This document shows positions 1-64,000 of a stretch of DNA of 64,000 nucleotides, piece by piece; positions within the stretch are counted from its first letter, which is position 1, and each line of letters opens with the position of its first letter. Under the pieces are notes generated by a model. That model had not been told where the DNA came from. It ran no database searches and worked only from the letters and a program-made list of their open reading frames with translations. Source of the DNA: Dysgonomonadaceae bacterium PH5-43 (GTDB lineage Bacteria; Bacteroidota; Bacteroidia; Bacteroidales; Azobacteroidaceae). A program made the translations under genes and the position numbers. The DNA lies in assembly GCA_029916745.1 (NCBI GenBank), contig JARXWK010000001.1, forward strand, positions 62,001 to 126,000. The letters run 5' to 3'.

Positions 1-424
1 AAAGCAATCCGTCTATCCCCATAGATACTTCCGATACAACGTAAGAACCTATGGGAGCAAACGGTTGAAGACCTCCCGAAGTACCTATTCTAACTAAAGT
101 TAGCTGCTTAAATTCATCTTTTACTTCACGAGTTTTCAGATTAATATTAGCCAAAGCATCAAGTTCAGTCATCACTATATCAATATTATCACAGCCTATA
201 CCATGCGATAAGGCTGTGATACGTTTACCTTTGTAAGTTCCGGTGATAGTTCTGAACTCTCTACTTTGCTGATCGAATTCAACATTATCGAAATACTGAG
301 CTACTTTAGCTACTCGCTCAGGGTCGCCCATCATCACCACTCTATCTGCTAACTGTTCTGGAAGCAAATGAAGATGAAAGATAGTGCCATCAGCATTAAT
401 AGGAAGTTGATCAGGAGATATCAT
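1..424 (-). CDS. Nucleoside phosphorylase (uridine phosphorylase-like), 3' part missing
   Basis: I translated this from the minus strand. It is open from the ATG at 424 to the window edge, so the C-terminal half is missing. The family splits nucleosides with phosphate into free base and ribose-1-phosphate in cytosolic salvage. Visible motifs are GDPERV (residues 33-38, the phosphate-binding loop), a SHGIGCDN segment near residue 75, and RIGTSGGL near residue 115, which fit the PNP/UDP phosphorylase family and resemble uridine phosphorylases most. The start lies two bases after the stop of floA, so it is probably the last gene seen of a four-gene minus-strand cluster. Substrate (uridine or purine nucleosides) cannot be settled from this half. 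Confidence 0.85.
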   Translation of the reverse strand, partial: MISPDQLPINADGTIFHLHLLPEQLADRVVMMGDPERVAKVAQYFDNVEFDQQSREFRTITGTYKGKRITALSHGIGCDNIDIVMTELDALANINLKTREVKDEFKQLTLVRIGTSGGLQPFAPIGSYVVSEVSMGIDGLL

Positions 425-426
425 TA

Positions 427-1416
427 TTATTTATTTTGTTGTGGCTTATTAGGTTTAGCTATTGCATCTCTCATATCGGTATCAGCCTGGATATTCTTCA
501 TTTTATAATAATCCATAATACCTAAATTTCCGTTTCTGAAAGCTTCTGCCATAGCTTTAGGCACTTCAGCTTCAGCCTCAATCACTTTAGCACGAGCCTC
601 TTGAGCTTTAGCTTTCATCTCTTGTTCTAAAGCAACAGCCATAGCACGACGCTCTTCTGCTCTTGCTTGAGCAATATTTTTGTCTGCCTGAGCTTGATCC
701 ATCTGAAGTTCAGCTCCAATATTCTTACCTATATCAATATCCGCTATATCAATGGAAAGAATTTCAAAAGCAGTACCTGCATCTAAGCCTTTTTTCAATA
801 CAACTTTAGATATGCTATCTGGTTCTTCTAATACTTCAGCGTGAGTTTCCTGTGCTCCAATAGAAGCAATAATACCTTCGCCTACACGAGCAATAACGGT
901 TTCTTCGCCTGCCCCTCCAACTAATTGTTTGATGTTGGCGCGAACTGTTATACGAGCGCGAACTAATAATTGAATACCATTCTTAGCCACTGCTGCAATA
1001 GCTGGCGTGTCAATAACTTTAGGATTTACCGACATTTGCACTGCATTAAACACATCACGACCAGCCAAGTCTATTGCTGTTGCCATTTGAAAAGTCAAAT
1101 CGATATTTGCTTTTTCTGCCGAAACTAAAGCATGAACTACTCTTTCTACATGACCTCCTGCCAAGTAGTGAGCCTCCAATAAGTCTCTCGTTATGTTTTT
1201 TAACCCTGCCTTATGCGCCTCAATCATTGCATTAACAATCACTGGGGGTGGCACTTTCCTTAATCTCATTAAGAACAGTTGAATTAACGAGATATTAACT
1301 CCCGATGCCTTTGCGTTTATCCATAACACAAAAGGCACGTAGTAAAAGAATATCGACAACAATACTATTGCCGCTATAACCAATACTACCCAAAGAAACA
1401 TTCCTGATTCTACCAT
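427..1416 (-). CDS. floA: Flotillin-like protein FloA
   Basis: Membrane scaffold protein of the FloA/YqfA (UPF0365) family, which organises functional membrane microdomains. The 329 residues match the family length. There is one N-terminal hydrophobic segment (about residues 7-30), then a PHB/SPFH-like region beginning with [14 protein letters not shown], a conserved [11 protein letters not shown] stretch near residue 180, and an Ala/Glu-rich coiled-coil tail (about 240-300, many AEA and KAQEARAK repeats). It lies 25 bases downstream of an NfeD-like gene, the usual partner, and runs directly into the nucleoside phosphorylase gene. The start at ATG 1416 precedes the hydrophobic segment. Confidence 0.95.
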
Positions 1417-1441
1417 AAATTTGTTTTTAAATTGTTTATAT

Positions 1442-1906
1442 TCACTTCGTTTTTACCAATAATTGCGTAGGCGATACTTTTACCACCACAATGGGGGTAT
1501 CTTCGTTTATAAAATCGCCTATAGATTTCCCTTCTATAACAACACCATTCACTTTAACCTTACCTATAGGGTTTAGTCGCGATATAGTTACACCTTCATC
1601 TCCTACTTCATAATTTGTCTGCGATTCGCTTGCTACTGTTGAGCTTATATCTGTTTTCAAAGCTATAGAATCTAAAGCTTTCGACTTTATCAGATATACT
1701 ACTGCCAACAATGTTACTACCGATACCACCGCTACAGTTATTATACCTGCTGTTGTCCCTAAGCTACTAAAAGCATAAAATATCCCACCAAGAGCAAACA
1801 CTGCCCCTATTATAGCAGCTATAGTGACTCCCGGTATAAGAAATATTTCTACCAATATCAGGAGTATTCCCAATATACATAATGTAACTACAATAAATAT
1901 ATCCAT
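1442..1906 (-). CDS. NfeD-like membrane protein, partner of FloA
   Basis: A 154-residue protein with three or so hydrophobic segments in residues 1-72 ([20 protein letters not shown], then an [15 protein letters not shown] segment and a [20 protein letters not shown] segment) followed by a soluble C-terminal OB-fold-like domain ending in [12 protein letters not shown]. This is the short NfeD1b form without the N-terminal serine protease domain. NfeD proteins are encoded next to flotillins or stomatins and are thought to act with them in the membrane. The gene is only four bases after the stop of the TPR protein gene and 25 bases before floA, so the three are probably co-transcribed. Confidence 0.88.
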
Positions 1907-1910
1907 ATCG

Positions 1911-3317
1911 TTATTTTCTTAAATATTTAATTTCAAAATTACGTGCATTTCGTTGTGTTTCTTCTAATTGCAATATTAAAGATTCTATCTTAGATTCTTT
2001 TGAAAGTATATTAGAGTTTAATCTCTGATTACTTCTATTGCCTTTCGCAAATTCTTTTCTATGCTCTTCTAATTCTTTATTTAATACCTCAATTGAGTTT
2101 TCTATTTGTTGCGATTTCAAAAAAGCCTGCTTAGCTGCATCATTCTCAAAATCATCTAATGTGTAATAAATAATTTTATCATTTATGACAAAGAAAAACT
2201 CTCTCTTCTTTATGTTTTGTTCCTCTTTTAGGTTTTTATGCAATTGAGCAATGTAAGACTTATAATCCATTTGATTGTTCCACGAGTCTTTTATTGATGT
2301 TATTTTAGCCCTGTTTATCAGTTCATCATTGTTGTTGCTATTAATAGAAATAACCTCTCTATTCGGAATAAATGTATAAATCACAACTTTATCAATCGGT
2401 TGGTATCTATCTGTAGCAAAGTATCCTACATTATTTATTTCATCTATTACCATCATATAATCGTTATATATAGAGTTGAAAGGCATACCCATTTGGTTTG
2501 GAGTAAAATAAGAGTCATTATTTGCATTATATCGAGTAATAAACAAATCGTACCCTCCTATCGAATTATTCCCTGTAGATGCAAAATATATAGTTATACC
2601 ATCTTGAAGTACAAACGGATAATTATCATTAGATATAGAATCGTTAGAAAGAGATAGATGCCTTTTATCAGTCCAATTGTTTTGCAAATTAATTTCTGAA
2701 TATAGTTGAAGCCTATCTCCTTCTTTATCGGCAAAATATCTTTTGTCATTTAAATGATTAGTATAAACCACTTTATCTCCTCGCATCTCTAATATACCAC
2801 ATTCTTGACTAAAAGAATAAGCTCTTAAGAAGTTGTTTTTATCGATAATTACACTGTCTATAATCTGAATATCTTCGCAGTTAGACAATAATCGAGCTGC
2901 TCTTTGCGAACGATCAATAAGAGGAGTTACTGCATCGGCAGCGATTTCTTTCTTTTCCTTAATTAAAGCTTCTTTGTATTTTGTAAACGCAGCAGCCGAC
3001 TCTTCAAATTCATACAATAGATAATGAGCTTTACCCAAAGAGTTGTACGCCTCTATTAGTTTTTTACTTGCAGCAAAAGTAAGATACTGTTTAGAATCCT
3101 CTACTCGACCAGTTTCTAACAAACACGTTCCATACCATTGATTGTAAGACGCATTTTTAGGTGACGACTTTATGGCTTTTTCAAAAGCAGGCAAAGCTTC
3201 AGCAAACTTTCCTTCTAAATACAATCCCTTTCCTTCGTTGAGCGTCTGAGCATTTATTGAAAATGAAAAGCTAAAAGCAATAACTAAAGTATATATTATG
3301 TAATTTATTTTTTTCAC
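1911..3317 (-). CDS. Secreted TPR/beta-propeller protein of unknown role, GTG start
   Basis: An open frame runs from an ATG at 3380, but I choose the in-frame GTG at 3315-3317. It gives a clean signal peptide (VKKINYIIYTLVIAFSFSFS followed by INA-Q), and a good promoter (-7 box 3342-3349) lies between the two candidates, so a transcript from it could not include the ATG. The mature protein has TPR-like helices (EGKGLYLEGKFAEALPAFEK and the next about 90 residues), then a PD40-like beta-propeller region (YPFVLQDGITIYFAST, then GGYDLFITRYN) and a coiled-coil C-terminus. The TPR plus PD40 arrangement resembles PorE-type envelope proteins, but no OmpA-like domain follows. It heads the cluster with nfeD-like and floA genes. 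Precise function is unknown. Confidence 0.72.
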   Translation of the reverse strand: MKKINYIIYTLVIAFSFSFSINAQTLNEGKGLYLEGKFAEALPAFEKAIKSSPKNASYNQWYGTCLLETGRVEDSKQYLTFAASKKLIEAYNSLGKAHYLLYEFEESAAAFTKYKEALIKEKKEIAADAVTPLIDRSQRAARLLSNCEDIQIIDSVIIDKNNFLRAYSFSQECGILEMRGDKVVYTNHLNDKRYFADKEGDRLQLYSEINLQNNWTDKRHLSLSNDSISNDNYPFVLQDGITIYFASTGNNSIGGYDLFITRYNANNDSYFTPNQMGMPFNSIYNDYMMVIDEINNVGYFATDRYQPIDKVVIYTFIPNREVISINSNNNDELINRAKITSIKDSWNNQMDYKSYIAQLHKNLKEEQNIKKREFFFVINDKIIYYTLDDFENDAAKQAFLKSQQIENSIEVLNKELEEHRKEFAKGNRSNQRLNSNILSKESKIESLILQLEETQRNARNFEIKYLRK

Positions 3318-3341
3318 TACAATTCTAAATCTAATTGCTTT

Positions 3342-3368
3342 CAAAGTTAATGATTTTTTTGAAAACAA
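3342..3368 (-). promoter_or_regulatory. Promoter of the TPR-nfeD-floA cluster
   Basis: On the minus strand TAACTTTG (3342-3349) matches the Bacteroidetes -7 box TAnnTTTG, with TTG at 3366-3368 at suitable distance for the -33 element. Predicted transcription start near 3336, giving a leader of about 18 bases to the GTG at 3317 and excluding the upstream ATG at 3380. Confidence 0.7.
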
Positions 3369-3460
3369 TGTAAGTTGCACTCTTTTTATTAGAGCAATAG
3401 CATTAAAATCTTATATTTTCAACTTTTTTATATACACAGAAAGAAAAAGCCATAAAAAGA

Positions 3461-3492
3461 TTTGCATAATAAAAAAATAGTCCATACCTTTG
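3461..3492 (+). promoter_or_regulatory. Promoter of tRNA-Arg
   Basis: TTTG at 3461-3464 and TACCTTTG at 3485-3492, separated by 20 bases, form a near-perfect Bacteroidetes promoter. The tRNA begins 18 bases after the -7 box. Confidence 0.8.
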
Positions 3493-3510
3493 CACCGCAA
3501 ACAAAAATAA

Positions 3511-3584
3511 GGCTCCGTGGCTCAACTGAATAGAGCATCTGACTACGGATCAGAAGGTTACAGGTTTGAATCCTGTCGGGGTCA
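3511..3584 (+). tRNA. tRNA-Arg (anticodon ACG)
   Basis: The acceptor stem pairs GGCTCCG with CGGGGTC (one G-T pair), the anticodon arm is TCTGA-CTACGGA-TCAGA with ACG in the loop, and the T arm is ACAGG-TTTGAAT-CCTGT. Discriminator A at 3584; CCA is not encoded. It has its own promoter upstream and a terminator just downstream, so it is a single-gene unit. Confidence 0.93.
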
Positions 3585-3590
3585 CAAAGA

Positions 3591-3626
3591 AAAGCACTTA
3601 GTCAATAGATTAGGTGCTTTTTTTTT
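3591..3626 (+). terminator. Rho-independent terminator after tRNA-Arg
   Basis: AAAGCACTTA (3591-3600) pairs with TAGGTGCTTT (3611-3620) with one wobble, followed by a run of T to 3626. Confidence 0.8.
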
Positions 3627-3690
3627 GCACAAAGGTCGAATTTTCAGGCAAGCCCCAATCTCTTACTCCACTCTTTCCTATTAAAATTAA

Positions 3691-3848
3691 TTGTTTCATT
3701 CTTTGAAAGTACTTGTTTTACACTATTAAAACAACCTGTTTCATACTTTGAAAAAATTTGTTTCATACAAGTGAAATTACTTGTTTCATATAGGTGAAAC
3801 ACTTTGTTTCATACTATTGAAACTACTTGTTTCACACGGGTGAAACAA
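3691..3848. repeat. Array A: seven units of 22-23 bp with core TTGTTTCA...TGAAA
   Basis: TTGTTT-type starts occur at 3691, 3713, 3736, 3758, 3781, 3804 and 3827, so the pitch is 22-23 bp throughout. Most units contain an imperfect inverted repeat GTTTCA-N5-TGAAAC; the five middle bases vary from unit to unit. There is no open frame here. It fills most of the gap between the tRNA-Arg terminator and the tRNA-Ser terminator. The stretch 3627-3690 and 3849-3949 shows nothing else I can name. Confidence 0.85.
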
Positions 3849-3949
3849 ATTTAGCTCTGTATGTTAACGTTTTTAGTTGACTGTTATTTGTCTTAAAGGG
3901 TTACAGTTATAACTCCGTCTAAACATATTGCACTTTTATTGCACCTAAA

Positions 3950-3984
3950 TAAAAAAAGGGGCTTTGCAGCATTTGCAAAACCCC
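3950..3984 (-). terminator. Rho-independent terminator after tRNA-Ser
   Basis: On the minus strand GGGGTTTTGCA pairs with TGCAAAGCCCC (3958-3984, one mismatch) and is followed by a T run at 3957-3950. It begins ten bases after the tRNA-Ser 3' end. Confidence 0.82.
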
Positions 3985-3993
3985 TCTACAATG

Positions 3994-4080
3994 CAGAGAA
4001 GAAGGGATTCGAACCCTCGAAACGTTTTCACGTTTACACGCTTTCCAGGCGTGCCTCTTCAACCACTCGAGCACCTCTCT
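3994..4080 (-). tRNA. tRNA-Ser (anticodon GGA)
   Basis: Minus-strand class II tRNA of 87 bases. Acceptor AGAGAGG pairs with CTTCTCT; the anticodon arm is CACGC-CTGGAAA-GCGTG with GGA in the loop; a long variable arm with AACGTGAAAACGTT follows, then the T arm GAGGG-TTCGAAT-CCCTT. Discriminator G at 3994; CCA is not encoded. Confidence 0.93.
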
Positions 4081-4093
4081 TTGTCCGAAGCCA

Positions 4094-4101
4094 CAAAATT
4101 A
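4094..4101 (-). promoter_or_regulatory. -7 box upstream of tRNA-Ser
   Basis: TAATTTTG on the minus strand, 13 bases before the tRNA 5' end. No clear -33 TTG is seen. Confidence 0.55.
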
Positions 4102-4143
4102 CATAAAATATTCCTATTTATAAGCGTATATACCGAAAAAGCA

Positions 4144-4728
4144 TTAAGGCAACCAAGCTAAACTATTTGTTAGCGGATTGGTTTTTCTCCACAACTCTAA
4201 TTCTTCGTAAGTTTTCACCTTGCCTGTAAAAACAGCGTGGTATATCTCTATCCCAGGTATAAATACACCGCTAGGCACATCGTATTTAATTTGAAGAATT
4301 GTTTGTTTAATCTCTGGTGTTAGCTTTTTTGTTATAGCATCGGTAGCTTGCTCCACTGTTCCGTCGTATTTTGAACCCTTACGAATGTGAATTATATCAA
4401 ACTTCCACACATTATGATTTTTATCTTCATACAATGTATGCCATTCTATACACTCTTCTTCTGTATTGATTCCGTTTATATACTGAATTTCTTTTAGTGA
4501 TAGTTTTTCTGCTAATTCTTGCATAACAGAGAAACTCTCAGATATATCAAGTTTATCGGTATATATATGCATATCTATATCTAAATTTTTCATTAACAGA
4601 CCCGATTTAAGCGAACCTACAATATTAACGGTTGCTCCGATACGCTCCCAAGTCTGAATTATATGTGTATCTGCTAATATGTCTCTTGCCAATTGCTGAT
4701 TACGTTCGGCGATTTTAATAATATCCAT
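4144..4728 (-). CDS. Nucleotidyltransferase-fold protein of unknown substrate
   Basis: A 194-residue cytosolic protein. Residues about 37-57 (VGSLKSGLLMKNLDIDMHIY) carry the GS-X(n)-D-X-D signature of the polymerase-beta-like nucleotidyltransferase fold, and a third acidic position may be in the WKFDIIHIRKG segment near residue 105. The C-terminal part (LKIKYDVPSG, GIEIYHAV, YEELELW) is shared with small hypothetical proteins of Bacteroidetes. The gene is alone, between tRNA-Ser and a lipoprotein gene on the same strand. I do not know its substrate; the fold assignment rests on the motif alone. Confidence 0.65.
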   Translation of the reverse strand: MDIIKIAERNQQLARDILADTHIIQTWERIGATVNIVGSLKSGLLMKNLDIDMHIYTDKLDISESFSVMQELAEKLSLKEIQYINGINTEEECIEWHTLYEDKNHNVWKFDIIHIRKGSKYDGTVEQATDAITKKLTPEIKQTILQIKYDVPSGVFIPGIEIYHAVFTGKVKTYEELELWRKTNPLTNSLAWLP

Positions 4729-4746
4729 AATTGTTTTAAAATTACA

Positions 4747-4777
4747 CAGGTCTGCTTATTAAACATAAACAGACCTG
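4747..4777 (-). terminator. Probable terminator after the LEA-like lipoprotein gene
   Basis: CAGGTCTG (4747-4754) pairs with CAGACCTG (4770-4777). On the minus strand it is followed by an A/T-rich stretch but only a weak T run, so termination efficiency is uncertain. Confidence 0.45.
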
Positions 4778-4796
4778 CTAAAAGGTTTATTGATAA

Positions 4797-5390
4797 TTAT
4801 TTTTTATTCAACTGAAACGATACAGGAATGTAAGTTGGACTGCTAATAACCTTACCTCCAATATTAAAATTAGGTTTAAGCTTCACTGTTACATCGCTTG
4901 TGTTAGAGCCAATTCCTGCAAAATTAAATGCTAAATTTTTGATAGACTCTAATGATTCTCCGTTTAATACTTTCTTTAAGTCGAACGACATTCCAATAGG
5001 AAGCACTGCCGAACTACCGCCTGCTACCTGTAAAGCTTGATCGAGAAATCCAGTTGTCATTTCACGACCATCTATTTCTAAAACATACGCCATACCGCTT
5101 AGTAAAGCTGTGGTAGTTCCTGGATTGTTCACATTTAAGTTTAATGTAAAATTTAGAGGAAGAGATCCGTTCGAACTTGAAAAAGCCGATGTCAATGATA
5201 ATAAATTAGTTGGAGTTAATGATGATAAACTTGTTGCATTTTGTAAGTTAATCCCATTCAAAGTTAATCCTGAGATAGAACTATAATCATACTTACATTG
5301 TGTAAGTTGATAATAACCTGCGGCTTGCTCTGCCACATTACAAGAAAACATAGTTATTGCAACAATAACGAGAGTAATAATTTTTTTCAT
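4797..5390 (-). CDS. Lipoprotein with LEA type 2-like beta-sandwich
   Basis: The N-terminus MKKIITLVIVAITMFSC is a lipoprotein signal with the Cys at residue 17. The mature part is rich in Ser, Thr, Leu and Asn and contains a stretch (about residues 80-115) LNFTLNLNVNNPGTTTALLSGMAYVLEIDG typical of LEA14/WHy domains, in which NPN/NPG turns follow a beta-strand. Such proteins are widespread envelope lipoproteins without an established role. Promoter -7 box TACCTTTG lies at 5421-5428. It stands alone between the nucleotidyltransferase-like gene and the phosphoesterase gene. Confidence 0.75.
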   Translation of the reverse strand: MKKIITLVIVAITMFSCNVAEQAAGYYQLTQCKYDYSSISGLTLNGINLQNATSLSSLTPTNLLSLTSAFSSSNGSLPLNFTLNLNVNNPGTTTALLSGMAYVLEIDGREMTTGFLDQALQVAGGSSAVLPIGMSFDLKKVLNGESLESIKNLAFNFAGIGSNTSDVTVKLKPNFNIGGKVISSPTYIPVSFQLNKK

Positions 5391-5420
5391 GTATTCAAAT
5401 GTTTATTTATGTTTACGCCA

Positions 5421-5428
5421 CAAAGGTA
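5421..5428 (-). promoter_or_regulatory. -7 box of the LEA-like lipoprotein gene
   Basis: TACCTTTG on the minus strand, 31 bases before the ATG at 5390; no clear -33 TTG. Confidence 0.6.
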
Positions 5429-5472
5429 ATACTTTTATCGCATATTATATCTGCTAATAGTTAAAGTAAGGG

Positions 5473-6984
5473 TTACAACTGTATTGATTTAACCTCTACA
5501 ACACCTATGCCCTCTCTCATTAATACCATAAATACTTTTCCTTCAGGAAAATACCCTGCTATATACTCTTTAAAATTACCATTAGTGTGCGAATGAGTGT
5601 AAATTGCTTCGGAGTGATTATGCCCTGCAAAGAAAGCAGGATTTTTTGTTGAACGAATTAATTCTTTTAATTTATTTCGTTTTTTTTCTGCGGTATTCCA
5701 AGCTCCTTTGTTTGAATCTTGACTTTTGCCATTACCATTTTGATTGAGCCACCACTTATCTGCGGTATTAAACGGATAATGTTGTACCCAAACTGCGGCA
5801 TCGTTTTTCCAACCAGAATTAATCTTACTCGTTAAAGGATTAATAATTTCATCATCGGGAGCATAAAAGTCGGCATTGCCTGCTCCTATGCCTGCCCATA
5901 AATCAACTCCGTAAGGACATTGAAACCAATAATTCTGTCCCATATAAAACCTAACATTTCTAAATTTGAAAACAAAGGGGCTTACTTGCTTATACTGAGA
6001 GTGAAAATATTCAACGTTAGTAATTCCTAATTTTTCACTTCTACTTATATAAGTGTTACAAACATTTAAGGTTCTATCATTACTTGAAACGCCATCGTAT
6101 GTATAACCGCGACTATCATCTCCCCAATAATCTGGTTCCCAATCGTGATTCCCATAAATAGTAATAAAAGGAATGCCTGCGTCAATTACTTGCTTAAAAA
6201 CATAATCAAAGTCATCTAAACTACCTCCCCTATCTTGGTCCATATCTCCTGCCATAATAACAAGTTCGGTTTTGGGTGTAACAAAATTGTAATTAGAATA
6301 TTTATATTCTGGATAATTATGAATGTTAATCATTTTCTTTACATACTCTTTCATTTTATCGGAACTATTATTTCGCATATTAATTTCCGAATCGGCACAT
6401 ACAATCACCGTAAACCAATTGTTTAGAAAAACAGTTGTTTTGTATTTAGTAACTTCTCCATTTTCTGCTGTTACTGTAAACTCAACTTCCTTACTATCTT
6501 CAACCTTAATCGTAGCTGGGTCGGGCGATATAGTTGCGCCTTTAGGAAGATTTACATCAAATTTTGCTTTCGACAAATCAATATTCTTATCCACTAAAAA
6601 CCATTTATTAGTTAATGACGACAGTGATTCTGTAGGCTTTATATTTGTGCTATTAACCTTTAAGCTCAATTCTAACCAAGTTCCTGAATAAGCTTCTCGA
6701 GACAAGGCAAAATCAGGAATTGTATTTGCAGGATATGTATCATATGCTGATATTTTCACGTTCTTCACATTCAGATTTACTATATTAGGACAGTTATCTC
6801 TGAGGTAGAAAAAGTCTCGTGCGTCCATAAATCCAGATACCTGCAAATATCGAACTGTTTCTGGAGTTTTAAGCAATTCGCTTAGTTTACCTGGTTCTGT
6901 AGTTACAATAGACTGAGTAGTTTGCGCTGTTATTGTTTGGATAAAAAAGCAAAATAGAAATATTATGTATATCTGTTGTTTCAT
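5473..6984 (-). CDS. Secreted calcineurin-like metallophosphoesterase
   Basis: A 503-residue exported protein with signal peptide MKQQIYIIFLFCFFIQTITA-Q. Residues about 110-185 form an Ig-like module (KGATISPDPATIKVEDSKEVEFTVTAENG). The catalytic domain follows and keeps the metal-binding pattern: MAGDMDQDRGG near residue 247, IYGNHDWEPDYW near 278, QHYPF near 400 and FFAGHNHSEAIY near 455. The substrate could be a nucleotide, phospholipid or other phosphoester. It lies nine bases after the stop of the ricin-like gene, so the two are likely one operon whose products work together outside the inner membrane. The C-terminus does not show a clear sorting domain. Confidence 0.85.
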   Translation of the reverse strand: MKQQIYIIFLFCFFIQTITAQTTQSIVTTEPGKLSELLKTPETVRYLQVSGFMDARDFFYLRDNCPNIVNLNVKNVKISAYDTYPANTIPDFALSREAYSGTWLELSLKVNSTNIKPTESLSSLTNKWFLVDKNIDLSKAKFDVNLPKGATISPDPATIKVEDSKEVEFTVTAENGEVTKYKTTVFLNNWFTVIVCADSEINMRNNSSDKMKEYVKKMINIHNYPEYKYSNYNFVTPKTELVIMAGDMDQDRGGSLDDFDYVFKQVIDAGIPFITIYGNHDWEPDYWGDDSRGYTYDGVSSNDRTLNVCNTYISRSEKLGITNVEYFHSQYKQVSPFVFKFRNVRFYMGQNYWFQCPYGVDLWAGIGAGNADFYAPDDEIINPLTSKINSGWKNDAAVWVQHYPFNTADKWWLNQNGNGKSQDSNKGAWNTAEKKRNKLKELIRSTKNPAFFAGHNHSEAIYTHSHTNGNFKEYIAGYFPEGKVFMVLMREGIGVVEVKSIQL

Positions 6985-6993
6985 AATGATTTG

Positions 6994-8418
6994 TTATTGA
7001 GTTATAATTATTTTTTCACTATTATCTTGTTGGCTTACAATATAAAATCCCGATGGAAGAGTTATATCTAATATACCCTCTTGTGATGGCATAAAGCGTT
7101 GTTGCACTCCCGTTATAGAGACTATGCTAACTTCAACTCCTGATGTAAGTCCCGAAATAATAAGATTGTTTCCCGAAGTTGTTATCGTCCATTTTGGAGC
7201 AGTAACATCTGCAATATTGGTAAAGTTTTTCCACTTAAAAACACTCCATTCTTTTACACTTCTCCACTTATTAACAATACTCGCATTCTGATTATCTAAC
7301 TCCACATATATATTTTCAGGTGTTGAAAAAGCATTTTTCCCATATTGTGGAGGATTAGAAAAAGGGAACATTAACTTTTCCAATGAAGAACAATAAAAGA
7401 AAGCCCCTTCGCCAATAGCCGTACACGTTGGTAATTGAAGGTTCTTTAGTTTAGTACACCCAATAGATTCTTTGATTTTGCCATCAGCCTCCTGTAAATC
7501 AGTCATCTTTTCAGGTTTAACAAATACTAATGAATTATTTTGGTCTCCAAGTTTCCATTCTCCAAGCAAACGATTAATACCCGGACTTTCCCACTGATTC
7601 ATACATTTCTGAGTTTCAACACGCTGCAACTCCAATGCAGGAGCATAATTTGTGTTTGTGGTAAACAGAATTTCAAATGTCGAATAATTGTTAGCACTTG
7701 TTTGGAAATAGTTTCCTGAATAGTATATTTTATTTCCAAGTTTACTTTCTATAATATATCCTTCGGGGGTACTTATTACTTTCCACAACTGCGAATCTTG
7801 CTTGCGAGCAACTTTTGTCTTTAAGAACTTCCCATCTCCTATATCTTGTAGAACCGTGCCACCTCCTCTCTTGAATTGAATATAATACCAAATTTCATCA
7901 TTCAAAGAACTTTCTTCTGGTATTAAATCAGTGTTAGGATCTTGAGCTATAAACAGCAACACATTACTTTTATCTCCTGCTTTCCATTGTCCTAACTCTC
8001 TATCTACGCCAGCTTTTTCCCATTGGTTGATACAGAGTGATTGCCCAACTTGTTGTAATTCCCACGCAGGAGCATAACTTGTATTTGACGTAGAAATCAA
8101 CTTAAATTTCACATAAGAAGTGGCGTTTGCTTGAAAACGATCAGAAGTGTAGTTTATCTTTCTTCCATTTTTACTAACTATTATGTAATTATCTTTTTCG
8201 CCAGTAAACTTCCAAAGCTGAGAAGCATTGCCTTCTATTTTTGCTTTGGTCTGCAAATTTGCATTATTACCCATATCTTGAATAACATTGCCGCCATTGC
8301 TAAACTTAAGGTAATACCAATGCTCTACAGCATCAGTACTAAGTTTTGGTCGTATTTGTGCATTCAGTAAGTTTACCGAAAACAACATTATAATTAAGAG
8401 TAAACATTTGTCTTTCAT
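6994..8418 (-). CDS. Secreted protein with two ricin-type repeats and a C-terminal sorting-like domain
   Basis: Signal peptide MKDKCLLLIIMLFSVNLLNA-Q is followed by two homologous modules of about 125 residues (about 31-160 and 175-300). Both show YYLKF/YYIQF-xxGG, Q-DxG, SQLWK, CINQWE/CMNQWE and LGQWKxGD, the pattern of ricin-B-like beta-trefoil carbohydrate-binding domains. A short leucine-rich BspA-like piece follows (about 315-375, CTAIGEGAFFYCSSLEKL). The last 65 residues (ISGLTSGVEVSIVSITGVQQ to GFYIVSQ and SEKIIITQ) resemble a type IX secretion sorting domain. It is the first gene of a pair with the secreted metallophosphoesterase, suggesting glycan binding plus hydrolysis at the cell surface. 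Confidence 0.7.
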   Translation of the reverse strand: MKDKCLLLIIMLFSVNLLNAQIRPKLSTDAVEHWYYLKFSNGGNVIQDMGNNANLQTKAKIEGNASQLWKFTGEKDNYIIVSKNGRKINYTSDRFQANATSYVKFKLISTSNTSYAPAWELQQVGQSLCINQWEKAGVDRELGQWKAGDKSNVLLFIAQDPNTDLIPEESSLNDEIWYYIQFKRGGGTVLQDIGDGKFLKTKVARKQDSQLWKVISTPEGYIIESKLGNKIYYSGNYFQTSANNYSTFEILFTTNTNYAPALELQRVETQKCMNQWESPGINRLLGEWKLGDQNNSLVFVKPEKMTDLQEADGKIKESIGCTKLKNLQLPTCTAIGEGAFFYCSSLEKLMFPFSNPPQYGKNAFSTPENIYVELDNQNASIVNKWRSVKEWSVFKWKNFTNIADVTAPKWTITTSGNNLIISGLTSGVEVSIVSITGVQQRFMPSQEGILDITLPSGFYIVSQQDNSEKIIITQ

Positions 8419-8443
8419 TAGATTATAAATTTAGATATGAGGG

Positions 8444-8451
8444 CAAATATA
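8444..8451 (-). promoter_or_regulatory. -7 box of the ricin-like/phosphoesterase pair
   Basis: TATATTTG on the minus strand, 26 bases before the ATG at 8418; the -33 element is not clear. Confidence 0.55.
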
Positions 8452-8558
8452 GTTAAATAAAACGATACATATATAAATTGCAGCTAAAAAAGTATTCTCT
8501 ATGTTCTATGTTTTGTAAAAAAATTGCTTACAAATATAATTTTAATAGAATATTTTAG

Positions 8559-8566
8559 TACGTTTG
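8559..8566 (+). promoter_or_regulatory. -7 box of the MG2-domain protein gene
   Basis: TACGTTTG lies 27 bases before the ATG at 8593 and downstream of an alternative ATG at 8524, which decides the start in favour of 8593. Confidence 0.6.
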
Positions 8567-8592
8567 CCTTATCATTTTTAATAAATCAATCA

Positions 8593-11184
8593 ATGAAGAA
8601 GATATTTTTACTTTTAATGGCAATCACTTGTTTATCATCGAATATATATTCACAAACTGAAAAATCATTAGAAAACAAAGTCGCTCAAAATTTAGTTAAC
8701 CAAATTTTGATGGCTCCCCAAGAGAAGATATACATACAAACCGACCGTCCTTACTACGTTATGGGCGAAACTATTTATTTCCGCACTTACTTATTAAATG
8801 CATCAACCAATCGCCCTGCATTTATGAGTCGTTACGTTTATGTCGAATTAGTAGACGCTAATAATGAAGTTGTTATGCGTAAACAAATACGCATCAGCTC
8901 AGATGATATGTACTATGGAGTATTACCTCTTCCCGAAACCACAGCCGAAGGATATTACTCTATAAGAGCCTACACAAAGTATATGCAAAACACTGGAGAA
9001 GAGAGTTTTTCTAATAAAAGCGTGTTCATAGCTCATTCTAATACATACAGAACAGAAATGATAACTAAGTTCGATTTCGTCAACGACCATCAAGTTGAGC
9101 TTACACTAAACTTCAAAAGTAAAAGCACAGGTAATGATATAAATCCCCAATCGATAGAAATAAAAAGAGGGAAAGATGTTATCAAACCAACATCTAATAA
9201 CGATTTTTATCACAAAGCTAAGATAAACATCAAAGATACCGACACAAACAGAACTCTGCTTGTCGATTTCAATAACGGAACTAATTCTTTTTCTAAGTTT
9301 ATCAGTATACCTTATTATAATAACCAACCCGAAATAAGCTTTTTCCCCGAAGGCGGAAACATTATTGCAGGAGAAAAGAATAAGATAGCTTTCAAATCTT
9401 TACTTCCAAATGGCGACACCACACCGATGAAGGGAGTCGTATTTAATTCAAAAGGAGAGAATCAAACTTCTTTTGAGAGCGAACACGACGGTATGGGCAG
9501 CTTTTTTATCAACGCACAAGCAGGCGAGTCTTACTATGCCGAAGTTAATCACAACGGGAAAACCATAAAAGTTAATCTGCCCGAAGTAAAAACCGATGCC
9601 TACTCGTTACAAGTTTCTAAAACCGACGATAAAGTTAGCCTTTCGGTCTTAAAGGGAAACAATAATGCTACCGATTGCTATTTATTGGCTCACTTTCAGG
9701 GAGTACCCGCGCTATTTCAAGCTTGGAATCTTTCGGAACCTACAAAAGATTTAGACTTCAAGCTATTTAAGACAGGCGTTAACCACCTTATATTGTTAGA
9801 CAACGAATTAAATCCGCTGAGCGAACGACTCGTATTTTTCAACTTCAACGACAGTCCATCGGTAGAGATACAGACAAACAATGCCACTGCCTACAAACGT
9901 CAGCTTATCGAACTCGATATTAATCTGAAAGATGCAAAATACGACGAGAAAGTACCTATAACTTTAGCCGTATCGGTTACCGACGACAACGACGTGAAAC
10001 TCAACTCGTCGACAAACATAAAAGCAGAAATACTCTTGTCGTCCGAATTAAAGGGACGAATAAACAATCCTGCTTGGTATTTAAGCCAAGAAAACAAGGC
10101 AGCCAACGCATCTGATTTATTAATGCTAACACACGGCTGGCGCAACTATTACATCGAGCAAGCACTAAAAGGAAACCCACACAATAACACTATTCAACCC
10201 GAAATATCGCAAGCGTTTACAGGATACCTAAAAGATAAAAGAGGACGTATAGCACGAGGCAGCATAATACAAATCAGTGCCTTAGGATACGACTACAAAG
10301 AAGCCGTAAGAGTAGATGAAACAACAGGTTATTATTACTTCAACAACTTCGAATTTCCCGACAGCACAAGCTATTATCTAACCGCAGTCGACAAAAACAA
10401 AACAACAGACGTAGAAATACACCCCAACGAGATTTCGTATCCTAACGTAGAGCTCCCATTCTATTTTCCAGTTGTAAAAGTCGAAGAAGAAGTTGACATA
10501 ACAAATTATGTTACCAAAGCAAATAAAAAATACACCTTAGAAAATGGAATTCGTATGGTTAACTTAGCCGAAGTAACGATAAAAGCAAAACCTAAGAAAG
10601 ACGTAAAAAGACAATTAGACAACCAAACCGTATATAAAAACCCCGTACGTTGGGTTTCGCCCGACGACTTTGAAGAAATGCCTTTACTAAACTTTGATGA
10701 GCTAAGCCATAGATTAGGTCTTGCCGAAGGCGCATACACTTACATCTATCGAGGACGAGAATACTCTTATGACGACATATCATTGTTCCTACACCCCGAA
10801 GACATAGCTCAGGCAGAATATTTCTTAGAACAAGGAGGAACAAAACGCCTAATAGTGCTAACCACTTGGCCAGCAGGCTACATAAAACCCGGAGAAGAGA
10901 ACAGTTCTTACTACAGAATATCAACACCATTGGGTTATCAGTGGCCAGTAGAATTTTACTCGCCCAAATACGACACATCGTCGGCACTAAACGACCCTAC
11001 CCCCGACCTAAGAACAACAATATACTGGAAACCAAACATCACGGTCGATAATGCCGAAAATAAAGCATCGGTTAGCTTCTACAGCGCCGACAACAAAACT
11101 TCGTATTCAGTAGTAGTAGAAGGCATTGGAAGCAATAGACAATTTATATACTATCGAGGCGACGCACTAATAAAGGTCGAATAA
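8593..11184 (+). CDS. Large exported MG2-domain (alpha-2-macroglobulin-like) protein
   Basis: The start at 8593 gives a signal peptide (MKKIFLLLMAITCLSSNIYS-Q) and 863 residues; the longer frame from 8524 would begin upstream of the promoter. Near residue 45 the motif EKIYIQTDRPYYVMGETIYFR marks the MG2 domain. Further beta-rich modules follow (SFFPEGGNIIAGEKNKIAFK, residues about 245-265) and a C-terminal region with LTTWPAGYIKPGEE and a strand-rich tail. Bacteroidetes have many such MG2 proteins without a thioester motif, often beside TonB-dependent receptors; no receptor is here. The 3' half looks richer in G and C than the 5' half. Its last 34 bases overlap the convergent DUF4249 gene. 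Confidence 0.78.
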   Translation: MKKIFLLLMAITCLSSNIYSQTEKSLENKVAQNLVNQILMAPQEKIYIQTDRPYYVMGETIYFRTYLLNASTNRPAFMSRYVYVELVDANNEVVMRKQIRISSDDMYYGVLPLPETTAEGYYSIRAYTKYMQNTGEESFSNKSVFIAHSNTYRTEMITKFDFVNDHQVELTLNFKSKSTGNDINPQSIEIKRGKDVIKPTSNNDFYHKAKINIKDTDTNRTLLVDFNNGTNSFSKFISIPYYNNQPEISFFPEGGNIIAGEKNKIAFKSLLPNGDTTPMKGVVFNSKGENQTSFESEHDGMGSFFINAQAGESYYAEVNHNGKTIKVNLPEVKTDAYSLQVSKTDDKVSLSVLKGNNNATDCYLLAHFQGVPALFQAWNLSEPTKDLDFKLFKTGVNHLILLDNELNPLSERLVFFNFNDSPSVEIQTNNATAYKRQLIELDINLKDAKYDEKVPITLAVSVTDDNDVKLNSSTNIKAEILLSSELKGRINNPAWYLSQENKAANASDLLMLTHGWRNYYIEQALKGNPHNNTIQPEISQAFTGYLKDKRGRIARGSIIQISALGYDYKEAVRVDETTGYYYFNNFEFPDSTSYYLTAVDKNKTTDVEIHPNEISYPNVELPFYFPVVKVEEEVDITNYVTKANKKYTLENGIRMVNLAEVTIKAKPKKDVKRQLDNQTVYKNPVRWVSPDDFEEMPLLNFDELSHRLGLAEGAYTYIYRGREYSYDDISLFLHPEDIAQAEYFLEQGGTKRLIVLTTWPAGYIKPGEENSSYYRISTPLGYQWPVEFYSPKYDTSSALNDPTPDLRTTIYWKPNITVDNAENKASVSFYSADNKTSYSVVVEGIGSNRQFIYYRGDALIKVE

Positions 11185-12002
11185 TATCCGCTCCAGATGC
11201 CGATACCACCATTTACGTTCGACTTCAAGCTCGTATATGCAGGGAATATCGGATTCTGAGCATTAATTAACTCATTCTGCCAACTCGTCCAAAAATCGTA
11301 CGCCTCCTTTGGCTGAGTTCGCAGCCTTACCATAACCGTTTTATTAACAGGGAAATAAGTATTATAAACCGTTTCCGGAATAATCGTTATCCCCTTATTT
11401 AACTGTAGCTCAACGCTGCCGCCAGAAAACTGAGTCGACACATAATTTCCGTACAAACAAGGCGTAAAAATATTCTCCGAGCCAACCACCATCGTCGACA
11501 CCTGATAATACGCATCGGCAACGTTCGTAAATCTAATATGAACATACCCCGTAGTATCCGAAGGCAACTCCTTAACAAACCAACAACTATCAACCCTCAC
11601 TGGCTGAGGAATATAAGTCGACGCCGTAATAATCCTATTTTTATACTCAACCGTTAACGAATAAGTTTTGCCAACCTCGCCCTTAATCCTCGAACCGTAA
11701 TAAACGTAAGGCGGCAAGTAATTATAATTCGCCTCCAACGCCAAAACCTCCGTCTCCACCCCATCGCTCACCGACACCCTCGCCGACTTAATAATATTTT
11801 TATACAAAACGGCTGTATCTAACTGCTGCTCAAACGAAGCCGAGAGCGTGAGCAACACCTGCGCATACGCATCATTCTCAATCCAGCCCTCAACCACAAC
11901 TTTCGGTTCGTAGTCGGCAGCCGTAATCTCCAAGTCGCCATCGCACCCGCAAAGCAGCAGGGGGAAGAGAAACACCGTCAGAAATTTTATAATTTTAACC
12001 AT
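11151..12002 (-). CDS. DUF4249 outer-membrane-type lipoprotein
   Basis: I choose the ATG at 12002 rather than 12044. It yields a lipoprotein signal (MVKIIKFLTVFLFPLLLCGC) and leaves about 47 bases of leader after the promoter at 12055-12062. DUF4249 features include PKVVVEGWIENDAYAQVLLTLSA at the mature N-terminus, RLRTQPKEAYDFWTSW near residue 235, and the terminal SLKSNVNGGIGIWSGYY. Family members normally accompany a TonB-dependent receptor and are thought to be surface lipoproteins for uptake; here no receptor gene is adjacent, so it looks orphaned. The gene is visibly richer in G and C than most of the window. It overlaps the end of the MG2 gene convergently. Confidence 0.8.
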   Translation of the reverse strand: MVKIIKFLTVFLFPLLLCGCDGDLEITAADYEPKVVVEGWIENDAYAQVLLTLSASFEQQLDTAVLYKNIIKSARVSVSDGVETEVLALEANYNYLPPYVYYGSRIKGEVGKTYSLTVEYKNRIITASTYIPQPVRVDSCWFVKELPSDTTGYVHIRFTNVADAYYQVSTMVVGSENIFTPCLYGNYVSTQFSGGSVELQLNKGITIIPETVYNTYFPVNKTVMVRLRTQPKEAYDFWTSWQNELINAQNPIFPAYTSLKSNVNGGIGIWSGYYSTFISASPR

Positions 12003-12054
12003 ATAAATTCGCATTCGCACGCTGCAAAACAATCGCATCGCCATATAAAGAATA

Positions 12055-12085
12055 CAAAGGTAGTTGGTTTACATTAATTCTCCAA
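12055..12085 (-). promoter_or_regulatory. Promoter of the DUF4249 gene
   Basis: On the minus strand TTG at 12083-12085 and TACCTTTG at 12055-12062, separated by 20 bases. It supports the start at 12002. Confidence 0.75.
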
Positions 12086-12134
12086 AACTAAAAAAATGAG
12101 CGTCAAAAGGGCGCTACAGCACCTTCTGAGGGGG

Positions 12135-12260
12135 CTAAATTTACGCACGTATGAAAATAAATTTACGTACGTATGAAAATATTTTTTCCTCCGTATGAAA
12201 ATAAATTTATGTACGTACGAAAATAAATTTTCCTCCGCTCGTAAATTTTCATACCCAAAG
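12135..12260. repeat. Array B: about five units of exactly 22 bp with core TATGAAAAT
   Basis: The core TATGAAAAT (once TACGAAAAT) starts at 12150, 12172, 12194 and 12216, an exact 22 bp pitch. A fifth, degenerate unit ends in the inverted core ATTTTCATA (12245-12253). Units alternate between ACGTACG and TCCTCCG as the variable part before the core. No open frame. It lies between the DUF4249 promoter and array C in a gene-free stretch of about 700 bases. Confidence 0.8.
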
Positions 12261-12275
12261 GATACGTTTTTTTAC

Positions 12276-12283
12276 TACCTTTG
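12276..12283 (+). promoter_or_regulatory. Isolated -7 box facing array C
   Basis: TACCTTTG on the plus strand, with no plus-strand gene in the next two kilobases. If active, it would transcribe array C. A clear -33 TTG is missing. Confidence 0.4.
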
Positions 12284-12353
12284 CTATATAAATTTAGACA
12301 CGGTTCTTAATTAAAATTTTATAATATAAAAACAACAATACCCCTTATCTATC

Positions 12354-12597
12354 TTAGTATAAACCCCTTGCCTTTGTTACTTGATAGGCGAGCTGTTTCT
12401 TAGTAGATACCCGAGTTGCTTCTTAGTAGATAGGCGAGCTGCTTGTTAGTAGATACCCCCTGTTGCTCTTAGTAGAACCGCCTCGCCTTTATACTTAAAG
12501 CGCCCCGTCTTTCTACTAGGAGACACCTCGCCTATCTACTAAGAGAGAGAAGGGGTCTCTTAGTAGAGAGGAGACCCAAAGTGAAGCTTTGCATTTA
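12354..12597. repeat. Array C (copy 1): 23-bp-pitch array with core TTAGTAGA
   Basis: Core starts at 12354, 12377, 12400, 12423, 12446 and 12469 give an exact 23 bp pitch. The next units are degenerate, then the core appears inverted (TCTACTAAGA near 12535) and again direct at 12560. The variable parts alternate between ACCCC- and GGCGAG-like sequences. It ends in AAGTGAAGCTTTGCATTT, the same end as copy 2 at 25160-25380. The rest of the gap 12598-12741 holds only the ompA-family terminator. Confidence 0.88.
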
Positions 12598-12638
12598 ATG
12601 GTTCTAAAACACTGAGATTGTGTGTGTGCTACACGTAC

Positions 12639-12682
12639 AAAAAGGAAAAAGGGTTGTGTCAAAAATATAATTGACACAACCC
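12639..12682 (-). terminator. Terminator of the OmpA-family gene
   Basis: GGGTTGTGTCAA (12651-12662) pairs perfectly with TTGACACAACCC (12671-12682). Read on the minus strand it is followed by a T-rich run (12650-12639), as expected downstream of the gene ending at 12742. Confidence 0.82.
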
Positions 12683-12741
12683 TTAAATCTTTTAATCGCT
12701 ACTAAATAATTATCAAGCAGCTATATTGTAAATACCGATAA

Positions 12742-14115
12742 TTATGGAATGATGAATATCGCTACACGGTTCCAGTCGTTTTCGTCGAATGGTTGAACTG
12801 TATCACCGAAGAATGTTACGTCAAGACGGCTTCTATCGATACCAAACTTAGTAACCAATACTTCTGCAACAGCTTTTGATCTGTTTTCAGACAGTTTCAT
12901 ATTGTGTTTAGGATTACCAGTGTTTTTATCAGCATAACCTGCAATTTGTATTTTTGCGTTAGGATTGCTATACAAATATTGTGCAGCTTTACCAATGCTT
13001 ATCATTTGGTTATCGCGAACAAGATAACTATCTAATGTAAAGAATACAGGAGTTAATAATTCTTTTTCAACTTCTGGTTCAGGACAGATAACTACCGGAG
13101 GACACACAACTTCTGGTTTGTTACGTAATTCGTTAATTATTTTGTTTAATTCTTCAACTTCGCAAGGAGGAATAACTGGTGCTTTGATAAAATGACGGAA
13201 GTTGAAACGATAAGATAAACCTAAAGTATAATTGCCTACGAAATCACAAGCAATATCACCACCTACTCTACGGTCGAAGTTTTCAGGTAAAATCAAAGCG
13301 TTTCCGTCAAGAAGTAATTGCCAACGGTCGTCTAATCTGAAACCTAATTGAAGCCCTGCTTTACCCATTGCACTATTTACAGCAGTTTTGTTGCCATCTT
13401 TAAATGTATGAGCATAACCTAAACCTGCATATATTACAGGAGTAAAAAAAGCGTTAGGATTATACGTTGTAAATACGTTTTTAACGTTTAACATAAAATC
13501 TACAGACGCACCTACGTATGTGATTTTGTGAGCAAATCCATTACCTTTTGAAGTTTCAAGATATTTTCCATCTTTCAAGAAAGTATTGAAAATCTCTGCT
13601 CTTACATCAGCGTCTGCTTCTTGATAAGCTGGAAGGTAAACGTTACTTATATTAGATTTGTAATCGTTGAAGTAATCTTGACCTACATACCAATCGCCAA
13701 AACCAAAACCTGTAGCGTCCTTTGTAGTCCAAGTAGCAAAACCTTGTAGTTCACCACCTGTTACACTTAACTTTAACCCCCAAACTGGAGTAAACCATTT
13801 ACCTACAGCAACACCAAAGCCTGGCTTAATCTGATCTTTCAAATCCATATATCGAGTTTCTTCACTAAATAATTGAGAAACTCCTCCATGTAAAGATATA
13901 AACCAATTGTCTTTAGGACGGTTAGCTACCCATGTTGTTCTGATAGCAGAAGTAGATTGCTCTAACTGACTTCTTTCAAAAACATCATAAACGGTATAAG
14001 CTTTTTCATCTCCAGAATATTGAGACTCTACCTCTAATGCTTTATAATCTTGTGCTTTTATGCCAAACACACAAGACAATAAAAATACAAATAATAACAA
14101 GTTTCTTTTTTTCAT
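12742..14115 (-). CDS. OmpA-family outer membrane protein
   Basis: A 457-residue envelope protein. Signal peptide MKKRNLLLFVFLLSCVFGIKA-Q; residues about 50-320 alternate in the way of a beta-barrel (FISLHGGVSQLF, FGVAVGKWFTPVWGLKLSVTGG, GLQLGFRLDDRWQLLLDG, YTLGLSYRFNFRHF). A proline-rich linker with paired PPCE and CPEPEVE follows. The C-terminal peptidoglycan-binding OmpA domain has FFTLDSYLV, IQIAGYADKNTGNPKHNMKLSENRSKAV and the final DENDWNRVAIFII. Such proteins anchor the outer membrane to peptidoglycan. It is a single gene with a strong promoter (14176-14205) and terminator. Confidence 0.9.
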   Translation of the reverse strand: MKKRNLLLFVFLLSCVFGIKAQDYKALEVESQYSGDEKAYTVYDVFERSQLEQSTSAIRTTWVANRPKDNWFISLHGGVSQLFSEETRYMDLKDQIKPGFGVAVGKWFTPVWGLKLSVTGGELQGFATWTTKDATGFGFGDWYVGQDYFNDYKSNISNVYLPAYQEADADVRAEIFNTFLKDGKYLETSKGNGFAHKITYVGASVDFMLNVKNVFTTYNPNAFFTPVIYAGLGYAHTFKDGNKTAVNSAMGKAGLQLGFRLDDRWQLLLDGNALILPENFDRRVGGDIACDFVGNYTLGLSYRFNFRHFIKAPVIPPCEVEELNKIINELRNKPEVVCPPVVICPEPEVEKELLTPVFFTLDSYLVRDNQMISIGKAAQYLYSNPNAKIQIAGYADKNTGNPKHNMKLSENRSKAVAEVLVTKFGIDRSRLDVTFFGDTVQPFDENDWNRVAIFIIP

Positions 14116-14175
14116 ATCACTATATAATTTATTTATTGTTCATTCTGAAATATTATACATTTCACTTTAAGGTTG

Positions 14176-14205
14176 CAAAAATACGTTATTTTTTCAACAT
14201 ACCAA
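14176..14205 (-). promoter_or_regulatory. Promoter of the OmpA-family gene
   Basis: On the minus strand TTG at 14203-14205 and TATTTTTG at 14176-14183 with 19 bases between them. The leader to the ATG at 14115 is about 55 bases. Confidence 0.72.
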
Positions 14206-14298
14206 GACTTTTGATTAGATTTCTTGATTATAAGCCTATACTTTGTTGTTTTAATATCCAATCTTTTATATTTTACACAAAACCTAAAACTTATTTAT

Positions 14299-14306
14299 TA
14301 CCTTTG
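14299..14306 (+). promoter_or_regulatory. -7 box before the small ORF and coaBC
   Basis: TACCTTTG, 42 bases upstream of the 40-codon ORF and the probable promoter of the coaBC-porD-recN run; -33 element unclear. Confidence 0.6.
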
Positions 14307-14347
14307 CAGGTTCTTATTTGAACTACAACAAATAAACATAAACATAA

Positions 14348-14470
14348 ATGAAACTAAAATTTCAATTATCATTAATAGTATTAATGTTGCTAATTACAAA
14401 TAACTTATTGGCTGAAAACAAACATACTATATTTGTTGCATTATCATCATTCCATAAACATCTTATATAA
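14348..14470 (+). CDS. Small 40-residue ORF with a signal-peptide-like N-terminus
   Basis: This frame is not long, but it starts 42 bases after a good -7 box and ends five bases before the coaBC start. The product begins MKLKFQLSLIVLMLLITNNL followed by LAENKH, so the first 22 residues look like a signal peptide with an LLA cleavage site; only about 18 residues remain after it. It may be a small exported peptide, a leader that affects coaBC translation, or the remnant of a broken exported protein. I recognise no family, and the frame is real only if translated. Confidence 0.4.
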   Translation: MKLKFQLSLIVLMLLITNNLLAENKHTIFVALSSFHKHLI

Positions 14471-14475
14471 TTGAT

Positions 14476-15681
14476 ATGCTTAAAGGAAAGAAAATAGTAT
14501 TAGGTATTACAGGTAGTATAGCAGCTTATAAGGCAGCATATCTATGTCGTGCATTAATAAAAAAAGGTGCAGAAGTACAAGTTGTTATAACTCCTGCAGG
14601 AAAAGAATTTATAACTCCTGTTACTTTATCAGCATTAACACAAAAGCCTGTAGTTTCGGAGTTTTTCACTGCCAATGACGGCACTTGGCATAGCCATGTT
14701 GATTTAGGTTTATGGGCCGACTTGATGTTAATTGCTCCTGCTACGGCAGCCACAATTGGTAAAATGGCAAACGGCATTGCCGACAATATGCTTATAACCA
14801 CTTATCTGTCGATGAAAGCTCCTGTGTTTGTTGCTCCTGCTATGGATTTGGATATGTTTTCTCACCCAAGCACACAAAACAATTTAGAAACACTGAAAGC
14901 TTATGGCAATCACATTATAGAACCTACCACTGGATTTCTTGCAAGTGCTTTGGAAGGCAAAGGTCGTATGGAAGAGCCTGATAATATAGTTAAGGCGTTA
15001 GAAAGTTTTTTTCAACAAAAAAGCGACTTAAGTGGTAAGAAAGTTTTGATTACCGCTGGTCCTACTTACGAAAAGATAGACCCCGTACGTTTCATAGGAA
15101 ATTACTCTTCTGGTAAAATGGGTTATGCTATAGCCGAAGAATGTGCTGCAAGAGGTGCTGAGGTAACCATAGTAAGTGGTCCTGTTAGTGTTAAAACCAA
15201 CAACCCTCTTATTAATATAATTAAGGTAGAAAGTGCAAGTGAGATGTATCACGAAGCTACAACTATTTTTGACGATATGGATATAGCGGTACTCTGCGCT
15301 GCCGTTGCCGATTATAAACCTGAAACTTATGCGGAGAATAAAATAAAACGCACATCTGATTCGTTATTAAATATAAGTCTTACACCTAACCCAGACATTG
15401 CAGCTTCGTTGGGAAAGATTAAAAATAACAAACAAATTCTTGTAGGATTTGCATTAGAAACTGATAATGAAACTAACAATGCTAAAGACAAGATAAAGAA
15501 AAAGAATTTAGACTTTATAGTATTGAACTCATTAAACGATAAAGATGCCTGCTTTCAGAGCGACAATAATAAGATTTCAATAATAGATAATAAAGGTAAT
15601 AAAACTAATTATCCTCTAAAATCTAAAGGTGAAGTTGCTGCTGATATAATCGATTATCTATTAAATTACAATAATGAATAA
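14476..15681 (+). CDS. coaBC: Bifunctional phosphopantothenoylcysteine decarboxylase/phosphopantothenate-cysteine ligase
   Basis: Catalyses two steps of coenzyme A synthesis: joining cysteine to 4'-phosphopantothenate and decarboxylating the product. At 401 residues it has the usual fused length. The N-terminal CoaC flavoprotein half begins LGITGSIAAYKAAYLCRALIKKG and includes APAMDLDMF near residue 119. The C-terminal CoaB half begins near residue 188 with VLITAGPTYEKIDPVRFIGNYSSGKMG and includes AAVADYKP near residue 275. It overlaps porD by eight bases and starts the order coaBC-porD-recN, which is common in Bacteroidetes. Confidence 0.96.
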   Translation: MLKGKKIVLGITGSIAAYKAAYLCRALIKKGAEVQVVITPAGKEFITPVTLSALTQKPVVSEFFTANDGTWHSHVDLGLWADLMLIAPATAATIGKMANGIADNMLITTYLSMKAPVFVAPAMDLDMFSHPSTQNNLETLKAYGNHIIEPTTGFLASALEGKGRMEEPDNIVKALESFFQQKSDLSGKKVLITAGPTYEKIDPVRFIGNYSSGKMGYAIAEECAARGAEVTIVSGPVSVKTNNPLINIIKVESASEMYHEATTIFDDMDIAVLCAAVADYKPETYAENKIKRTSDSLLNISLTPNPDIAASLGKIKNNKQILVGFALETDNETNNAKDKIKKKNLDFIVLNSLNDKDACFQSDNNKISIIDNKGNKTNYPLKSKGEVAADIIDYLLNYNNE

Positions 15682-16576
15682 AACGTTTTATATACTTGTA
15701 TTGCTAATAAGCCTATGTTTTGTAACTGCAAATTCGGAGGCTCAAGAACTTAACGCCCGAGTAACAGTTAATAGCGATAGAATACAAACTACAAATAAAA
15801 ACATATTCACAACTTTAGAGAAAACATTGAACGACCTAATAAATGGTAATAAATGGACTTCTACTACATTCACTAATGTAGAAAAAATTGATTGTTCTTT
15901 TACAATTACCATAATGGAACAAAACGACAATGTATTCAAAGCTGAAATATTTGTACAATCAAGACGTCCTGTTTACAATTCAGCTTATACAACAACAATG
16001 CTTAATCATCGCGATACTAATTTCGAGTTCGAGTATAGAGAGAACGAAACTATACAAATACAAGAAAACACCCTTAGTAGTAATCTTGAAGCGGTTATTA
16101 AGTTTTATATAAATCTCATATTAGCTTTAGACTTCGATAGCTTTTCTCCTCTTGGAGGAAGCGTATTCTATCGTAATGCTCAATCGATAGCTAATATGGC
16201 TCAATCGGCATCTTGGGGTGGCTGGTCGGCTTTCGATGATAATCGTTTCAGAGGAGCTATCGTTAATGCTTTTCTTGATGAAACACTAAAAGGATACCGT
16301 CAACTGTGGTACACCTATCACCGTAAAGGTTTAGACGAAATGGCTGCTAATGCCGACAGAGGACGTATTACGATTATCAATACCCTCCCATCGCTAAAGG
16401 AAGTTAAGAACGCTCGTTCTTCTGAAATTATTGTACAAATGTTTGCCGACGCAAAACTAACCGAAGTTGTATCTATAGCCGAAAAAGCAACTAAGGAAGA
16501 AAAAAAAGAAACTTATGATTTACTAAGAAATATATTCCCTACTTATTCTTCACAACTAAACCCTCTCAAAAAGTAA
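15674..16576 (+). CDS. porD: PorD-like (DUF4835) type IX secretion protein
   Basis: A 300-residue exported protein with signal peptide MNKTFYILVLLISLCFVTANSEA-Q. DUF4835 features are the early ELNARVTVNSDRIQTTNKNIFTTLEKTLNDLINGNKW region, a long middle with VFKAEIFVQSRRPVY and FEFEYRENETIQ, and the conserved HRKGLDEMA near residue 216. PorD is required for type IX secretion in Porphyromonas gingivalis. Position between coaBC and recN is typical. The presence of a sorting-domain protein at 25451-26716 agrees with a working system. Confidence 0.88.
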   Translation: MNKTFYILVLLISLCFVTANSEAQELNARVTVNSDRIQTTNKNIFTTLEKTLNDLINGNKWTSTTFTNVEKIDCSFTITIMEQNDNVFKAEIFVQSRRPVYNSAYTTTMLNHRDTNFEFEYRENETIQIQENTLSSNLEAVIKFYINLILALDFDSFSPLGGSVFYRNAQSIANMAQSASWGGWSAFDDNRFRGAIVNAFLDETLKGYRQLWYTYHRKGLDEMAANADRGRITIINTLPSLKEVKNARSSEIIVQMFADAKLTEVVSIAEKATKEEKKETYDLLRNIFPTYSSQLNPLKK

Positions 16577-16585
16577 ACGCTAATT

Positions 16586-18256
16586 ATGTTAAAAAGATTA
16601 TCAGTACAAAACTATGCCCTTATATCAAAACTTGAAATAGACTTTCAACAAGGATTTTCTGTCATCACTGGAGAAACGGGAGCTGGTAAATCTATTATAA
16701 TGGGAGCGCTTTCACTTATATTAGGACAACGGGCTGATACTAAAACTCTAAAACAGGGTGCAAACAAGTGTATAATAGAAGGATCTTTCGATATATCGGA
16801 ATACAAATTACAAGATTTCTTTGCGGAAAGAGACCTCGACTTCGATTCTACCGACTGTACTCTTCGTCGGGAAATTTCAGAATCAGGAAAGTCAAGAGCC
16901 TTTATAAATGATACTCCTGTAAGCCTAAACGACTTAAAAGAACTTGGCTCTTACCTTATCGATATTCATTCGCAACATCAGAATCTTATGCTTAGCAATA
17001 ATAACTTCCAATTAGAGGTATTAGATACAATAGCTAAGAATAAGACTCTGAAAAATGATTATGTAGATAAGTATAAAACATATAAAAGCTTACAAAGTCG
17101 GCTAAAGGCATTGGAAGAGAAAGCGAAACAACATTCTACAGAACAAGATTACATACTTTTTCAGTATAATCAGTTAGAAGAAGCAAACCTGACAGACAAA
17201 GAGCAAGCTAAACTCGAAGAAGAACGAGATACTCTATGCAACCTCGAAGATATTAAAAGAGAGTTATACATTATAGAACAATCTCTTGATTCGGAACGAG
17301 GCATTGTTGCTTTGTTAAAAGATAGTTTAAATGCTTCGAATGCTATCAATAATGTATTTGCTCAATCTAAAGATATATCGGAAAGATTACAGTCGGCGTA
17401 TATTGATCTTAAAGATTTAGCTCAGGAAATTAACCGACAAAACGAAGACTTAGAACTTGATCCTAATAGACTTGATTTTATAAACGAACAACTCGACTTA
17501 ATCTATTCTCTTCAAAAGAAACACAATGTAAATACAGTAGAAGAATTGATAGAGATACAAAATAGCCTTTCAAGCAAAATACAAGAAATAGAAAACTACG
17601 ACGATGAGATTGCCAAGCTTACCGATTCTGTTAACAAAGCATTTGACGAACTAAATATTCAGGCTGAAAAGTTATCTGATTCACGCAAGCAAGCTATAAC
17701 ACAATTAGAAAAAGACCTTATTAACAAGGTGTCAACTATGGGAATGCCTAATATGCAATTCGTTGCTTCTCATAGTATAAAAGACAAAGCAGATATTACA
17801 GGTATAGACGAAATAAACTTTTTATTTACTGCAAATAAGAATGGAGAACTAAAACCGGTTGCTCAAACTGCTTCTGGCGGTGAAATATCAAGATTAATGC
17901 TTGGCATTAAAGCTTTAATTGCTGGTGTAAGCTCGCTACCAACTATAATATTTGACGAAATAGATACTGGTGTATCTGGCGAAATTGCCGATAAGATGAG
18001 TAATATAATGTACGATATGGGGCAGGTAATGCAAGTAATAACTATTACTCATTTACCACAAATAGCAGCAAAAGGACAGCAACAATATTTCGTTTACAAA
18101 GAAGACAGCAACGAACGTACGGAAACTAATATACGCCTGCTATCAACAGACGAACGAATTAAAGACATAGCACAAATGCTAAGCGGCTCTAAGCTTACCG
18201 ACGCTGCAATAGAGAACGCTAAAGAACTATTAAAACTCAACAACAATATAAAATGA
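16586..18256 (+). CDS. recN: DNA repair protein RecN
   Basis: SMC-like ATPase that acts in repair of double-strand breaks. The 556 residues match the family. Walker A is GETGAGKS (about residues 29-36), a QHQNLML signature follows near residue 130, then a long coiled-coil middle (about 150-350), and the C-terminal ATPase half has QTASGGEISRLMLGIKAL (signature) and TIIFDEIDTGVSGEIA (Walker B). It follows porD by nine bases and overlaps rlmB by four bases. Confidence 0.95.
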   Translation: MLKRLSVQNYALISKLEIDFQQGFSVITGETGAGKSIIMGALSLILGQRADTKTLKQGANKCIIEGSFDISEYKLQDFFAERDLDFDSTDCTLRREISESGKSRAFINDTPVSLNDLKELGSYLIDIHSQHQNLMLSNNNFQLEVLDTIAKNKTLKNDYVDKYKTYKSLQSRLKALEEKAKQHSTEQDYILFQYNQLEEANLTDKEQAKLEEERDTLCNLEDIKRELYIIEQSLDSERGIVALLKDSLNASNAINNVFAQSKDISERLQSAYIDLKDLAQEINRQNEDLELDPNRLDFINEQLDLIYSLQKKHNVNTVEELIEIQNSLSSKIQEIENYDDEIAKLTDSVNKAFDELNIQAEKLSDSRKQAITQLEKDLINKVSTMGMPNMQFVASHSIKDKADITGIDEINFLFTANKNGELKPVAQTASGGEISRLMLGIKALIAGVSSLPTIIFDEIDTGVSGEIADKMSNIMYDMGQVMQVITITHLPQIAAKGQQQYFVYKEDSNERTETNIRLLSTDERIKDIAQMLSGSKLTDAAIENAKELLKLNNNIK

Positions 18257-18999
18257 AAGAGAACGAAATGATTTTTGGCACTCGTGCCGTTATCGAAGCT
18301 ATACAAGCAGGTAAAGAAGTTGATAAGATATTAATGAGACGAGATCTGCAAAATGACTTGTCGCGCGAGTTGTTCGACATCGTAAAAACAACTAATATAC
18401 CGATACAAAGAGTTCCTAAAGAAAAACTTGATAAGCTTACTCGCAAAAACCACCAAGGTGTTATAGCATTTATATCTGCAATTACATATCAAACTCTTGA
18501 AGATATAGTTCCCTTTCTATACGAAGAGGGTAAAATGCCTTGTATTTTGCTTCTTGACGGAATTACCGATGTGCGTAACTTCGGAGCTATAGCTCGCACG
18601 TGCGAATGTGCTGGAGTAGATGCTATAGTTATACCTACACGCAATAGTGTTTCTGTAAATGCTGATGCTGTAAAAACTTCTGCTGGTGCTTTGCTTTCAA
18701 TACCTGTTTGTAAAGAACCAAGCATTAATGAAGCTATAAAGTTCTTGAAAAACTGCGGATATACAATATTTGCAGCTACAGAAAAAGCAAGCGACAGCTA
18801 CACTAAAGCAAACTATACAGGACCAACAGCTATAGTATTGGGAGGTGAAGATATGGGAATTTCAATGGATAACTTACGTATCTGCGACCAAATGGTAAAG
18901 ATACCAATACTTGGAAGTATTGCTTCTCTAAACGTATCGGCTGCGGCTGCAATATTAATATATGAAGCAATCAGACAGAGAGAAGATTCTAATCAATAA
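18253..18999 (+). CDS. rlmB: 23S rRNA 2'-O-methyltransferase, TrmH/RlmB family
   Basis: SPOUT-class enzyme expected to methylate a guanosine ribose in 23S rRNA. The N-terminal substrate-binding domain includes FGTRAVIEAIQAGKEVDKILM, then the knotted SAM-binding domain holds LLLDGITDVRNFGAIARTCEC (about residue 97), ALVLGGE-type IVLGGEDMGIS near residue 195, and IPILGSIASLNVSAAAAI near residue 217. The length of 248 is usual. The ATGA overlap with recN implies translational coupling. Exact site (G2251 in E. coli numbering) is inferred from family membership. Confidence 0.88.
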   Translation: MKENEMIFGTRAVIEAIQAGKEVDKILMRRDLQNDLSRELFDIVKTTNIPIQRVPKEKLDKLTRKNHQGVIAFISAITYQTLEDIVPFLYEEGKMPCILLLDGITDVRNFGAIARTCECAGVDAIVIPTRNSVSVNADAVKTSAGALLSIPVCKEPSINEAIKFLKNCGYTIFAATEKASDSYTKANYTGPTAIVLGGEDMGISMDNLRICDQMVKIPILGSIASLNVSAAAAILIYEAIRQREDSNQ

Positions 19000-19024
19000 T
19001 ATACATCAAATAATAATTATAGAT

Positions 19025-19405
19025 ATGAAAGAAAGAATTAACACAAGTAAAGCTCCTGCAGCAATCGGTCCTTATTCTCAAGGAATTAAAGTAGGTAATA
19101 TCGTATTCTTTTCAGGACAATTAGGTATCAATCCTGAAACTGGAGATTTTGTACCTGGATTAGTAACAGAACAAACTGAACAAGTATTCAAAAACATTAA
19201 AGCTTTATTGGCAGAAGCTAACCTTACAGTTGACAATGTAGTTAAAACAACTGTATTCCTTCACGATATGGCAGATTTTGCAGCTATGAACGAGGTGTAT
19301 GCTAAACAATTTAATGAGCCCTACCCTGCTCGCTCGGCTGTAGCTGTTAAAACTCTTCCAAAGAATGCATTAGTTGAAATAGAAGTAATAGCTGTTTGCG
19401 AATAA
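19025..19405 (+). CDS. ridA: RidA-family enamine/imine deaminase
   Basis: Small trimeric protein that hydrolyses reactive 2-aminoacrylate-type enamines formed by PLP enzymes. I start at ATG 19025, giving 126 residues, the family length; an upstream in-frame ATG at 18962 lies inside rlmB and adds unrelated residues. Motifs are APAAIGPYSQGIKVGNIVFFSGQLG (substrate pocket), VVKTTVFLHDM, the ARSAVAV arginine near residue 104, and the final LVEIEVIAV. It lies between rlmB and pcrA in the plus-strand run. Confidence 0.92.
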   Translation: MKERINTSKAPAAIGPYSQGIKVGNIVFFSGQLGINPETGDFVPGLVTEQTEQVFKNIKALLAEANLTVDNVVKTTVFLHDMADFAAMNEVYAKQFNEPYPARSAVAVKTLPKNALVEIEVIAVCE

Positions 19406-19412
19406 GAAAACA

Positions 19413-21677
19413 ATGAGTGATTTTCTTCAACAACTTAACGAAAGTCAGCGCGAAGCTGTGTTGTATAATGATGGACCAAGTCTTGTTATAGCAGGTGCTG
19501 GGTCGGGTAAAACACGCGTTCTAACATACAAGATTGCTTATCTACTCGATAGTGGCATATCGCCATACAACATCTTAGCTCTGACTTTCACTAATAAGGC
19601 TGCTCGCGAAATGAAGTCTCGGATTGGTGAATTGGTAGGTGATGAAACTGCCAAACGCTTATGGATGGGAACTTTTCACTCAATATTTTCCAGAATACTT
19701 AGGCGAGAAGCCGATAAAGTAGGCTTTTCGTCAGACTTCACTATTTACGACGCACAAGACTCGAAGAGTTTACTCAAAACCATAATTAAAGATAAAGGGT
19801 TAGCCGAAGACAAGAATTACAAAACTAACAATATTCAAGCTCGAATATCTAAGGCTAAGAATGCTCTGATAACTCCAAATCTATACGAAAAGGATAAAGA
19901 ACTTATTGCTGATGATGGTTTCAACAAGCGTTCTCGTACATCTGAGATATACACTGCTTATTGGAATCGCTGTCGTATGGCAAATGCTATGGATTTCGAC
20001 GACTTATTACTATACACATATATTCTATTCAGAGATAACCCCGATATAACAGCTAAGTATTGTAATGGTTTCCGATTTATTCTTGTAGATGAGTATCAAG
20101 ACACTAATCCCGTTCAATACGAAATAGTAAAGCTTCTTGCTGCCGACCATCGCCGAGTGTGTGTTGTTGGAGATGATGCACAAAGCATCTATTCGTTTAG
20201 AGGTGCAACCATTGGCAATATTCTCAACTTCAATAAGATATACCCAGAGGCAAAAGTATTTAAGCTTGAACAAAACTATCGTTCAACCCAAACAATAGTA
20301 AATGCTGCTAACTCAATCATTAAAAACAATAGAGAACAAATACCTAAAACTGTATTCTCGAAAAACAGTGTAGGCAATCCGATAGAAGTTATTGGTTCGT
20401 ACTCCGACTTTGAAGAAGGCTACAATGTATCTTCTCGCATAGCCGAAATGCGTATGCTTAAGAATTACAACTACAATAACTTTGCAATTCTCTATCGTAC
20501 AAATGCGCAGAGCCGTATATTCGAAGAATCTCTTCGTAAAATAAATATACCTTATCGTATTGTTGGCGGACTATCCTTCTACCAACGTAAAGAAATTAAA
20601 GATATAATAGCGTATCTACGCCTTATATCAAACCATAACGATGAAGAAGCTTTCAAACGCATAATAAATTATCCGGCAAGAGGTATTGGCAAAACAACCA
20701 TTGACAAAATAACATCAACGGCAAGTATACACGGGGTAAGCTTATGGGACGTAACAAGTAATCCTTTAGAGTATAATCTTAACGTAAACAATGGTACTCT
20801 TAATAAACTCAATAATTTTTGTACACTGATTACAAACTTCGCTGAGTTTAATAAAGAAAACGATGCTTACGAAGTCGGACAAAGAGTAATAAAACTTTCG
20901 GGTATAATAGCCGACATTACAATAGATCAAACAGCCGAAGGCAAGAGTCGCATTCAGAATGTAGAAGAATTCCTTAATAGTCTGTATGAGTTTGTTTCTG
21001 TTAGACGTGAAGAAGACCGAGACGATATAAAAATCTCTGACTTCCTTGCCGAAATATCTCTTCTTACCGACCTTGATGCAGATAAAGACGAAAATGAAGA
21101 AGACCGTGTTACACTAATGACAATACACTCTGCAAAAGGCTTAGAGTTTAAGAACGTTTTTATTGTTGGTTTAGAAGAAGGACTATTCCCTAACGATATG
21201 TGTAACAATAATCCGAAAGAGATAGAGGAAGAAAGACGACTGTTTTATGTTGCTGTTACTCGCGCCGAAGAGAACGCTGTGCTTACTTATGCTAAAAGCC
21301 GTTTTCGACACGGACAATCGGAGTTTACTTCACCGAGTCGCTTCTTAAGAGACATAAGTGATGAGTATTTGAAATATGCTGGTCAAGCTTCTTTTGGACA
21401 ACCAAAAGCACAAAAAGCACCCATAAACAAACAAACAGAAACAACATACAATATTCCACGAAAACTTACTCGAATAAACGATAAAAACATCTCGACTCCT
21501 AAAGTACAAAACATAGGTAGTCTGGAAGTTGGAGCTACTATAAAACACGAACGCTTCGGCATAGGAAAAGTAGTCGAACTTACAGGTGAAGGCGATAACG
21601 CTAAAGCAAGTATCGAGTTCGATACTTTAGGAAAGAAACAACTATTACTTAAGTTCGCTAAGTTCACTATATTATAA
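19413..21677 (+). CDS. pcrA: UvrD/PcrA-family DNA helicase
   Basis: Superfamily 1A 3'-5' helicase used in repair and replication restart. Motif I AGAGSGKTRVLTYK is at about residue 28, motif Ib MGTFHS near 88, motif II VDEYQDTN near 226, motif III GDDAQSIYSFRGA near 253, motif IV QNYRST, motif V MTIHSAKGLEFKNVFIVG near 570 and motif VI YVAVTRAEE near 613. The C-terminal Tudor-like domain binding RNA polymerase is present (GATIKHERFGIGKVVELTGEG). At 754 residues it is full length. It starts seven bases after ridA. Confidence 0.94.
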   Translation: MSDFLQQLNESQREAVLYNDGPSLVIAGAGSGKTRVLTYKIAYLLDSGISPYNILALTFTNKAAREMKSRIGELVGDETAKRLWMGTFHSIFSRILRREADKVGFSSDFTIYDAQDSKSLLKTIIKDKGLAEDKNYKTNNIQARISKAKNALITPNLYEKDKELIADDGFNKRSRTSEIYTAYWNRCRMANAMDFDDLLLYTYILFRDNPDITAKYCNGFRFILVDEYQDTNPVQYEIVKLLAADHRRVCVVGDDAQSIYSFRGATIGNILNFNKIYPEAKVFKLEQNYRSTQTIVNAANSIIKNNREQIPKTVFSKNSVGNPIEVIGSYSDFEEGYNVSSRIAEMRMLKNYNYNNFAILYRTNAQSRIFEESLRKINIPYRIVGGLSFYQRKEIKDIIAYLRLISNHNDEEAFKRIINYPARGIGKTTIDKITSTASIHGVSLWDVTSNPLEYNLNVNNGTLNKLNNFCTLITNFAEFNKENDAYEVGQRVIKLSGIIADITIDQTAEGKSRIQNVEEFLNSLYEFVSVRREEDRDDIKISDFLAEISLLTDLDADKDENEEDRVTLMTIHSAKGLEFKNVFIVGLEEGLFPNDMCNNNPKEIEEERRLFYVAVTRAEENAVLTYAKSRFRHGQSEFTSPSRFLRDISDEYLKYAGQASFGQPKAQKAPINKQTETTYNIPRKLTRINDKNISTPKVQNIGSLEVGATIKHERFGIGKVVELTGEGDNAKASIEFDTLGKKQLLLKFAKFTIL

Positions 21678-21683
21678 GAAATA

Positions 21684-22826
21684 ATGATAGACGTAAAAAA
21701 GATACCCTCTCCTTCTTACGTATTGGAAGAAGATTTATTGAGAAGAAATCTCAGCCTTATAAAATCGGTAAAAGACCGTGCTGGTGTAAATATTATACTT
21801 GCTTTCAAAGCATTTGCAATGTGGAAAGCATTTCCTATAATAAAAGAGTATATAAATTATTCTACTGCCAGCTCGCCATACGAAGCCCGCTTAGCTTTAG
21901 AAGAGATGGGAAATAAGGCACACACCTATTCTCCTGCATACACCGAAAAAGACTTTGATGAGATAAAAGAATGTAGTTCGCATATAACATTCAACTCCTT
22001 ATCTCAGTTTAACAGATTCTATAAAGATACTCTAAACAACCCAACTCATATTTCTTGTGGATTACGTGTCAACCCCGAATATTCAGATGTTGCTACCGAC
22101 CTTTACAATCCGGCTGCACCTGGTTCAAGATTAGGAATTGTAAGAGAAGAATTAGGAGATTATCTTCCTGAAGGGATAGAGGGTTTACATTTCCATACTC
22201 TTTGCGAATCATCTTCTTATGCATTAGAAGAAACACTAAAGAACTTAGAAGCTCGTTTCGGAGATTTACTTCCTACAATAAAGTGGTTGAATATGGGAGG
22301 TGGACATCTTATAACTCGCAAAGACTATGATGTAGAACACCTTATCGAAGTGTTGAAAAACTTCAAAGCTAAGTATCCTAATCTGGAAATTATTATGGAA
22401 CCAGGAGCTGCTTTTGTTTGGCAAACAGGAACTCTTGTTTCTTCTATTGTTGACATAGTAGAAAACAAAGGTATAAAAACTGCGATATTAGATGTATCAT
22501 TTACTTGTCATATGCCCGACTGTTTGGAAATGCCTTACAAACCTGTTATCAGAGGAGCGTATCAAGATGCCGTTGAGGGTAAACCCACATATCGTATGGG
22601 TGGAAACTCTTGTCTTAGCGGTGACTTTATTGGCGACTGGAGTTTCGACAAAGAGCTTAACATTGGCGATAATATAATCTTTGAAGATATGATTCATTAC
22701 ACCATAGTTAAAACAAATATGTTTAATGGCATTCCCCACCCCGACATCTGTTTATGGAAAAACGATGGCTCTATTGAGGTTTATCGCAAGTTTAGTTACG
22801 AAGATTATAAAGGTAGAATGAGTTAG
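21684..22826 (+). CDS. nspC: Carboxynorspermidine decarboxylase
   Basis: PLP enzyme of the alanine racemase fold that makes spermidine or norspermidine by the carboxyspermidine route common in Bacteroidetes. The PLP lysine is in AFKAFAMWK (about residue 34). HFHTLCES near residue 168, NMGGGHLITRKDYD near 205, EPGAAFVWQTG near 238 and the DVSFTCHMPDCLEMPYKP stretch near 272 match the family. It has 380 residues, the usual length. It begins seven bases after pcrA; the partner carboxyspermidine dehydrogenase is not in the window. Confidence 0.93.
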   Translation: MIDVKKIPSPSYVLEEDLLRRNLSLIKSVKDRAGVNIILAFKAFAMWKAFPIIKEYINYSTASSPYEARLALEEMGNKAHTYSPAYTEKDFDEIKECSSHITFNSLSQFNRFYKDTLNNPTHISCGLRVNPEYSDVATDLYNPAAPGSRLGIVREELGDYLPEGIEGLHFHTLCESSSYALEETLKNLEARFGDLLPTIKWLNMGGGHLITRKDYDVEHLIEVLKNFKAKYPNLEIIMEPGAAFVWQTGTLVSSIVDIVENKGIKTAILDVSFTCHMPDCLEMPYKPVIRGAYQDAVEGKPTYRMGGNSCLSGDFIGDWSFDKELNIGDNIIFEDMIHYTIVKTNMFNGIPHPDICLWKNDGSIEVYRKFSYEDYKGRMS

Positions 22827-22864
22827 AATATTCCCTTTATTTATGCGTATTAACAAATAATTAC

Positions 22865-22872
22865 TAACTTTG
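22865..22872 (+). promoter_or_regulatory. -7 box of panB
   Basis: TAACTTTG, 26 bases before the panB ATG, showing that panB has its own promoter after nspC. No clear -33 TTG. Confidence 0.65.
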
Positions 22873-22897
22873 CAGCCTAATTTTATAACAACATTTT

Positions 22898-25044
<2,147 letters not shown>

Positions 25045-25090
25045 TTGAACAATTATAGCGAACTATAATGTTCGCATTGTAATAAAGGAA

Positions 25091-25122
25091 AAGAGATGTA
25101 GCTCGGCTACATCTCTTTTTTG
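25091..25122 (+). terminator. Terminator of eno
   Basis: AAGAGATGTAGC (25091-25102) pairs with GCTACATCTCTT (from 25106) around a three-base loop, and a T run extends to 25122. Confidence 0.88.
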
Positions 25123-25159
25123 TTTAGTAATTGTTTAATTGTTATCTAACAAAACTATC

Positions 25160-25380
25160 TTAGTTAATACCCCTTGCTGCTCTTATTAGATACCCCTCCG
25201 CTCTCTTAGTAGATAGGCGAGGTGCTTCTTAGTAGAGACCCGATGCTGCTCTTAGTAGAACCGACTAATCTCTCTTAGTAGAACCACCCCGCCTTTCTTA
25301 GTAGAGAGACCTCGCCTATCTCAGTAGAGAGACAAGGGGTCTCTTAGTAGAGAGACGCCCCTAAGTGAAGCTTTGCATTT
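25160..25380. repeat. Array C (copy 2): nine units at an exact 23 bp pitch, core TTAGTAGA
   Basis: Core starts fall at 25160, 25183, 25206, 25229, 25252, 25275, 25298, 25321 and 25344; every step is 23 bp. The first 8-10 bases of each unit are conserved, the remaining 13 vary but reuse GGCGAGG, ACCCC and CTCGCC-like words. It ends with AAGTGAAGCTTTGCATTT, as copy 1 (12354-12597) does. It fills the convergent gap between eno and the sorting-domain gene; nothing else is visible in 25123-25450. Confidence 0.92.
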
Positions 25381-25450
25381 TTAGGATAAAAATACTCGTC
25401 CAAAACAAGGAATCTATCTCCAAATTAACTGCCTTATTTGATTATTAACC

Positions 25451-26716
25451 TTAAGGAGTTTTTATAATTTTCTTTGTAACTTGTTTGTTTTCTAAGTATA
25501 TCGATAGATAATAAACACCAGCATTAAGTGCCGAAACATCAATCTTATCTGATACATTCGACTCTGTTTTTACTAAACTACCTATCTGATTATATATTTC
25601 TACTCTATCAATTGAAGAATCTGTAGTTATAAACAAGTATTCTTGTACTGGATTAGGGTAAACCGACAAACTTAAATTAGAAACTTCGTCAATACTATTT
25701 GGTTTATAATCAGAATAATAGAAGATATAATCGCCTAACTCTTGCCATTTACCTGTTGACCATTTGTATTTTTTTCCACCTATTGGTTTATTAACAAACA
25801 AACGATTATTTTCTCCTTGAAAGTATGGGAAAACAACATCAGTAATAGGAACTGACAAATCAAACTTATATTCAAATTTACGGTTTCCAATCCAATTACT
25901 ATCCCATTCATAATAAGCTTCCAGTATTAGATTTCCATTATTATCATAAGCATATTCGTCTTTTTCACTTTTTATCCAATCTGATAAACCTCGTCGTGAC
26001 CGAATTTTCGTAATAATATTGTTTTGGGCATCGTACGCATATTCATATTTCTCACTTTCTTTCCACTCATTTTCAGACTTATATGAAATAATCAATGTTT
26101 TGATATTTCCATTATCGTAGGTATAGTCGTTTTTATATTCTCTTCTAGTATATTCCTCCCATTTATCAAGCTTCCAAGAATACCCAATCTCCATAGTTTG
26201 ATTTCCATTATCGTCATACTCATACTCATATTTACAACGTTTTTCCCAAATATCTTTGTTGCTATCCCAAATATATTCAATAGACATTACTTCGTTATCA
26301 CTAGCATCATATTTCATTTCAAATTTATATTCACTTACCCATACATTATTTCCCCAATAATAATGAGTTGAAGTAAACATATCTTCATTATCATCATAGC
26401 TTATTTCGGTTTTATCGTCTTTTACCCATACGTTATCTATCCAATTATGGAAAATTAACATCGCAATATTGTTATTATCATCATAAGTAAATTCTTGTTT
26501 CGTATTATTAGTAATAGTCATACTATCCAATTTTTGCTTTACGGCGTCTGACCTTAATTGTAAAAAAGGATTTACCGAAGGTGTTCCTTTTACTTTGGGA
26601 TTGTTACGGAACAACAATGCACTTGTGTTCTCGTGATTGGCATTTGTTTTATTCTGAGCAAAACTACAAACAGCCATTAAGCCACAGATAAACAATAGTA
26701 ATAATTTTTTATTCAT
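25451..26716 (-). CDS. Type IX secretion cargo with YD-like repeats and C-terminal sorting domain
   Basis: A 421-residue secreted protein. Signal peptide MNKKLLLLFICGLMAVCSFA-Q; then residues about 65-290 consist of seven or so repeats of the form EYxYDxNGNxxxxxxYxWDxNxW (for example EYEYDDNGNQTMEIGYSW, DEYAYDNNGNLILEAYYEW). The last 80 residues are a type A sorting domain: LSVYPNPVQEYLFITT, then VEIYNQIGSLV and LNAGVYYLSIYLENKQVTKKIIK. It would be exported by the type IX system and attached to or released from the surface. A 250-base structured RNA precedes the start on the same strand, so expression may be controlled there. Confidence 0.85.
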   Translation of the reverse strand: MNKKLLLLFICGLMAVCSFAQNKTNANHENTSALLFRNNPKVKGTPSVNPFLQLRSDAVKQKLDSMTITNNTKQEFTYDDNNNIAMLIFHNWIDNVWVKDDKTEISYDDNEDMFTSTHYYWGNNVWVSEYKFEMKYDASDNEVMSIEYIWDSNKDIWEKRCKYEYEYDDNGNQTMEIGYSWKLDKWEEYTRREYKNDYTYDNGNIKTLIISYKSENEWKESEKYEYAYDAQNNIITKIRSRRGLSDWIKSEKDEYAYDNNGNLILEAYYEWDSNWIGNRKFEYKFDLSVPITDVVFPYFQGENNRLFVNKPIGGKKYKWSTGKWQELGDYIFYYSDYKPNSIDEVSNLSLSVYPNPVQEYLFITTDSSIDRVEIYNQIGSLVKTESNVSDKIDVSALNAGVYYLSIYLENKQVTKKIIKTP

Positions 26717-26718
26717 AA

Positions 26719-26973
26719 TATAAAAGTATGTGTTCCCCTCTGGTTCAAAAGAGAAGAGTTTGTATAAATGCAGAAAGCGTGAACCCTTTGGCTTATTTTA
26801 TCTAGCAGGTTCTGGAAAACCTTGGGTCTAAAATAAGTAACGGTCCACGCCTTATAAGGCATGAGAGCAGTTAACTTATCCTCGACCCTAATTAATTTTC
26901 CAGATTCGCTAGGAAGAGATAAGCCAAACACCTTCAATGTTTGATAATTAATATGTCTGCCACGTTTCCATGA
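26719..26973 (-). ncRNA. Structured RNA, leader of the sorting-domain gene or independent small RNA
   Basis: On the minus strand, from a promoter at 26979-26986, the sequence can fold into a long rod. Helices: 26919-26928 with 26787-26796 (10 bp), 26896-26904 with 26811-26819 (9 bp), 26884-26888 with 26824-26828, 26870-26879 with 26833-26841 (one bulge), and a terminal hairpin 26858-26863/26846-26851. A 5' hairpin GTCATG-GAAA-CGTGGC (26956-26971 region) and a 3' hairpin (26780-26785 with 26742-26747) flank it. Several pairs are G-U only if the minus strand is the RNA and would be A-C on the plus strand, which supports this strand. No T run separates it from the ATG at 26716. The rod shape recalls 6S RNA, but I cannot assign a family. 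Confidence 0.6.
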
Positions 26974-26978
26974 CGGTG

Positions 26979-26986
26979 CAAATATA
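26979..26986 (-). promoter_or_regulatory. -7 box of the structured RNA
   Basis: TATATTTG on the minus strand; predicted start near 26973, just before the first hairpin. Confidence 0.6.
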
Positions 26987-27059
26987 GAAACTATTCGCAA
27001 TATTTCCAGTGTTTTTTGCAATTAATAAACTGTTGTAGTGCCTTGCTTTATGTTGAGGG

Positions 27060-27101
27060 GTAAAAAAAAGATAGTGAGACTTAAAAAAATCTCACTATCT
27101 T
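27060..27101 (-). terminator. Terminator of ohr
   Basis: AGATAGTGAGA (from 27069) pairs with TCTCACTATCT (to 27101) around an A-rich loop; on the minus strand a run of eight T follows. Confidence 0.85.
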
Positions 27102-27155
27102 CTATATTATTAATAAGGTGTATGCTTTCGCATTTCACTTGTTTGTAGAAAGTTC

Positions 27156-27578
27156 TTATTTGCCTTTCACTTTAATCTGAACATCAATATTTCCTCGTGT
27201 TGCATTAGAATAAGGACAGAACTGATGAGCCTCGTGCGCCAATTCTTCAGCTACCGACTGCTCAACGTCAGGAATATTTACATTCATTACCACTGCAAGC
27301 ATAAAGCCATTACCATCATCTTTCTCCCCTATTGTAACTTCTGCCGTTACCGACGAAGTAATTCTTAACCTTCTTAACAGTCCAACGTGGCTTAAAGCTC
27401 CTGAGAAACAAGACGCATAACCAGCCGCAAATAGCTGTTCGGGATTGGTATAATTACCACCCTTACCACCCATTTCCTTAGGTTTCTTAACGTCAAAATC
27501 TAAAACTCCATCTGAAGATGTAATGTGTCCGTCTCGCCCGCCTACCGAAGTAGCAATAGCTGTGTACAATGCTTTCAT
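27156..27578 (-). CDS. ohr: Organic hydroperoxide resistance protein Ohr (OsmC family)
   Basis: Thiol peroxidase that reduces organic hydroperoxides using two cysteines. The 140 residues match Ohr. Cys in YASCFSGALSHV (about residue 57) and Cys in HQFCPYSNATRGN (about residue 121) are the catalytic pair, and the start MKALYTAIATSVGGRDGHITSSDG and NPEQLFAAGYASCF motif are typical. It is a single gene with a strong terminator. Regulation by an OhrR-type repressor is usual elsewhere, but no such gene is adjacent. Confidence 0.92.
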   Translation of the reverse strand: MKALYTAIATSVGGRDGHITSSDGVLDFDVKKPKEMGGKGGNYTNPEQLFAAGYASCFSGALSHVGLLRRLRITSSVTAEVTIGEKDDGNGFMLAVVMNVNIPDVEQSVAEELAHEAHQFCPYSNATRGNIDVQIKVKGK

Positions 27579-27688
27579 AATTACTTAAATTAAATTGTTT
27601 AATCGACATTATAACGTCTCCAACTTCAAATTAGTTTTAGCTATTTATAACTTTAACCCTATTACAATAGTTAAGGCTATTTATAATG

Positions 27689-28354
27689 TTAATGGAAGCT
27701 TGACAACTTCTCAACTTCCTCTATTAAATCAAGTTTAATCTCATCCCAATCTTTTTCTAAAAGGCAGACAGGGTCAGGCATTTCATTGGCAATGGAAAAA
27801 TCAGTAAAGTTGCCGACAAGCTGAGAAGAATCGTGTTCCCACTGATGCCTTTTCTCATGAAGATAAAGCATTTTTGGGAGGGAGTAATATTTAAGAAGAC
27901 AATGCAAATCCCAAAAATCTTTCTTCCGTCCACCACGAGAAACAACATTCATCTTCATCGCAACAATATCATCAACTGAAGCCATACGTATTCCATCAAG
28001 AATATCTGCATCTGCGATAAAAGAATCGGTATACATCAAATCAATTTTGATATGTTCTTCTGATGAAACTCCAATATAGTAACTACGACCCATTCCTACA
28101 ATAGAACCTTTATCATTGCAATCGTAGTAGGAAAAATTAGAGCGTAAGTAATTTTCGAAAGAAGCAAAATCAAGACTTCCGTATTCTAAATCGGTAAAAA
28201 GATCAATGTCAACAGAAAGTCGATGACCAAAACGGAGACTTAGGTTAGTTCCTCCAACAAGCCGAAAAGGAGCAAAAAGAGGTTCTGCCATCAACTGGTG
28301 TAAAATTTCTTTCAGAAGAGGCGTTACTGTATTATATCTTAATTCTTTGTTCAT
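27689..28354 (-). CDS. AbiEii/AbiGii-type nucleotidyltransferase toxin
   Basis: A 221-residue protein with the nucleotidyltransferase pattern FRLVGGTNLSLRFGHRLSVDIDLFTD (about residues 30-56, GGT then DxD) and a later IKIDLMYTD segment. The stretch MASVDDIVAMKMNVVSRGGRKKDFWDLHCLL is typical of AbiEii toxins of type IV toxin-antitoxin and abortive-infection systems, where tRNA or other substrates are modified. Its start overlaps the stop of the upstream helix-turn-helix gene by four bases, the usual arrangement of antitoxin then toxin. Whether it acts in phage defence here is inference. Confidence 0.85.
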   Translation of the reverse strand: MNKELRYNTVTPLLKEILHQLMAEPLFAPFRLVGGTNLSLRFGHRLSVDIDLFTDLEYGSLDFASFENYLRSNFSYYDCNDKGSIVGMGRSYYIGVSSEEHIKIDLMYTDSFIADADILDGIRMASVDDIVAMKMNVVSRGGRKKDFWDLHCLLKYYSLPKMLYLHEKRHQWEHDSSQLVGNFTDFSIANEMPDPVCLLEKDWDEIKLDLIEEVEKLSSFH

Positions 28355-28854
28355 ATCTGTTTTATTTTTGTTCGGATACTATAAGAATTAAAGGACTTAA
28401 ACCGCTCTTCCTCAGAACGATCAATTCCATAGAAACGAAAAATTTCAATTTTCTCATCTTCACTACCTCTTTCAATTACTCTTTGAATGATAGCTTTACG
28501 ATACAGACCCCAATCTATCTTATCAAAGTCGGTATCCCAAAATAAGATTCTTCGAACATTAGGAATACCTGTAACAGACAAACTGGCTTCTTTTTGTTTA
28601 TATGCAGCTACATTATAATAGGCTTGTAGAGCAAGAAGAAAACCTTCTTCATATTCCAATGCTCTTTCAATCTTTATAGAAAGTTCAGTGGTAAGTTGTC
28701 TTCGTCCTGTAATTACAGCATTTATAGACTGACTGTGTTCGCCTATAGCTCGGGCAAAAGCACGCTGACTCAATCCTAAATTCCTCAACTTACGGTCAAT
28801 AATCTTGCCCGGAGGAATGCCTTTGTATGTATCAAGATTCTGTTTCATTGTCAT
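28351..28854 (-). CDS. Helix-turn-helix antitoxin partner of the AbiEii-like toxin
   Basis: An open frame begins at 28977, but I choose ATG 28854 (or the next at 28848) because a -7 box at 28863-28870 would start transcription only just before it. Residues about 12-75 (GIPPGKIIDRKLRNLGLSQRAFARAIGEHSQSINAVITGRRQLT) form a HigA-like XRE helix-turn-helix. The C-terminal part, with ILFWDTDFDKIDWGLYRKAIIQRVIERGSEDEKIEIFRFYG, resembles the DUF6922-type region found beside AbiEii toxins. This is not the classical AbiEi fold, so the pair is a variant. The protein likely represses its own operon and neutralises the toxin. Confidence 0.78.
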   Translation of the reverse strand: MTMKQNLDTYKGIPPGKIIDRKLRNLGLSQRAFARAIGEHSQSINAVITGRRQLTTELSIKIERALEYEEGFLLALQAYYNVAAYKQKEASLSVTGIPNVRRILFWDTDFDKIDWGLYRKAIIQRVIERGSEDEKIEIFRFYGIDRSEEERFKSFNSYSIRTKIKQI

Positions 28855-28862
28855 TCTTTTTA

Positions 28863-28870
28863 CAAAGATA
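28863..28870 (-). promoter_or_regulatory. -7 box of the toxin-antitoxin pair
   Basis: TATCTTTG on the minus strand, nine bases before ATG 28854, so the transcript would be almost leaderless. Confidence 0.55.
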
Positions 28871-29029
28871 CAAAACACAAACGAATTTGTTTGCATTTTC
28901 ACCGACTTTAACCCTATTACAATATAAAACAATGGGGAGTTGTTATTATAGGCATAAAAACATATAAGCAATTTCACTTGTTTCGATTAGTTTTTTACTA
29001 CCTTTACGACCGCATAAAAACAATGTAAA

Positions 29030-29545
29030 ATGAAACAACTATTATATTTATTATTGACCGTAACACTGTTTTCGTCGTGTTTCACAAACAGAAGGCATCA
29101 AGTTGAAAAACAATGTGATTATTCTGTTAAAGTTGTAGGAATTTCAGACGGTGACACCTTTAAAGGAGTAACAGACGATAGCACCATAGTGCGTTTCCGT
29201 ATTTATGGCATTGATGCTCCGGAAACAAAGCAAGCTTATTCGCAAAAATCGAAACAGTATCTATCTGATTTAATATTCAATAAAAGGGTAAATATCTCTG
29301 TACAAAAGCCAAAAGACAGATACGGTCGCCCTATTGTGTGGGTTTATACTCCCGATGGTAAAGACGTTTCGGCAGAAATGCTTAAAGCTGGCTTAGCTTG
29401 GCATTACAAAGAATACGACAAATCGGACGAATATGCCAACTTCGAGAAGGTTGCTAAAAAGAATAAAAAAGGATTGTGGCAAGATAATAATCCAACTGCA
29501 CCTTGGGATTTTAGAAAAAATGCGAGAAATAAAAGACAGAAATAA
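29030..29545 (+). CDS. Thermonuclease-like lipoprotein (SNase family)
   Basis: A 171-residue exported nuclease. MKQLLYLLLTVTLFSSC is a lipoprotein signal with Cys at residue 17. The staphylococcal-nuclease domain keeps ISDGDTFKGV near residue 42, VRFRIYGIDAPETKQ (the Arg and Glu pair) near 60 and PKDRYGRPIVWVY (second Arg) near 98, followed by AGLAWHY. It would cut DNA or RNA at the cell envelope, perhaps for nutrient recovery. TACCTTTA at about 29000 could be its -7 box. It is divergent from the toxin-antitoxin pair and convergent with the glycosyltransferase. Confidence 0.88.
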   Translation: MKQLLYLLLTVTLFSSCFTNRRHQVEKQCDYSVKVVGISDGDTFKGVTDDSTIVRFRIYGIDAPETKQAYSQKSKQYLSDLIFNKRVNISVQKPKDRYGRPIVWVYTPDGKDVSAEMLKAGLAWHYKEYDKSDEYANFEKVAKKNKKGLWQDNNPTAPWDFRKNARNKRQK

Positions 29546-29548
29546 AAG

Positions 29549-30658
29549 TTACAGGCTTTTAATAAGCATCGCATTCTTATCGTTGTTATAAACGGTTGAG
29601 AATATTTCTTTTCTCTTTGCTACTTCGCTTTCATCAAAAGGCAAAGACATATATAATCTAATCTCATTTAAGATTTCATCACTATCGTCTGGTAGAATTT
29701 TACAAAGAGACTCTAACCCAGAGCCTACAACCATTTTATCGTTCACCAAACAAGTATGTCCATTATATAAGGTGTTCAACAGTTTTAGCTTCACACCCGA
29801 AACTTGGTCGGTATACAATATATTTATTGCCGCTTCGGCTACAAGTTTGTGCATACTTTCATTGTCGGGATTAGGCTTTAATGTTACGTTAGGATATTTC
29901 GCAACGGCATCAACCAAAGACTTATCGGGCTTGCGACCAGCAAAAACCCACTGTATGCTTTGGTCTTTACCAGCTATAGACAAGAGATATGTTGCAGCCC
30001 TAATGTTTTCAGGCGTACTTAAGTCGGCGTGATAAAGCACATAAGGTTTCGTTTCGTTAGAAATATTTATTTCCTTATCGGAATTAAAAAACAAAGGAAC
30101 ATATTTAGTTTTATCTTTTCCGTATTTATCCGAGAAATAAGAATATTCGGTTGTTGAAAGAGCTAATATATAGGAAGCTGAGTTTAATTTCTTCTCATAT
30201 TTTCTCAGACGATAAGCTTCAATAGCAAAATAAACCTTATCTCTCAACGATTTAGTACTCGAAGTAAGACCTTTATAATATAGATGTTCTATGTTATGCG
30301 CTCTCACTATTTTTTTTCTACCAGCCAACGAAGGGTGATTTAAGTAGTAACAAGTATGTAAACCCTCGAATAATATCGGATATGTATTTTGTTGCAAGTT
30401 ATAAAGCAGTTCTTTATTTCTTCTACTATATATTATATAAGGTGTAAACGAAAGTTGAGAAGCAAAACCTGTCTTTCTTTTGTAGTAAAATACCTGATAA
30501 CAATATTTTTCTAACTCTTCAGCTTCTTCCCTACCATAATGAAATGTATGTAAAATTACTCTGACATTATTTTTATATAGTGCTTTGAGCTTATAAAACA
30601 CATCTATCACTCCTCCATAGTCGGGAGGATATGGTACATTAAAAGCCACAATATTCAT
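29549..30658 (-). CDS. Glycosyltransferase, GT-B fold
   Basis: A protein of about 369 residues starting at MNIVAFNVPYPPDYGGVIDVFYK; the frame extends six residues further to 30676, but the inner Met begins the conserved strand. The N-terminal half has the YPPDYGGV-type opening and an IVRAHNIEHLYYKGL motif near residue 120 found in GT4-like enzymes; the C-terminal half has VLYHADLSTPENIRAATYLL and a donor-site LVAEAAINILYTDQVSGVKLKLLNTLYNGHTCLVN. The Glu usually found in the donor loop of GT4 is not obvious. It is a lone gene, convergent with the nuclease gene. Substrate unknown. Confidence 0.75.
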   Translation of the reverse strand: MNIVAFNVPYPPDYGGVIDVFYKLKALYKNNVRVILHTFHYGREEAEELEKYCYQVFYYKRKTGFASQLSFTPYIIYSRRNKELLYNLQQNTYPILFEGLHTCYYLNHPSLAGRKKIVRAHNIEHLYYKGLTSSTKSLRDKVYFAIEAYRLRKYEKKLNSASYILALSTTEYSYFSDKYGKDKTKYVPLFFNSDKEINISNETKPYVLYHADLSTPENIRAATYLLSIAGKDQSIQWVFAGRKPDKSLVDAVAKYPNVTLKPNPDNESMHKLVAEAAINILYTDQVSGVKLKLLNTLYNGHTCLVNDKMVVGSGLESLCKILPDDSDEILNEIRLYMSLPFDESEVAKRKEIFSTVYNNDKNAMLIKSL

Positions 30659-30771
30659 AAAAATCTCGTTCATCAACTGCGAAATTAGTCTATTTTTAAG
30701 TAATTCCCTTAAAAAAACGCCATAAATCGATATTTTTTCTTCTGAATATTTTCTTAGTTATTCAGAAACAT

Positions 30772-30779
30772 TATCTTTG
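30772..30779 (+). promoter_or_regulatory. -7 box of the Hc1-like gene
   Basis: TATCTTTG, 25 bases before ATG 30804. Confidence 0.65.
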
Positions 30780-30803
30780 TACGGATTTTAAAAATAAAAA
30801 GAC

Positions 30804-30977
30804 ATGAAAACTTTAGTAGAAAACTTAAACGAACAATTTGCGAGCTTCGCAAAAGATGCAGCTGACAACGTAGAAAAAGGAAACAAAGCTGCTGGTACAA
30901 GAGCAAGAAAAACTTCTTTAGGCATTGAAAAATTACTAAAAGAATTTCGTAAAAAATCAATCGAAGCTTCTAAATAA
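30804..30977 (+). CDS. Histone H1-like protein Hc1
   Basis: A 57-residue protein that I translated directly: it begins MKTLVENLNEQFASFAKDAA and continues through KAAGTRARKTSLGIEKLLKEFRKKSIEASK. Ten or more Lys and several Arg residues with regularly spaced hydrophobics indicate an amphipathic helical DNA-binding protein, and the sequence fits the Hc1-like histones of Bacteroidales. It probably compacts the nucleoid. The frame has its own promoter 25 bases upstream and a hairpin downstream. A minus-strand frame here is a shadow. Confidence 0.85.
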   Translation: MKTLVENLNEQFASFAKDAADNVEKGNKAAGTRARKTSLGIEKLLKEFRKKSIEASK

Positions 30978-31002
30978 TTAAGAATCTTCTTGGTACCGCA
31001 AA

Positions 31003-31034
31003 AAACGGAGGCTTCTGAAATAAAGTCTCCGTTT
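31003..31034 (+). terminator. Probable terminator after the Hc1-like gene
   Basis: AAACGGAGGCTT (31003-31014) pairs with AAGTCTCCGTTT (31023-31034) with one mismatch; the T run afterwards is weak. Confidence 0.5.
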
Positions 31035-31148
31035 CGTATTTTAAATCTCTATTAAGCAATATTAAACAAGAAGCTTTAAACTAATTATTAACTTTACAGT
31101 CATATTACAAAGAAAGTATTATTGTTTAACTAACTAACATTAAAAGTT

Positions 31149-32129
31149 ATGAAAGTAAAAGTATTATCAGTATTATTTATCTCCCTGCTATCTTTATCGG
31201 GTTTGGGATCAGAAGCGAAGGCTCAAGTTTATGTATCTGTATATGCTAATATACCATTGGCTCCAAATATTAATTTAACAATAGGAAGTTCTATACCAGC
31301 TCCAGCACCTAACTATGTTTGGATAGATGGCTATTGGGCTTGGGACGGTCATTTTCACGAATATGTTTGGGTACAAGGATATTGGGCAATAGCTCCTTAT
31401 GCAAATGCGTATTGGATTCCTGGTTATTGGGAGTATTACAGAAATGGTTACAGATGGGTGAATGCTTGTTGGGCTCCTCACAATCATCATATTAATTATG
31501 GTTATTGCAATGGCAGATACGACTATTTCGGACGTCCTGTTTACTATCATAAACCTAATCACAGTCATAGTCACGGGTATGTGTATTCTTACGATCATAA
31601 TCCTCAACACAGAGGAAAACACTACAACAGTTCGTCGTACTTCAACTCTGCCCCTGCAAAAGAAAGAGAAAAAATTAACAGCAGAGCAAATATAAGACAA
31701 GCTACTACTTCGCGAAGTAAACAAGAAGCTTCGCAAGTAAGACAAGTTAAATCAGATGATCGAGTTTCTTCTTCAAACGTAAGAAATTCGAGTTCAAGCA
31801 ACAGTAGAAATAGCTCTAACTCAAACGAAGTAAGATCATCTTCTAACTCGTCAAACAACAACAGCAGTAGAAATTCGAGTAATGTAAACTCTAACTCTTC
31901 GAGTAATAGAAGTTCGAGTAACGTAAGCTCTGGGTCGTCAAATAGTAGAAGCTCAAGCAATGTAAGTTCTGGAAACTCAAGCAATAACTCAAGACAAAAC
32001 ACTCAAGTTAGATCATCAAGTAGCAGCAATTCTTCGAGAGGAAGCGCAAGCGGAAGCAGCTCAAGAAGCAGCAATAGTTCTTCTTCTTCAAGAAGCAGTA
32101 GCTCTGGAAGCAATTCAAGAACAAGATAA
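31149..32129 (+). CDS. YXWGXW-type envelope protein with a long Ser/Asn-rich tail
   Basis: A 326-residue exported protein with a signal peptide of about 25 residues ending GSEAKA-Q. Residues about 50-125 contain the aromatic repeats of the YXWGXW family (YVWIDGYWAWDG, YVWVQGYWAIAP, YWIPGYWEYY, YRWVNACWAPH). A His/Tyr-rich part follows, and from about residue 185 to the end the sequence is almost only Ser, Asn, Arg and Gly, built from NSSSNRSSS-type words. The tail is low-complexity and likely disordered. Function of the family is unknown; it is found in envelope proteins. TAACTTTA at about 31089 may be the -7 box. Confidence 0.8.
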   Translation: MKVKVLSVLFISLLSLSGLGSEAKAQVYVSVYANIPLAPNINLTIGSSIPAPAPNYVWIDGYWAWDGHFHEYVWVQGYWAIAPYANAYWIPGYWEYYRNGYRWVNACWAPHNHHINYGYCNGRYDYFGRPVYYHKPNHSHSHGYVYSYDHNPQHRGKHYNSSSYFNSAPAKEREKINSRANIRQATTSRSKQEASQVRQVKSDDRVSSSNVRNSSSSNSRNSSNSNEVRSSSNSSNNNSSRNSSNVNSNSSSNRSSSNVSSGSSNSRSSSNVSSGNSSNNSRQNTQVRSSSSSNSSRGSASGSSSRSSNSSSSSRSSSSGSNSRTR

Positions 32130-32135
32130 AAACAA

Positions 32136-32332
32136 TTAAGAAACTGTTTAAATTTTAGTTATTCTAATTTTTAGAACTATTTTTAGTCTGATTAGCCGTT
32201 TTTAGAAGCGATAATAGCGGGCTATTTGAGCTGAGAAAAGCAATAATCAGAAAAAAAGAGACTAAAAATGAATAAAGAAGTTATTTTATGTTTTGATATT
32301 ATTTTTCGTCTAAAATTTAAACAGTTTCTTAA
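32136..32332. mobile_element. MITE-like element with 23-bp perfect terminal inverted repeats
   Basis: The 23 bases at 32136-32158 are the exact reverse complement of 32310-32332; the inner part reads GAAACTGTTTAAATTTTAG. TTAA at both outer ends could be a 4-bp target duplication, leaving a 189-bp element. A second, imperfect inverted pair (ATTTTTAGTC with GACTAAAAAT, and CTGATT with AATCAG) lies further in, so the element could fold almost end to end. It encodes nothing. It sits between the YXWGXW gene and the DUF1573 gene and may also serve as terminator of the former. Confidence 0.75.
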
Positions 32333-32391
32333 TAGATTTGTTTTTTTGAAAAGAAACAATTAATTTTACAAACCAATAAAATAAATAAAAG

Positions 32392-32820
32392 ATGAAATCG
32401 GGTAAACTTATTATAACTAATATCTTCTCGTGGGCTGTCTGTGCTCTATTAGCCGTAACACTTACTGCAAATAAGGTTGCTGATGACGATACAAAAAAAG
32501 AAGAAAACGAAAAAGTTATAACTGTTGACAAATTAGTTCACGACTTTAAAACAATAAAAGAATTAGATGGTGAAGTAAAAACAACATTTACTTTTACCAA
32601 CAAAATGGATACTCCTTTTTCTATAGATAAAGTAATAGCACAATGTGGTTGCTCGAAAACTACTTGGACTAAAACACCTATCGAACCAGGGAAAACAGGC
32701 GAAGTAGAAGTTGTATTCGACCCTAATGGCTTGTACGGAGTATTTGATAAGAATTTAACTGTAGTAACTAATGGCACTCCCAATAGAATTACTATTAAAG
32801 TTAAAGGTATAATAGAATAA
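32392..32820 (+). CDS. DUF1573 exported protein
   Basis: A 142-residue protein with an N-terminal hydrophobic segment (LIITNIFSWAVCALLAVTLTA) and the DUF1573 immunoglobulin-like domain: VHDFKTIKELDGEVKTTFTFTNKMDTPFSIDKVIAQCGCSKTTWTKTPIEPGKTGEVEVVFDPNG. The CGC motif and PG-KTGEV pattern are typical. Bacteroidetes carry many such genes; role unknown. It begins 60 bases after the MITE-like element and precedes galK by 39 bases. Confidence 0.88.
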   Translation: MKSGKLIITNIFSWAVCALLAVTLTANKVADDDTKKEENEKVITVDKLVHDFKTIKELDGEVKTTFTFTNKMDTPFSIDKVIAQCGCSKTTWTKTPIEPGKTGEVEVVFDPNGLYGVFDKNLTVVTNGTPNRITIKVKGIIE

Positions 32821-32859
32821 TAATTACTAATTTATAACTAAAAAAAACTTCTATTTATC

Positions 32860-34014
32860 ATGGATTTACAAAAGATTAAAAGCAAGTTCGAAACATTATT
32901 TGGAAGTGAAGGTGTTCTTTACACTTCTCCTGGTCGTATAAACCTAATTGGTGAGCACACCGATTATAACGGAGGGTTTGTTCTTCCTGGTGCTATCGAC
33001 AAAGCTATGTATGTAATGATTAAACCTAACGGATTAGATAAAGTAAGAGCTTACGCACTTGACTTAGACGAATCGTCGGAGTTTGGTATTAGTGGCGATG
33101 CTGATCAACCTAAAGAACAGTGGGCAAGCTACATTTTCGGAGTTGTTCGCGAGATGCAAAAGAAAGGAGCTACTGTTCCTGCTTTTGATTTAGTAATGTC
33201 GGGCGAAGTTCCATTAGGAGCAGGTATGTCTTCTTCTGCAGCTCTTGAAAGTGCTGTTGGTTTCGCACTTAACGACACTTACAACTTAGGCTTTACTCGT
33301 CCTGAATTAGCAACTATAGGTCAGATGACCGAACACAACTACATAGGTGTTAAGTGTGGTATTATGGATCAATTTGCTTCTTGTATGGGTAAAGAGGGAT
33401 CTTTAATTCGTTTAGATTGCCGTTCTTTTGAGTACGAATATTTCCCATTCGATCCTAAAGGATACAAATTAGTTCTTATAAACACTTGTGTTCCTCACAA
33501 CCTTGCAGCTGGCGGTGAATACAACAAACGTCGTGCTTCTTGCGAGGCTGTAGTTGCCGAAATAGCTAAAACTCACCCAGAAGTAAAACTTCTTCGCGAT
33601 GCCAATATGACTATGCTTGAAGAAGTAAAAGGTAAAGTAGACCCAGTTGATTACCAACGTGCTTTATTTGTTGTAGGCGAAATTCAACGCTTATTAGATG
33701 CTTGTGATGCTCTAAACAAAGGCGACTACGAAACAGTAGGACAAAAAATGTATGAAACTCACGAAGGTTTGAGCAAAAACTACGAAGTAAGCTGCGACGA
33801 ATTAGATTTCTTAATCGAACAAGCTAAGAAATACGGAGTAACTGGTGCTCGCGTTATGGGTGGTGGTTTCGGAGGTTGTACTATCAACTTTGTAAAAGAA
33901 GATAAGATAGACACTTTCGTTAAAGAAGCTACTGCTGCTTACGAAGCTAAGTTTGGAATTACACCAAAAGTATATGATGTTGTAATTAAAGACGGAGCAA
34001 GAAAATTAGCTTAA
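32860..34014 (+). CDS. galK: Galactokinase
   Basis: GHMP kinase that phosphorylates galactose at C1 in the Leloir pathway. The 384 residues match the family. Motif 1 SPGRINLIGEHTDYNGGFVLPGAID is at residues about 24-48, motif 2 GEVPLGAGMSSSAALESAVG near 113 binds ATP, and motif 3 VTGARVMGGGFGGCTINFV near 327. The catalytic Asp lies in CGIMDQFAS. Codon choice is of the highly expressed type, like eno. It ends with a strong terminator at 34037-34067. No other gal genes are nearby. Confidence 0.95.
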   Translation: MDLQKIKSKFETLFGSEGVLYTSPGRINLIGEHTDYNGGFVLPGAIDKAMYVMIKPNGLDKVRAYALDLDESSEFGISGDADQPKEQWASYIFGVVREMQKKGATVPAFDLVMSGEVPLGAGMSSSAALESAVGFALNDTYNLGFTRPELATIGQMTEHNYIGVKCGIMDQFASCMGKEGSLIRLDCRSFEYEYFPFDPKGYKLVLINTCVPHNLAAGGEYNKRRASCEAVVAEIAKTHPEVKLLRDANMTMLEEVKGKVDPVDYQRALFVVGEIQRLLDACDALNKGDYETVGQKMYETHEGLSKNYEVSCDELDFLIEQAKKYGVTGARVMGGGFGGCTINFVKEDKIDTFVKEATAAYEAKFGITPKVYDVVIKDGARKLA

Positions 34015-34036
34015 TGTAATAAATACATATATTATA

Positions 34037-34067
34037 AGAGGTCGTTTTAAAGCGACCTCTTTTTTTG
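34037..34067 (+). terminator. Terminator of galK
   Basis: AGAGGTCG (34037-34044) pairs with CGACCTCT (34053-34060), followed by seven T. Confidence 0.88.
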
Positions 34068-34114
34068 TGTTTATATTTGCAAGGTTGTTTCAAAAAAAAA
34101 AATAAATATATTAT

Positions 34115-34144
34115 TTGCTCGTATAAAATTATTATCTAACTTTG
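34115..34144 (+). promoter_or_regulatory. Promoter of the trp operon
   Basis: TTG at 34115-34117 and TAACTTTG at 34137-34144 separated by 19 bases: a consensus Bacteroidetes promoter. Transcription would start near 34150, before the leader peptide. Confidence 0.8.
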
Positions 34145-34176
34145 AGCCGTAAATATAAAAAAGACAAATAAGAACA

Positions 34177-34239
34177 ATGAGTTTATTAACAAATACATTT
34201 TATTGGTGGCGCTTATTCTTTATAAAAAGAGTGAGTTAA
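34177..34239 (+). CDS. trpL: trp leader peptide with tandem Trp codons
   Basis: A 20-codon frame, MSLLTNTFYWWRLFFIKRVS, with two adjacent Trp codons (TGG TGG at 34204-34209). It lies between the trp promoter and a rho-independent terminator ahead of trpB. This is the arrangement of a ribosome-mediated attenuator: scarcity of Trp-tRNA stalls the ribosome at residues 10-11. Two adjacent Trp codons in 20 would be very unlikely by chance. The reading frame is too short to be recognised by length alone; position decides the call. Confidence 0.85.
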   Translation: MSLLTNTFYWWRLFFIKRVS

Positions 34240-34280
34240 ATCTGTGTATGTATCTTAGTTAATATATAAGTATAATATAG

Positions 34281-34314
34281 AAGGTCTGTTGTAACTCACA
34301 ACAGACCTTTTTTT
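34281..34314 (+). promoter_or_regulatory. trp attenuator (terminator with alternative pairing)
   Basis: AAGGTCTGTTGT (34281-34292) pairs with ACAACAGACCTT (34298-34309) around the loop AACTC, and T's run to 34314. The segment TAACTCAC (34292-34299), spanning the loop, is the exact complement of GTGAGTTA (34231-34238) at the end of trpL. A ribosome stalled at the Trp codons would leave GTGAGTTA free to invade the terminator; one at the stop codon would cover it. This antiterminator is my inference. Confidence 0.8.
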
Positions 34315-34351
34315 ATGCTCAAAAATAAACAAACAATAAAAAATAATAATT

Positions 34352-35536
34352 ATGACACAATCATTTAGAGTAAACGAAGAAGGGTACTTTGGAGAATTTG
34401 GAGGAGCTTATATTCCCGAAATACTTCACGCTAATGTAGAAACACTAAAAAATGCTTACAAAACAATTATCGAGAGTAACGATTTTCAAACAGAGTATAA
34501 TGCTCTGCTTCGAGATTATGTTGGTCGCCCCTCGCCTCTTTATTTAGCCAAAAGACTTTCAGAAAAATATGGCTGTAAAATTTATCTTAAGCGAGAAGAC
34601 CTTAATCATACTGGTTCGCACAAGATTAACAACGCTATCGGACAAATTTTATTAGCTCGACGTATGGGAAAGACAAGAATTATTGCAGAAACAGGTGCAG
34701 GTCAGCACGGAGTAGCAACTGCTACAGTATGTGCCTTAATGAATATGCCTTGTGTAGTTTATATGGGAAAGACCGATGTTGAACGACAACACTTAAATGT
34801 GCAAAAAATGAAGATGCTTGGAGCTACTGTAATTCCTATTACAAGCGGAAATATGACTCTTAAAGATGCAACAAATGATGCTATTAGAGACTGGTGTTGT
34901 AATCCTACCGACACTTTCTATGTTATTGGTTCGGTTGTTGGACCTCATCCTTATCCCGATATGGTTGCTCAACTTCAATCTGTTATCAGCAAAGAAATAA
35001 AGAAACAATTAATGGAGAAAGAAAATAGAGACACTCCTGATTATCTTGTTGCCTGTATAGGTGGAGGAAGCAATGCGGCTGGAACTATTTACGAATATCT
35101 CGACAATCACAACGTTAATATTATATTGGCTGAAGCTGGTGGTAAAGGAATCAACTCTGGGAAAACTGCGGCTACTATACATATTGGAAAAACAGGTATT
35201 ATTCACGGATTTAAGACTATTCTGATGCAAACAGAAGATGGACAAATAGAAGAGCCCTACTCTATTTCAGCAGGACTCGACTATCCTGGAATTGGACCTA
35301 TGCACGCCAATATGGCTAAACAAAAACGCTCTGAAGTTTTGGCTATTAATGACGATGAAGCTCTTGATGCTGCTCTTGAGCTTACACAACTTGAAGGAAT
35401 TATTCCTGCTCTTGAGTCGGCTCACGCTTTGGCTGTTTTTAAGAAAAAACAATTCAAACCCGACGATGTAATAGTGCTTTGTCTTTCGGGACGAGGAGAT
35501 AAAGATATGGAAACTTATGTAGCTCTTAATGATTAA
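34352..35536 (+). CDS. trpB: Tryptophan synthase beta chain
   Basis: Condenses indole with serine to tryptophan in the alpha2beta2 complex with TrpA. The PLP lysine is in [15 protein letters not shown] (about residue 89), the glycine-rich phosphate loop is [11 protein letters not shown] near residue 232, and the [18 protein letters not shown] stretch is near residue 112. It has 394 residues. In this operon it comes first, directly after the attenuator, and overlaps the extended upstream frame of trpE without overlapping its likely start. Confidence 0.97.
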
Positions 35537-35546
35537 TATTTCAATT

Positions 35547-36965
35547 ATGAAAAAGACAATAATAAATACAATCAGTCAATCGGTGCTTGCTGATTTGCAA
35601 ACCCCTGTAAGTATTTATCTAAAAGTTAGAGACACCTTTACCGAGTCGGCATTACTCGAATCTTCTGATTATCATAGTAACGAAAATTCTATATCTTTTA
35701 TAGGGGTAGACCCTATAGCTCGCTTCGAAGTTAACAATAAACGGGTAACAATGACTTTCCCTTCGGGTTATAAAGAAATGATTTCGGTAGAGAATAATAA
35801 TGATAATATTAATATTCCTGACTTACTGCAAGAGTTTATACATTCATTCGAAATAAATAACAACAATAATAATACAGGCTACAACGGATTGTTTGGTTAT
35901 ACTTCTTACGATGCTGTAAAATATTTCGAAGAAATAAGCATTAACAATACCTCTAAAGAAAACAAAACTCCCGAAATGATTTACATCTTTTATCGCTTCA
36001 TTATAGTTGTTAATCATTTCAAAAACGAAATGACTATAGTCGAGAATGTTGTTGAAGGCACTAAAAGTCGTATGGATTATATAGTAGGTATACTTAATAA
36101 CCGCAATTATGCTTCGTATAACTTTATGGCTAAAGGTAAAGAAACTTCTGATATTACAGATGAAGAATATAAAGAAATGGTTCGAAAAGGCATATCACAC
36201 TGTAAACGTGGCGACGTTTTTCAAATAGTTTTATCAAGAAGATTTTCTCAACCATTTACAGGAGATGATTTTAAAGTTTACCGTGCTTTAAGATCTATAA
36301 ATCCTTCACCTTATTTATTCTATTTCGATTTTGGTTCGTTCCGAATATTTGGTTCAAGTCCGGAAATACATTGTGGAATTTCTAAAGGGAAAGCCTATAT
36401 CGACCCTATAGCTGGAACTTTTAAGCGTACGGGCGATGATGAAAAAGATAAAAATCTGGCTCGTCAGCTTTTAGAAGATCCTAAAGAAAATGCCGAACAC
36501 GTGATGCTTGTAGACCTTGCTCGTAACGATTTAAGTAAAAACACTCGTAATGTTCAACTCGGCTTTTATAAAGAAATACAATTTTACTCTCACGTTATTC
36601 ATCTTGTTTCGCGTGTTATTGGAGATGTAAAAGAAGAAACAAATACAATAAAAATATATGCTGACACATTTCCTGCAGGAACTCTATCTGGTGCTCCAAA
36701 GGTAAGAGCTATGGAATTAATTAGAGACATAGAACACCACAATAGAGGTGTTTATGGAGGTTGTATTGGTTACATAGGACTAAATGGCGATATAAATCAG
36801 GCTATTACTATACGCACCTTTGTTAGTGTTGATAATACGCTACACTATCAAGCAGGAGCTGGTATTGTGTCTCGCTCTAACGAAGATTCGGAACTGCAAG
36901 AAGTAAACAATAAATTAGGAGCATTAAAGAGTGCAATAGACCGAGCTGAACAAATAATTAATTAG
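35547..36965 (+). CDS. trpE: Anthranilate synthase component I
   Basis: Converts chorismate with ammonia to anthranilate. I start at ATG 35547 (MKKTIINTISQSVLADLQTP), because the frame from 35529 adds six unrelated residues overlapping trpB. Motifs: the LESSDYHSNENSISFIG feedback-binding region (LLES motif near residue 35), GDVFQIVLSRRF near 225, the FGSSPE segment, and FPAGTLSGAPKVRAMELI near 380 with the Thr/Ala-Pro catalytic signature. About 472 residues, full length. Feedback inhibition by Trp is expected from the LLES motif. Confidence 0.95.
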   Translation: MKKTIINTISQSVLADLQTPVSIYLKVRDTFTESALLESSDYHSNENSISFIGVDPIARFEVNNKRVTMTFPSGYKEMISVENNNDNINIPDLLQEFIHSFEINNNNNNTGYNGLFGYTSYDAVKYFEEISINNTSKENKTPEMIYIFYRFIIVVNHFKNEMTIVENVVEGTKSRMDYIVGILNNRNYASYNFMAKGKETSDITDEEYKEMVRKGISHCKRGDVFQIVLSRRFSQPFTGDDFKVYRALRSINPSPYLFYFDFGSFRIFGSSPEIHCGISKGKAYIDPIAGTFKRTGDDEKDKNLARQLLEDPKENAEHVMLVDLARNDLSKNTRNVQLGFYKEIQFYSHVIHLVSRVIGDVKEETNTIKIYADTFPAGTLSGAPKVRAMELIRDIEHHNRGVYGGCIGYIGLNGDINQAITIRTFVSVDNTLHYQAGAGIVSRSNEDSELQEVNNKLGALKSAIDRAEQIIN

Positions 36966-36967
36966 TT

Positions 36968-37531
36968 ATGAAAATTCTTCTATTAGATAATTACGATTCA
37001 TTCACTTATAATTTAGTTCATATTATAAATGAAGTAGGCTATGAAGTAGATGTGTATCGTAACGATAAAATAAGTATTGAAGCTGTAGATAAATACGATA
37101 AAATAATACTCTCTCCTGGGCCTGGCATTCCTTCCGAAGCTGGTTTGCTTCTACCTATAATTAAGAAGTATGCACATTGTAAAAGTTTTTTAGGTGTTTG
37201 CTTAGGACATCAAGCTATAGCTGAAGCTTTCGGTGGTGGGCTTATCAATTTAGAATATGTATATCATGGAGTTTCGTCTCCTATCAATATAATAGCAGAC
37301 GATAAGATATTCAATAATATTCCTTCTAAAATAGAAGTCGGAAGGTATCATTCTTGGGTTGTTGACAGAAACACATTCCCTAACGAACTGTTGATAACGG
37401 CTGTCGATAACGAAAATAAAATAATGGCTCTAAAACATAAAACGTTAGACATACATGGTGTGCAATTTCACCCCGAATCTGTGCTTACATCATTTGGGAA
37501 AGATATAATAAAACAATTTCTTGCATCGTAA
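36968..37531 (+). CDS. trpG: Anthranilate synthase component II (glutamine amidotransferase)
   Basis: Supplies ammonia from glutamine to TrpE. Class I amidotransferase with LLLDNYDSFTYNLV at the N-terminus, the LSPGPGIPSEAG oxyanion region near residue 49, catalytic Cys in FLGVCLGHQAIAEAFGG near residue 77, and the HGVQFHPESVLT His/Glu pair near residue 167. At 187 residues it is a stand-alone TrpG. It begins two bases after the trpE stop, consistent with tight coupling. Confidence 0.95.
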   Translation: MKILLLDNYDSFTYNLVHIINEVGYEVDVYRNDKISIEAVDKYDKIILSPGPGIPSEAGLLLPIIKKYAHCKSFLGVCLGHQAIAEAFGGGLINLEYVYHGVSSPINIIADDKIFNNIPSKIEVGRYHSWVVDRNTFPNELLITAVDNENKIMALKHKTLDIHGVQFHPESVLTSFGKDIIKQFLAS

Positions 37532-37546
37532 AAGATTAATTAAATA

Positions 37547-38548
37547 ATGAAAACAACATTGAACCGATTATTTGAGCATCAGTACCTAAGCAGAGAAGAA
37601 GCTCGCAATATATTGAGCAACATGGCTCAAGGAGAATATAACGAAAGTCAGATAGCGGCTTTCATTACAGTATATTTTATGCGGAGTATAAGCGTAGACG
37701 AAATACTTGGCTTTAGAGATGCTTTGTTGGAAACACGTGTGAATGTAGATGAGCTTCGAGAGTATAATCCGATAGACATTGTGGGTACTGGCGGCGATGG
37801 TAAAAACACTTTCAACATATCAACTGCTGCTTGTTTTGTAACGGCAGGTGCTGGATATAAAGTTGTTAAGCACGGAAACTATGGAGCTACTTCTGTAAGT
37901 GGAGCTTCTAATGTTATGGAAGAACACGGGGTTAAGTTTTCAGACAAAATAGATTTACATAAAAAATCGCTCGACGAAACAAACATTGCTTATCTACACG
38001 CTTCGCTGTTTAATAAAGCATTGAAAGCGGTAGCTCCGGTACGGAAAGCTTTGGCTGTAAAAACTTTCTTCAATATACTTGGTCCATTAGTGAATCCTAT
38101 AATTCCTAAACGTCAAGTATTAGGTGTTTACGACCTAAAGATGGCTCGGCTTTATAATTATATCTTTCAAGAAAGCGGTAATGATTTTACAATAGTGCAT
38201 AGTCTTGACGGCTACGATGAAATATCTCTTACCGACACTTTTAAGATTATCAATAAATATGATGAACGTATTTACACTCCCGAAGAACTTGGTTTTAATA
38301 AGGTTAACCCTGACGAACTTTTCGGTGGGTACACCACTAAAGATGCAGCTCTTATATTTGATAATGTTTTAGCTAACTGCGCTACCGAAGCTCAAAAAAA
38401 TGTTGTTATTGTAAACTCTGCAACAGCTATACAAACGATAGAACCTTCGCTCAACTTTCAAACTTGTATTGCTAAAGCCAAAGAATCGTTAGAGTCGGGC
38501 AAAGCTAAACATACTTTTATTAAGTTTTTAGAAATAAATAAACTATGA
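37547..38548 (+). CDS. trpD: Anthranilate phosphoribosyltransferase
   Basis: Adds phosphoribosyl to anthranilate. The 333 residues include VGTGGDGKNTFNISTAACFV near residue 81 (the GTGGD PRPP-binding motif), VVKHGNYGATSVSGASNVMEEHG near residue 104 and FNILGPLVNPIIPKRQVLGVY near residue 176. The usual acidic pair appears as DEISLTD near residue 224. It overlaps trpC by four bases (ATGA). Confidence 0.95.
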   Translation: MKTTLNRLFEHQYLSREEARNILSNMAQGEYNESQIAAFITVYFMRSISVDEILGFRDALLETRVNVDELREYNPIDIVGTGGDGKNTFNISTAACFVTAGAGYKVVKHGNYGATSVSGASNVMEEHGVKFSDKIDLHKKSLDETNIAYLHASLFNKALKAVAPVRKALAVKTFFNILGPLVNPIIPKRQVLGVYDLKMARLYNYIFQESGNDFTIVHSLDGYDEISLTDTFKIINKYDERIYTPEELGFNKVNPDELFGGYTTKDAALIFDNVLANCATEAQKNVVIVNSATAIQTIEPSLNFQTCIAKAKESLESGKAKHTFIKFLEINKL

Positions 38549-39345
38549 ATATTTTAGAAACTATATGCAACAATAAGCACATAGAGATAGCACGACAAAA
38601 AGAGGCTGCTCCCCTATCTTATGTAAAAAACTTAGCAGAAGAACAAGTTCAGACTATACAACGCACCTCATTCAAACAATCTCTAAACAATTCAAAAACA
38701 GGAATAATTGCCGAGTTTAAAAGAAAATCTCCATCTAAAGGGTGGATACATCAGAATGCAAATATAGCATCTATAGTTAAAGGGTATGAAGATGCAGGTG
38801 CTGCTGCTATCTCTTGTCTTACCGACGAACATTTTTTTGGTGGTTCGTTCAACGATTTCAAAACAGCAAGAAGTATTATATCTAAAATACCTCTATTAAG
38901 AAAAGATTTTATTGTTGATGAATATCAGATATATCAATCAAAGGTAATGAAAGCTGATGTTATTCTTCTTATAGCGGCGTGCCTTACTCCCGACGAAACT
39001 TACCGTTTTACCAATATAGCGCACAACTTAAAAATGGAAGTTCTTCTCGAAATACACAACGAACAAGAGCTCGAACATATTCAGCCTAACATAGATGTTA
39101 TCGGCATTAACAACAGAAACTTAAAAACTTTCGTTACGAATATTCAGCACACGATAGATTTATCGCACAAAATACCCCAAAGTTTCACTAAAATTTCAGA
39201 AAGTGGATTATCTGATAGTAAAACTGTTATAAACTTAAGAAAAGAAGGGTTTAAGGGTTTCCTTATGGGAGAAAATTTTATGAAAACAGAAAGCCCTGCT
39301 AATACTCTTCAACAATTTATTAAAGATATCGAATATGAAAATTAA
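38545..39345 (+). CDS. trpC: Indole-3-glycerol phosphate synthase
   Basis: Closes the indole ring from CdRP. TIM-barrel enzyme of 266 residues. The catalytic Lys is in IIAEFKRKSPSKGWI near residue 53; the next signatures are ISCLTDEHFFGGSFNDF near residue 90, PLLRKDFIVDEYQIYQSK near residue 115 and IGINNRNLKTF near residue 187. It is not fused to TrpF here, unlike in enterobacteria. It overlaps trpF by eleven bases. Confidence 0.95.
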   Translation: MNILETICNNKHIEIARQKEAAPLSYVKNLAEEQVQTIQRTSFKQSLNNSKTGIIAEFKRKSPSKGWIHQNANIASIVKGYEDAGAAAISCLTDEHFFGGSFNDFKTARSIISKIPLLRKDFIVDEYQIYQSKVMKADVILLIAACLTPDETYRFTNIAHNLKMEVLLEIHNEQELEHIQPNIDVIGINNRNLKTFVTNIQHTIDLSHKIPQSFTKISESGLSDSKTVINLRKEGFKGFLMGENFMKTESPANTLQQFIKDIEYEN

Positions 39346-39958
39346 AGTTTGCGGAATGAAATATTCCGACAATATAAAAGAACTGCTTAATCTTCCTATA
39401 GATATGATGGGATTAATATTCTATCCTAAATCGCCAAGATACACAAACGAATATATTTCTAACATTAAATATGCCGAGAAGAATATTGAGCTTGTAGGTG
39501 TGTTCGTAAATGAATCATTCGAGAATATTATAACAAAAGTAAAGGAATTCAATTTAAACATTGTACAACTTCACGGCAACGAAGAACCAACACTTTGTGT
39601 AAATCTAAAAAAGCAAGGCTTAAAAATTATAAAAGCTATATCAATAAAAGACGAGAGAAGTTTTAATATTTGTGATATTTACGATAATTGCGATTATCTT
39701 TTATTTGATACTTCAACTTCTGCTTACGGTGGCTCTGGTAAAAAATTCGATTGGAATACATTATCTCATTACAAAGGCTCTACTCCATTTTTATTAAGTG
39801 GTGGTATTGACGATGTAGATGCCGAAAAGATTAAAAACATAAAACACAATATGTTTGCTGGCATAGATTTAAACAGCAAATTTGAATTATCGCCTGGAAT
39901 GAAAGACATAAACAAATTAAAAAAATTTATAAACATTATACGATATGAACAAGATTAA
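39335..39958 (+). CDS. trpF: Phosphoribosylanthranilate isomerase
   Basis: Amadori rearrangement of PRA to CdRP. The 207-residue barrel begins [17 protein letters not shown] with the catalytic Cys, then [47 protein letters not shown] with the catalytic Asp, and FLLSGGI and GIDLNSKFE at the phosphate site. Overlaps trpC by eleven and trpA by fourteen bases, so all three are translationally coupled. Confidence 0.95.
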
Positions 39959-40709
39959 TGAATTATTCAAAAACAAAAAAAGTAATATAGTTTCTATATA
40001 CTTTACAGCAGGATTTCCTAAACTCGAAAGCACAACCAAAATTATTCTCGAACTACAAAACGAAGGGGTAGATTTAATAGAAGTTGGTGTTCCTTTTTCA
40101 GACCCTATGGCCGATGGTCCTGTTATACAGCAAAGCGGCTCTATTGCCCTTCGTAATGGTATGACTATGAAATTGCTTTTCTCTCAATTAGCATCAATAA
40201 AAGACGAAGTAAATATACCTCTAATTATGATGGGATACCTAAACCCCATTATGCAATATGGATTTGAAAAATTTTGCGAAGATTGTAAGTTATCTGGAAT
40301 ATCAGGAATGATAATCCCCGACCTACCTTTTGCAGAATACATAAATAATTACAAGCCTATAGCCGACCGTTACAACTTAAAAGTAATTATGCTTATTACA
40401 CCCGAAACATCAGAAGAACGTATACGCAATATCGATTCTAATACCGACAGTTTCATTTATATGGTTTCGTCGGCTTCAACAACTGGAGCACAAAACAACT
40501 TCGATAACAAGAAACAAGAATATTTTCATCGCATCAACAGTATGCAATTAAAAAACCCACGATTAATTGGCTTTGGTATTTCAAATAGAGAAACGCTACA
40601 ATCGGCATTCGACAATGCTGCAGGAGCTATTATAGGTAGTAAATTTATTTCTTTATTGGAAGAAACTGGAAGTGTAAAAGACGCAATAAAAGGATTAGGA
40701 ATCTATTGA
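39945..40709 (+). CDS. trpA: Tryptophan synthase alpha chain
   Basis: Cleaves indole-3-glycerol phosphate, passing indole to TrpB. The 254 residues contain the catalytic Glu in [21 protein letters not shown] near residue 48 and Asp in [12 protein letters not shown] near residue 122, then [14 protein letters not shown] near residue 178. It is the last gene of the operon; the terminator within array D lies about 125 bases downstream. Confidence 0.95.
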
Positions 40710-40769
40710 AGGAATATTTATGTGAAGTAACCACAAATACACTTCGCATAAATACTTAATTATCAGCAA

Positions 40770-40867
40770 TTAGTGCTTCACAAAAAATCTCACTGTGTTA
40801 CAAAAAACTCTCAGTGTTTTTCACCTCGAAATTCATTGTGTTTTTTAAAAAACACAGTGTCTTTTTT
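40770..40867. repeat. Array D (copy 1): units at 21-22 bp with core CACTGTG-like
   Basis: Cores CACTGTG (40791), CAGTGTT (40812) and CATTGTG (40834) are spaced 21-22 bp, followed by an inverted core CACAGTG (40853); a weaker unit lies near 40771. The same core with CTCACTGTG recurs at 59198-59292. Located after trpA; the last units form the operon terminator. No frame. Confidence 0.75.
40834..40867 (+). terminator. Terminator of the trp operon formed by the last units of array D
   Basis: CATTGTGTTTTTT (40834-40846) pairs with AAAAAACACAGTG (40847-40859), followed by TCTTTTTTC. The hairpin is made from a direct and an inverted copy of the array core. Confidence 0.72.
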
Positions 40868-40900
40868 CTGCAACTAACTGCAAAAATTAATTATTATAGA

Positions 40901-40908
40901 TACCTTTG
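40901..40908 (+). promoter_or_regulatory. -7 box of surE
   Basis: TACCTTTG, 21 bases before the surE ATG; no clear -33 TTG. Confidence 0.65.
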
Positions 40909-40928
40909 TATTTATAATATTAATAGCG

Positions 40929-41708
40929 ATGAACAATATCAAAAATAAACCTCTTATTCTGGTTACTAACGACGATGGAGTAAGGGCTAAAGGCATTAAC
41001 GAATTAATAAAACATATTGCCGACTTAGGACGTATAGTTGTAGTAGCTCCCGAATATCCTCAGTCGGGTATGTCGAGTGCCATAACTTCTATTAATCCTC
41101 TTAGAGTAAAGCTGTTGAGCGATAATGAGAATCTGAAAATTTATAGTTGTTCGGGTACTCCCGTAGATTGCGTTAAGCTGGGAGTGAACGAGCTATTAGA
41201 GCGTAAACCCGACATAGTAGTATCGGGAATAAATCACGGCTCTAACGCTGGTATAAGCGTAATTTATTCAGGAACTATGGGTGCTGCTATAGAAGGTTGT
41301 ATATTTGGCATTCCATCAGTAGGGCTTTCGCTTACCGATCACGATTATGATGCCGACTTCTCTGAGGCTCTGAAATACTGCCGTATGGTAGTCGAGAACG
41401 TAATTAAACACAGCTTGCCAAAAGGTGTTTGCCTAAATCTGAATGTTCCGAATATCGACAATGTTAAAGGCTTGAAGGTGTGTAGTCAGACTAAAGGTAA
41501 ATGGACTCAAGAGTTTCAACCCAGTAAAGACCCTTCGGGGAAAACAATCTATTGGCTAACTGGCGAATTTGATAACGAAGATAAAGACAATAAAGAGAAC
41601 GACGATTGGGCGTTAGACAATGGATATGCCGCTTTAGTGCCAGTGCAGATAGATATGACAGCCTATCACTTTATGGAGTCGTTAAAAGAATGGGAAGTTA
41701 ATCTATGA
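40929..41708 (+). CDS. surE: 5'/3'-nucleotidase SurE
   Basis: Metal-dependent nucleoside monophosphate phosphatase of the stationary-phase survival family. The 259 residues hold LVTNDDGVRAKGINELI with the metal-binding Asp pair (about residues 12-18), VVVAPEYPQSGMSSAIT near residue 40, SCSGTPVDCVKLGVNEL near 77 and VSGINHGSNAGISVIYSGTMGAAIEG near 97. It overlaps lpxB by four bases (ATGA); surE next to lipid A genes is a common pairing in Bacteroidetes. Confidence 0.95.
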   Translation: MNNIKNKPLILVTNDDGVRAKGINELIKHIADLGRIVVVAPEYPQSGMSSAITSINPLRVKLLSDNENLKIYSCSGTPVDCVKLGVNELLERKPDIVVSGINHGSNAGISVIYSGTMGAAIEGCIFGIPSVGLSLTDHDYDADFSEALKYCRMVVENVIKHSLPKGVCLNLNVPNIDNVKGLKVCSQTKGKWTQEFQPSKDPSGKTIYWLTGEFDNEDKDNKENDDWALDNGYAALVPVQIDMTAYHFMESLKEWEVNL

Positions 41709-42841
41709 AATATTATCTTATAGCTGGCGAAGCTTCGGGCGACTTACACGCTTCTAACTTAATGAAATCTCTGAAAGAGGTTGATGCTAATGCCGATTTC
41801 AGATACTTCGGTGGCGACCTTATGCAAGCCGTTGGTGGTACTTTGGTTAAGCATTATAAGGAAATGGCTTTTATGGGCTTTATACCCGTATTGCTTAATC
41901 TTAAAACTATATTCAAGAATATGAGTATAGCTCGTGAAGATATTAAGGCTTACAATCCTGATGTGGTTATACTGATAGATTATCCTGGCTTTAATCTTAA
42001 GATGGCTAACTTCGTTAAACAACAGCTAAACATTCCTGTATTTTATTATATATCGCCCAAAATATGGGCTTGGAAAGAGTATCGCATAAAGAATATTAAA
42101 CGAGATGTTGATAAGATGTTTTGCATACTTCCTTTTGAGGTCGACTTCTATAAGAAACATAATTTCCCTGTAGAGTACGTAGGTAATCCTACGGTTGATG
42201 CTTTGGCTTTAAGAGAGCATAAAGATGAAACGTTTGATGAGTTTTGTTCGACTAACTCGTTAAACAACAAGCCAATAATAGCTCTACTGGCTGGTAGCAG
42301 AAAGCAAGAGATTAAAGACAATCTGCCTACTATGATTAAGGTTGCTTCGGAGTATAAAGACTATCAGATTGTAATAGCTGGAGCTCCTGGCATATCACCC
42401 GACTATTATTCGTTATTCTTAAAAGACAGTGATGTTAGCATTGTGTTCGACCAAACATATAGACTACTTAAACAGTCTGACGCTGCTTTGGTAACCTCTG
42501 GCACTGCTACTTTAGAAACTGCATTGTTGAGAGTTCCTCAGGTTGTATGTTATAAAACTCCTGTTAAGCACATTGTTACCTTTGTATGGAACAATTTCTT
42601 TAAGGTTAAATACATATCGTTGGTTAATCTTATCGCCAACAAAACGGTTGTTAAAGAGTTATTTGGCAAATACTTTTCGCCTAAACTTATCTCTAACGAA
42701 TTGAATGATATTTTATATAATAAGGAGTATCGCAATAAGATGCTTGATGAATACGAGCTTGTTGCGTCTCGCTTGGGTAGTGTTGGTGCTTCGCATAAGG
42801 CAGCCCAAGCTATGCTTGGGAAGTTAAAAGATAAAAACTAA
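41705..42841 (+). CDS. lpxB: Lipid-A-disaccharide synthase
   Basis: GT19 glycosyltransferase joining UDP-diacylglucosamine and lipid X to the lipid A disaccharide at the inner membrane. Of 378 residues, the start MKYYLIAGEASGDLHASNL is diagnostic; IDYPGFNLKMA near residue 97, YYISPKIWAWKEYRIKNIK near residue 117, IALLAGSRKQEIKDNLP near residue 196 and VTSGTATLETALLRVPQVVCYKT near residue 263 follow. The last residues KLKDKN and the stop codon are encoded by the TAAAA-type spacer sequence of the downstream hairpin element, which may have replaced the original end. Confidence 0.94.
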   Translation: MKYYLIAGEASGDLHASNLMKSLKEVDANADFRYFGGDLMQAVGGTLVKHYKEMAFMGFIPVLLNLKTIFKNMSIAREDIKAYNPDVVILIDYPGFNLKMANFVKQQLNIPVFYYISPKIWAWKEYRIKNIKRDVDKMFCILPFEVDFYKKHNFPVEYVGNPTVDALALREHKDETFDEFCSTNSLNNKPIIALLAGSRKQEIKDNLPTMIKVASEYKDYQIVIAGAPGISPDYYSLFLKDSDVSIVFDQTYRLLKQSDAALVTSGTATLETALLRVPQVVCYKTPVKHIVTFVWNNFFKVKYISLVNLIANKTVVKELFGKYFSPKLISNELNDILYNKEYRNKMLDEYELVASRLGSVGASHKAAQAMLGKLKDKN

Positions 42842-43070
42842 AAGATAAAAGTTAGAGCTACCAAAAGGTAGTATTTGCATAGTTCGGTAGTTGTATGGAT
42901 AAAAGGCTGAAAGCCTTTTGCTGCCTTATCTCTGGAGACGCGGCACGCCACGTCTCTACTGTGCATTGCGATTGGCTTCGCTTGTCGCCAACTTTTCTCT
43001 TTTAGTTTTTAGTTTTTAACTTGTGCAAAGCACACCAACTTTTAGTTTTTAACTTTTAGTTTTTAGTTTA
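42831..43070. repeat. Hairpin-mosaic element R1 (short form)
   Basis: Between lpxB and trmN6. It begins inside the lpxB stop region with ACTAAAAGATAAAAG spacer, then small hairpins: CTACC-AAAA-GGTAG, AAAAGGCTGAAAGCCTTTT, a 20-bp AGACG...CGTCT hairpin, then GTGC-AAA-GCAC within TTTTTAGTTTTTAAC spacer. Except for the loops it matches the reverse complement of R2 (60230-60385). It lacks the CCTTAGG...GTACGGC core of R2-R4. Confidence 0.85.
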
Positions 43071-43091
43071 ATTTTTTTGAATAAAAAAATT

Positions 43092-43796
43092 ATGAGTAAT
43101 CCTTTTTTTCATTTTAAGAAGTTTACAGTTTATCACAATCTTTGCGCAATGAAGGTTGGTACCGATGCCGTATTGCTTGGAGCTTGGAGTAATCACACTT
43201 CTGCTCGCTGGATATTAGATGTTGGCACAGGTTCGGGAGTTATAGCTTTGATGTTGTCGCAAAGGTTTAGCGATGCTAAGGTAGATGCTATAGACATAGA
43301 CGAGGGAGCTTATCAACAAGCTTGTATTAACTTTAATAATTCTCCTTTTAAGGATAGGCTTAAGGCTTTTAACGAGAGTTTCTTAGAGTTTTCTCCACAA
43401 TATAAATACGACCTTATAGTGTCTAATCCTCCTTACTTCAACAACTCTTTGCTGTCGCCTAATCATTCAAGAACTTTAGCCCGACACACTACCGAACTAA
43501 ATCTTAATACGCTTATAGAGAAGGCTAAATCGTTATTAAACGATAAAGGAATATTAGCACTCGTGCTCCCCTACTCTTCGTTAGAAACTACAGTTGATAT
43601 AGCTAACGATAATGGATTGCATCTGGTGCGTTCCTTATCTGTAAAGCCAATGGAAAATCGCCCACCAAAAAGAGTTTTACTTGAGTTTTCAAACTCTTTT
43701 GGCGAACAAATAAATAAAGAGTTAGTTCTTGAGCTATCAAGACATAATTACAGTCTCGAATATAAAGCCTTAACTAAAGATTTTATGTTAGATTAA
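43092..43796 (+). CDS. trmN6: tRNA1(Val) adenine-N6-methyltransferase-like protein
   Basis: SAM-dependent methyltransferase of the YfiC/TrmN6 family, methylating A37 of tRNA-Val in E. coli. I take ATG 43092 (MSNPFFHFKKFTVYHN); a TTG at 43077 is possible but lies against the repeat. Motif I LDVGTGSGVIALMLSQR is near residue 40, the acidic AIDIDEGA near residue 65, and the catalytic DLIVSNPPYFNNSLLSPN near residue 115, typical of N6-adenine enzymes. It has 234 residues. Its last four bases overlap the convergent glnN gene. Hairpin element R1 provides its upstream region. Confidence 0.88.
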   Translation: MSNPFFHFKKFTVYHNLCAMKVGTDAVLLGAWSNHTSARWILDVGTGSGVIALMLSQRFSDAKVDAIDIDEGAYQQACINFNNSPFKDRLKAFNESFLEFSPQYKYDLIVSNPPYFNNSLLSPNHSRTLARHTTELNLNTLIEKAKSLLNDKGILALVLPYSSLETTVDIANDNGLHLVRSLSVKPMENRPPKRVLLEFSNSFGEQINKELVLELSRHNYSLEYKALTKDFMLD

Positions 43797-45988
43797 CGAA
43801 CAAACAATAGTTCGCGATACTTAGGCAATGTCCATAGTTCGTCGTCTATAATCAACTCTAACTCATCAACCTGATAACGTATTTCCTCGAAGAAAGGAAG
43901 CACAGTATCGTGATAAGCAATAGCCTTAGAGCGTTCGTCTTCTATACGGTTAGCCACTTTGCGAGCTTCAATCATTTCGTCGGTTTTGCCCTTCATAATA
44001 GATATACGTTCCGATATTTCTTCTATTATGCTATTGTCGTGAGCTGATAATCTTTCAGCTTTTGCTTTATCGTATATCTGGTGCATCTTATACACATTAT
44101 CTAAAAGAGCCGATTGATATTTAGTTGCAACAGGTATAATATGATTCATAGTAAGATCGCCTAACACACGAGCTTCTATCTGTATCTTTTTGATATAAGT
44201 TTCCCATTTAACTTCGTTACGAGCGTGAAGTTCTCTTTCGTTAAGCACTCCTATGCTTTCAAACATTTTTACTGTTTCGGGCTGAGTGTAAACATCGTAG
44301 ATAAGAGGCACACTTGTTTCGCAATCCAAGCCTCTCTTTTCGGCTTCTACTTTCCAATCGTTGCTATAACCATTACCATCGAAACGAATACTCTTCGACT
44401 CTTTAATGTATTCTTTTAGCACCGCGAATATAGCCTTATCTTTAGAGCAGCCTTGTTTCATTTTTTCGTCTACTGCATTCTTAAACTCTATAAGTTGATA
44501 AGCTACAATAGAATTAAGAGCTATCATAGAGGTAGCGCAGTTTGCCGAAGAACCTACAGCTCTGAACTCAAATCTATTTCCTGTAAAAGCAAAAGGAGAT
44601 GTACGGTTACGGTCGGTATTATCTAAAAGCACTTCAGGTATTTTAGCTATACCTAATTGCATACCTCGCTTTTCGTCCATAACAATAGCTTCTTCGCTGG
44701 TACTATTCTCTAACTTATCTAACACTGAAGATATTTGAGAACCAAGAAATATAGATATAATAGCTGGTGGAGCTTCGTTAGCACCCAAACGATGAGCATT
44801 CTGAGCCGTCATTATTGAAGCTTTAAGTAAAGCATTATTTTTATAAACAGCCATCAATACATTCACCACAAAGGTAATAAACTGAAGGTTTTCTTCTGGG
44901 GTTTTACCAGGTGTAAGCAATCCTATGCCAGTGTCAGTTCCCATAGACCAGTTGTTGTGTTTACCCGAACCATTAACTCCTGCAAATGGTTTTTCGTGTA
45001 ATAACAATCTGAATCCGTGTCGACGAGCTATCTTCTTCATCAAAGACATCATCAACAAGTTTTGGTCTACCGATAGGTTCATCTCTCCGTATATAGGAGC
45101 TAACTCGAACTGATTAGGCGCAACTTCATTATGACGAGTTTTTAGAGGAATACCATACTTATAGCCTTCGTATTCTAAATCTTTCATATAAGCTTGCACT
45201 CTTGTAGGTATAGAACCGAAGTAATGATCTTCTAACTGTTGATTTTTAGCCGATTCGTGCCCCATAAGCGTACGTCCAGTAAGCATTAAATCGGGACGAG
45301 TAGCATACAGTCCTTCATCAACAAGGAAGTATTCTTGTTCCCAACCCAAGTAAGTAAATACTTTCTTTACCGAAGGGTCGAAGTAGCGGCACACATCAGA
45401 AGCTGCCTTATCTAAAATGTTAAGAGATTTAAGAAGAGGTGTTTTATAGTCTAAAGCCTCACCTGTATACGATATAAATACGGTAGGGATACAAAGAGTA
45501 TCATCTACAATAAAAGCAGGCGAAGAAGGGTCCCAAGCTGTATAACCACGAGCTTCGAAAGTATTTCTTATCCCACCACTTGGGAATGAAGAAGCATCAG
45601 GTTCTTGTTGAGCAAGTAGTTTACCCGAAAACTCTTCTATGATATGACTGCCAGGCTCTGCCGAATACTCAATAAAAGAGTCGTGTTTCTCTGCCGTACC
45701 ACCAGTTAAAGGTTGAAACCAATGCGAATAGTGAGTAGCACCCAACTCCATTGCCCACATTTTCATACCTGCGGCTACGTGGCTTGCTAATTCACGGTCT
45801 AAGGTTTCGCCTTTATCTATTACTGCTAAAAGAGCCTTCATTGTTTCTTTAGAAAGATATTTAGCCATTCTTTCTTTATTGAAAACGTATTTACCGTAAT
45901 ACTCAGAAGTTATCTGACTCGGAGTTTGTGCTGGTATGGCTTTCTTCTTAAAAGCTTCTTCAACAGCTTTAAATCTCAAACTTGACAT
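43793..45988 (-). CDS. glnN: Type III glutamine synthetase
   Basis: ATP-dependent synthesis of glutamine from glutamate and ammonia by the large dodecameric GSIII form of Bacteroidetes and cyanobacteria. At 731 residues it has the expected length. Visible features: an N-terminal domain ending near FGGSEHD-type HDSFIEYS, the catalytic FTYLGWEQEYFLVD near residue 208, RHNEVAPNQFELAPIY near residue 287 and GVNGSGKHNNWSMGTDTG near residue 335, and RTSPFAFTGNRFEFRAVGSSANCA near residue 460. It stands alone with a good promoter at 46010-46017. Confidence 0.95.
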   Translation of the reverse strand: MSSLRFKAVEEAFKKKAIPAQTPSQITSEYYGKYVFNKERMAKYLSKETMKALLAVIDKGETLDRELASHVAAGMKMWAMELGATHYSHWFQPLTGGTAEKHDSFIEYSAEPGSHIIEEFSGKLLAQQEPDASSFPSGGIRNTFEARGYTAWDPSSPAFIVDDTLCIPTVFISYTGEALDYKTPLLKSLNILDKAASDVCRYFDPSVKKVFTYLGWEQEYFLVDEGLYATRPDLMLTGRTLMGHESAKNQQLEDHYFGSIPTRVQAYMKDLEYEGYKYGIPLKTRHNEVAPNQFELAPIYGEMNLSVDQNLLMMSLMKKIARRHGFRLLLHEKPFAGVNGSGKHNNWSMGTDTGIGLLTPGKTPEENLQFITFVVNVLMAVYKNNALLKASIMTAQNAHRLGANEAPPAIISIFLGSQISSVLDKLENSTSEEAIVMDEKRGMQLGIAKIPEVLLDNTDRNRTSPFAFTGNRFEFRAVGSSANCATSMIALNSIVAYQLIEFKNAVDEKMKQGCSKDKAIFAVLKEYIKESKSIRFDGNGYSNDWKVEAEKRGLDCETSVPLIYDVYTQPETVKMFESIGVLNERELHARNEVKWETYIKKIQIEARVLGDLTMNHIIPVATKYQSALLDNVYKMHQIYDKAKAERLSAHDNSIIEEISERISIMKGKTDEMIEARKVANRIEDERSKAIAYHDTVLPFFEEIRYQVDELELIIDDELWTLPKYRELLFVR

Positions 45989-46009
45989 ATATTATAATTA
46001 TTTTGAGTG

Positions 46010-46017
46010 CAAAGATA
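46010..46017 (-). promoter_or_regulatory. -7 box of glnN
   Basis: TATCTTTG on the minus strand, 22 bases before the ATG at 45988. Confidence 0.65.
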
Positions 46018-46078
46018 ATTTATTTTTCTTAGAGTTTTATTGCGACGTTCACAATTACTAAAAGATTTAGTGAGAGTT

Positions 46079-46624
46079 TCACATAGACAAACTCTTCAAA
46101 TCGAAGTACATTAAGCGAGTTTGGGTTCCTTTATCTTCGTCAGAAAGAAAGTTGAATTCATTTTTTTCATAGAAGTTAAAGGCGGTATTGTAAGCATCAA
46201 CAGTTATGAAGCGACAGGCTATATCTCTTTTGTTAGACAAAAGGCTTTTCACTGTATCTAAGATGAAGCGACCAATTCCACAACCACTAAAATCCTCGCT
46301 TACAGCAAGTCGACCAATTTTCACAGCAGGGTAGTTTTGGCGACGCTTATCATTCGGAATCTTATTTTTACGATTAAAACGATTCCAAAAACTTTTCTCC
46401 TTAGTATCAGAAGTGTCGAAAACAACCTTATCATTGAGTAAGCAGAAGTACGCTACAGTGCAGTCTTTGTATTCAAGTATGTAAGTAGTGGCCATTAATT
46501 CAGAAAGATAATTCTTAGCATCATCAAATAAAAAACCGTTCAAGTCTGCATCTCCACAGTCGAACGGCTTTATTTCGTAAGTTTGATTTAGTCTATTAAG
46601 AATTAGATCTTCAAAATCTATCAT
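46079..46624 (-). CDS. GNAT-family acetyltransferase, probable toxin of a two-gene module
   Basis: A 181-residue GNAT protein: YPAVKIGRLAVSEDFSGCGIGRFILDTVKSLL (about residues 103-130) contains the acetyl-CoA-binding R/Q-xx-G-x-G/A type loop, written here as SGCGIG. The FDCGDADLNGFLFDDAKNYLSE start and C-terminal FITVDAYNTAFNFYEKNEF match the TacT/AtaT group of GNAT toxins that acetylate aminoacyl-tRNA. A 52-residue gene lies 17 bases upstream on the same strand, as toxin partners do. Toxicity is inferred from this arrangement, not seen. Confidence 0.72.
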   Translation of the reverse strand: MIDFEDLILNRLNQTYEIKPFDCGDADLNGFLFDDAKNYLSELMATTYILEYKDCTVAYFCLLNDKVVFDTSDTKEKSFWNRFNRKNKIPNDKRRQNYPAVKIGRLAVSEDFSGCGIGRFILDTVKSLLSNKRDIACRFITVDAYNTAFNFYEKNEFNFLSDEDKGTQTRLMYFDLKSLSM

Positions 46625-46641
46625 ATCTTTATAAATAAGAA

Positions 46642-46800
46642 TTAAACAGGGAAAGTTGCAATCTTTTTGAAAATAGCATACGATTTGTTTATTCGACTAA
46701 TCTCCTCCTTAGAGGCAGGTTTAACAGCTTTAAGGCGCTCCTCAAAGCGTCTTGCATCTTTACCCCTAAGTACGGGCGTTTCTTTAATTGAGCTTGCCAT
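46642..46800 (-). CDS. Small 52-residue protein, probable antitoxin of the GNAT protein
   Basis: I translated this from the minus strand: it begins MASSIKETPVLRGKDARRFE and has an Arg/Lys-rich helical middle (RLKAVKPASKEEISRINKSYA) and a hydrophobic end. A -7 box (46826-46833) stands 26 bases upstream and the GNAT gene starts 17 bases downstream. Small basic helical partner genes of this size are usual for GNAT toxins, although it lacks a ribbon-helix-helix signature I can point to. The conserved-looking first part suggests a real protein. Confidence 0.65.
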   Translation of the reverse strand: MASSIKETPVLRGKDARRFEERLKAVKPASKEEISRINKSYAIFKKIATFPV

Positions 46801-46825
46801 AATTACCTGTTTTTTATTTATAATA

Positions 46826-46833
46826 CAAAGGTA
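46826..46833 (-). promoter_or_regulatory. -7 box of the GNAT/antitoxin-like pair
   Basis: TACCTTTG on the minus strand, 26 bases before the 52-residue gene. Confidence 0.65.
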
Positions 46834-46876
46834 AGAATTTAATTCCGTTTATCCAAGTATCACTCCCTTACAGATC

Positions 46877-47461
46877 TTATATCACTCCCATTTCTACCAT
46901 TTGCACAACTCTTTCGGCTGCTGCATCTTTACCATCTGGTTCCCATTTCGATTTAAGACTTGCTCCAAACATTCCTGCAAATATATTCCAAAAGCCTGCT
47001 CTAAAAGAGCCTAAAAAACCTTTCACTATATCATAAGATGTTTGATTACATTCTCTATCTACCAATCTGATAAGCATTTTACCTTGAGATAGGGTTAGTT
47101 TCTTTAATATAGGTTTGTATTCGTCGTATAAATCTTTTTCCATTCTTTTTATATGGTTTTCTCTTGCTTTATCGTCGGGCAGAGTCATTATATAATTGTA
47201 GGTTTCGATAAGAGTAGCATAAATCATTTTAGCGTGAGGCAGAGTCTTCTTTACATCTCTTACCAACTTACGGTATTGAGCATCTTGTTTTGAACTATAA
47301 ATAATCTGTTCGGGATATATATATATGTCTCTTATCACCATCACTTGCACTGTATCGCCATCAATGATTTCATATTCGGGTATTTCTGATCTATAATTAT
47401 CCTGAGCATAAACGATACCGAATGGGCAAATAGTAAAGAATATTGTAAGAAAGTATCTCAT
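46877..47461 (-). CDS. DUF4294 exported protein
   Basis: A 194-residue protein with signal peptide MRYFLTIFFTICPFGIVYA-Q. The DUF4294 family shows an early IDGDTVQVMVIRDIYIYP segment, then RKLVRDVKKTLPHAKMIYATLIETYNYIMTLPD and the C-terminal QGKMLIRLVDRECNQTSYDIVKGFLGSFRAGFWNIFAGMFG. All of these are here. The function of the family is not known; it is periplasmic or envelope-located by its signal. It is divergent from putA, with its own promoter. Confidence 0.88.
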   Translation of the reverse strand: MRYFLTIFFTICPFGIVYAQDNYRSEIPEYEIIDGDTVQVMVIRDIYIYPEQIIYSSKQDAQYRKLVRDVKKTLPHAKMIYATLIETYNYIMTLPDDKARENHIKRMEKDLYDEYKPILKKLTLSQGKMLIRLVDRECNQTSYDIVKGFLGSFRAGFWNIFAGMFGASLKSKWEPDGKDAAAERVVQMVEMGVI

Positions 47462-47483
47462 ATTTCAAACTAAAACTACACAA

Positions 47484-47491
47484 CAAATTTA
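47484..47491 (-). promoter_or_regulatory. -7 box of the DUF4294 gene
   Basis: TAAATTTG on the minus strand, 23 bases before the ATG at 47461, with a TTG about 21 bases further upstream. Confidence 0.55.
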
Positions 47492-47639
47492 CATTGTTTT
47501 TTATCAATTACAATTATTAAATGAAAATAATACAACAAAAAGAAGAATATTTAATGTTTTTATTGTAATTTCACGGCATAAACGTTCTTTTAATTACAAA
47601 TTGAAATTATATACATACCAATAAAAACACACAAAGAAG

Positions 47640-50600
47640 ATGGAAAACACAAAGAAAGTAACAACTCAAGAGGTTGTAGAATGGGCCAAACAGTTCTTAG
47701 AAAAAGCTGACAAAGAGCTTACCCCAAGTGAAGTAAAAGAACAAAAGAAGTATGCTTCATTGGTTCAGACACCAGAATACAAAACATTTCTATCTAAGAT
47801 GCTCGACGAATCTTCTCAGATTAGAGATAACGTTAAGTTAAACAAAAGAGTAAAGCAGCTTATTGAAGAATATGGTGTTCCCGATTTCTTTAATAGTTTC
47901 GACCAGATGCTATTGAAAGCATATATGGGTGTTGGTTTCTTATTCCCTCATATAGCGATGCCTATATTCAAACAGAAACTAAGAAACGAAACTCGTAAAA
48001 TTATCATAGCAGAAGAACGCCCAAAGCTCACTAAACACTTAGCTGGCAGATGGAATAGCAATATCGGTCAGAATGTAAACCTTCTTGGCGAAGTAGTGTT
48101 AGGCGATGGAGAGGCTAACAATCGTTATCTTCACTACTTAGAAGCCTTAGAAGAGCCAGACATTAACTATATCTCTATCAAGCTTTCGGGCATCTATGCT
48201 CAAATACGTGCTTTAAGTTACGAAGAGAATAAGAAAGAGCTTTGCGATATGGTAGCTGCTGTTTATCAGAAAGCTATCGACAATCCTTATACCGAAAAAG
48301 ATGGAACTAAGCGTGCCAAGTTCGTAAACTTAGATATGGAAGAATATAAAGACTCTGAACTAACTATTGATGTATTTATAGAAGTAATGAGTCGTCCTGA
48401 GTTTAAGCACTACACTGCTGGCTTAGTTATACAAGCATACCTACCCGATGCCGAAAGCTTACAGAAACGCTTATTAGATTTCGCTAAGAAACGTTATTCC
48501 GAAGGTGGTGCTCCTCTTAAAATGCGTTTAGTAAAAGGAGCCAACCTACAAATGGAGAGCGTAATATCGTCTATGAAAGGCTGGGCTAACCCTGTTTACC
48601 CTACAAAAGTAGAAGTAGATGCTAACTATCTTCACATATTAGACATAGCTTTACGTCCCGAAAACATAGAAGCTTGCGCTGTAGGTGTTGCTTCTCATAA
48701 CTACTTTAGCATTGCTTACGCTCACCTATTGGCAGAAAAGAATGGAGTTAGTAAATATGTTACTTTCGAGATGCTCGAAGGTATGGCTAACAACCTGCCT
48801 CGTGTAATGAGAAAGATTGAGAAACAGATTATCCTTTACACTCCGGTGGTTAAAGACAAATCTTTCCTTAATGCTATTTCTTATTTAGTTCGCCGTTTAG
48901 ATGAAAACACTGGCAAAGACAACTTCTTAAGCTACACGTTCAATCTAACGCTTAACAGTCCGCAATGGAACTTCCTTGCTAATCAATTCTTAGAAGCTTA
49001 TAGCCTCAAAGATAGCGTTAATACAACTCCTTATCGCAATCAAGACAGAACAAAGGCTCCTATCCCCGTTAAAGATATTAATGTATTTGAAAGCGAACCC
49101 GATACCGACTTAGATCTCCCTCAAAATAGAGCTTGGGCTTTAGAGAAACTAAAGAAATGGGGAACAGAAGTAAACGAAACTAACTTCACTATTCCTGTTC
49201 AAGTTGGAGATAAAGAGGTTGTTACAGAGAGTAAGAAACTGTATAAAGACCGTAGTCGTGATGAGAAATTCACATTCTGCGAAGCAAGTCTTTCTTCTTT
49301 AGAACAAGTTAAAGAGATTATCGAGATAGCAGAGAAAGATGCTTCTGGTTGGAAAAATACTTCTGTAGATAAGAGAAACGAAATACTTCATAAGGTAGCC
49401 GATAACCTAAGTGCTAAACGTGGCGACTTGATAGGCTGTATGTCTGCAATCACCGGTAAAACCTTTACCGAAGGCGATGTAGAAGTATCTGAAGCCATAG
49501 ACTTCTGTCGCTTCTACCCTATCTCTATGAAGGCTTTCGAAGGCTTAGAAACATTAAAGCTTACTCCTAAAGGTGTTATCTTAGTTATTCCACCCTGGAA
49601 CTTCCCATTAGCTATTCCTGTTGGTGGTGTAGCCTCTGCATTAGCTGGTGGAAACACTGTAATACTTAAACCTGCAACTGTAGCCCTGCCTATTGCTTGG
49701 GAATTTGCTAAATGCTTCTGGGAAGCTGGCGTTCCTAAAGATACTCTACAAGTTGTATGCCCTTCCGAAAGAAGCTCTCTAACATACCTTACAAGTCATT
49801 CGGCTATCAAACACGTAATACTTACAGGTGGCACTGATACTGCTTTCCGATTATTAAAAACAAGTCCTCGCACTCCTCTTTCTGCCGAAACCGGAGGTAA
49901 GAACGCTATCATCGTTACTGCCAATGCCGACCAAGACAAAGCTATCTTAAATATAGTATCATCGGCATTCAGCAATTCGGGACAGAAGTGTTCGGCTTGT
50001 TCGCTACTACTCTTAGATAAGAAAACATACAATAGCGAAGCCTTCAAAGCTAAACTAAAAGATGCTGTTATGAGTATGCGCACTGGTAGCGTATGGGATA
50101 CAATAAACGTAGTTGGTCCAATGATAGATAACAATAACGAGAAACTACTTCACGCCATCAACAATCTCGAACCTGGCGAATCATGGTTAGTAGCTCCTGA
50201 GTTTTTAGATGAGAAGAAATACATTCTTCGTCCTACAGTTAAATGGGGAGTAAAGCCTACAAGTTATACATTCAAGAACGAGCTATTCGCGCCTTTGCTT
50301 TCTGTTGTTTGCATAGAAGATTTAGCTCAAGGTATCGAATACGCTAATTCTTCCGAATACGGACTAACCGCTGGTCTTCAGAGCTTAGTTGAGGAAGAAC
50401 ACAATATATGGAAGAACAACATAGAAGCTGGCAATCTTTACATCAACAGAGGTATTACAGGAGCCATAGTACGCCGTCAGCCATTCGGTGGTATGAAGCG
50501 TTCGGCATTTGGTGGAGGCATTAAAGCTGGAGGTCCTAACTATGTTTCTTGTTTCGTTGAGATAAGCGAACAGGCTCTTCCTAAAGCCAACAAATCGTCT

Positions 50601-51149
50601 TGGAGCGAACCTCTATCCGACGATACCGCAAAGGCTCGTCTCAACTACGCATCAAGCAGCTTCTCCAAAGCTTGGACAGAAGAGTTTAGTCAGGAAAAAG
50701 ACATTAGCAACATCTACGGAGAGGAAAATACATTCCGCTATCTTCCATTAAAGAGTATGTCATTCCGTATTCAATACAACGACTCTCTCGACGACATACT
50801 ATTGGTGATGTACGCATCTCATACCGCAGAAACACCTCTAACAATAAGTATTAACCCCGATAATGCCAATCGTGCTACAATAGAAAAAGTAGCTGGTAAA
50901 CTCAACTTTACTGTTAAAACACAAAACGATGATACGTTCATTAACGATATGGAAAACTACGAACGTATACGCACCTGTTCTGCCGACTTATCTGATGCTA
51001 TTTACTCTAAAGCTGCCGAGCTTGGCAAACATATCGCTAATATTAAACCTCTGGCTGAGGGAAGATTAGAACTTCTTCATTATCTTAAAGAACAAAGCAT
51101 AGCTTTCGAATATCATAGATACGGAAGCATATTCGGTGAAGAAAAGTAA
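47640..51149 (+). CDS. putA: Bifunctional proline dehydrogenase/pyrroline-5-carboxylate dehydrogenase
   Basis: Oxidises proline to glutamate in two steps, FAD-linked then NAD-linked. The 1169 residues make this a full fusion. The proline dehydrogenase barrel covers about residues 100-470 (NIGQNVNLLGEVVLGDGEANNRYLHYLEAL; MRLVKGANLQMESV; HNYFSIAYA). The aldehyde dehydrogenase part covers about 540-1010, with IPPWNFPLAIPVGGVASALAGGN near residue 650, the catalytic Cys in SNSGQKCSACSLLLLD near residue 787 and the RQPFGGMKRSAFGGGIKAGGPNY end near residue 950. About 150 extra C-terminal residues follow, as in class A fusions. No N-terminal DNA-binding domain is seen, so it should not be autoregulatory. 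Single gene with terminator. Confidence 0.93.
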   Translation: MENTKKVTTQEVVEWAKQFLEKADKELTPSEVKEQKKYASLVQTPEYKTFLSKMLDESSQIRDNVKLNKRVKQLIEEYGVPDFFNSFDQMLLKAYMGVGFLFPHIAMPIFKQKLRNETRKIIIAEERPKLTKHLAGRWNSNIGQNVNLLGEVVLGDGEANNRYLHYLEALEEPDINYISIKLSGIYAQIRALSYEENKKELCDMVAAVYQKAIDNPYTEKDGTKRAKFVNLDMEEYKDSELTIDVFIEVMSRPEFKHYTAGLVIQAYLPDAESLQKRLLDFAKKRYSEGGAPLKMRLVKGANLQMESVISSMKGWANPVYPTKVEVDANYLHILDIALRPENIEACAVGVASHNYFSIAYAHLLAEKNGVSKYVTFEMLEGMANNLPRVMRKIEKQIILYTPVVKDKSFLNAISYLVRRLDENTGKDNFLSYTFNLTLNSPQWNFLANQFLEAYSLKDSVNTTPYRNQDRTKAPIPVKDINVFESEPDTDLDLPQNRAWALEKLKKWGTEVNETNFTIPVQVGDKEVVTESKKLYKDRSRDEKFTFCEASLSSLEQVKEIIEIAEKDASGWKNTSVDKRNEILHKVADNLSAKRGDLIGCMSAITGKTFTEGDVEVSEAIDFCRFYPISMKAFEGLETLKLTPKGVILVIPPWNFPLAIPVGGVASALAGGNTVILKPATVALPIAWEFAKCFWEAGVPKDTLQVVCPSERSSLTYLTSHSAIKHVILTGGTDTAFRLLKTSPRTPLSAETGGKNAIIVTANADQDKAILNIVSSAFSNSGQKCSACSLLLLDKKTYNSEAFKAKLKDAVMSMRTGSVWDTINVVGPMIDNNNEKLLHAINNLEPGESWLVAPEFLDEKKYILRPTVKWGVKPTSYTFKNELFAPLLSVVCIEDLAQGIEYANSSEYGLTAGLQSLVEEEHNIWKNNIEAGNLYINRGITGAIVRRQPFGGMKRSAFGGGIKAGGPNYVSCFVEISEQALPKANKSSWSEPLSDDTAKARLNYASSSFSKAWTEEFSQEKDISNIYGEENTFRYLPLKSMSFRIQYNDSLDDILLVMYASHTAETPLTISINPDNANRATIEKVAGKLNFTVKTQNDDTFINDMENYERIRTCSADLSDAIYSKAAELGKHIANIKPLAEGRLELLHYLKEQSIAFEYHRYGSIFGEEK

Positions 51150-51154
51150 ATGAA

Positions 51155-51193
51155 AAACCTCCGCTACTTAATGAGGGAGTAGCGGAGGTTTGT
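51155..51193 (+). terminator. Terminator of putA, possibly bidirectional
   Basis: AAACCTCCGCTAC (from 51155) pairs with GTAGCGGAGGTTT (to 51191) around an eleven-base loop; T-rich on both sides, so it may also end the convergent glycan operon. Confidence 0.82.
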
Positions 51194-51215
51194 TTAAGTG
51201 TGTTTGGGAGGGTTA

Positions 51216-51845
51216 TTATTTGAATTTTAATACTTTAGCTGGCACACCTGCTACAACAGCATTATCTGGCACATCTTTTATAACTACAGCTCCAGCTCCA
51301 ATAAGAGTATTCTTTCCTACTTCTTTTATTCCAGTCATAGCTGTAGATGCAATTCCAAAATACGCTTGCTCATTAATATGAATTGAGGCTCCTATATTTG
51401 AGCCCTGTGAAAAGAAACACCCCTTTTCTATTAAATTATGATGTGCAATATTTACTCCCATACTAATCATTGTAAAATCTTTTATCTCGGTACAAGGCAT
51501 AATGTTAGTACCGGGTAAGATATAAATTGCTTTACCAAGAATCACACTTTCGTGTATAATTGTATTTGGGTGAATAAACGATGGCGTTTCAAATCCTTCT
51601 TTCGTCAACTCTTCCAAAAGATTCGTTCTTATGGCATTGTTTCCTATAGGTGCAAAAACAGATACATTTCGTTCTATGTCTTTTAATAAAGTTGTTCTAT
51701 TTCCGATCACCTTAATACCATTCACTATTTGTCCTTGTAGGTTTTCTGCATCATCTACATATCCAATAATATCATATTTTTTTTTCAGATATTCAGCATA
51801 TACCTGACCATACGTTCCCGCTCCTATAATAATAGCCTTCTTCAT
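51216..51845 (-). CDS. NeuD-like sugar O-acyltransferase
   Basis: A 209-residue protein: residues 1-80 form a Rossmann-type N-terminal domain (KKAIIIGAGTYGQVYAEYLKK, then YDIIGYVDDAENLQGQIVNG) and the rest is a left-handed beta-helix of hexapeptide repeats (SFIHPNTIIHESVILGKAIYILPGTNIMPCTEI, then IAHHNLIEKGCFFSQGSNIGASIHINEQAYFG). This is the NeuD/PglD type that acylates nucleotide sugars or glycans. It is the last gene of the glycan operon, six bases after the sugar transferase. Confidence 0.9.
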   Translation of the reverse strand: MKKAIIIGAGTYGQVYAEYLKKKYDIIGYVDDAENLQGQIVNGIKVIGNRTTLLKDIERNVSVFAPIGNNAIRTNLLEELTKEGFETPSFIHPNTIIHESVILGKAIYILPGTNIMPCTEIKDFTMISMGVNIAHHNLIEKGCFFSQGSNIGASIHINEQAYFGIASTAMTGIKEVGKNTLIGAGAVVIKDVPDNAVVAGVPAKVLKFK

Positions 51846-51851
51846 ATATTA

Positions 51852-52457
51852 TCAACTTTTCAATTTAACATCTCCAAATGGTTTCTCGACCCCTAATTCA
51901 ATACCATCTCGCTTTAAGACGTTTTTTATCGTTAAGAGCAATATTTTACAATCCAATAGAAAACTCAAATAATCAACATACCAAACATCATATTCAAATT
52001 TTTTATCCCACGATATTGTATTTCTACCATTTACCTGCGCCCAACCTGTAATACCAGGACGAACTTCGTGTCGGCGTATTTGTATTTCATTATATAAAGG
52101 AAGGTATTCGACTCTTAACGGACGAGGACCTATAAGGCTCATATCCCCCTTGATAACATTTATCAACTGAGGAATTTCATCTAACGATGTTTTACGCACA
52201 ATATTACCCACCTTTGTTAAACGTTCTATATTAGGAAGAAGATTTCCATCTTTATCCTTCTTATCGTTCATTGTTTTGAACTTTATAACCTTAAATATTT
52301 TATTGTTTCGTCCTGGTCGCTCTTGAAAGAAGAAAGGCTTACCACTATTAGCGAAGAATAAGAATATTGTTATAAGCAAAAATAAAGGGAATAGTACTAT
52401 AAATCCTGTTAGGGATAATGTAAAGTCTATTAGTCTCTTAAAGAAATTTTTATACAT
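51852..52457 (-). CDS. Initiating sugar-phosphate transferase (PglC/WcaJ type)
   Basis: Membrane phosphoglycosyltransferase that places the first sugar phosphate on undecaprenyl phosphate. Of 201 residues, the N-terminal re-entrant hydrophobic helix is [28 protein letters not shown], followed by [27 protein letters not shown], the [34 protein letters not shown] catalytic region and [33 protein letters not shown]. Length matches the small monotopic class. It is the expected starter enzyme of the locus. Confidence 0.93.
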
Positions 52458-52475
52458 AATTTGTTAGTTTAATCG

Positions 52476-53474
52476 TTATTGTTTTAAACTCTTGTTCTCT
52501 AAATTTTTCAGATTATCTAAATAATTTCTCTCCACTTCGCTTAACGTCTTCTGTTGATATTTTTTATACTCAGCCGTAGCCTTTTCTATAGCCTTATCAT
52601 GACTAACAGTTCCTGCACCCTGCAAGAGTTCTTCTCCACTCATTGTTAGAATACGATCTAAATGCTTAGCCCAATCCGCCATATACATCATTTGTTCACG
52701 TTCAGCTTGTCGTTCTGCAAAGTCTAAATACCCCGAAACTATTTGTCCGAGAGCACGAAGTTCCTTCTCTTCTAAATAATTCTTAGCCACAACCACATCT
52801 TTCAGATAAGGGCGACTACCAGAAAAAGTCATTAATCCCATAAACTCTTTCTCTGCATCAGCACGATTATAAATCACCTCAGCAGCCGTTTGTCCGTGTA
52901 CTGCATAATGGATTTTATTCTGTACTTTTTTGAAAAACTCAATAGAGACATCAGATTTGGGGTCGTAATCAACGCTTGTAGCATAAATATCTAACACCTG
53001 ACGATAAAACACTTTTTCTGAAGAACGAATATCTCGTATACGTTGCAAAAGCTCTTTCCAGTAACCACCTCCACCTAAATTTTTCAGACGGTCGTCGTCC
53101 ATAACAAACCCTTTGCGAATGTATTCGTTTAGGCGTTTAGTTGCCCACTGACGAAACTGCGTACCTCGACGTGAGTTTACTCGATAACCAACACTGATTA
53201 TCATATCGAGGTTGTAATAGGCTACTTGATATTTCTTGCCATCACTTGCAGTTGTTGCAAAAAATGCAACAACTGAATTTTCTTGCAATTCAGCAGTGTC
53301 TAATATATTTTTTATATGTCGAGAAATCGTTGATTTATTTTTACCAAACAACATAGCCATTTGGTCTTGTGTAAGCCAAACGGTCTCCTCTCCAAATCTA
53401 ACATCTACCGAAATCTTTTGATCGTCGGTTTTGAAGAGAATGAAGTTGGTGTTGTTTGTTTGAGAGTGGGTCAT
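52476..53474 (-). CDS. RhuM-family protein inside the glycan operon
   Basis: A 332-residue protein of the RhuM (virulence RhuM, PF13310) family. Start: KTDDQKISVDVRFGEETVWLTQDQMAMLFGKNKSTISRHIKNIL, then YNLDMIISVGYRVNSRRGTQFRQWATKRLNEYIRKGFVMDDDRLKNLGG, and a C-terminal region with VDYDPKSDVSIEFFKKVQNKIHYAVHGQTAAEVIYNRADAEKEFMGLMTF. The first part looks like a helix-turn-helix DNA-binding module and the latter recalls Fic/Doc-like neighbours. It lies seven bases after one glycosyltransferase gene and 18 bases before the sugar transferase on the same strand. Such genes are usually carried by mobile islands, so its place in a glycan operon is odd. Confidence 0.82.
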   Translation of the reverse strand: MTHSQTNNTNFILFKTDDQKISVDVRFGEETVWLTQDQMAMLFGKNKSTISRHIKNILDTAELQENSVVAFFATTASDGKKYQVAYYNLDMIISVGYRVNSRRGTQFRQWATKRLNEYIRKGFVMDDDRLKNLGGGGYWKELLQRIRDIRSSEKVFYRQVLDIYATSVDYDPKSDVSIEFFKKVQNKIHYAVHGQTAAEVIYNRADAEKEFMGLMTFSGSRPYLKDVVVAKNYLEEKELRALGQIVSGYLDFAERQAEREQMMYMADWAKHLDRILTMSGEELLQGAGTVSHDKAIEKATAEYKKYQQKTLSEVERNYLDNLKNLENKSLKQ

Positions 53475-53481
53475 TTATTTT

Positions 53482-54621
53482 CTATAAAATCTGGTTGTAA
53501 TACTCCAACCATGCTGCAGTAACAAGATTATTATTGAATTTTTCTTCTACTCTTTTTCTACCTGCAACACCATGTTTTTTGCGCATATCACTATCATTGT
53601 AATACACAGTCATACACTGATATAAACTGTCAGCATCGCCAACTTTAGACCGCAAGCCTGTTTCATTAGGCAAACTTGCATCTACCACGCCGTATGCATC
53701 ACTTGTAATTACAGGTAAGCCTAAGGCTTGTGCTTCTAATACCGACGACCCAAAGCCTTCCCTCCAAGTAGGTAAAACAAAAACGTCGCCACATTGCAAA
53801 GCTTCAAATGGAGTAGAAGTACGACCTGGATAGAAGAAATTTATATCACGCTTTAGATTTGGATAATTTATCGCTTTTGCCTCATATCCTTCCTCATCTG
53901 TACCATATAGAAGTAATTTGGCATTTGGACATTCGACAGATAATTTGTTAAATGCTTCGTATAATTCACCTATACCTTTATCATGATTTAGGCGACCCAA
54001 GAATATATATACAACATCACTTTCTGTAAATCCGAATTTCATACGTTCTTTAATTCGTACATCTGAAGATATTATAAATCTCTCCATTCTCACACCACAT
54101 ATACTTCCATTCGCCAATACTTTACTGTTCTTATCTTTTAACACGCCCTCTTTTATAAGAAATTGGCGTTGAGACTCTCCATCTACTAAGATATTTGTAT
54201 CAAACAGTGCTGTAATCTTATCCATTTGCTTAAGCATCCATCGCATAAATCCTTTCTTTGTTGCCCAAACTTGCCCTGTATATATATGAATGCGAATTTT
54301 CACTCCTGCCATCCAAGAGGAAATAGCAGTCAATAGTCCTGCTTTAGGCGTTACAGAGTGAGTACTTACAAACTTTTCTTTCTTGAATAGTTTGCGTAAT
54401 TGTAGCAGGGCCTTTATGTCTTTATTTATATTTATAGAGCGTTCTATATGAATGTTATGACATGTAATCCCCATATCTATAAACTCTTGTCGAGCTCCAA
54501 CATTAGAAAAATTAGCAATCAGATGAATATCATATAGTTTAACTAACTCTCGAAAATGATCTTTCAAGAAGACTTGTGCAGATAAGGGTACCGCAACTAT
54601 AAAAGCTATCTTTGTTTTCAT
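53482..54621 (-). CDS. Family 4 glycosyltransferase
   Basis: GT-B enzyme of 379 residues. The N-terminal domain starts MKTKIAFIVAVPLSAQVFLK and has the THSVTPKAGLLTAISSWMAGVKIRIHIYTGQVWATKKG segment (about residue 93) seen in GT4 enzymes that add N-acetyl sugars to lipid-linked intermediates. The C-terminal donor domain holds VYIFLGRLNHDKGIGELYEAFNKL near residue 209 and the EX7E motif in DVFVLPTWREGFGSSVLEAQALGLPVITSDAYG near residue 287. Second enzyme of the glycan, or close to it. Confidence 0.9.
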   Translation of the reverse strand: MKTKIAFIVAVPLSAQVFLKDHFRELVKLYDIHLIANFSNVGARQEFIDMGITCHNIHIERSININKDIKALLQLRKLFKKEKFVSTHSVTPKAGLLTAISSWMAGVKIRIHIYTGQVWATKKGFMRWMLKQMDKITALFDTNILVDGESQRQFLIKEGVLKDKNSKVLANGSICGVRMERFIISSDVRIKERMKFGFTESDVVYIFLGRLNHDKGIGELYEAFNKLSVECPNAKLLLYGTDEEGYEAKAINYPNLKRDINFFYPGRTSTPFEALQCGDVFVLPTWREGFGSSVLEAQALGLPVITSDAYGVVDASLPNETGLRSKVGDADSLYQCMTVYYNDSDMRKKHGVAGRKRVEEKFNNNLVTAAWLEYYNQIL

Positions 54622-54696
54622 AAATAATCTAATTTATTTTTTGTAAATATTGCATAGACGTAATAAACATCCTATTGTGATTATCATTAAGTATTG

Positions 54697-55494
54697 TCAT
54701 TGTCTCATCTTGCTTTTTCTTAATCTTTCCATTATAAAATTAGGAATAAAAAACTTTAGTAATTCAGGCGCTGCATAAAAGAAAGCATTAGAAATACCAA
54801 AGTCTTTTAATGCTTGTTGTTTTACAATAAAGACATTATATCTATTTCTAAATGTTCTTCTATTTGTAGCTTCTCTATCATCTCTCATTTTATAAAGAGG
54901 CTCTGATAGATTATAACCCTTATAACCAGCTTTATAAATTTTATACCAAAGATGATAATCTTCAACTCTTAATGTTATTGGTATATCTGTATAACCTCCA
55001 ACCTCCTTAATTACATCAGTTCTAATCATACAAGGAGCGTGAGTATGTGGAGTCCCTTTTTTGAAAGTATATTTATCTGGAGTAACAACTGGAGTTCCTT
55101 GTCCCCAATCACCACTTTCATCAAAATAAATCATAGCACAACTTACAACTGCATATTCTGAGTGAGAATCTAAAAAATCTATTTCTTTTTCTAAGCGTGT
55201 AGGCAAAGAAATATCATCACCATCCATACGTGCAATATATTCTGTATCTGCATATTCTAAGCATTTATTTAGAGATGCTGCTAATTTCAGATTATTTTCA
55301 TTCTGCAACAAAATAATATTATCATACTTTTCTGCATATTTTTTAGCTACTTCGTAAGTATTGTCGGTTGATGCATCATCACATAATATTAGTTTAAAGT
55401 TATTGTAAGTCTGGTTGTATAGCGAATCAATAGCTTCCTCTAAAGTATCTGCACAATTATAAATTGCCATTAAAATTGAAATTCGTTCTTTCAT
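54697..55494 (-). CDS. Family 2 glycosyltransferase
   Basis: A GT-A enzyme of 265 residues from ATG 55494, which overlaps the stop of the upstream polymerase gene (ATGA); the longer frame from 55554 would lie within that gene. ERISILMAIYNCADTLEEAIDSLYNQTYNNFKLILCDDASTDNTYEVAKKYAEK is the donor-binding region; ARMDGDDISLP (DGDD near residue 91) coordinates the metal, and RVEDYHLWYKI near residue 175 holds the catalytic-base-like acid. Part of the glycan operon. Confidence 0.9.
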   Translation of the reverse strand: MKERISILMAIYNCADTLEEAIDSLYNQTYNNFKLILCDDASTDNTYEVAKKYAEKYDNIILLQNENNLKLAASLNKCLEYADTEYIARMDGDDISLPTRLEKEIDFLDSHSEYAVVSCAMIYFDESGDWGQGTPVVTPDKYTFKKGTPHTHAPCMIRTDVIKEVGGYTDIPITLRVEDYHLWYKIYKAGYKGYNLSEPLYKMRDDREATNRRTFRNRYNVFIVKQQALKDFGISNAFFYAAPELLKFFIPNFIMERLRKSKMRQ

Positions 55495-56585
55495 CTTCCG
55501 TAATAAATAAAATTCATAAAATAAGTAAAACCAAAATAGGCAAATATTATCCAACCCATTATTTTAGTTTGTTTTGGTTGAAAGTTATATTTGAGCCAAG
55601 GATAAATAATTACCAAGGCTAAAAGAAACCACGACAAGTAAGCAAATCGGTTTGAAAAATTTGCTTTAATTACCAATATCCAAAATGCATTAGCAAATAA
55701 ATAAACATTAAATAGAGAAATGTATAGTTGATCTTTTAATTTTTTCTTAAATATATAATACCAGCCAGCAAATACCCCCGTAGCACTATATATTAAAAAA
55801 TCCCACCTAAAACCAACTGAGGCAAAAGAATCAGTTTCTGCTTTTGTAGTTAAATAGCGAGCTCTATCGTCTTCTATCATGCCTGCAAAAAATCCTTCCC
55901 AAAACCCAGAAAACATTAGTGACAATATAATTGACGACAACCAAAACAGAAAAAAACCTTTAGGTTTATTGTAAAACCACGTAATAATAAATCCTAATGA
56001 AGGCAATAATAAAGTTTTATGAAATCCAATAGCTATTACTAGCCAAACTATCTGCCATATTCTTTTATCTCGAGAGATAGCTAATAAAAATAACGAAGTT
56101 GCTATTCCGTTACGGATACCATTAGTTCCGTAAGCCCAAAAAGAAAAAGAAACTACTAGCATCAAGAATGCATAAAACCAATATTTATCAAACCATTTTT
56201 TACTGATTATATACATAGGAACGACATACAATATAGCACAAACAAAAAAATAGAATTGCGCCGACATTATCTTTGAGCAGCCCAAGGTAAATATTTTAAA
56301 GACTAAATCATTATCATCTGGAGATATTTCTCTACCATATTGGAAAGACATAAATATTTCATCATAAGTTACCATGTCTACAAATACAATACTTATAGGT
56401 CTAAGTCCCAAATAAATAAGGACAAAACAAAAAGATAAAAAACCTACTGATTTCATAGATAGAATTATCTTTTCATTAGTTATTGACATTATTTGCGTAT
56501 GGACAAACACGAACAATATAACTAACAACATCACATTGTAGTATATTGGCGTATATAACTGTATAGGTATAAAATCTATGCTCAT
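55491..56585 (-). CDS. EpsG-family polysaccharide polymerase (Wzy-like)
   Basis: A polytopic membrane protein of 364 residues with about ten hydrophobic segments (YYNVMLLVILFVFVHTQIM, SVGFLSFCFVLIYLGLRP, the FYFFVCAILYVVPMYII stretch and more). The LGLRPISIVFVDMVTYDEIF start region and FKIFTLGCSKI/YGTNGIRNGIATSLFLLAIS middle are typical of the EpsG branch of O-antigen/exopolysaccharide polymerases. Its place among glycosyltransferases fits a Wzx/Wzy-dependent system. Substrate unknown. Confidence 0.85.
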   Translation of the reverse strand: MSIDFIPIQLYTPIYYNVMLLVILFVFVHTQIMSITNEKIILSMKSVGFLSFCFVLIYLGLRPISIVFVDMVTYDEIFMSFQYGREISPDDNDLVFKIFTLGCSKIMSAQFYFFVCAILYVVPMYIISKKWFDKYWFYAFLMLVVSFSFWAYGTNGIRNGIATSLFLLAISRDKRIWQIVWLVIAIGFHKTLLLPSLGFIITWFYNKPKGFFLFWLSSIILSLMFSGFWEGFFAGMIEDDRARYLTTKAETDSFASVGFRWDFLIYSATGVFAGWYYIFKKKLKDQLYISLFNVYLFANAFWILVIKANFSNRFAYLSWFLLALVIIYPWLKYNFQPKQTKIMGWIIFAYFGFTYFMNFIYYGR

Positions 56586-56621
56586 TGATATTTTATTTAT
56601 GAATTATAAGCGAATCAACGT

Positions 56622-57608
56622 TCAAATCCATTGATTTAATTTATAGATTAACCATTTTTGGTTAATTAATTTTATAAATAAATTTCTTTTTATTCCTTTA
56701 TTATGGTAACTGTATTTTTTAATTGGATACAACTGTTCTTTTTCTAATCTTTCTATTTGCTCCTTCAAAAATAATGGATCTTTTAGTTTAAGAATAGACA
56801 AAATAGCATTTGTTGCATAAAAACACAACATCTCTCGAATCTTGATTTTAGAAAAAGATTCCTTTTTTATCAAGTTGTTTATTTTTAATATGTTATTTAT
56901 CTGATCATTAATATATTTATACAAATGTTCTTTATTAACATTATTCGTAATCGAATCTATCCTTTCATAATAATAGTATAACGGCACAGCTATTTTTTTG
57001 TAACTATTACTATTTTTCATCAACTCGTATGTTATTACATTATCTTCATTTAATTCGCCTAAAGGGAATCGGAGCTTATTGTTTATAAACAACTCCTTCT
57101 TTATGACTTTGAAGCAAACACCAACAATATATCCATAAAGCTCAAAAGCTTCAATACCATTAATTTTTTCAGTTCTAATAGAATGATAAAATAGATTTAA
57201 AGACAAGGAAGCGTTTTCATCATTATCAATCTTTGCCAGATATAAATCAAATTCTAAAATATCTAATTGATTAACAATAATTTCATTGAAAATAATCTTG
57301 AACGATTTCTTATCAATCCAATCGTCAGAATCTACAAACCAAATATAATCGCCAGTGGCATACTCTAATCCAAAGTTGCGAGCTGAAGATAATCCTCCAT
57401 TTCCTTTTTTTAGACCTTTGATAAAATCATATTTTGATACATATTGGTCTATTATAGATTGACTATTATCCAAAGAGCCATCATTAACAAGAACAATTTC
57501 AATATTATCTGAACTTAATTGAAAATCTTCTTGATTCAAAATGCTATCTATGCATCGTGCTAAATACTTTTCTACATTATATACAGGTATAATTACAGAT
57601 AGTTTCAT
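56622..57608 (-). CDS. Family 2 glycosyltransferase
   Basis: A 328-residue GT-A enzyme. KLSVIIPVYNVEKYLARCIDSILNQ opens the fold, IVLVNDGSLDNSQSIIDQY near residue 40 binds the nucleotide, GLSSARNFGLEYATGDYIWFVDSDDWID near residue 73 carries the metal-binding DSDD. The helical C-terminal extension differs from the enzymes next to it, suggesting a different acceptor. It overlaps the upstream gene by four bases. Confidence 0.9.
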   Translation of the reverse strand: MKLSVIIPVYNVEKYLARCIDSILNQEDFQLSSDNIEIVLVNDGSLDNSQSIIDQYVSKYDFIKGLKKGNGGLSSARNFGLEYATGDYIWFVDSDDWIDKKSFKIIFNEIIVNQLDILEFDLYLAKIDNDENASLSLNLFYHSIRTEKINGIEAFELYGYIVGVCFKVIKKELFINNKLRFPLGELNEDNVITYELMKNSNSYKKIAVPLYYYYERIDSITNNVNKEHLYKYINDQINNILKINNLIKKESFSKIKIREMLCFYATNAILSILKLKDPLFLKEQIERLEKEQLYPIKKYSYHNKGIKRNLFIKLINQKWLIYKLNQWI

Positions 57609-58507
57609 TTCGTTCTTTTTTTATAATAATTAATCCAAAACTCCAGTAGTACTGGGTGAAATCGACATAAATTCACTTTCTTAGAAGCTAAACTATATAT
57701 TGCATTGTATTTCTTAATTACTTCTTTTTTATTTAATAAATCTATTTCTGTTTTTGCAAGCACTACCAATGTCATTTTAAACCCTCTTACTATTGATTCT
57801 GAAAGCGACCTTTCATTAACACTATCAAAATGTAAAGTTGTATAATCTAGCAAATCATTAACCATTACAAAATGATCAAATACATAATGTATATCTTTAA
57901 CTTTATTCATTGCTGAGCTTGGATTATCCTTTCTGTAGACGTAAACAAACTCATCAATAAATTGCCCCGTTCTTACATATAAGAAATACTTGGAAATAAA
58001 ATTATAATCCTCTCCATACTTTATACCAATAAATCTTATTTTTTTTGTGTCTATTATTTCTTTCTTGAAAATATATTTCCAGAGTTCATTTGTTTGCTTA
58101 ACGTTTTTATTCGAATATTCATTTTCTATTATGACACCACCTTGCAAGATAGAAGTTTTGAACATATAAATATCTTTATTTGACTTATCTAAATCTTCAA
58201 GAATATTTAATGAATCCTCCAAAATAAAATCATCACTATCCACAAAGCAGACCCACTCTCCTTTGGCATTATCCAATCCCAAGTTGCGAGCTGCACTCAC
58301 TCCGCCGTTCTCTTTATGAAAAACTTTTACACGACTATCCTCTTGTGCATATTTATCGCAAATAGCACCGCTACCGTCTTTCGAACCGTCGTTAATCAAC
58401 AACAACTCAAAGTCGGCAAAAGTCTGATTAAGAACCGATTGTATACATTTGTCTAAATATTTTTCGACATTATACACCGGTATTATTACTGATATTTTAG
58501 GATTCAT
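57605..58507 (-). CDS. Family 2 glycosyltransferase, first gene of the glycan operon
   Basis: A 300-residue GT-A enzyme with PKISVIIPVYNVEKYLDKCIQSVLNQTFADFELLLINDGSKDGSGAICDKYA and GVSAARNLGLDNAKGEWVCFVDSDDFIL (DSDD about residue 92). IGIKYGEDYNFISKYF near residue 153 provides the ED pair at the base position. A promoter (-7 box 58543-58550) lies 36 bases upstream, so the operon of eight genes begins here. A GC-rich patch (about 58260-58460) differs from the rest of the gene by eye. Confidence 0.9.
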   Translation of the reverse strand: MNPKISVIIPVYNVEKYLDKCIQSVLNQTFADFELLLINDGSKDGSGAICDKYAQEDSRVKVFHKENGGVSAARNLGLDNAKGEWVCFVDSDDFILEDSLNILEDLDKSNKDIYMFKTSILQGGVIIENEYSNKNVKQTNELWKYIFKKEIIDTKKIRFIGIKYGEDYNFISKYFLYVRTGQFIDEFVYVYRKDNPSSAMNKVKDIHYVFDHFVMVNDLLDYTTLHFDSVNERSLSESIVRGFKMTLVVLAKTEIDLLNKKEVIKKYNAIYSLASKKVNLCRFHPVLLEFWINYYKKRTK

Positions 58508-58542
58508 AAATCTATTTCATAAAGTTAAAAACACCACAGCCA

Positions 58543-58550
58543 CAAAGGTA
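58543..58550 (-). promoter_or_regulatory. -7 box of the glycan operon
   Basis: TACCTTTG on the minus strand, 36 bases before the first glycosyltransferase gene; no clear -33 TTG, so an activator (for example the AraC-type protein upstream) may be needed. Confidence 0.6.
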
Positions 58551-58583
58551 ATTATAATTCTTTAACTCACCTCACTTTTTGCC

Positions 58584-59093
58584 TTATATATTTCGTCCAC
58601 TTTGTTTTTTTCGAAATTCTCGTGCGCTCATACCGTACATTTTTTGCATAAACTTACGAAAATTAGAGTCGGTTTTGAAACCGCACATTATCATAATATC
58701 GTTAATCGACAAGCTGCTATTTAAGAGGAGGTAACCAACGTTGTAGGCGCGCACAAATTTAAGATATTCTACAAACGAACAACCCGTACGTTCCTTAAAT
58801 TTTACTCGAAATAACGTACCACACATTCCTGAATTACGATGCTCTTCTTTAATATTAAATTCATCGCCACAACAAGTATTTATTCGTAATAAAAGTTCAT
58901 CTATCGAATCAATAGCATTCGATTTTTTATCTACAAATTTAAACTTAACACACTTACTCTCTTTTAGTTGAGGAATTTTTTCACGAACATTATCCTCCCT
59001 GTGTCGAATGCATATATCAACACTGCGCTTTAGGATTAAAACTTCCATAGTTGCAAATTTTGATTTATTTATAAAATACAAATCTCGCAACAT
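58584..59093 (-). CDS. Short AraC-type transcription regulator
   Basis: A 169-residue protein (a second possible start, Met16, lies at 59048). The C-terminal 100 residues form an AraC/XylS double helix-turn-helix: GTLFRVKFKERTGCSFVEYLKFVRAYNVGYLLLNSSLSINDIMIMCGFKTDSNFRKFMQKMYGMSAREFRKK. The N-terminal part has no recognisable sensor domain. It is divergent in role but on the same strand as, and just upstream of, the glycan operon, so it is a good candidate for its activator. Several Bacteroides surface-glycan loci carry such a gene first. Confidence 0.8.
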   Translation of the reverse strand: MLRDLYFINKSKFATMEVLILKRSVDICIRHREDNVREKIPQLKESKCVKFKFVDKKSNAIDSIDELLLRINTCCGDEFNIKEEHRNSGMCGTLFRVKFKERTGCSFVEYLKFVRAYNVGYLLLNSSLSINDIMIMCGFKTDSNFRKFMQKMYGMSAREFRKKQSGRNI

Positions 59094-59160
59094 TATATAT
59101 TATTTTTAACTCTTTTCGAAAATATGTTACAATGGAACGGTATTTTTTTTGGTTCGTATC

Positions 59161-59168
59161 TACCTTTG
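59161..59168 (+). promoter_or_regulatory. -7 box upstream of array D copy 2 and the DUF4373 gene
   Basis: TACCTTTG on the plus strand. A start near 59174 would put the whole array in the leader of the gene starting at 59340. Confidence 0.5.
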
Positions 59169-59197
59169 CACTCAAACACGAAAAACAACAAAAAAAA

Positions 59198-59292
59198 CTC
59201 ACTGTGCCGTTAAAATACCACAGTGAGTTTCGACCCCAAACTCACTGTGAATCAACACAAAACTCACTGTGTTTTTCTAAAATCGAACTGTG
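59198..59292. repeat. Array D (copy 2): five units at 21-22 bp with core CTCACTGTG
   Basis: Core starts at 59198, 59241 and 59263 direct, 59219 inverted (CACAGTGAG) and 59284 degenerate; steps are 21, 22, 22, 21. The first two units form a hairpin. The same core is used in copy 1 after trpA. It lies between the -7 box at 59161 and the DUF4373 start. Confidence 0.85.
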
Positions 59293-59339
59293 TTTTTTCG
59301 AACAACAAACAATATTTTTTAATTTAACAACAAACAATT

Positions 59340-60161
59340 ATGATTAAAGCAGGTTTGGATTATTATCCATTAGACGTTAAGCACTTCAACAACTTCAGTA
59401 CAAAGGCGTTAAAGCGTGAATTTGGCACCGATGCCGTGTTAACTGAAATCTTTATTACAAACATTATTTTTGAGCGAGAAGGATATTATACGCCTTACGA
59501 TATGCATCTGATTATTGAGGTTGCCGATGCTCTTGATATGCCCGAAAATGAAGTTATTTCGATTATCAAAAAATGTGCTGAGCTAAGAATTTTCGACTCG
59601 TTTATGCTCGAAAAGTATGGAATTTTAACTTCTTTAACAATTCAAAAGCGTTTCTTTTACGCTACAAAAAGACGTAAAAAAGTAGAGTTTAGCGCAGATT
59701 ATATTATTGATAAAGAGAAGATTAAAACTAAAAAGCATACATCGTGTATACACGATGTTACTCTAAGTAAAGAAAGTAAAGGAAAAGAAGTAAAGGAAGT
59801 AAAAGAAGTAAAGAATACTCCCCCTAACCCCCTCAACAATGAGGGGGCGTGGAGAAATGATTTTAAAATTTATTGTTCTTTAGCGCAGGCAGCGTATCTG
59901 CAACTAAAGTTCGATTACGAATACATCGACGAACGAAAGCGGTTTTATCCAGCAGTAAATATTCCCTGTTCGCTCGAAAAAGCTTTTATCGAACAATGGA
60001 GCTCCGAAACGTTTTGGAAAAAAATCAGACGACAAACAAGCAACGATATCGACTGGAAAAACGTTTTCAACAAAATGCTGATGAAACCTGCCAACAAAGT
60101 CTGGCTACCCAGAAACACAGAAAACCAGTGCAAACCATCGGGACCAACAATCGTGGATTAA
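59340..60161 (+). CDS. DUF4373 (Lin1244-like) protein
   Basis: A 273-residue protein. The N-terminal 110 residues, with AGLDYYPLDVKHFNNFSTKALKREFGTDAVLTEIFITNIIFEREGYY, are the DUF4373 domain, related to N-termini of phage and plasmid replication proteins. A Lys/Glu/Val-rich linker follows (SKESKGKEVKEVKEVKN near residue 143), then about 100 residues with YEYIDERKRFYP and IEQWSSETFWKKIRRQ. Such proteins often stand next to a DnaB helicase, as here. Two perfect palindromes lie inside the coding part (59739-59758 and 59828-59847). Role in replication is inferred. Confidence 0.78.
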   Translation: MIKAGLDYYPLDVKHFNNFSTKALKREFGTDAVLTEIFITNIIFEREGYYTPYDMHLIIEVADALDMPENEVISIIKKCAELRIFDSFMLEKYGILTSLTIQKRFFYATKRRKKVEFSADYIIDKEKIKTKKHTSCIHDVTLSKESKGKEVKEVKEVKNTPPNPLNNEGAWRNDFKIYCSLAQAAYLQLKFDYEYIDERKRFYPAVNIPCSLEKAFIEQWSSETFWKKIRRQTSNDIDWKNVFNKMLMKPANKVWLPRNTENQCKPSGPTIVD

Positions 60162-60195
60162 TCAATCAAAAGGCTTTTGCCTTTTGATTGATTAA
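60158..60195 (+). terminator. Large hairpin spanning the DUF4373 stop codon
   Basis: Perfect 17-bp arms (60158-60174 and 60179-60195) around TTTT. The stop codon (60159-60161) is within the left arm. No T run follows, so this may act as a processing or protective structure more than a terminator; it is also the left edge of element R2. Confidence 0.55.
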
Positions 60196-60586
60196 AGTTA
60201 AAAACTAAAAACTAAAAGTTAAAAGTTAGTGTGCTTCGCACAAGATAAAAACTAAAAGGTAAAAACTAAAAGTTGGCGCAAAGCGAAGTAAATCGCAATG
60301 CACAGTAGAGATGTGGCGTGCCGCGTCTACAGAGATAAGGCGTAAAACGCAGCAAAAGGCTGAAAGCCTTTTTTTACTTCGCTTTGCGATTTAGTCCCTT
60401 AGGTAACGCTACGCTCACCCAAGGTTATGGAAATATCGCCCATTCGGGCTACCGACTACCCAAAGGGCAGAATCTTCATAGCCGTACGGCGAGCTAAGCG
60501 TTGCCTACGGTTGTCGAGGTATATTGTGCGAAGCACATAACTTTTAGTTTTTAGTTTTTAGCTTTTATCTTTTTGTAAAACAAAAA
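60196..60586. repeat. Hairpin-mosaic element R2
   Basis: About 390 bp without a credible gene. Order: TTAAAAACTAAAAG spacers with GTGTGCTTCGCACAAG, GCGCAAAGCGAAG, the 20-bp hairpin AGA(T)GTGGCGTGCCGCGTCT, AAAAGGCTGAAAGCCTTTT, then the core CCTTAGGT-N12-ACCCAAGG, GCCCATTCGGGC, CTACCC-AAA-GGGCAG, GCCGTACGGC, and finally GTGCGAAGCAC with TTTTTAGTTTTTAG spacers. It ends within a few bases of the dnaB start. The core (about 60384-60530) matches R4 directly and R3 in reverse. Confidence 0.9.
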
Positions 60587-60589
60587 CAT

Positions 60590-61960
60590 ATGCAAAACAA
60601 AAAACCAGCGGTTAGGATTATGCCGCAAGCTCAAGAAATAGAACAGGCGGTGATTGGCGCACTGCTTATCGAGAGTTCGGCTCTCGGAAAGGTAATCGAT
60701 TTTCTCACTCCTGAGGATTTCTACAACAAGCATTACGCATTCATTTACAGTGCGATAGTAAAAATGTCGGTCGAGAAAAAACCTATCGATATGCTTACCG
60801 TTGTCGAAGAAATGCAAGGTAGAGCCGAGTTCGACAAGATGGGCGGAATACCCTTTATCGCTTCCATTACGCAAAGCGTTGTATCGTCGACGCACATCGA
60901 TTATCACTCTAAAATTATCAAGCAGAAGTCTATAGCACGACAGCTAATCGCCATTACTGCTGAAACTTACGAGAAATGTTTCGACCCCTCGAACGACATT
61001 GACGATATTATCGAACAGCTCGATATGGCGTTCACGCAACTGATGGCTAACACCTCGACAGAGCAGTCGAAAGCGATGCCGCAGGTGATGAAAGAAACCA
61101 TCGACAAAATCAACAAGGCGCACACCGACAGGGAGAATGGCGTTTCGCCTGGCATACCCACTCACCTCGAGGCGTTAGACAAGGTTTTGCACGGTGGCTG
61201 GCAAACTCCCGACCTGATTGTGATTGGTGCTCGTCCCTCGATGGGGAAAACTCAGCACGCTCTGCAGATTGCCGAAACGGCAGCTCGACATAATCGTCAC
61301 ACGCTCTTTTGCACCATCGAAATGGTGGCTACCCAACTGGGTAACAGGCTGATATTGGCAAACAACAAAATAAACGAGGCTAACATTCGCAAAGGAAGTC
61401 TGTCGCAAGAAGAATGGTTTGAACTCGACCTTCGAGTGAGCGAAATAAACAACATAAAGCTTCGCATTGCCGACCATCACGCCATTCGTATGCTGAGCAA
61501 CATAAAGGCAGAGGCTCGTCGCCTGAAACGGAAATCGGAACTCGATCTTCTGATTATCGACTACTTAGGCTTGATAAAAACAAATCTGAAATTCGGTCTC
61601 CGACAGCAAGAAATTGCCTACATAACGGGCGAACTGAAGGCTCTGGCTAAAGAACTTAGCATACCGGTGATATTGTTGTCGCAGCTTAGCAGGGCGCAGA
61701 AGAATGCTCCTGCACGAGAGCCAGTTCTTGAAGATTTGCGTGAGTCGGGCGACATCGAACAGGACGCCGACATAGTGCTGATGCTCCACAAACCCGATTA
61801 TTACGACAAAGACGCTGTCGCTTCAAACGGTATGGAGTGGAAAAACCGAGGCAAGATTATTGTCGCCAAAAACCGCGAGGGCAACCGCAATGTCGATGTG
61901 ATATTTGAACACGATAGCCGATACAAGAATATTTTTGCGTGCAAACACGCAAAAAGTTAA
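60590..61960 (+). CDS. dnaB: Replicative DNA helicase, DnaB type
   Basis: Hexameric 5'-3' helicase of 456 residues. The N-terminal helical domain has QAQEIEQAVIGALLIESSALGKVIDFLTPEDFYNKHYAFIYSAI; the RecA-like domain begins near residue 190 with LDKVLHGGWQTPDLIVIGARPSMGKTQHALQIA (Walker A GARPSMGKT), and the Walker B-type LDLLIIDYLGLI near residue 318; QLSRAQKNAPAREPVLEDLRESGDIEQDADIVLMLHKPDYY is the H4 region. By eye its base composition is clearly richer in G and C than its neighbours, and it sits between inverted repeat elements beside a DUF4373 gene, so it may be acquired and not the housekeeping copy. Its last residues and stop codon lie in spacer sequence of R3. Confidence 0.92.
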   Translation: MQNKKPAVRIMPQAQEIEQAVIGALLIESSALGKVIDFLTPEDFYNKHYAFIYSAIVKMSVEKKPIDMLTVVEEMQGRAEFDKMGGIPFIASITQSVVSSTHIDYHSKIIKQKSIARQLIAITAETYEKCFDPSNDIDDIIEQLDMAFTQLMANTSTEQSKAMPQVMKETIDKINKAHTDRENGVSPGIPTHLEALDKVLHGGWQTPDLIVIGARPSMGKTQHALQIAETAARHNRHTLFCTIEMVATQLGNRLILANNKINEANIRKGSLSQEEWFELDLRVSEINNIKLRIADHHAIRMLSNIKAEARRLKRKSELDLLIIDYLGLIKTNLKFGLRQQEIAYITGELKALAKELSIPVILLSQLSRAQKNAPAREPVLEDLRESGDIEQDADIVLMLHKPDYYDKDAVASNGMEWKNRGKIIVAKNREGNRNVDVIFEHDSRYKNIFACKHAKS

Positions 61961-62314
61961 AAACTAAAAACTAAAAGATAAAAGTTGGTGTGCTTCGCAC
62001 AAGTTAAAAACTAAAAGTTAAAAACTAAAAGTTGGCGCAAAGCGAAGCAAATCGCAATGCAGCATACACATCAATAACCGCAGGCAACGCTTCGCTCGCC
62101 GTACGGCTATGAAACTGCTACCCTTTGGGTAGGCGGTAGCCCGAATGGGCGATATATCCATAACCTTAGGTGAGCGTAGCGTTACCTAAGGAGATAAGGT
62201 GCCGATTTGCGCCAATTCTTAGTTCTAAAAAGGCTGAAAGCCTTACAGACCTTAGCGTAGGGTAAGTGCCGCTTTGCGCAACTCTTAGTTCTTCACTCTT
62301 AGTTCTTAGTTCTA
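61951..62314. repeat. Hairpin-mosaic element R3 (inverted relative to R2 and R4)
   Basis: Starts inside the dnaB stop region with AAAAGTTAAAAACTAAAAAC spacer and GTGTGCTTCGCACAAG. Its core at about 62060-62195 reads GCTTCGC, GCCGTACGGC, CTACCC-TTT-GGGTAG, GCCCGAATGGGC, then CCTTAGGT-N12-ACCTAAGG (62164-62191), the reverse complement of R2 and R4. AACTAAGAG-type spacer then runs to the stop codon of the 225-residue gene. AAAAGGCTGAAAGCC also occurs. Confidence 0.9.
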
Positions 62315-62989
62315 AACGATATTATCGGCATTTATAACATACTCAACAACACCATAAAGGAATTTCACAGGATGAAAAGAATAAGATATTGTATTGTTTT
62401 CTGTATCTAATGTAGAAGAAAATATCAATAAAAATGTAGAATCGCCGATGTTATTTTTCTTATATTTTTCTACACAAGACTTATACTTATCAGAAATAGC
62501 ATCTCTCTGCGAACTCATTTCGTCATTGTTGTTTGCGAATTGCTTAAACCAATCTTCAAAATGGTCATTAGTTCTTATATAGCCAATAAACTTTCTCAAT
62601 TTAAATTCAATCATTCTGGCAGGATTAGAATCGATTAAATCTTTCGTGTTATCTATTTCAAAAATCAATACAGAATCTTGTTGCACTCTATGTTTTTCGG
62701 CTCCATACAATCGTTTTATCAATACCGCATCATTATTTTTAATATTAGCAAAAGACATTGAGTTTCCTTGAACTATGAATATTTCAAAATCATTAGGATC
62801 TACAACTTCATTTTTAAAAACAAATTTTTTATTAAGTAGATTGTTAATCTCAATGGTGTAAGGTCTGATACAATTAACATCTCCAGCTTTAACAACTTTA
62901 TATGATTTTTTCTGCACAACAGGTCTGTTGCACCACAAAAAGATAATGAATACAATAAATAAGATTAATATAACAATAATTGCAATCAT
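62312..62989 (-). CDS. Membrane-anchored S24/S26-like protein of unknown function
   Basis: A 225-residue protein with one N-terminal membrane segment (IAIIVILILFIVFIIFLW) and a soluble rest. Residues about 70-98, FEIFIVQGNSMSFANIKNNDAVLIKRL, match the G-x-SM-x(n)-D-x-V pattern of S24 (LexA/CI) and S26 peptidases; a second FKLRKFIGYI segment near residue 130 may be the Lys-bearing strand. If active it would be a self-cleaving or signal-peptidase-like enzyme, but the catalytic Lys is uncertain. It overlaps the upstream gene by four bases. Its stop codon lies at the edge of spacer repeats of R3. No family known to me. Confidence 0.55.
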   Translation of the reverse strand: MIAIIVILILFIVFIIFLWCNRPVVQKKSYKVVKAGDVNCIRPYTIEINNLLNKKFVFKNEVVDPNDFEIFIVQGNSMSFANIKNNDAVLIKRLYGAEKHRVQQDSVLIFEIDNTKDLIDSNPARMIEFKLRKFIGYIRTNDHFEDWFKQFANNNDEMSSQRDAISDKYKSCVEKYKKNNIGDSTFLLIFSSTLDTENNTISYSFHPVKFLYGVVEYVINADNIV

Positions 62990-63444
62990 ATTTCTGAGAT
63001 TATTACTGGTTTATTCAATTCAATTATTTTAGGCTGAGCAAATTTAATACTAAGATATTTTATAACTAATAAAGCTATCCAAAAAAGAAAGAAACATATT
63101 ATTTTTGCAAATAAGAGCTCTACTGCAACTGTAAATATTAAGAAAACTGCAATCAAAGCTAAGAATATAAAATTCATAATCAAACTTAATCGCATCTGTT
63201 CCTTTTCAAAATCTTTTGTTGTTAAAACCAAATATGCTGTATCTATTAAGTGTAGAACAATAACCATTGTTAGAGAAAACAAATAAGACTTAGATAATTC
63301 AACAACATCATTACTTGTTAGAAAAGAAAAATCTCCACTCAACAATGCATTCGGGAAAGTAGCTCCAAATATAATTACTCCCCAAAAAAACGTATATACT
63401 AACGCTGATATTTCCTTTGCTTTTCTCTCCCCTAATCTCAACAT
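62986..63444 (-). CDS. Four-helix membrane protein of unknown function
   Basis: A 152-residue protein with about four hydrophobic segments: TFFWGVIIFGATFPNALL, SYLFSLTMVIVLHLIDTAYLVL, LIMNFIFLALIAVFLIFTVAVELLF and IICFFLFWIALLVIKYLSI. It begins with a basic stretch MLRLGERKAKE. The gene forms a coupled pair with the S24/S26-like gene downstream (ATGA overlap) and the pair is bracketed by hairpin elements R3 and R4. I recognise no family; the pair looks like a small module acting at the inner membrane. Confidence 0.6.
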   Translation of the reverse strand: MLRLGERKAKEISALVYTFFWGVIIFGATFPNALLSGDFSFLTSNDVVELSKSYLFSLTMVIVLHLIDTAYLVLTTKDFEKEQMRLSLIMNFIFLALIAVFLIFTVAVELLFAKIICFFLFWIALLVIKYLSIKFAQPKIIELNKPVIISEI

Positions 63445-63535
63445 ATTAACAATAAAGGTTTTATAAATGTTTATTTCGAACGCAAAAATAATCTTTTTTT
63501 CTGATTAGACAATCTAAAAAGTTAAAAACATTCTG

Positions 63536-63914
63536 GAACGAAGAACTAAGAGTGAAGAACTAAGAGCTGTGTGCTTCGCACAAGTTAAAAGTTAAAAGTT
63601 AAAAACTAAAAGTTGGCGCAATGCACAGTAGAGACGTGGCGTGCCGCGTCTACAGAGCACAGCAAAAGGCTGAAAGCCTTTTTTTACTTCGCTTTGCGAT
63701 TTAGTCCCTTAGGTAACGCTACGCTCACCTAAGGTTATGGATATATCGCCCATTCGGGCTACCGACTACCCAAAGGGTAGCAGTTTCATAGCCGTACGGC
63801 GAGCGAAGCGTTGCCTGCGGTTATTGATGTATGTGCCGCATTGCGATTTACTTCGCTTTGCGCCAGTTCTTAGTTCTTCACTCTTAGTACTAAAAAGGCT
63901 GAAAGCCTTTTTAG
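63536..63914. repeat. Hairpin-mosaic element R4
   Basis: AACTAAGAG spacer, then TGTGCTTCGCACA (63570-63582), TTAAAAACTAAAAG spacer, the AGACG...CGTCT hairpin (63632-63651), AAAAGGCTGAAAGCCTTTT (63664-63682), CCTTAGGT/ACCTAAGG (63707-63734), GCCCATTCGGGC (63748-63759), CTACCC-AAA-GGGTAG (63766-63780), GCCGTACGGC (63791-63800), CTTCGCTTTGCG, AACTAAGAG-type spacer and a second AAAAGGCTGAAAGCC hairpin (63892-63911). Same orientation as R2. Confidence 0.9.
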
Positions 63915-63937
63915 AACAAATTTATTTACCAAAAAGC

Positions 63938-63968
63938 TTGACTTTCGCCTTAAAATTTTGTATCTTTG
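63938..63968 (+). promoter_or_regulatory. Promoter near the right edge
   Basis: TTG at 63938-63940 and TATCTTTG at 63961-63968, separated by 20 bases. Confidence 0.65.
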
Positions 63969-63979
63969 TTATGTAATAA

Positions 63980-64000
63980 ATGCCAAGTCGACAAAGCCAT
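63980..64000 (+). CDS. Possible start of a gene cut by the window edge
   Basis: ATG at 63980 followed by six open codons (MPSRQSH) to the end of the window, about six bases after the predicted transcription start of a good promoter. Too short to identify. Confidence 0.3.

Follow-up and report, generated by a model that had tools for sequence, protein, structure and literature searches.

Composite hairpin repeats with inverted heptamer arms in a Dysgonomonadaceae genome: a new relative of bacterial mosaic repeats

INTRODUCTION

Some bacterial genomes carry short repeats whose palindromes are combined in larger arrangements. Among these are BIMEs, which are high-copy palindromes in inverted or mosaic groups that reside in intergenic DNA, at gene 3ʹ ends and in gaps between convergent or codirectional genes (PMC3733652). 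One REP form, termed ‘double foot’, is assigned to TnpA-REP subclass 2.4 and carries a GTAG foot, its complement CTAC and a variable palindromic core in many Bacteroidota (PMC6006769). In the Bacteroidales, the BrickBuilt MITE of Porphyromonas gingivalis is a non-coding intergenic element consisting of a single array of 23-bp units with short inverted ends (PMC4596501). Direct repeats of the heptamer TAACTGA have been described from Beggiatoaceae, Cyanobacteria and some Bacteroidetes. These arrays are intergenic, introduce stops in all frames, in some cases extend over the stop codon of the preceding gene, and are missing at the orthologous sites of close relatives (PMC4679880). A bias toward heptamers has also been described as general in bacteria (PMC4692102).

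Here we describe repeats from Dysgonomonadaceae bacterium PH5-43 (2.54-Mb genome, 99.97% complete, 46 contigs), beginning with four copies, R1 to R4, in a 64,000-nucleotide window that spans bases 62001-126000 of contig 1. An earlier note on this DNA held that no described family has such a design. That statement was too strong, because BIMEs, REPINs and the mosaic intergenic regions of Neisseria share the idea, and we regard the elements as composites that add a new relative to the mosaic repeats already known from bacteria (BIMEs and MITEs) rather than as unprecedented. As in BIME, REP and REPIN systems (PMC3733652), the palindromes of R1 to R4 are arranged as mosaics, occupy intergenic DNA, favour gene 3ʹ ends and include a REPIN-like inverted pair. 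Unlike those systems, they combine several unrelated hairpin types with 7-bp arms, reside in a genome in which no RAYT was found, and bear GTAG feet on only one module. Judged by description, they also resemble the Neisseria regions (dRS3 and others; PMC3733652) in having interleaved clusters of repeat families.

RESULTS AND DISCUSSION

Four copies of a multicopy, non-coding repeat

The three long forms and one short form reported earlier are all present in the window at the positions given for them, as listed below with the order of their parts (j and k are types of heptamer array, capital letters are hairpin modules, and primes mark inverted copies).

42824-43066, plus strand: R1, in the gap between lpxB and trmN6, the latter a tRNA1(Val) methyltransferase-like gene
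60196-60586, plus strand: R2, a full composite foldback, j-A-j-B-C-D-B'-E-F-G-H'-A'-j', in the gap between an ORF with a Lin1244_N domain and a dnaB-like helicase gene
61951-62314, plus strand: R3, a composite, j-A-j-B-H-G'-F'-E'-D-k', in the gap between dnaB and a convergent ORF
63536-63914, plus strand: R4, a composite, k-A-j-C-D-E-F-G-H'-B'-k'-D, whose outer arms are heptamer arrays of the GAACTAA type

These repeats are 240-390 bp in length, have copies throughout the genome, and align piece by piece with each other in either orientation. The earlier proposal was to be abandoned if the elements had no other copies, and a search of the whole 2.54-Mb genome returned 133 partial matches to R4 and 118 to R2. 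Approximately 68 elements were counted within the stretches examined. In agreement with the earlier statement that they encode nothing, no ORF of at least 120 amino acids lies inside the elements. No Rfam family matches positions 59000-64000 at E ≤ 0.1.

Module architecture, and all module counts that do not derive from pattern searches, come from 529 kb that comprise all element neighbourhoods plus unselected stretches and were mostly chosen around elements. Approximately 21 hits were counted for module C, 32 for H and 46 for A, and only one of 68 elements is not intergenic, which agrees with the high copy number, short palindromic nature and intergenic location of BIME and REP sequences.

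Heptamer arrays serve as the arms of a foldback

Sequences previously described as A-rich spacers are arrays of a 7-bp unit, [N]TAA[A/G]A[A/G], and opposing arrays form inverted arms. Two array types were distinguished in the architecture scan: j, with the unit [N]TAAAA[A/G], and k, with CTAAGAR/TGAAGAA. Four full units represent the most common array length (72 of 104 arrays), and exact tandem repeats have period 7 in five of six cases in the window and in 35 of 39 cases in element neighbourhoods. The outer arms of R2 illustrate the arrangement.

60198-60225, plus strand: left outer arm, array j, with the four units TTAAAAA, CTAAAAA, CTAAAAG and TTAAAAG, which pairs with the right arm
60541-60568, minus strand: right outer arm, inverted array j', which pairs with the left arm

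Neighbouring arrays in this genome point inward in 21 pairs and outward in two (p = 7e-5), and in sister species the corresponding numbers are eight and zero (p = 0.008). An inward or outward arrangement reads the same on the other strand, and therefore this bias is not an orientation effect. Predicted folding agrees with it. When folded end to end, R2 reaches -153.5 kcal/mol compared with -94.8 for its shuffles (z = -9.5, with no shuffle as good), and R4 (z = -10.7), R1 (z = -5.3) and R3 (z = -4.5) likewise exceed every shuffle. Of 22 elements tested, 21 have z of -4 or lower. The end arrays pair with each other in the folds of R2 and R4, which contradicts the earlier claim that the elements show no pair of terminal inverted repeats. 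Inward arrays and end-to-end folding give the elements the terminal inverted repeats of a MITE, but many copies lack one arm or are tandem.

The simplest copies are hairpins of approximately 130 bp that consist of the arms and two flanking hairpins, and we consider this form to be the ground state. An example on another contig of this genome, C7:79455-79590, has the order A-j-(TTGGCGCAAAGCG)-loop-(CGCTTCGCGTCAA)-j'-A'. Similar foldbacks reside at C11:16780-16945 and C10:73395-73545, and small foldbacks of the same kind with different loops occur in relatives (L032, L035 and L048). R2 and R4 are this foldback of approximately 130 bp with further hairpins nested inside. When all heptamer arrays of the genus, whatever their unit, were considered as inverted pairs, the 23 arrays scored no better for inverted partners than the control (9.7 versus 9.8). 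Most sister-species arrays with other unit sequences are not inverted pairs, and thus the foldback description is restricted to units of the TAAAA/TAAGA type.

In eukaryotic foldback (FB) elements, a variable centre is enclosed by long inverted arms, each a series of short tandem subrepeats. R1 to R4 share the inverted arms of tandem units and the variable centre, but their arms measure only approximately 28-50 bp and their host is a bacterium; we found no evidence for a relationship. BrickBuilt (PMC4596501) similarly combines a tandem array with inverted-repeat ends in a non-coding intergenic Bacteroidales element. However, in R1 to R4 the arrays have period 7 rather than 23-bp units with a leader and tail, these arrays form the inverted arms instead of lying between them, and several hairpins occupy the centre. 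The tandem intergenic 7-bp units, all-frame stops, overlap with stop codons and absence from orthologous sites of relatives recall the TAACTGA heptamer direct repeats (PMC4679880), from which the present arrays differ in their TAAAA/TAAGA-type unit and in being paired as hairpin arms rather than occurring as single direct-repeat arrays.

Nested hairpins follow a grammar

The small hairpins listed in the earlier note all exist, and each element is a composite of several modules. Their positions in R2 are as follows.

60231-60243, no strand assigned: module A, a TGTGCTTCGCACA hairpin in the left arm, with its inverted partner A' at 60525-60537
60275-60301, plus strand: module B, GGCGCAAAGCGAAGYMAATCGCAATGC, which pairs with an inverted ACTTCGCTTTGCGATTTAG at approximately 60377-60395
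60307-60333, plus strand: module C, GTAGAGA.G...CGTCTAC, a REP-like, double-foot GTAG palindrome
60354-60372, no strand assigned: module D, AAAAGGCTGAAAGCCTTTT, a symmetrical, bidirectional terminator-like hairpin
60397-60510, plus strand: the E-F-G-H' block, with E and H inverted and the small hairpins GCCCATTCGGGC and CTACCCAAAGGG between them

In the architecture scan, j-B-C and E-F-G-H' recur as blocks, and both the adjacency and the direction of modules are strongly constrained. The proposal that modules are gained, lost and flipped independently is therefore only partly right, and modules are not freely flipped. The pair CCTTAGGT...ACCTAAGG and the sequence GCCGTACGGC had been listed as separate hairpins, but they belong to inverted copies of a single module that have diverged. 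E (CCTTAGGTAACGCTACGCTCACCTAAGGTTATGG) and H (CCGTAGGCAACGCTTCGCTCGCCGTACGGCTATGG) represent diverged versions of a single hairpin that lie on either side of F and G, one inverted relative to the other, in which stem changes from T-A to G-C and from T-A to C-G preserve pairing. Comparison of E with H' (CCTTAGGTAACGCTACGCTCACCTAAGG versus CCGTAGGCAACGCTTCGCTCGCCGTACGG) reveals changes on both sides of the stem. R2 to R4 and other elements thus contain the inverted copy pair of one REP with a short spacer that characterizes REPINs, and the architecture table shows the inverted or mosaic grouping of units that is typical of BIMEs.

Only module C carries a GTAG/CGTC foot tag, which was not seen in A, B, D or E/H, and C itself is absent from many elements. 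The pattern GTAGAGACG...CGTCTCTAC occurs 21 times in the genome at three or fewer mismatches, compared with none for the reversed-pattern control. Of 296 genomes sampled across the phylum, 15 contain C-type palindromes, always with GTAG and CTAC feet and with variable cores (CGGCATGCCG, TTGCATGCAA, AGGCATGCCT and others). Moreover, 92 stretches from other genomes, mostly Bacteroidota, contain C alone between unrelated flanks, which indicates that it is an independent REP-type unit. Module C has the feet, variable core and host range of the double-foot REPs (subclass 2.4; PMC6006769), but unlike them it is embedded in a larger mosaic and has no cognate tnpA-REP gene in the genome. Both C and E/H probably represent REP-type palindromes with mobility of their own that have become nested in the foldback.

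Asked whether the elements match a described family, one can answer that the concept is BIME-like, that C fits the double-foot REP form and that the arrays match heptamer repeats in kind. The open-access literature searched contained no example of the exact combination, in which inverted heptamer arms surround REP-like hairpins, and no paper in that literature reports the repeat sequences themselves. Two repeat types described separately in Bacteroidota, heptamer direct repeats and double-foot REPs with GTAG, are here joined in a single element with a clear anatomy and module grammar.

A model for origin and spread

R1 to R4 are probably non-autonomous, BIME/MITE-like mobile mosaic repeats in which a foldback base of approximately 130 bp has acquired hairpin cargo. 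We favour this reading on the evidence of their multiplicity, inverted heptamer arms and grammar, together with the element-free orthologous site, 3ʹ-end preference and patchy expansion in sister species that are described below. Each arm of the base foldback would comprise hairpin A, approximately four to five 7-bp units and one half of a second hairpin, B. REP-like palindromes (C and the E...H' inverted pair) and D would have been acquired within it to yield nested hairpins of up to 390 bp. Such elements might spread by transposition, or by template-mediated copying of a single-stranded hairpin, using enzymes supplied in trans. They may persist by landing just after genes, where the heptamer stops and the hairpins, acting as terminators or mRNA 3ʹ ends, would cause little damage.

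A more ambitious interpretation is that the elements represent a distinct bacterial foldback class. Their arms would be built and extended in strict 7-bp steps by a process, probably RAYT-independent, that acts on different unit sequences across the Bacteroidota, and their hairpin loop would be the site at which REP palindromes land. We put this forward only tentatively.

Elements favour gene 3ʹ ends

Among 68 elements with usable flanks, 26 reside in gaps between codirectional genes, 21 in convergent gaps and 17 in divergent gaps; three others abut the edge of a contig or stretch, and a single array lies within an ORF. Convergent gaps are enriched (21 of 64, compared with 32 of 322 element-free gaps; p = 1e-5), as they also are relative to gaps longer than 80 bp (p = 0.005). 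The median distance is 82 bp to a gene 3ʹ end versus 269 bp to a 5ʹ end (p = 0.0004 for ends within 25 bp). Each heptamer holds TAA or TGA, and a 7-bp step shifts the reading frame, and therefore three or more units stop every frame of the A-rich strand. Some arrays overlap gene ends: heptamers of R1 encode the terminal LpxB residues LKDKN and the stop codon, and the left array of R3 overlaps the dnaB stop codon. A GTGCTTCGCAC-like stretch in lpxB (42785) was rejected as a part of R1 since it encodes GASxKAA, which is common to sister LpxB proteins.

To compare the R1 site, trmN6 orthologues were located across the genus. In two relatives (G026 and G016; L242 and L243) the lpxB-trmN6 gap is approximately 25-40 bp and the element is absent, and in five others (L248 and L255-L258) the two genes are fused in a single open frame. 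Different heptamers, TCGTAAT and CAGTTAC, reside at or near the junction in three of the latter (L255, L256 and L257). The element-free sister sites suggest that R1 is a lineage-specific addition or, less simply, that it has been lost repeatedly elsewhere. However, these relatives are distant (55-59% identity for TrmN6 and approximately 74% for LpxB), and a single empty orthologous site does not prove insertion over deletion.

Given this placement, the elements could instead be composite terminators, or mRNA 3ʹ ends, that selection has amplified, with heptamers and hairpins that stop transcription in both directions and shield transcripts, and with mobility secondary or absent. Their location next to gene 3ʹ ends and in convergent gaps fits such a function, as do the bidirectional terminator-like module D and the excess of terminator-like sites at 59500-64000 (12 versus 3.9 expected). 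We nonetheless consider this explanation unlikely. Divergent gaps hold 17 of the 64 intergenic elements, many elements lie hundreds of bases from gene ends, the 80-95% identity between loci requires copying, and sister species maintain lpxB and trmN6 without the element.

No RAYT accompanies the elements

A RAYT would be the natural candidate for moving these proposed mobile repeats. The transposase search, which was for Y1_Tnp, yielded no match and hence no Y1/RAYT transposase in this 99.97%-complete genome; no module could be tied to a transposase. RAYT-type Y1_Tnp genes are present in 20 of 41 genus genomes. These 20 genomes yielded 15 RAYT loci, none of which has module C within approximately 1.5 kb; where hairpins were found near them, they were others (e.g. 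GCATTCCGTAGGAATGC). No target-site duplication is evident in 20 flank pairs, for which no close empty site fixes the exact target.

A classical RAYT-driven REP/BIME system, in which the GTAG palindromes are the substrate that a tyrosine transposase copies while the rest is passively carried, would account for the GTAG/CTAC feet that C shares with subclass 2.4 (PMC6006769) and for the RAYT genes of the genus. This explanation is already weakened, and indeed improbable, given the genome without Y1_Tnp, the sister RAYT loci without C and the many elements in which C does not occur. The absence of a RAYT here and of C beside sister RAYTs supports a BIME/MITE-like mode of working better than membership of a RAYT-REP family.

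Seven-base-pair repeats and patchy expansion in the genus

Period 7 is not peculiar to these elements, as 12 of 22 tandem arrays in unselected sister-species stretches have this period with many different unit sequences; no explanation for such a unit-independent 7-bp step was found in the literature searched. A purely local origin without transposition, through 7-bp slippage and inverted duplication at each site and aided by gene conversion among dispersed hairpins, would suit both this dominance of period 7 whatever the unit and the other heptamers at or near the lpxB-trmN6 junction of three sister species, but it is very unlikely, as slippage cannot yield dispersed loci that carry j-B-C and E-F-G-H' at high identity and in the same order.

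The distribution of the heptamer pattern accords with the favoured reading of the elements as mobile repeats. It has 77 matches in this genome and 317, 190, 152 and 97 in four relatives (G002, G015, G019 and G016, respectively), compared with zero in many genomes of the same genus, and it is rare in the order beyond the genus; the reversed pattern gives 0-4 matches per genome. These patchy counts fit the behaviour of mobile or selfish repeats. With copy numbers in sister genomes that range from zero to more than 300 heptamer matches, and with an empty orthologous locus, movement of the repeat can be tested by comparison.

Period-7 repeats and other repeat families besides the composite foldback elements

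Exact tandem repeats in the genus are overwhelmingly dominated by a period of 7, irrespective of unit sequence (AATTACG, AACTGGT, AATTCTC and AACTCAT, among others), in DNA stretches L271-L290, L242-L270 and L104-L118; 50 kb of E. coli DNA yielded zero exact tandem repeats at the threshold used for the genus. Heptamer repeats occur at or near the point where lpxB and a trmN6-like methyltransferase gene, the pair that flanks R1 in the window, are fused in three sister species (L255-L257). The two genes form a single open frame of ~626-684 amino acids in five sister species altogether (L248, L255, L256, L257 and L258), and the heptamers found in L255-L257 are stop-free in the reading direction, where read.

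Additional repeat features were located as follows:

Window 12380-12590 and 25160-25380; L054 2820-2960; L089 3060-3320: second repeat type
Window 3749-3795; L053, L064, L071 and further loci: TATGAAACAAAGTGTTTCA-like palindrome family
L106 1391-2397 (sister species): RAYT-type transposase gene, then GCATTCCGTAGGAATGC palindrome array
L055 (PH5-43 contig 3, 126345-128175): TTGTGATTTGCTATCAAAATTGTATCTTTG array, 25 closely spaced copies

The second repeat type, which is absent from the earlier note, consists of arrayed units of ~25-30 bp built around TCTTAGTAGA, and its arrays are closed by a conserved tag, AGAGACGNCCCTAAGTGAAGCTTTGCATTT. At ~20 other loci, this tag is joined directly to j-B-C or j-G-H' units, in which a heptamer array (j) precedes hairpin modules. 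The TATGAAACAAAGTGTTTCA-like palindromes constitute a further dispersed family that frequently adjoins foldback elements of the R1-R4 class.

The GCATTCCGTAGGAATGC palindromes, spaced ~54 bp apart behind the RAYT-type gene, are likely the cognate REP array of that transposase, and they are unrelated to the window's modules. The closely spaced TTGTGATTTGCTATCAAAATTGTATCTTTG copies are probably a CRISPR array.

An identical 27-bp form of module C, the GTAG...CTAC palindrome, resides at L188 3525-3551 in a record titled Candidatus Neomarinimicrobiota, which suggests either that the module has spread past Bacteroidota or that the contig is mislabelled.
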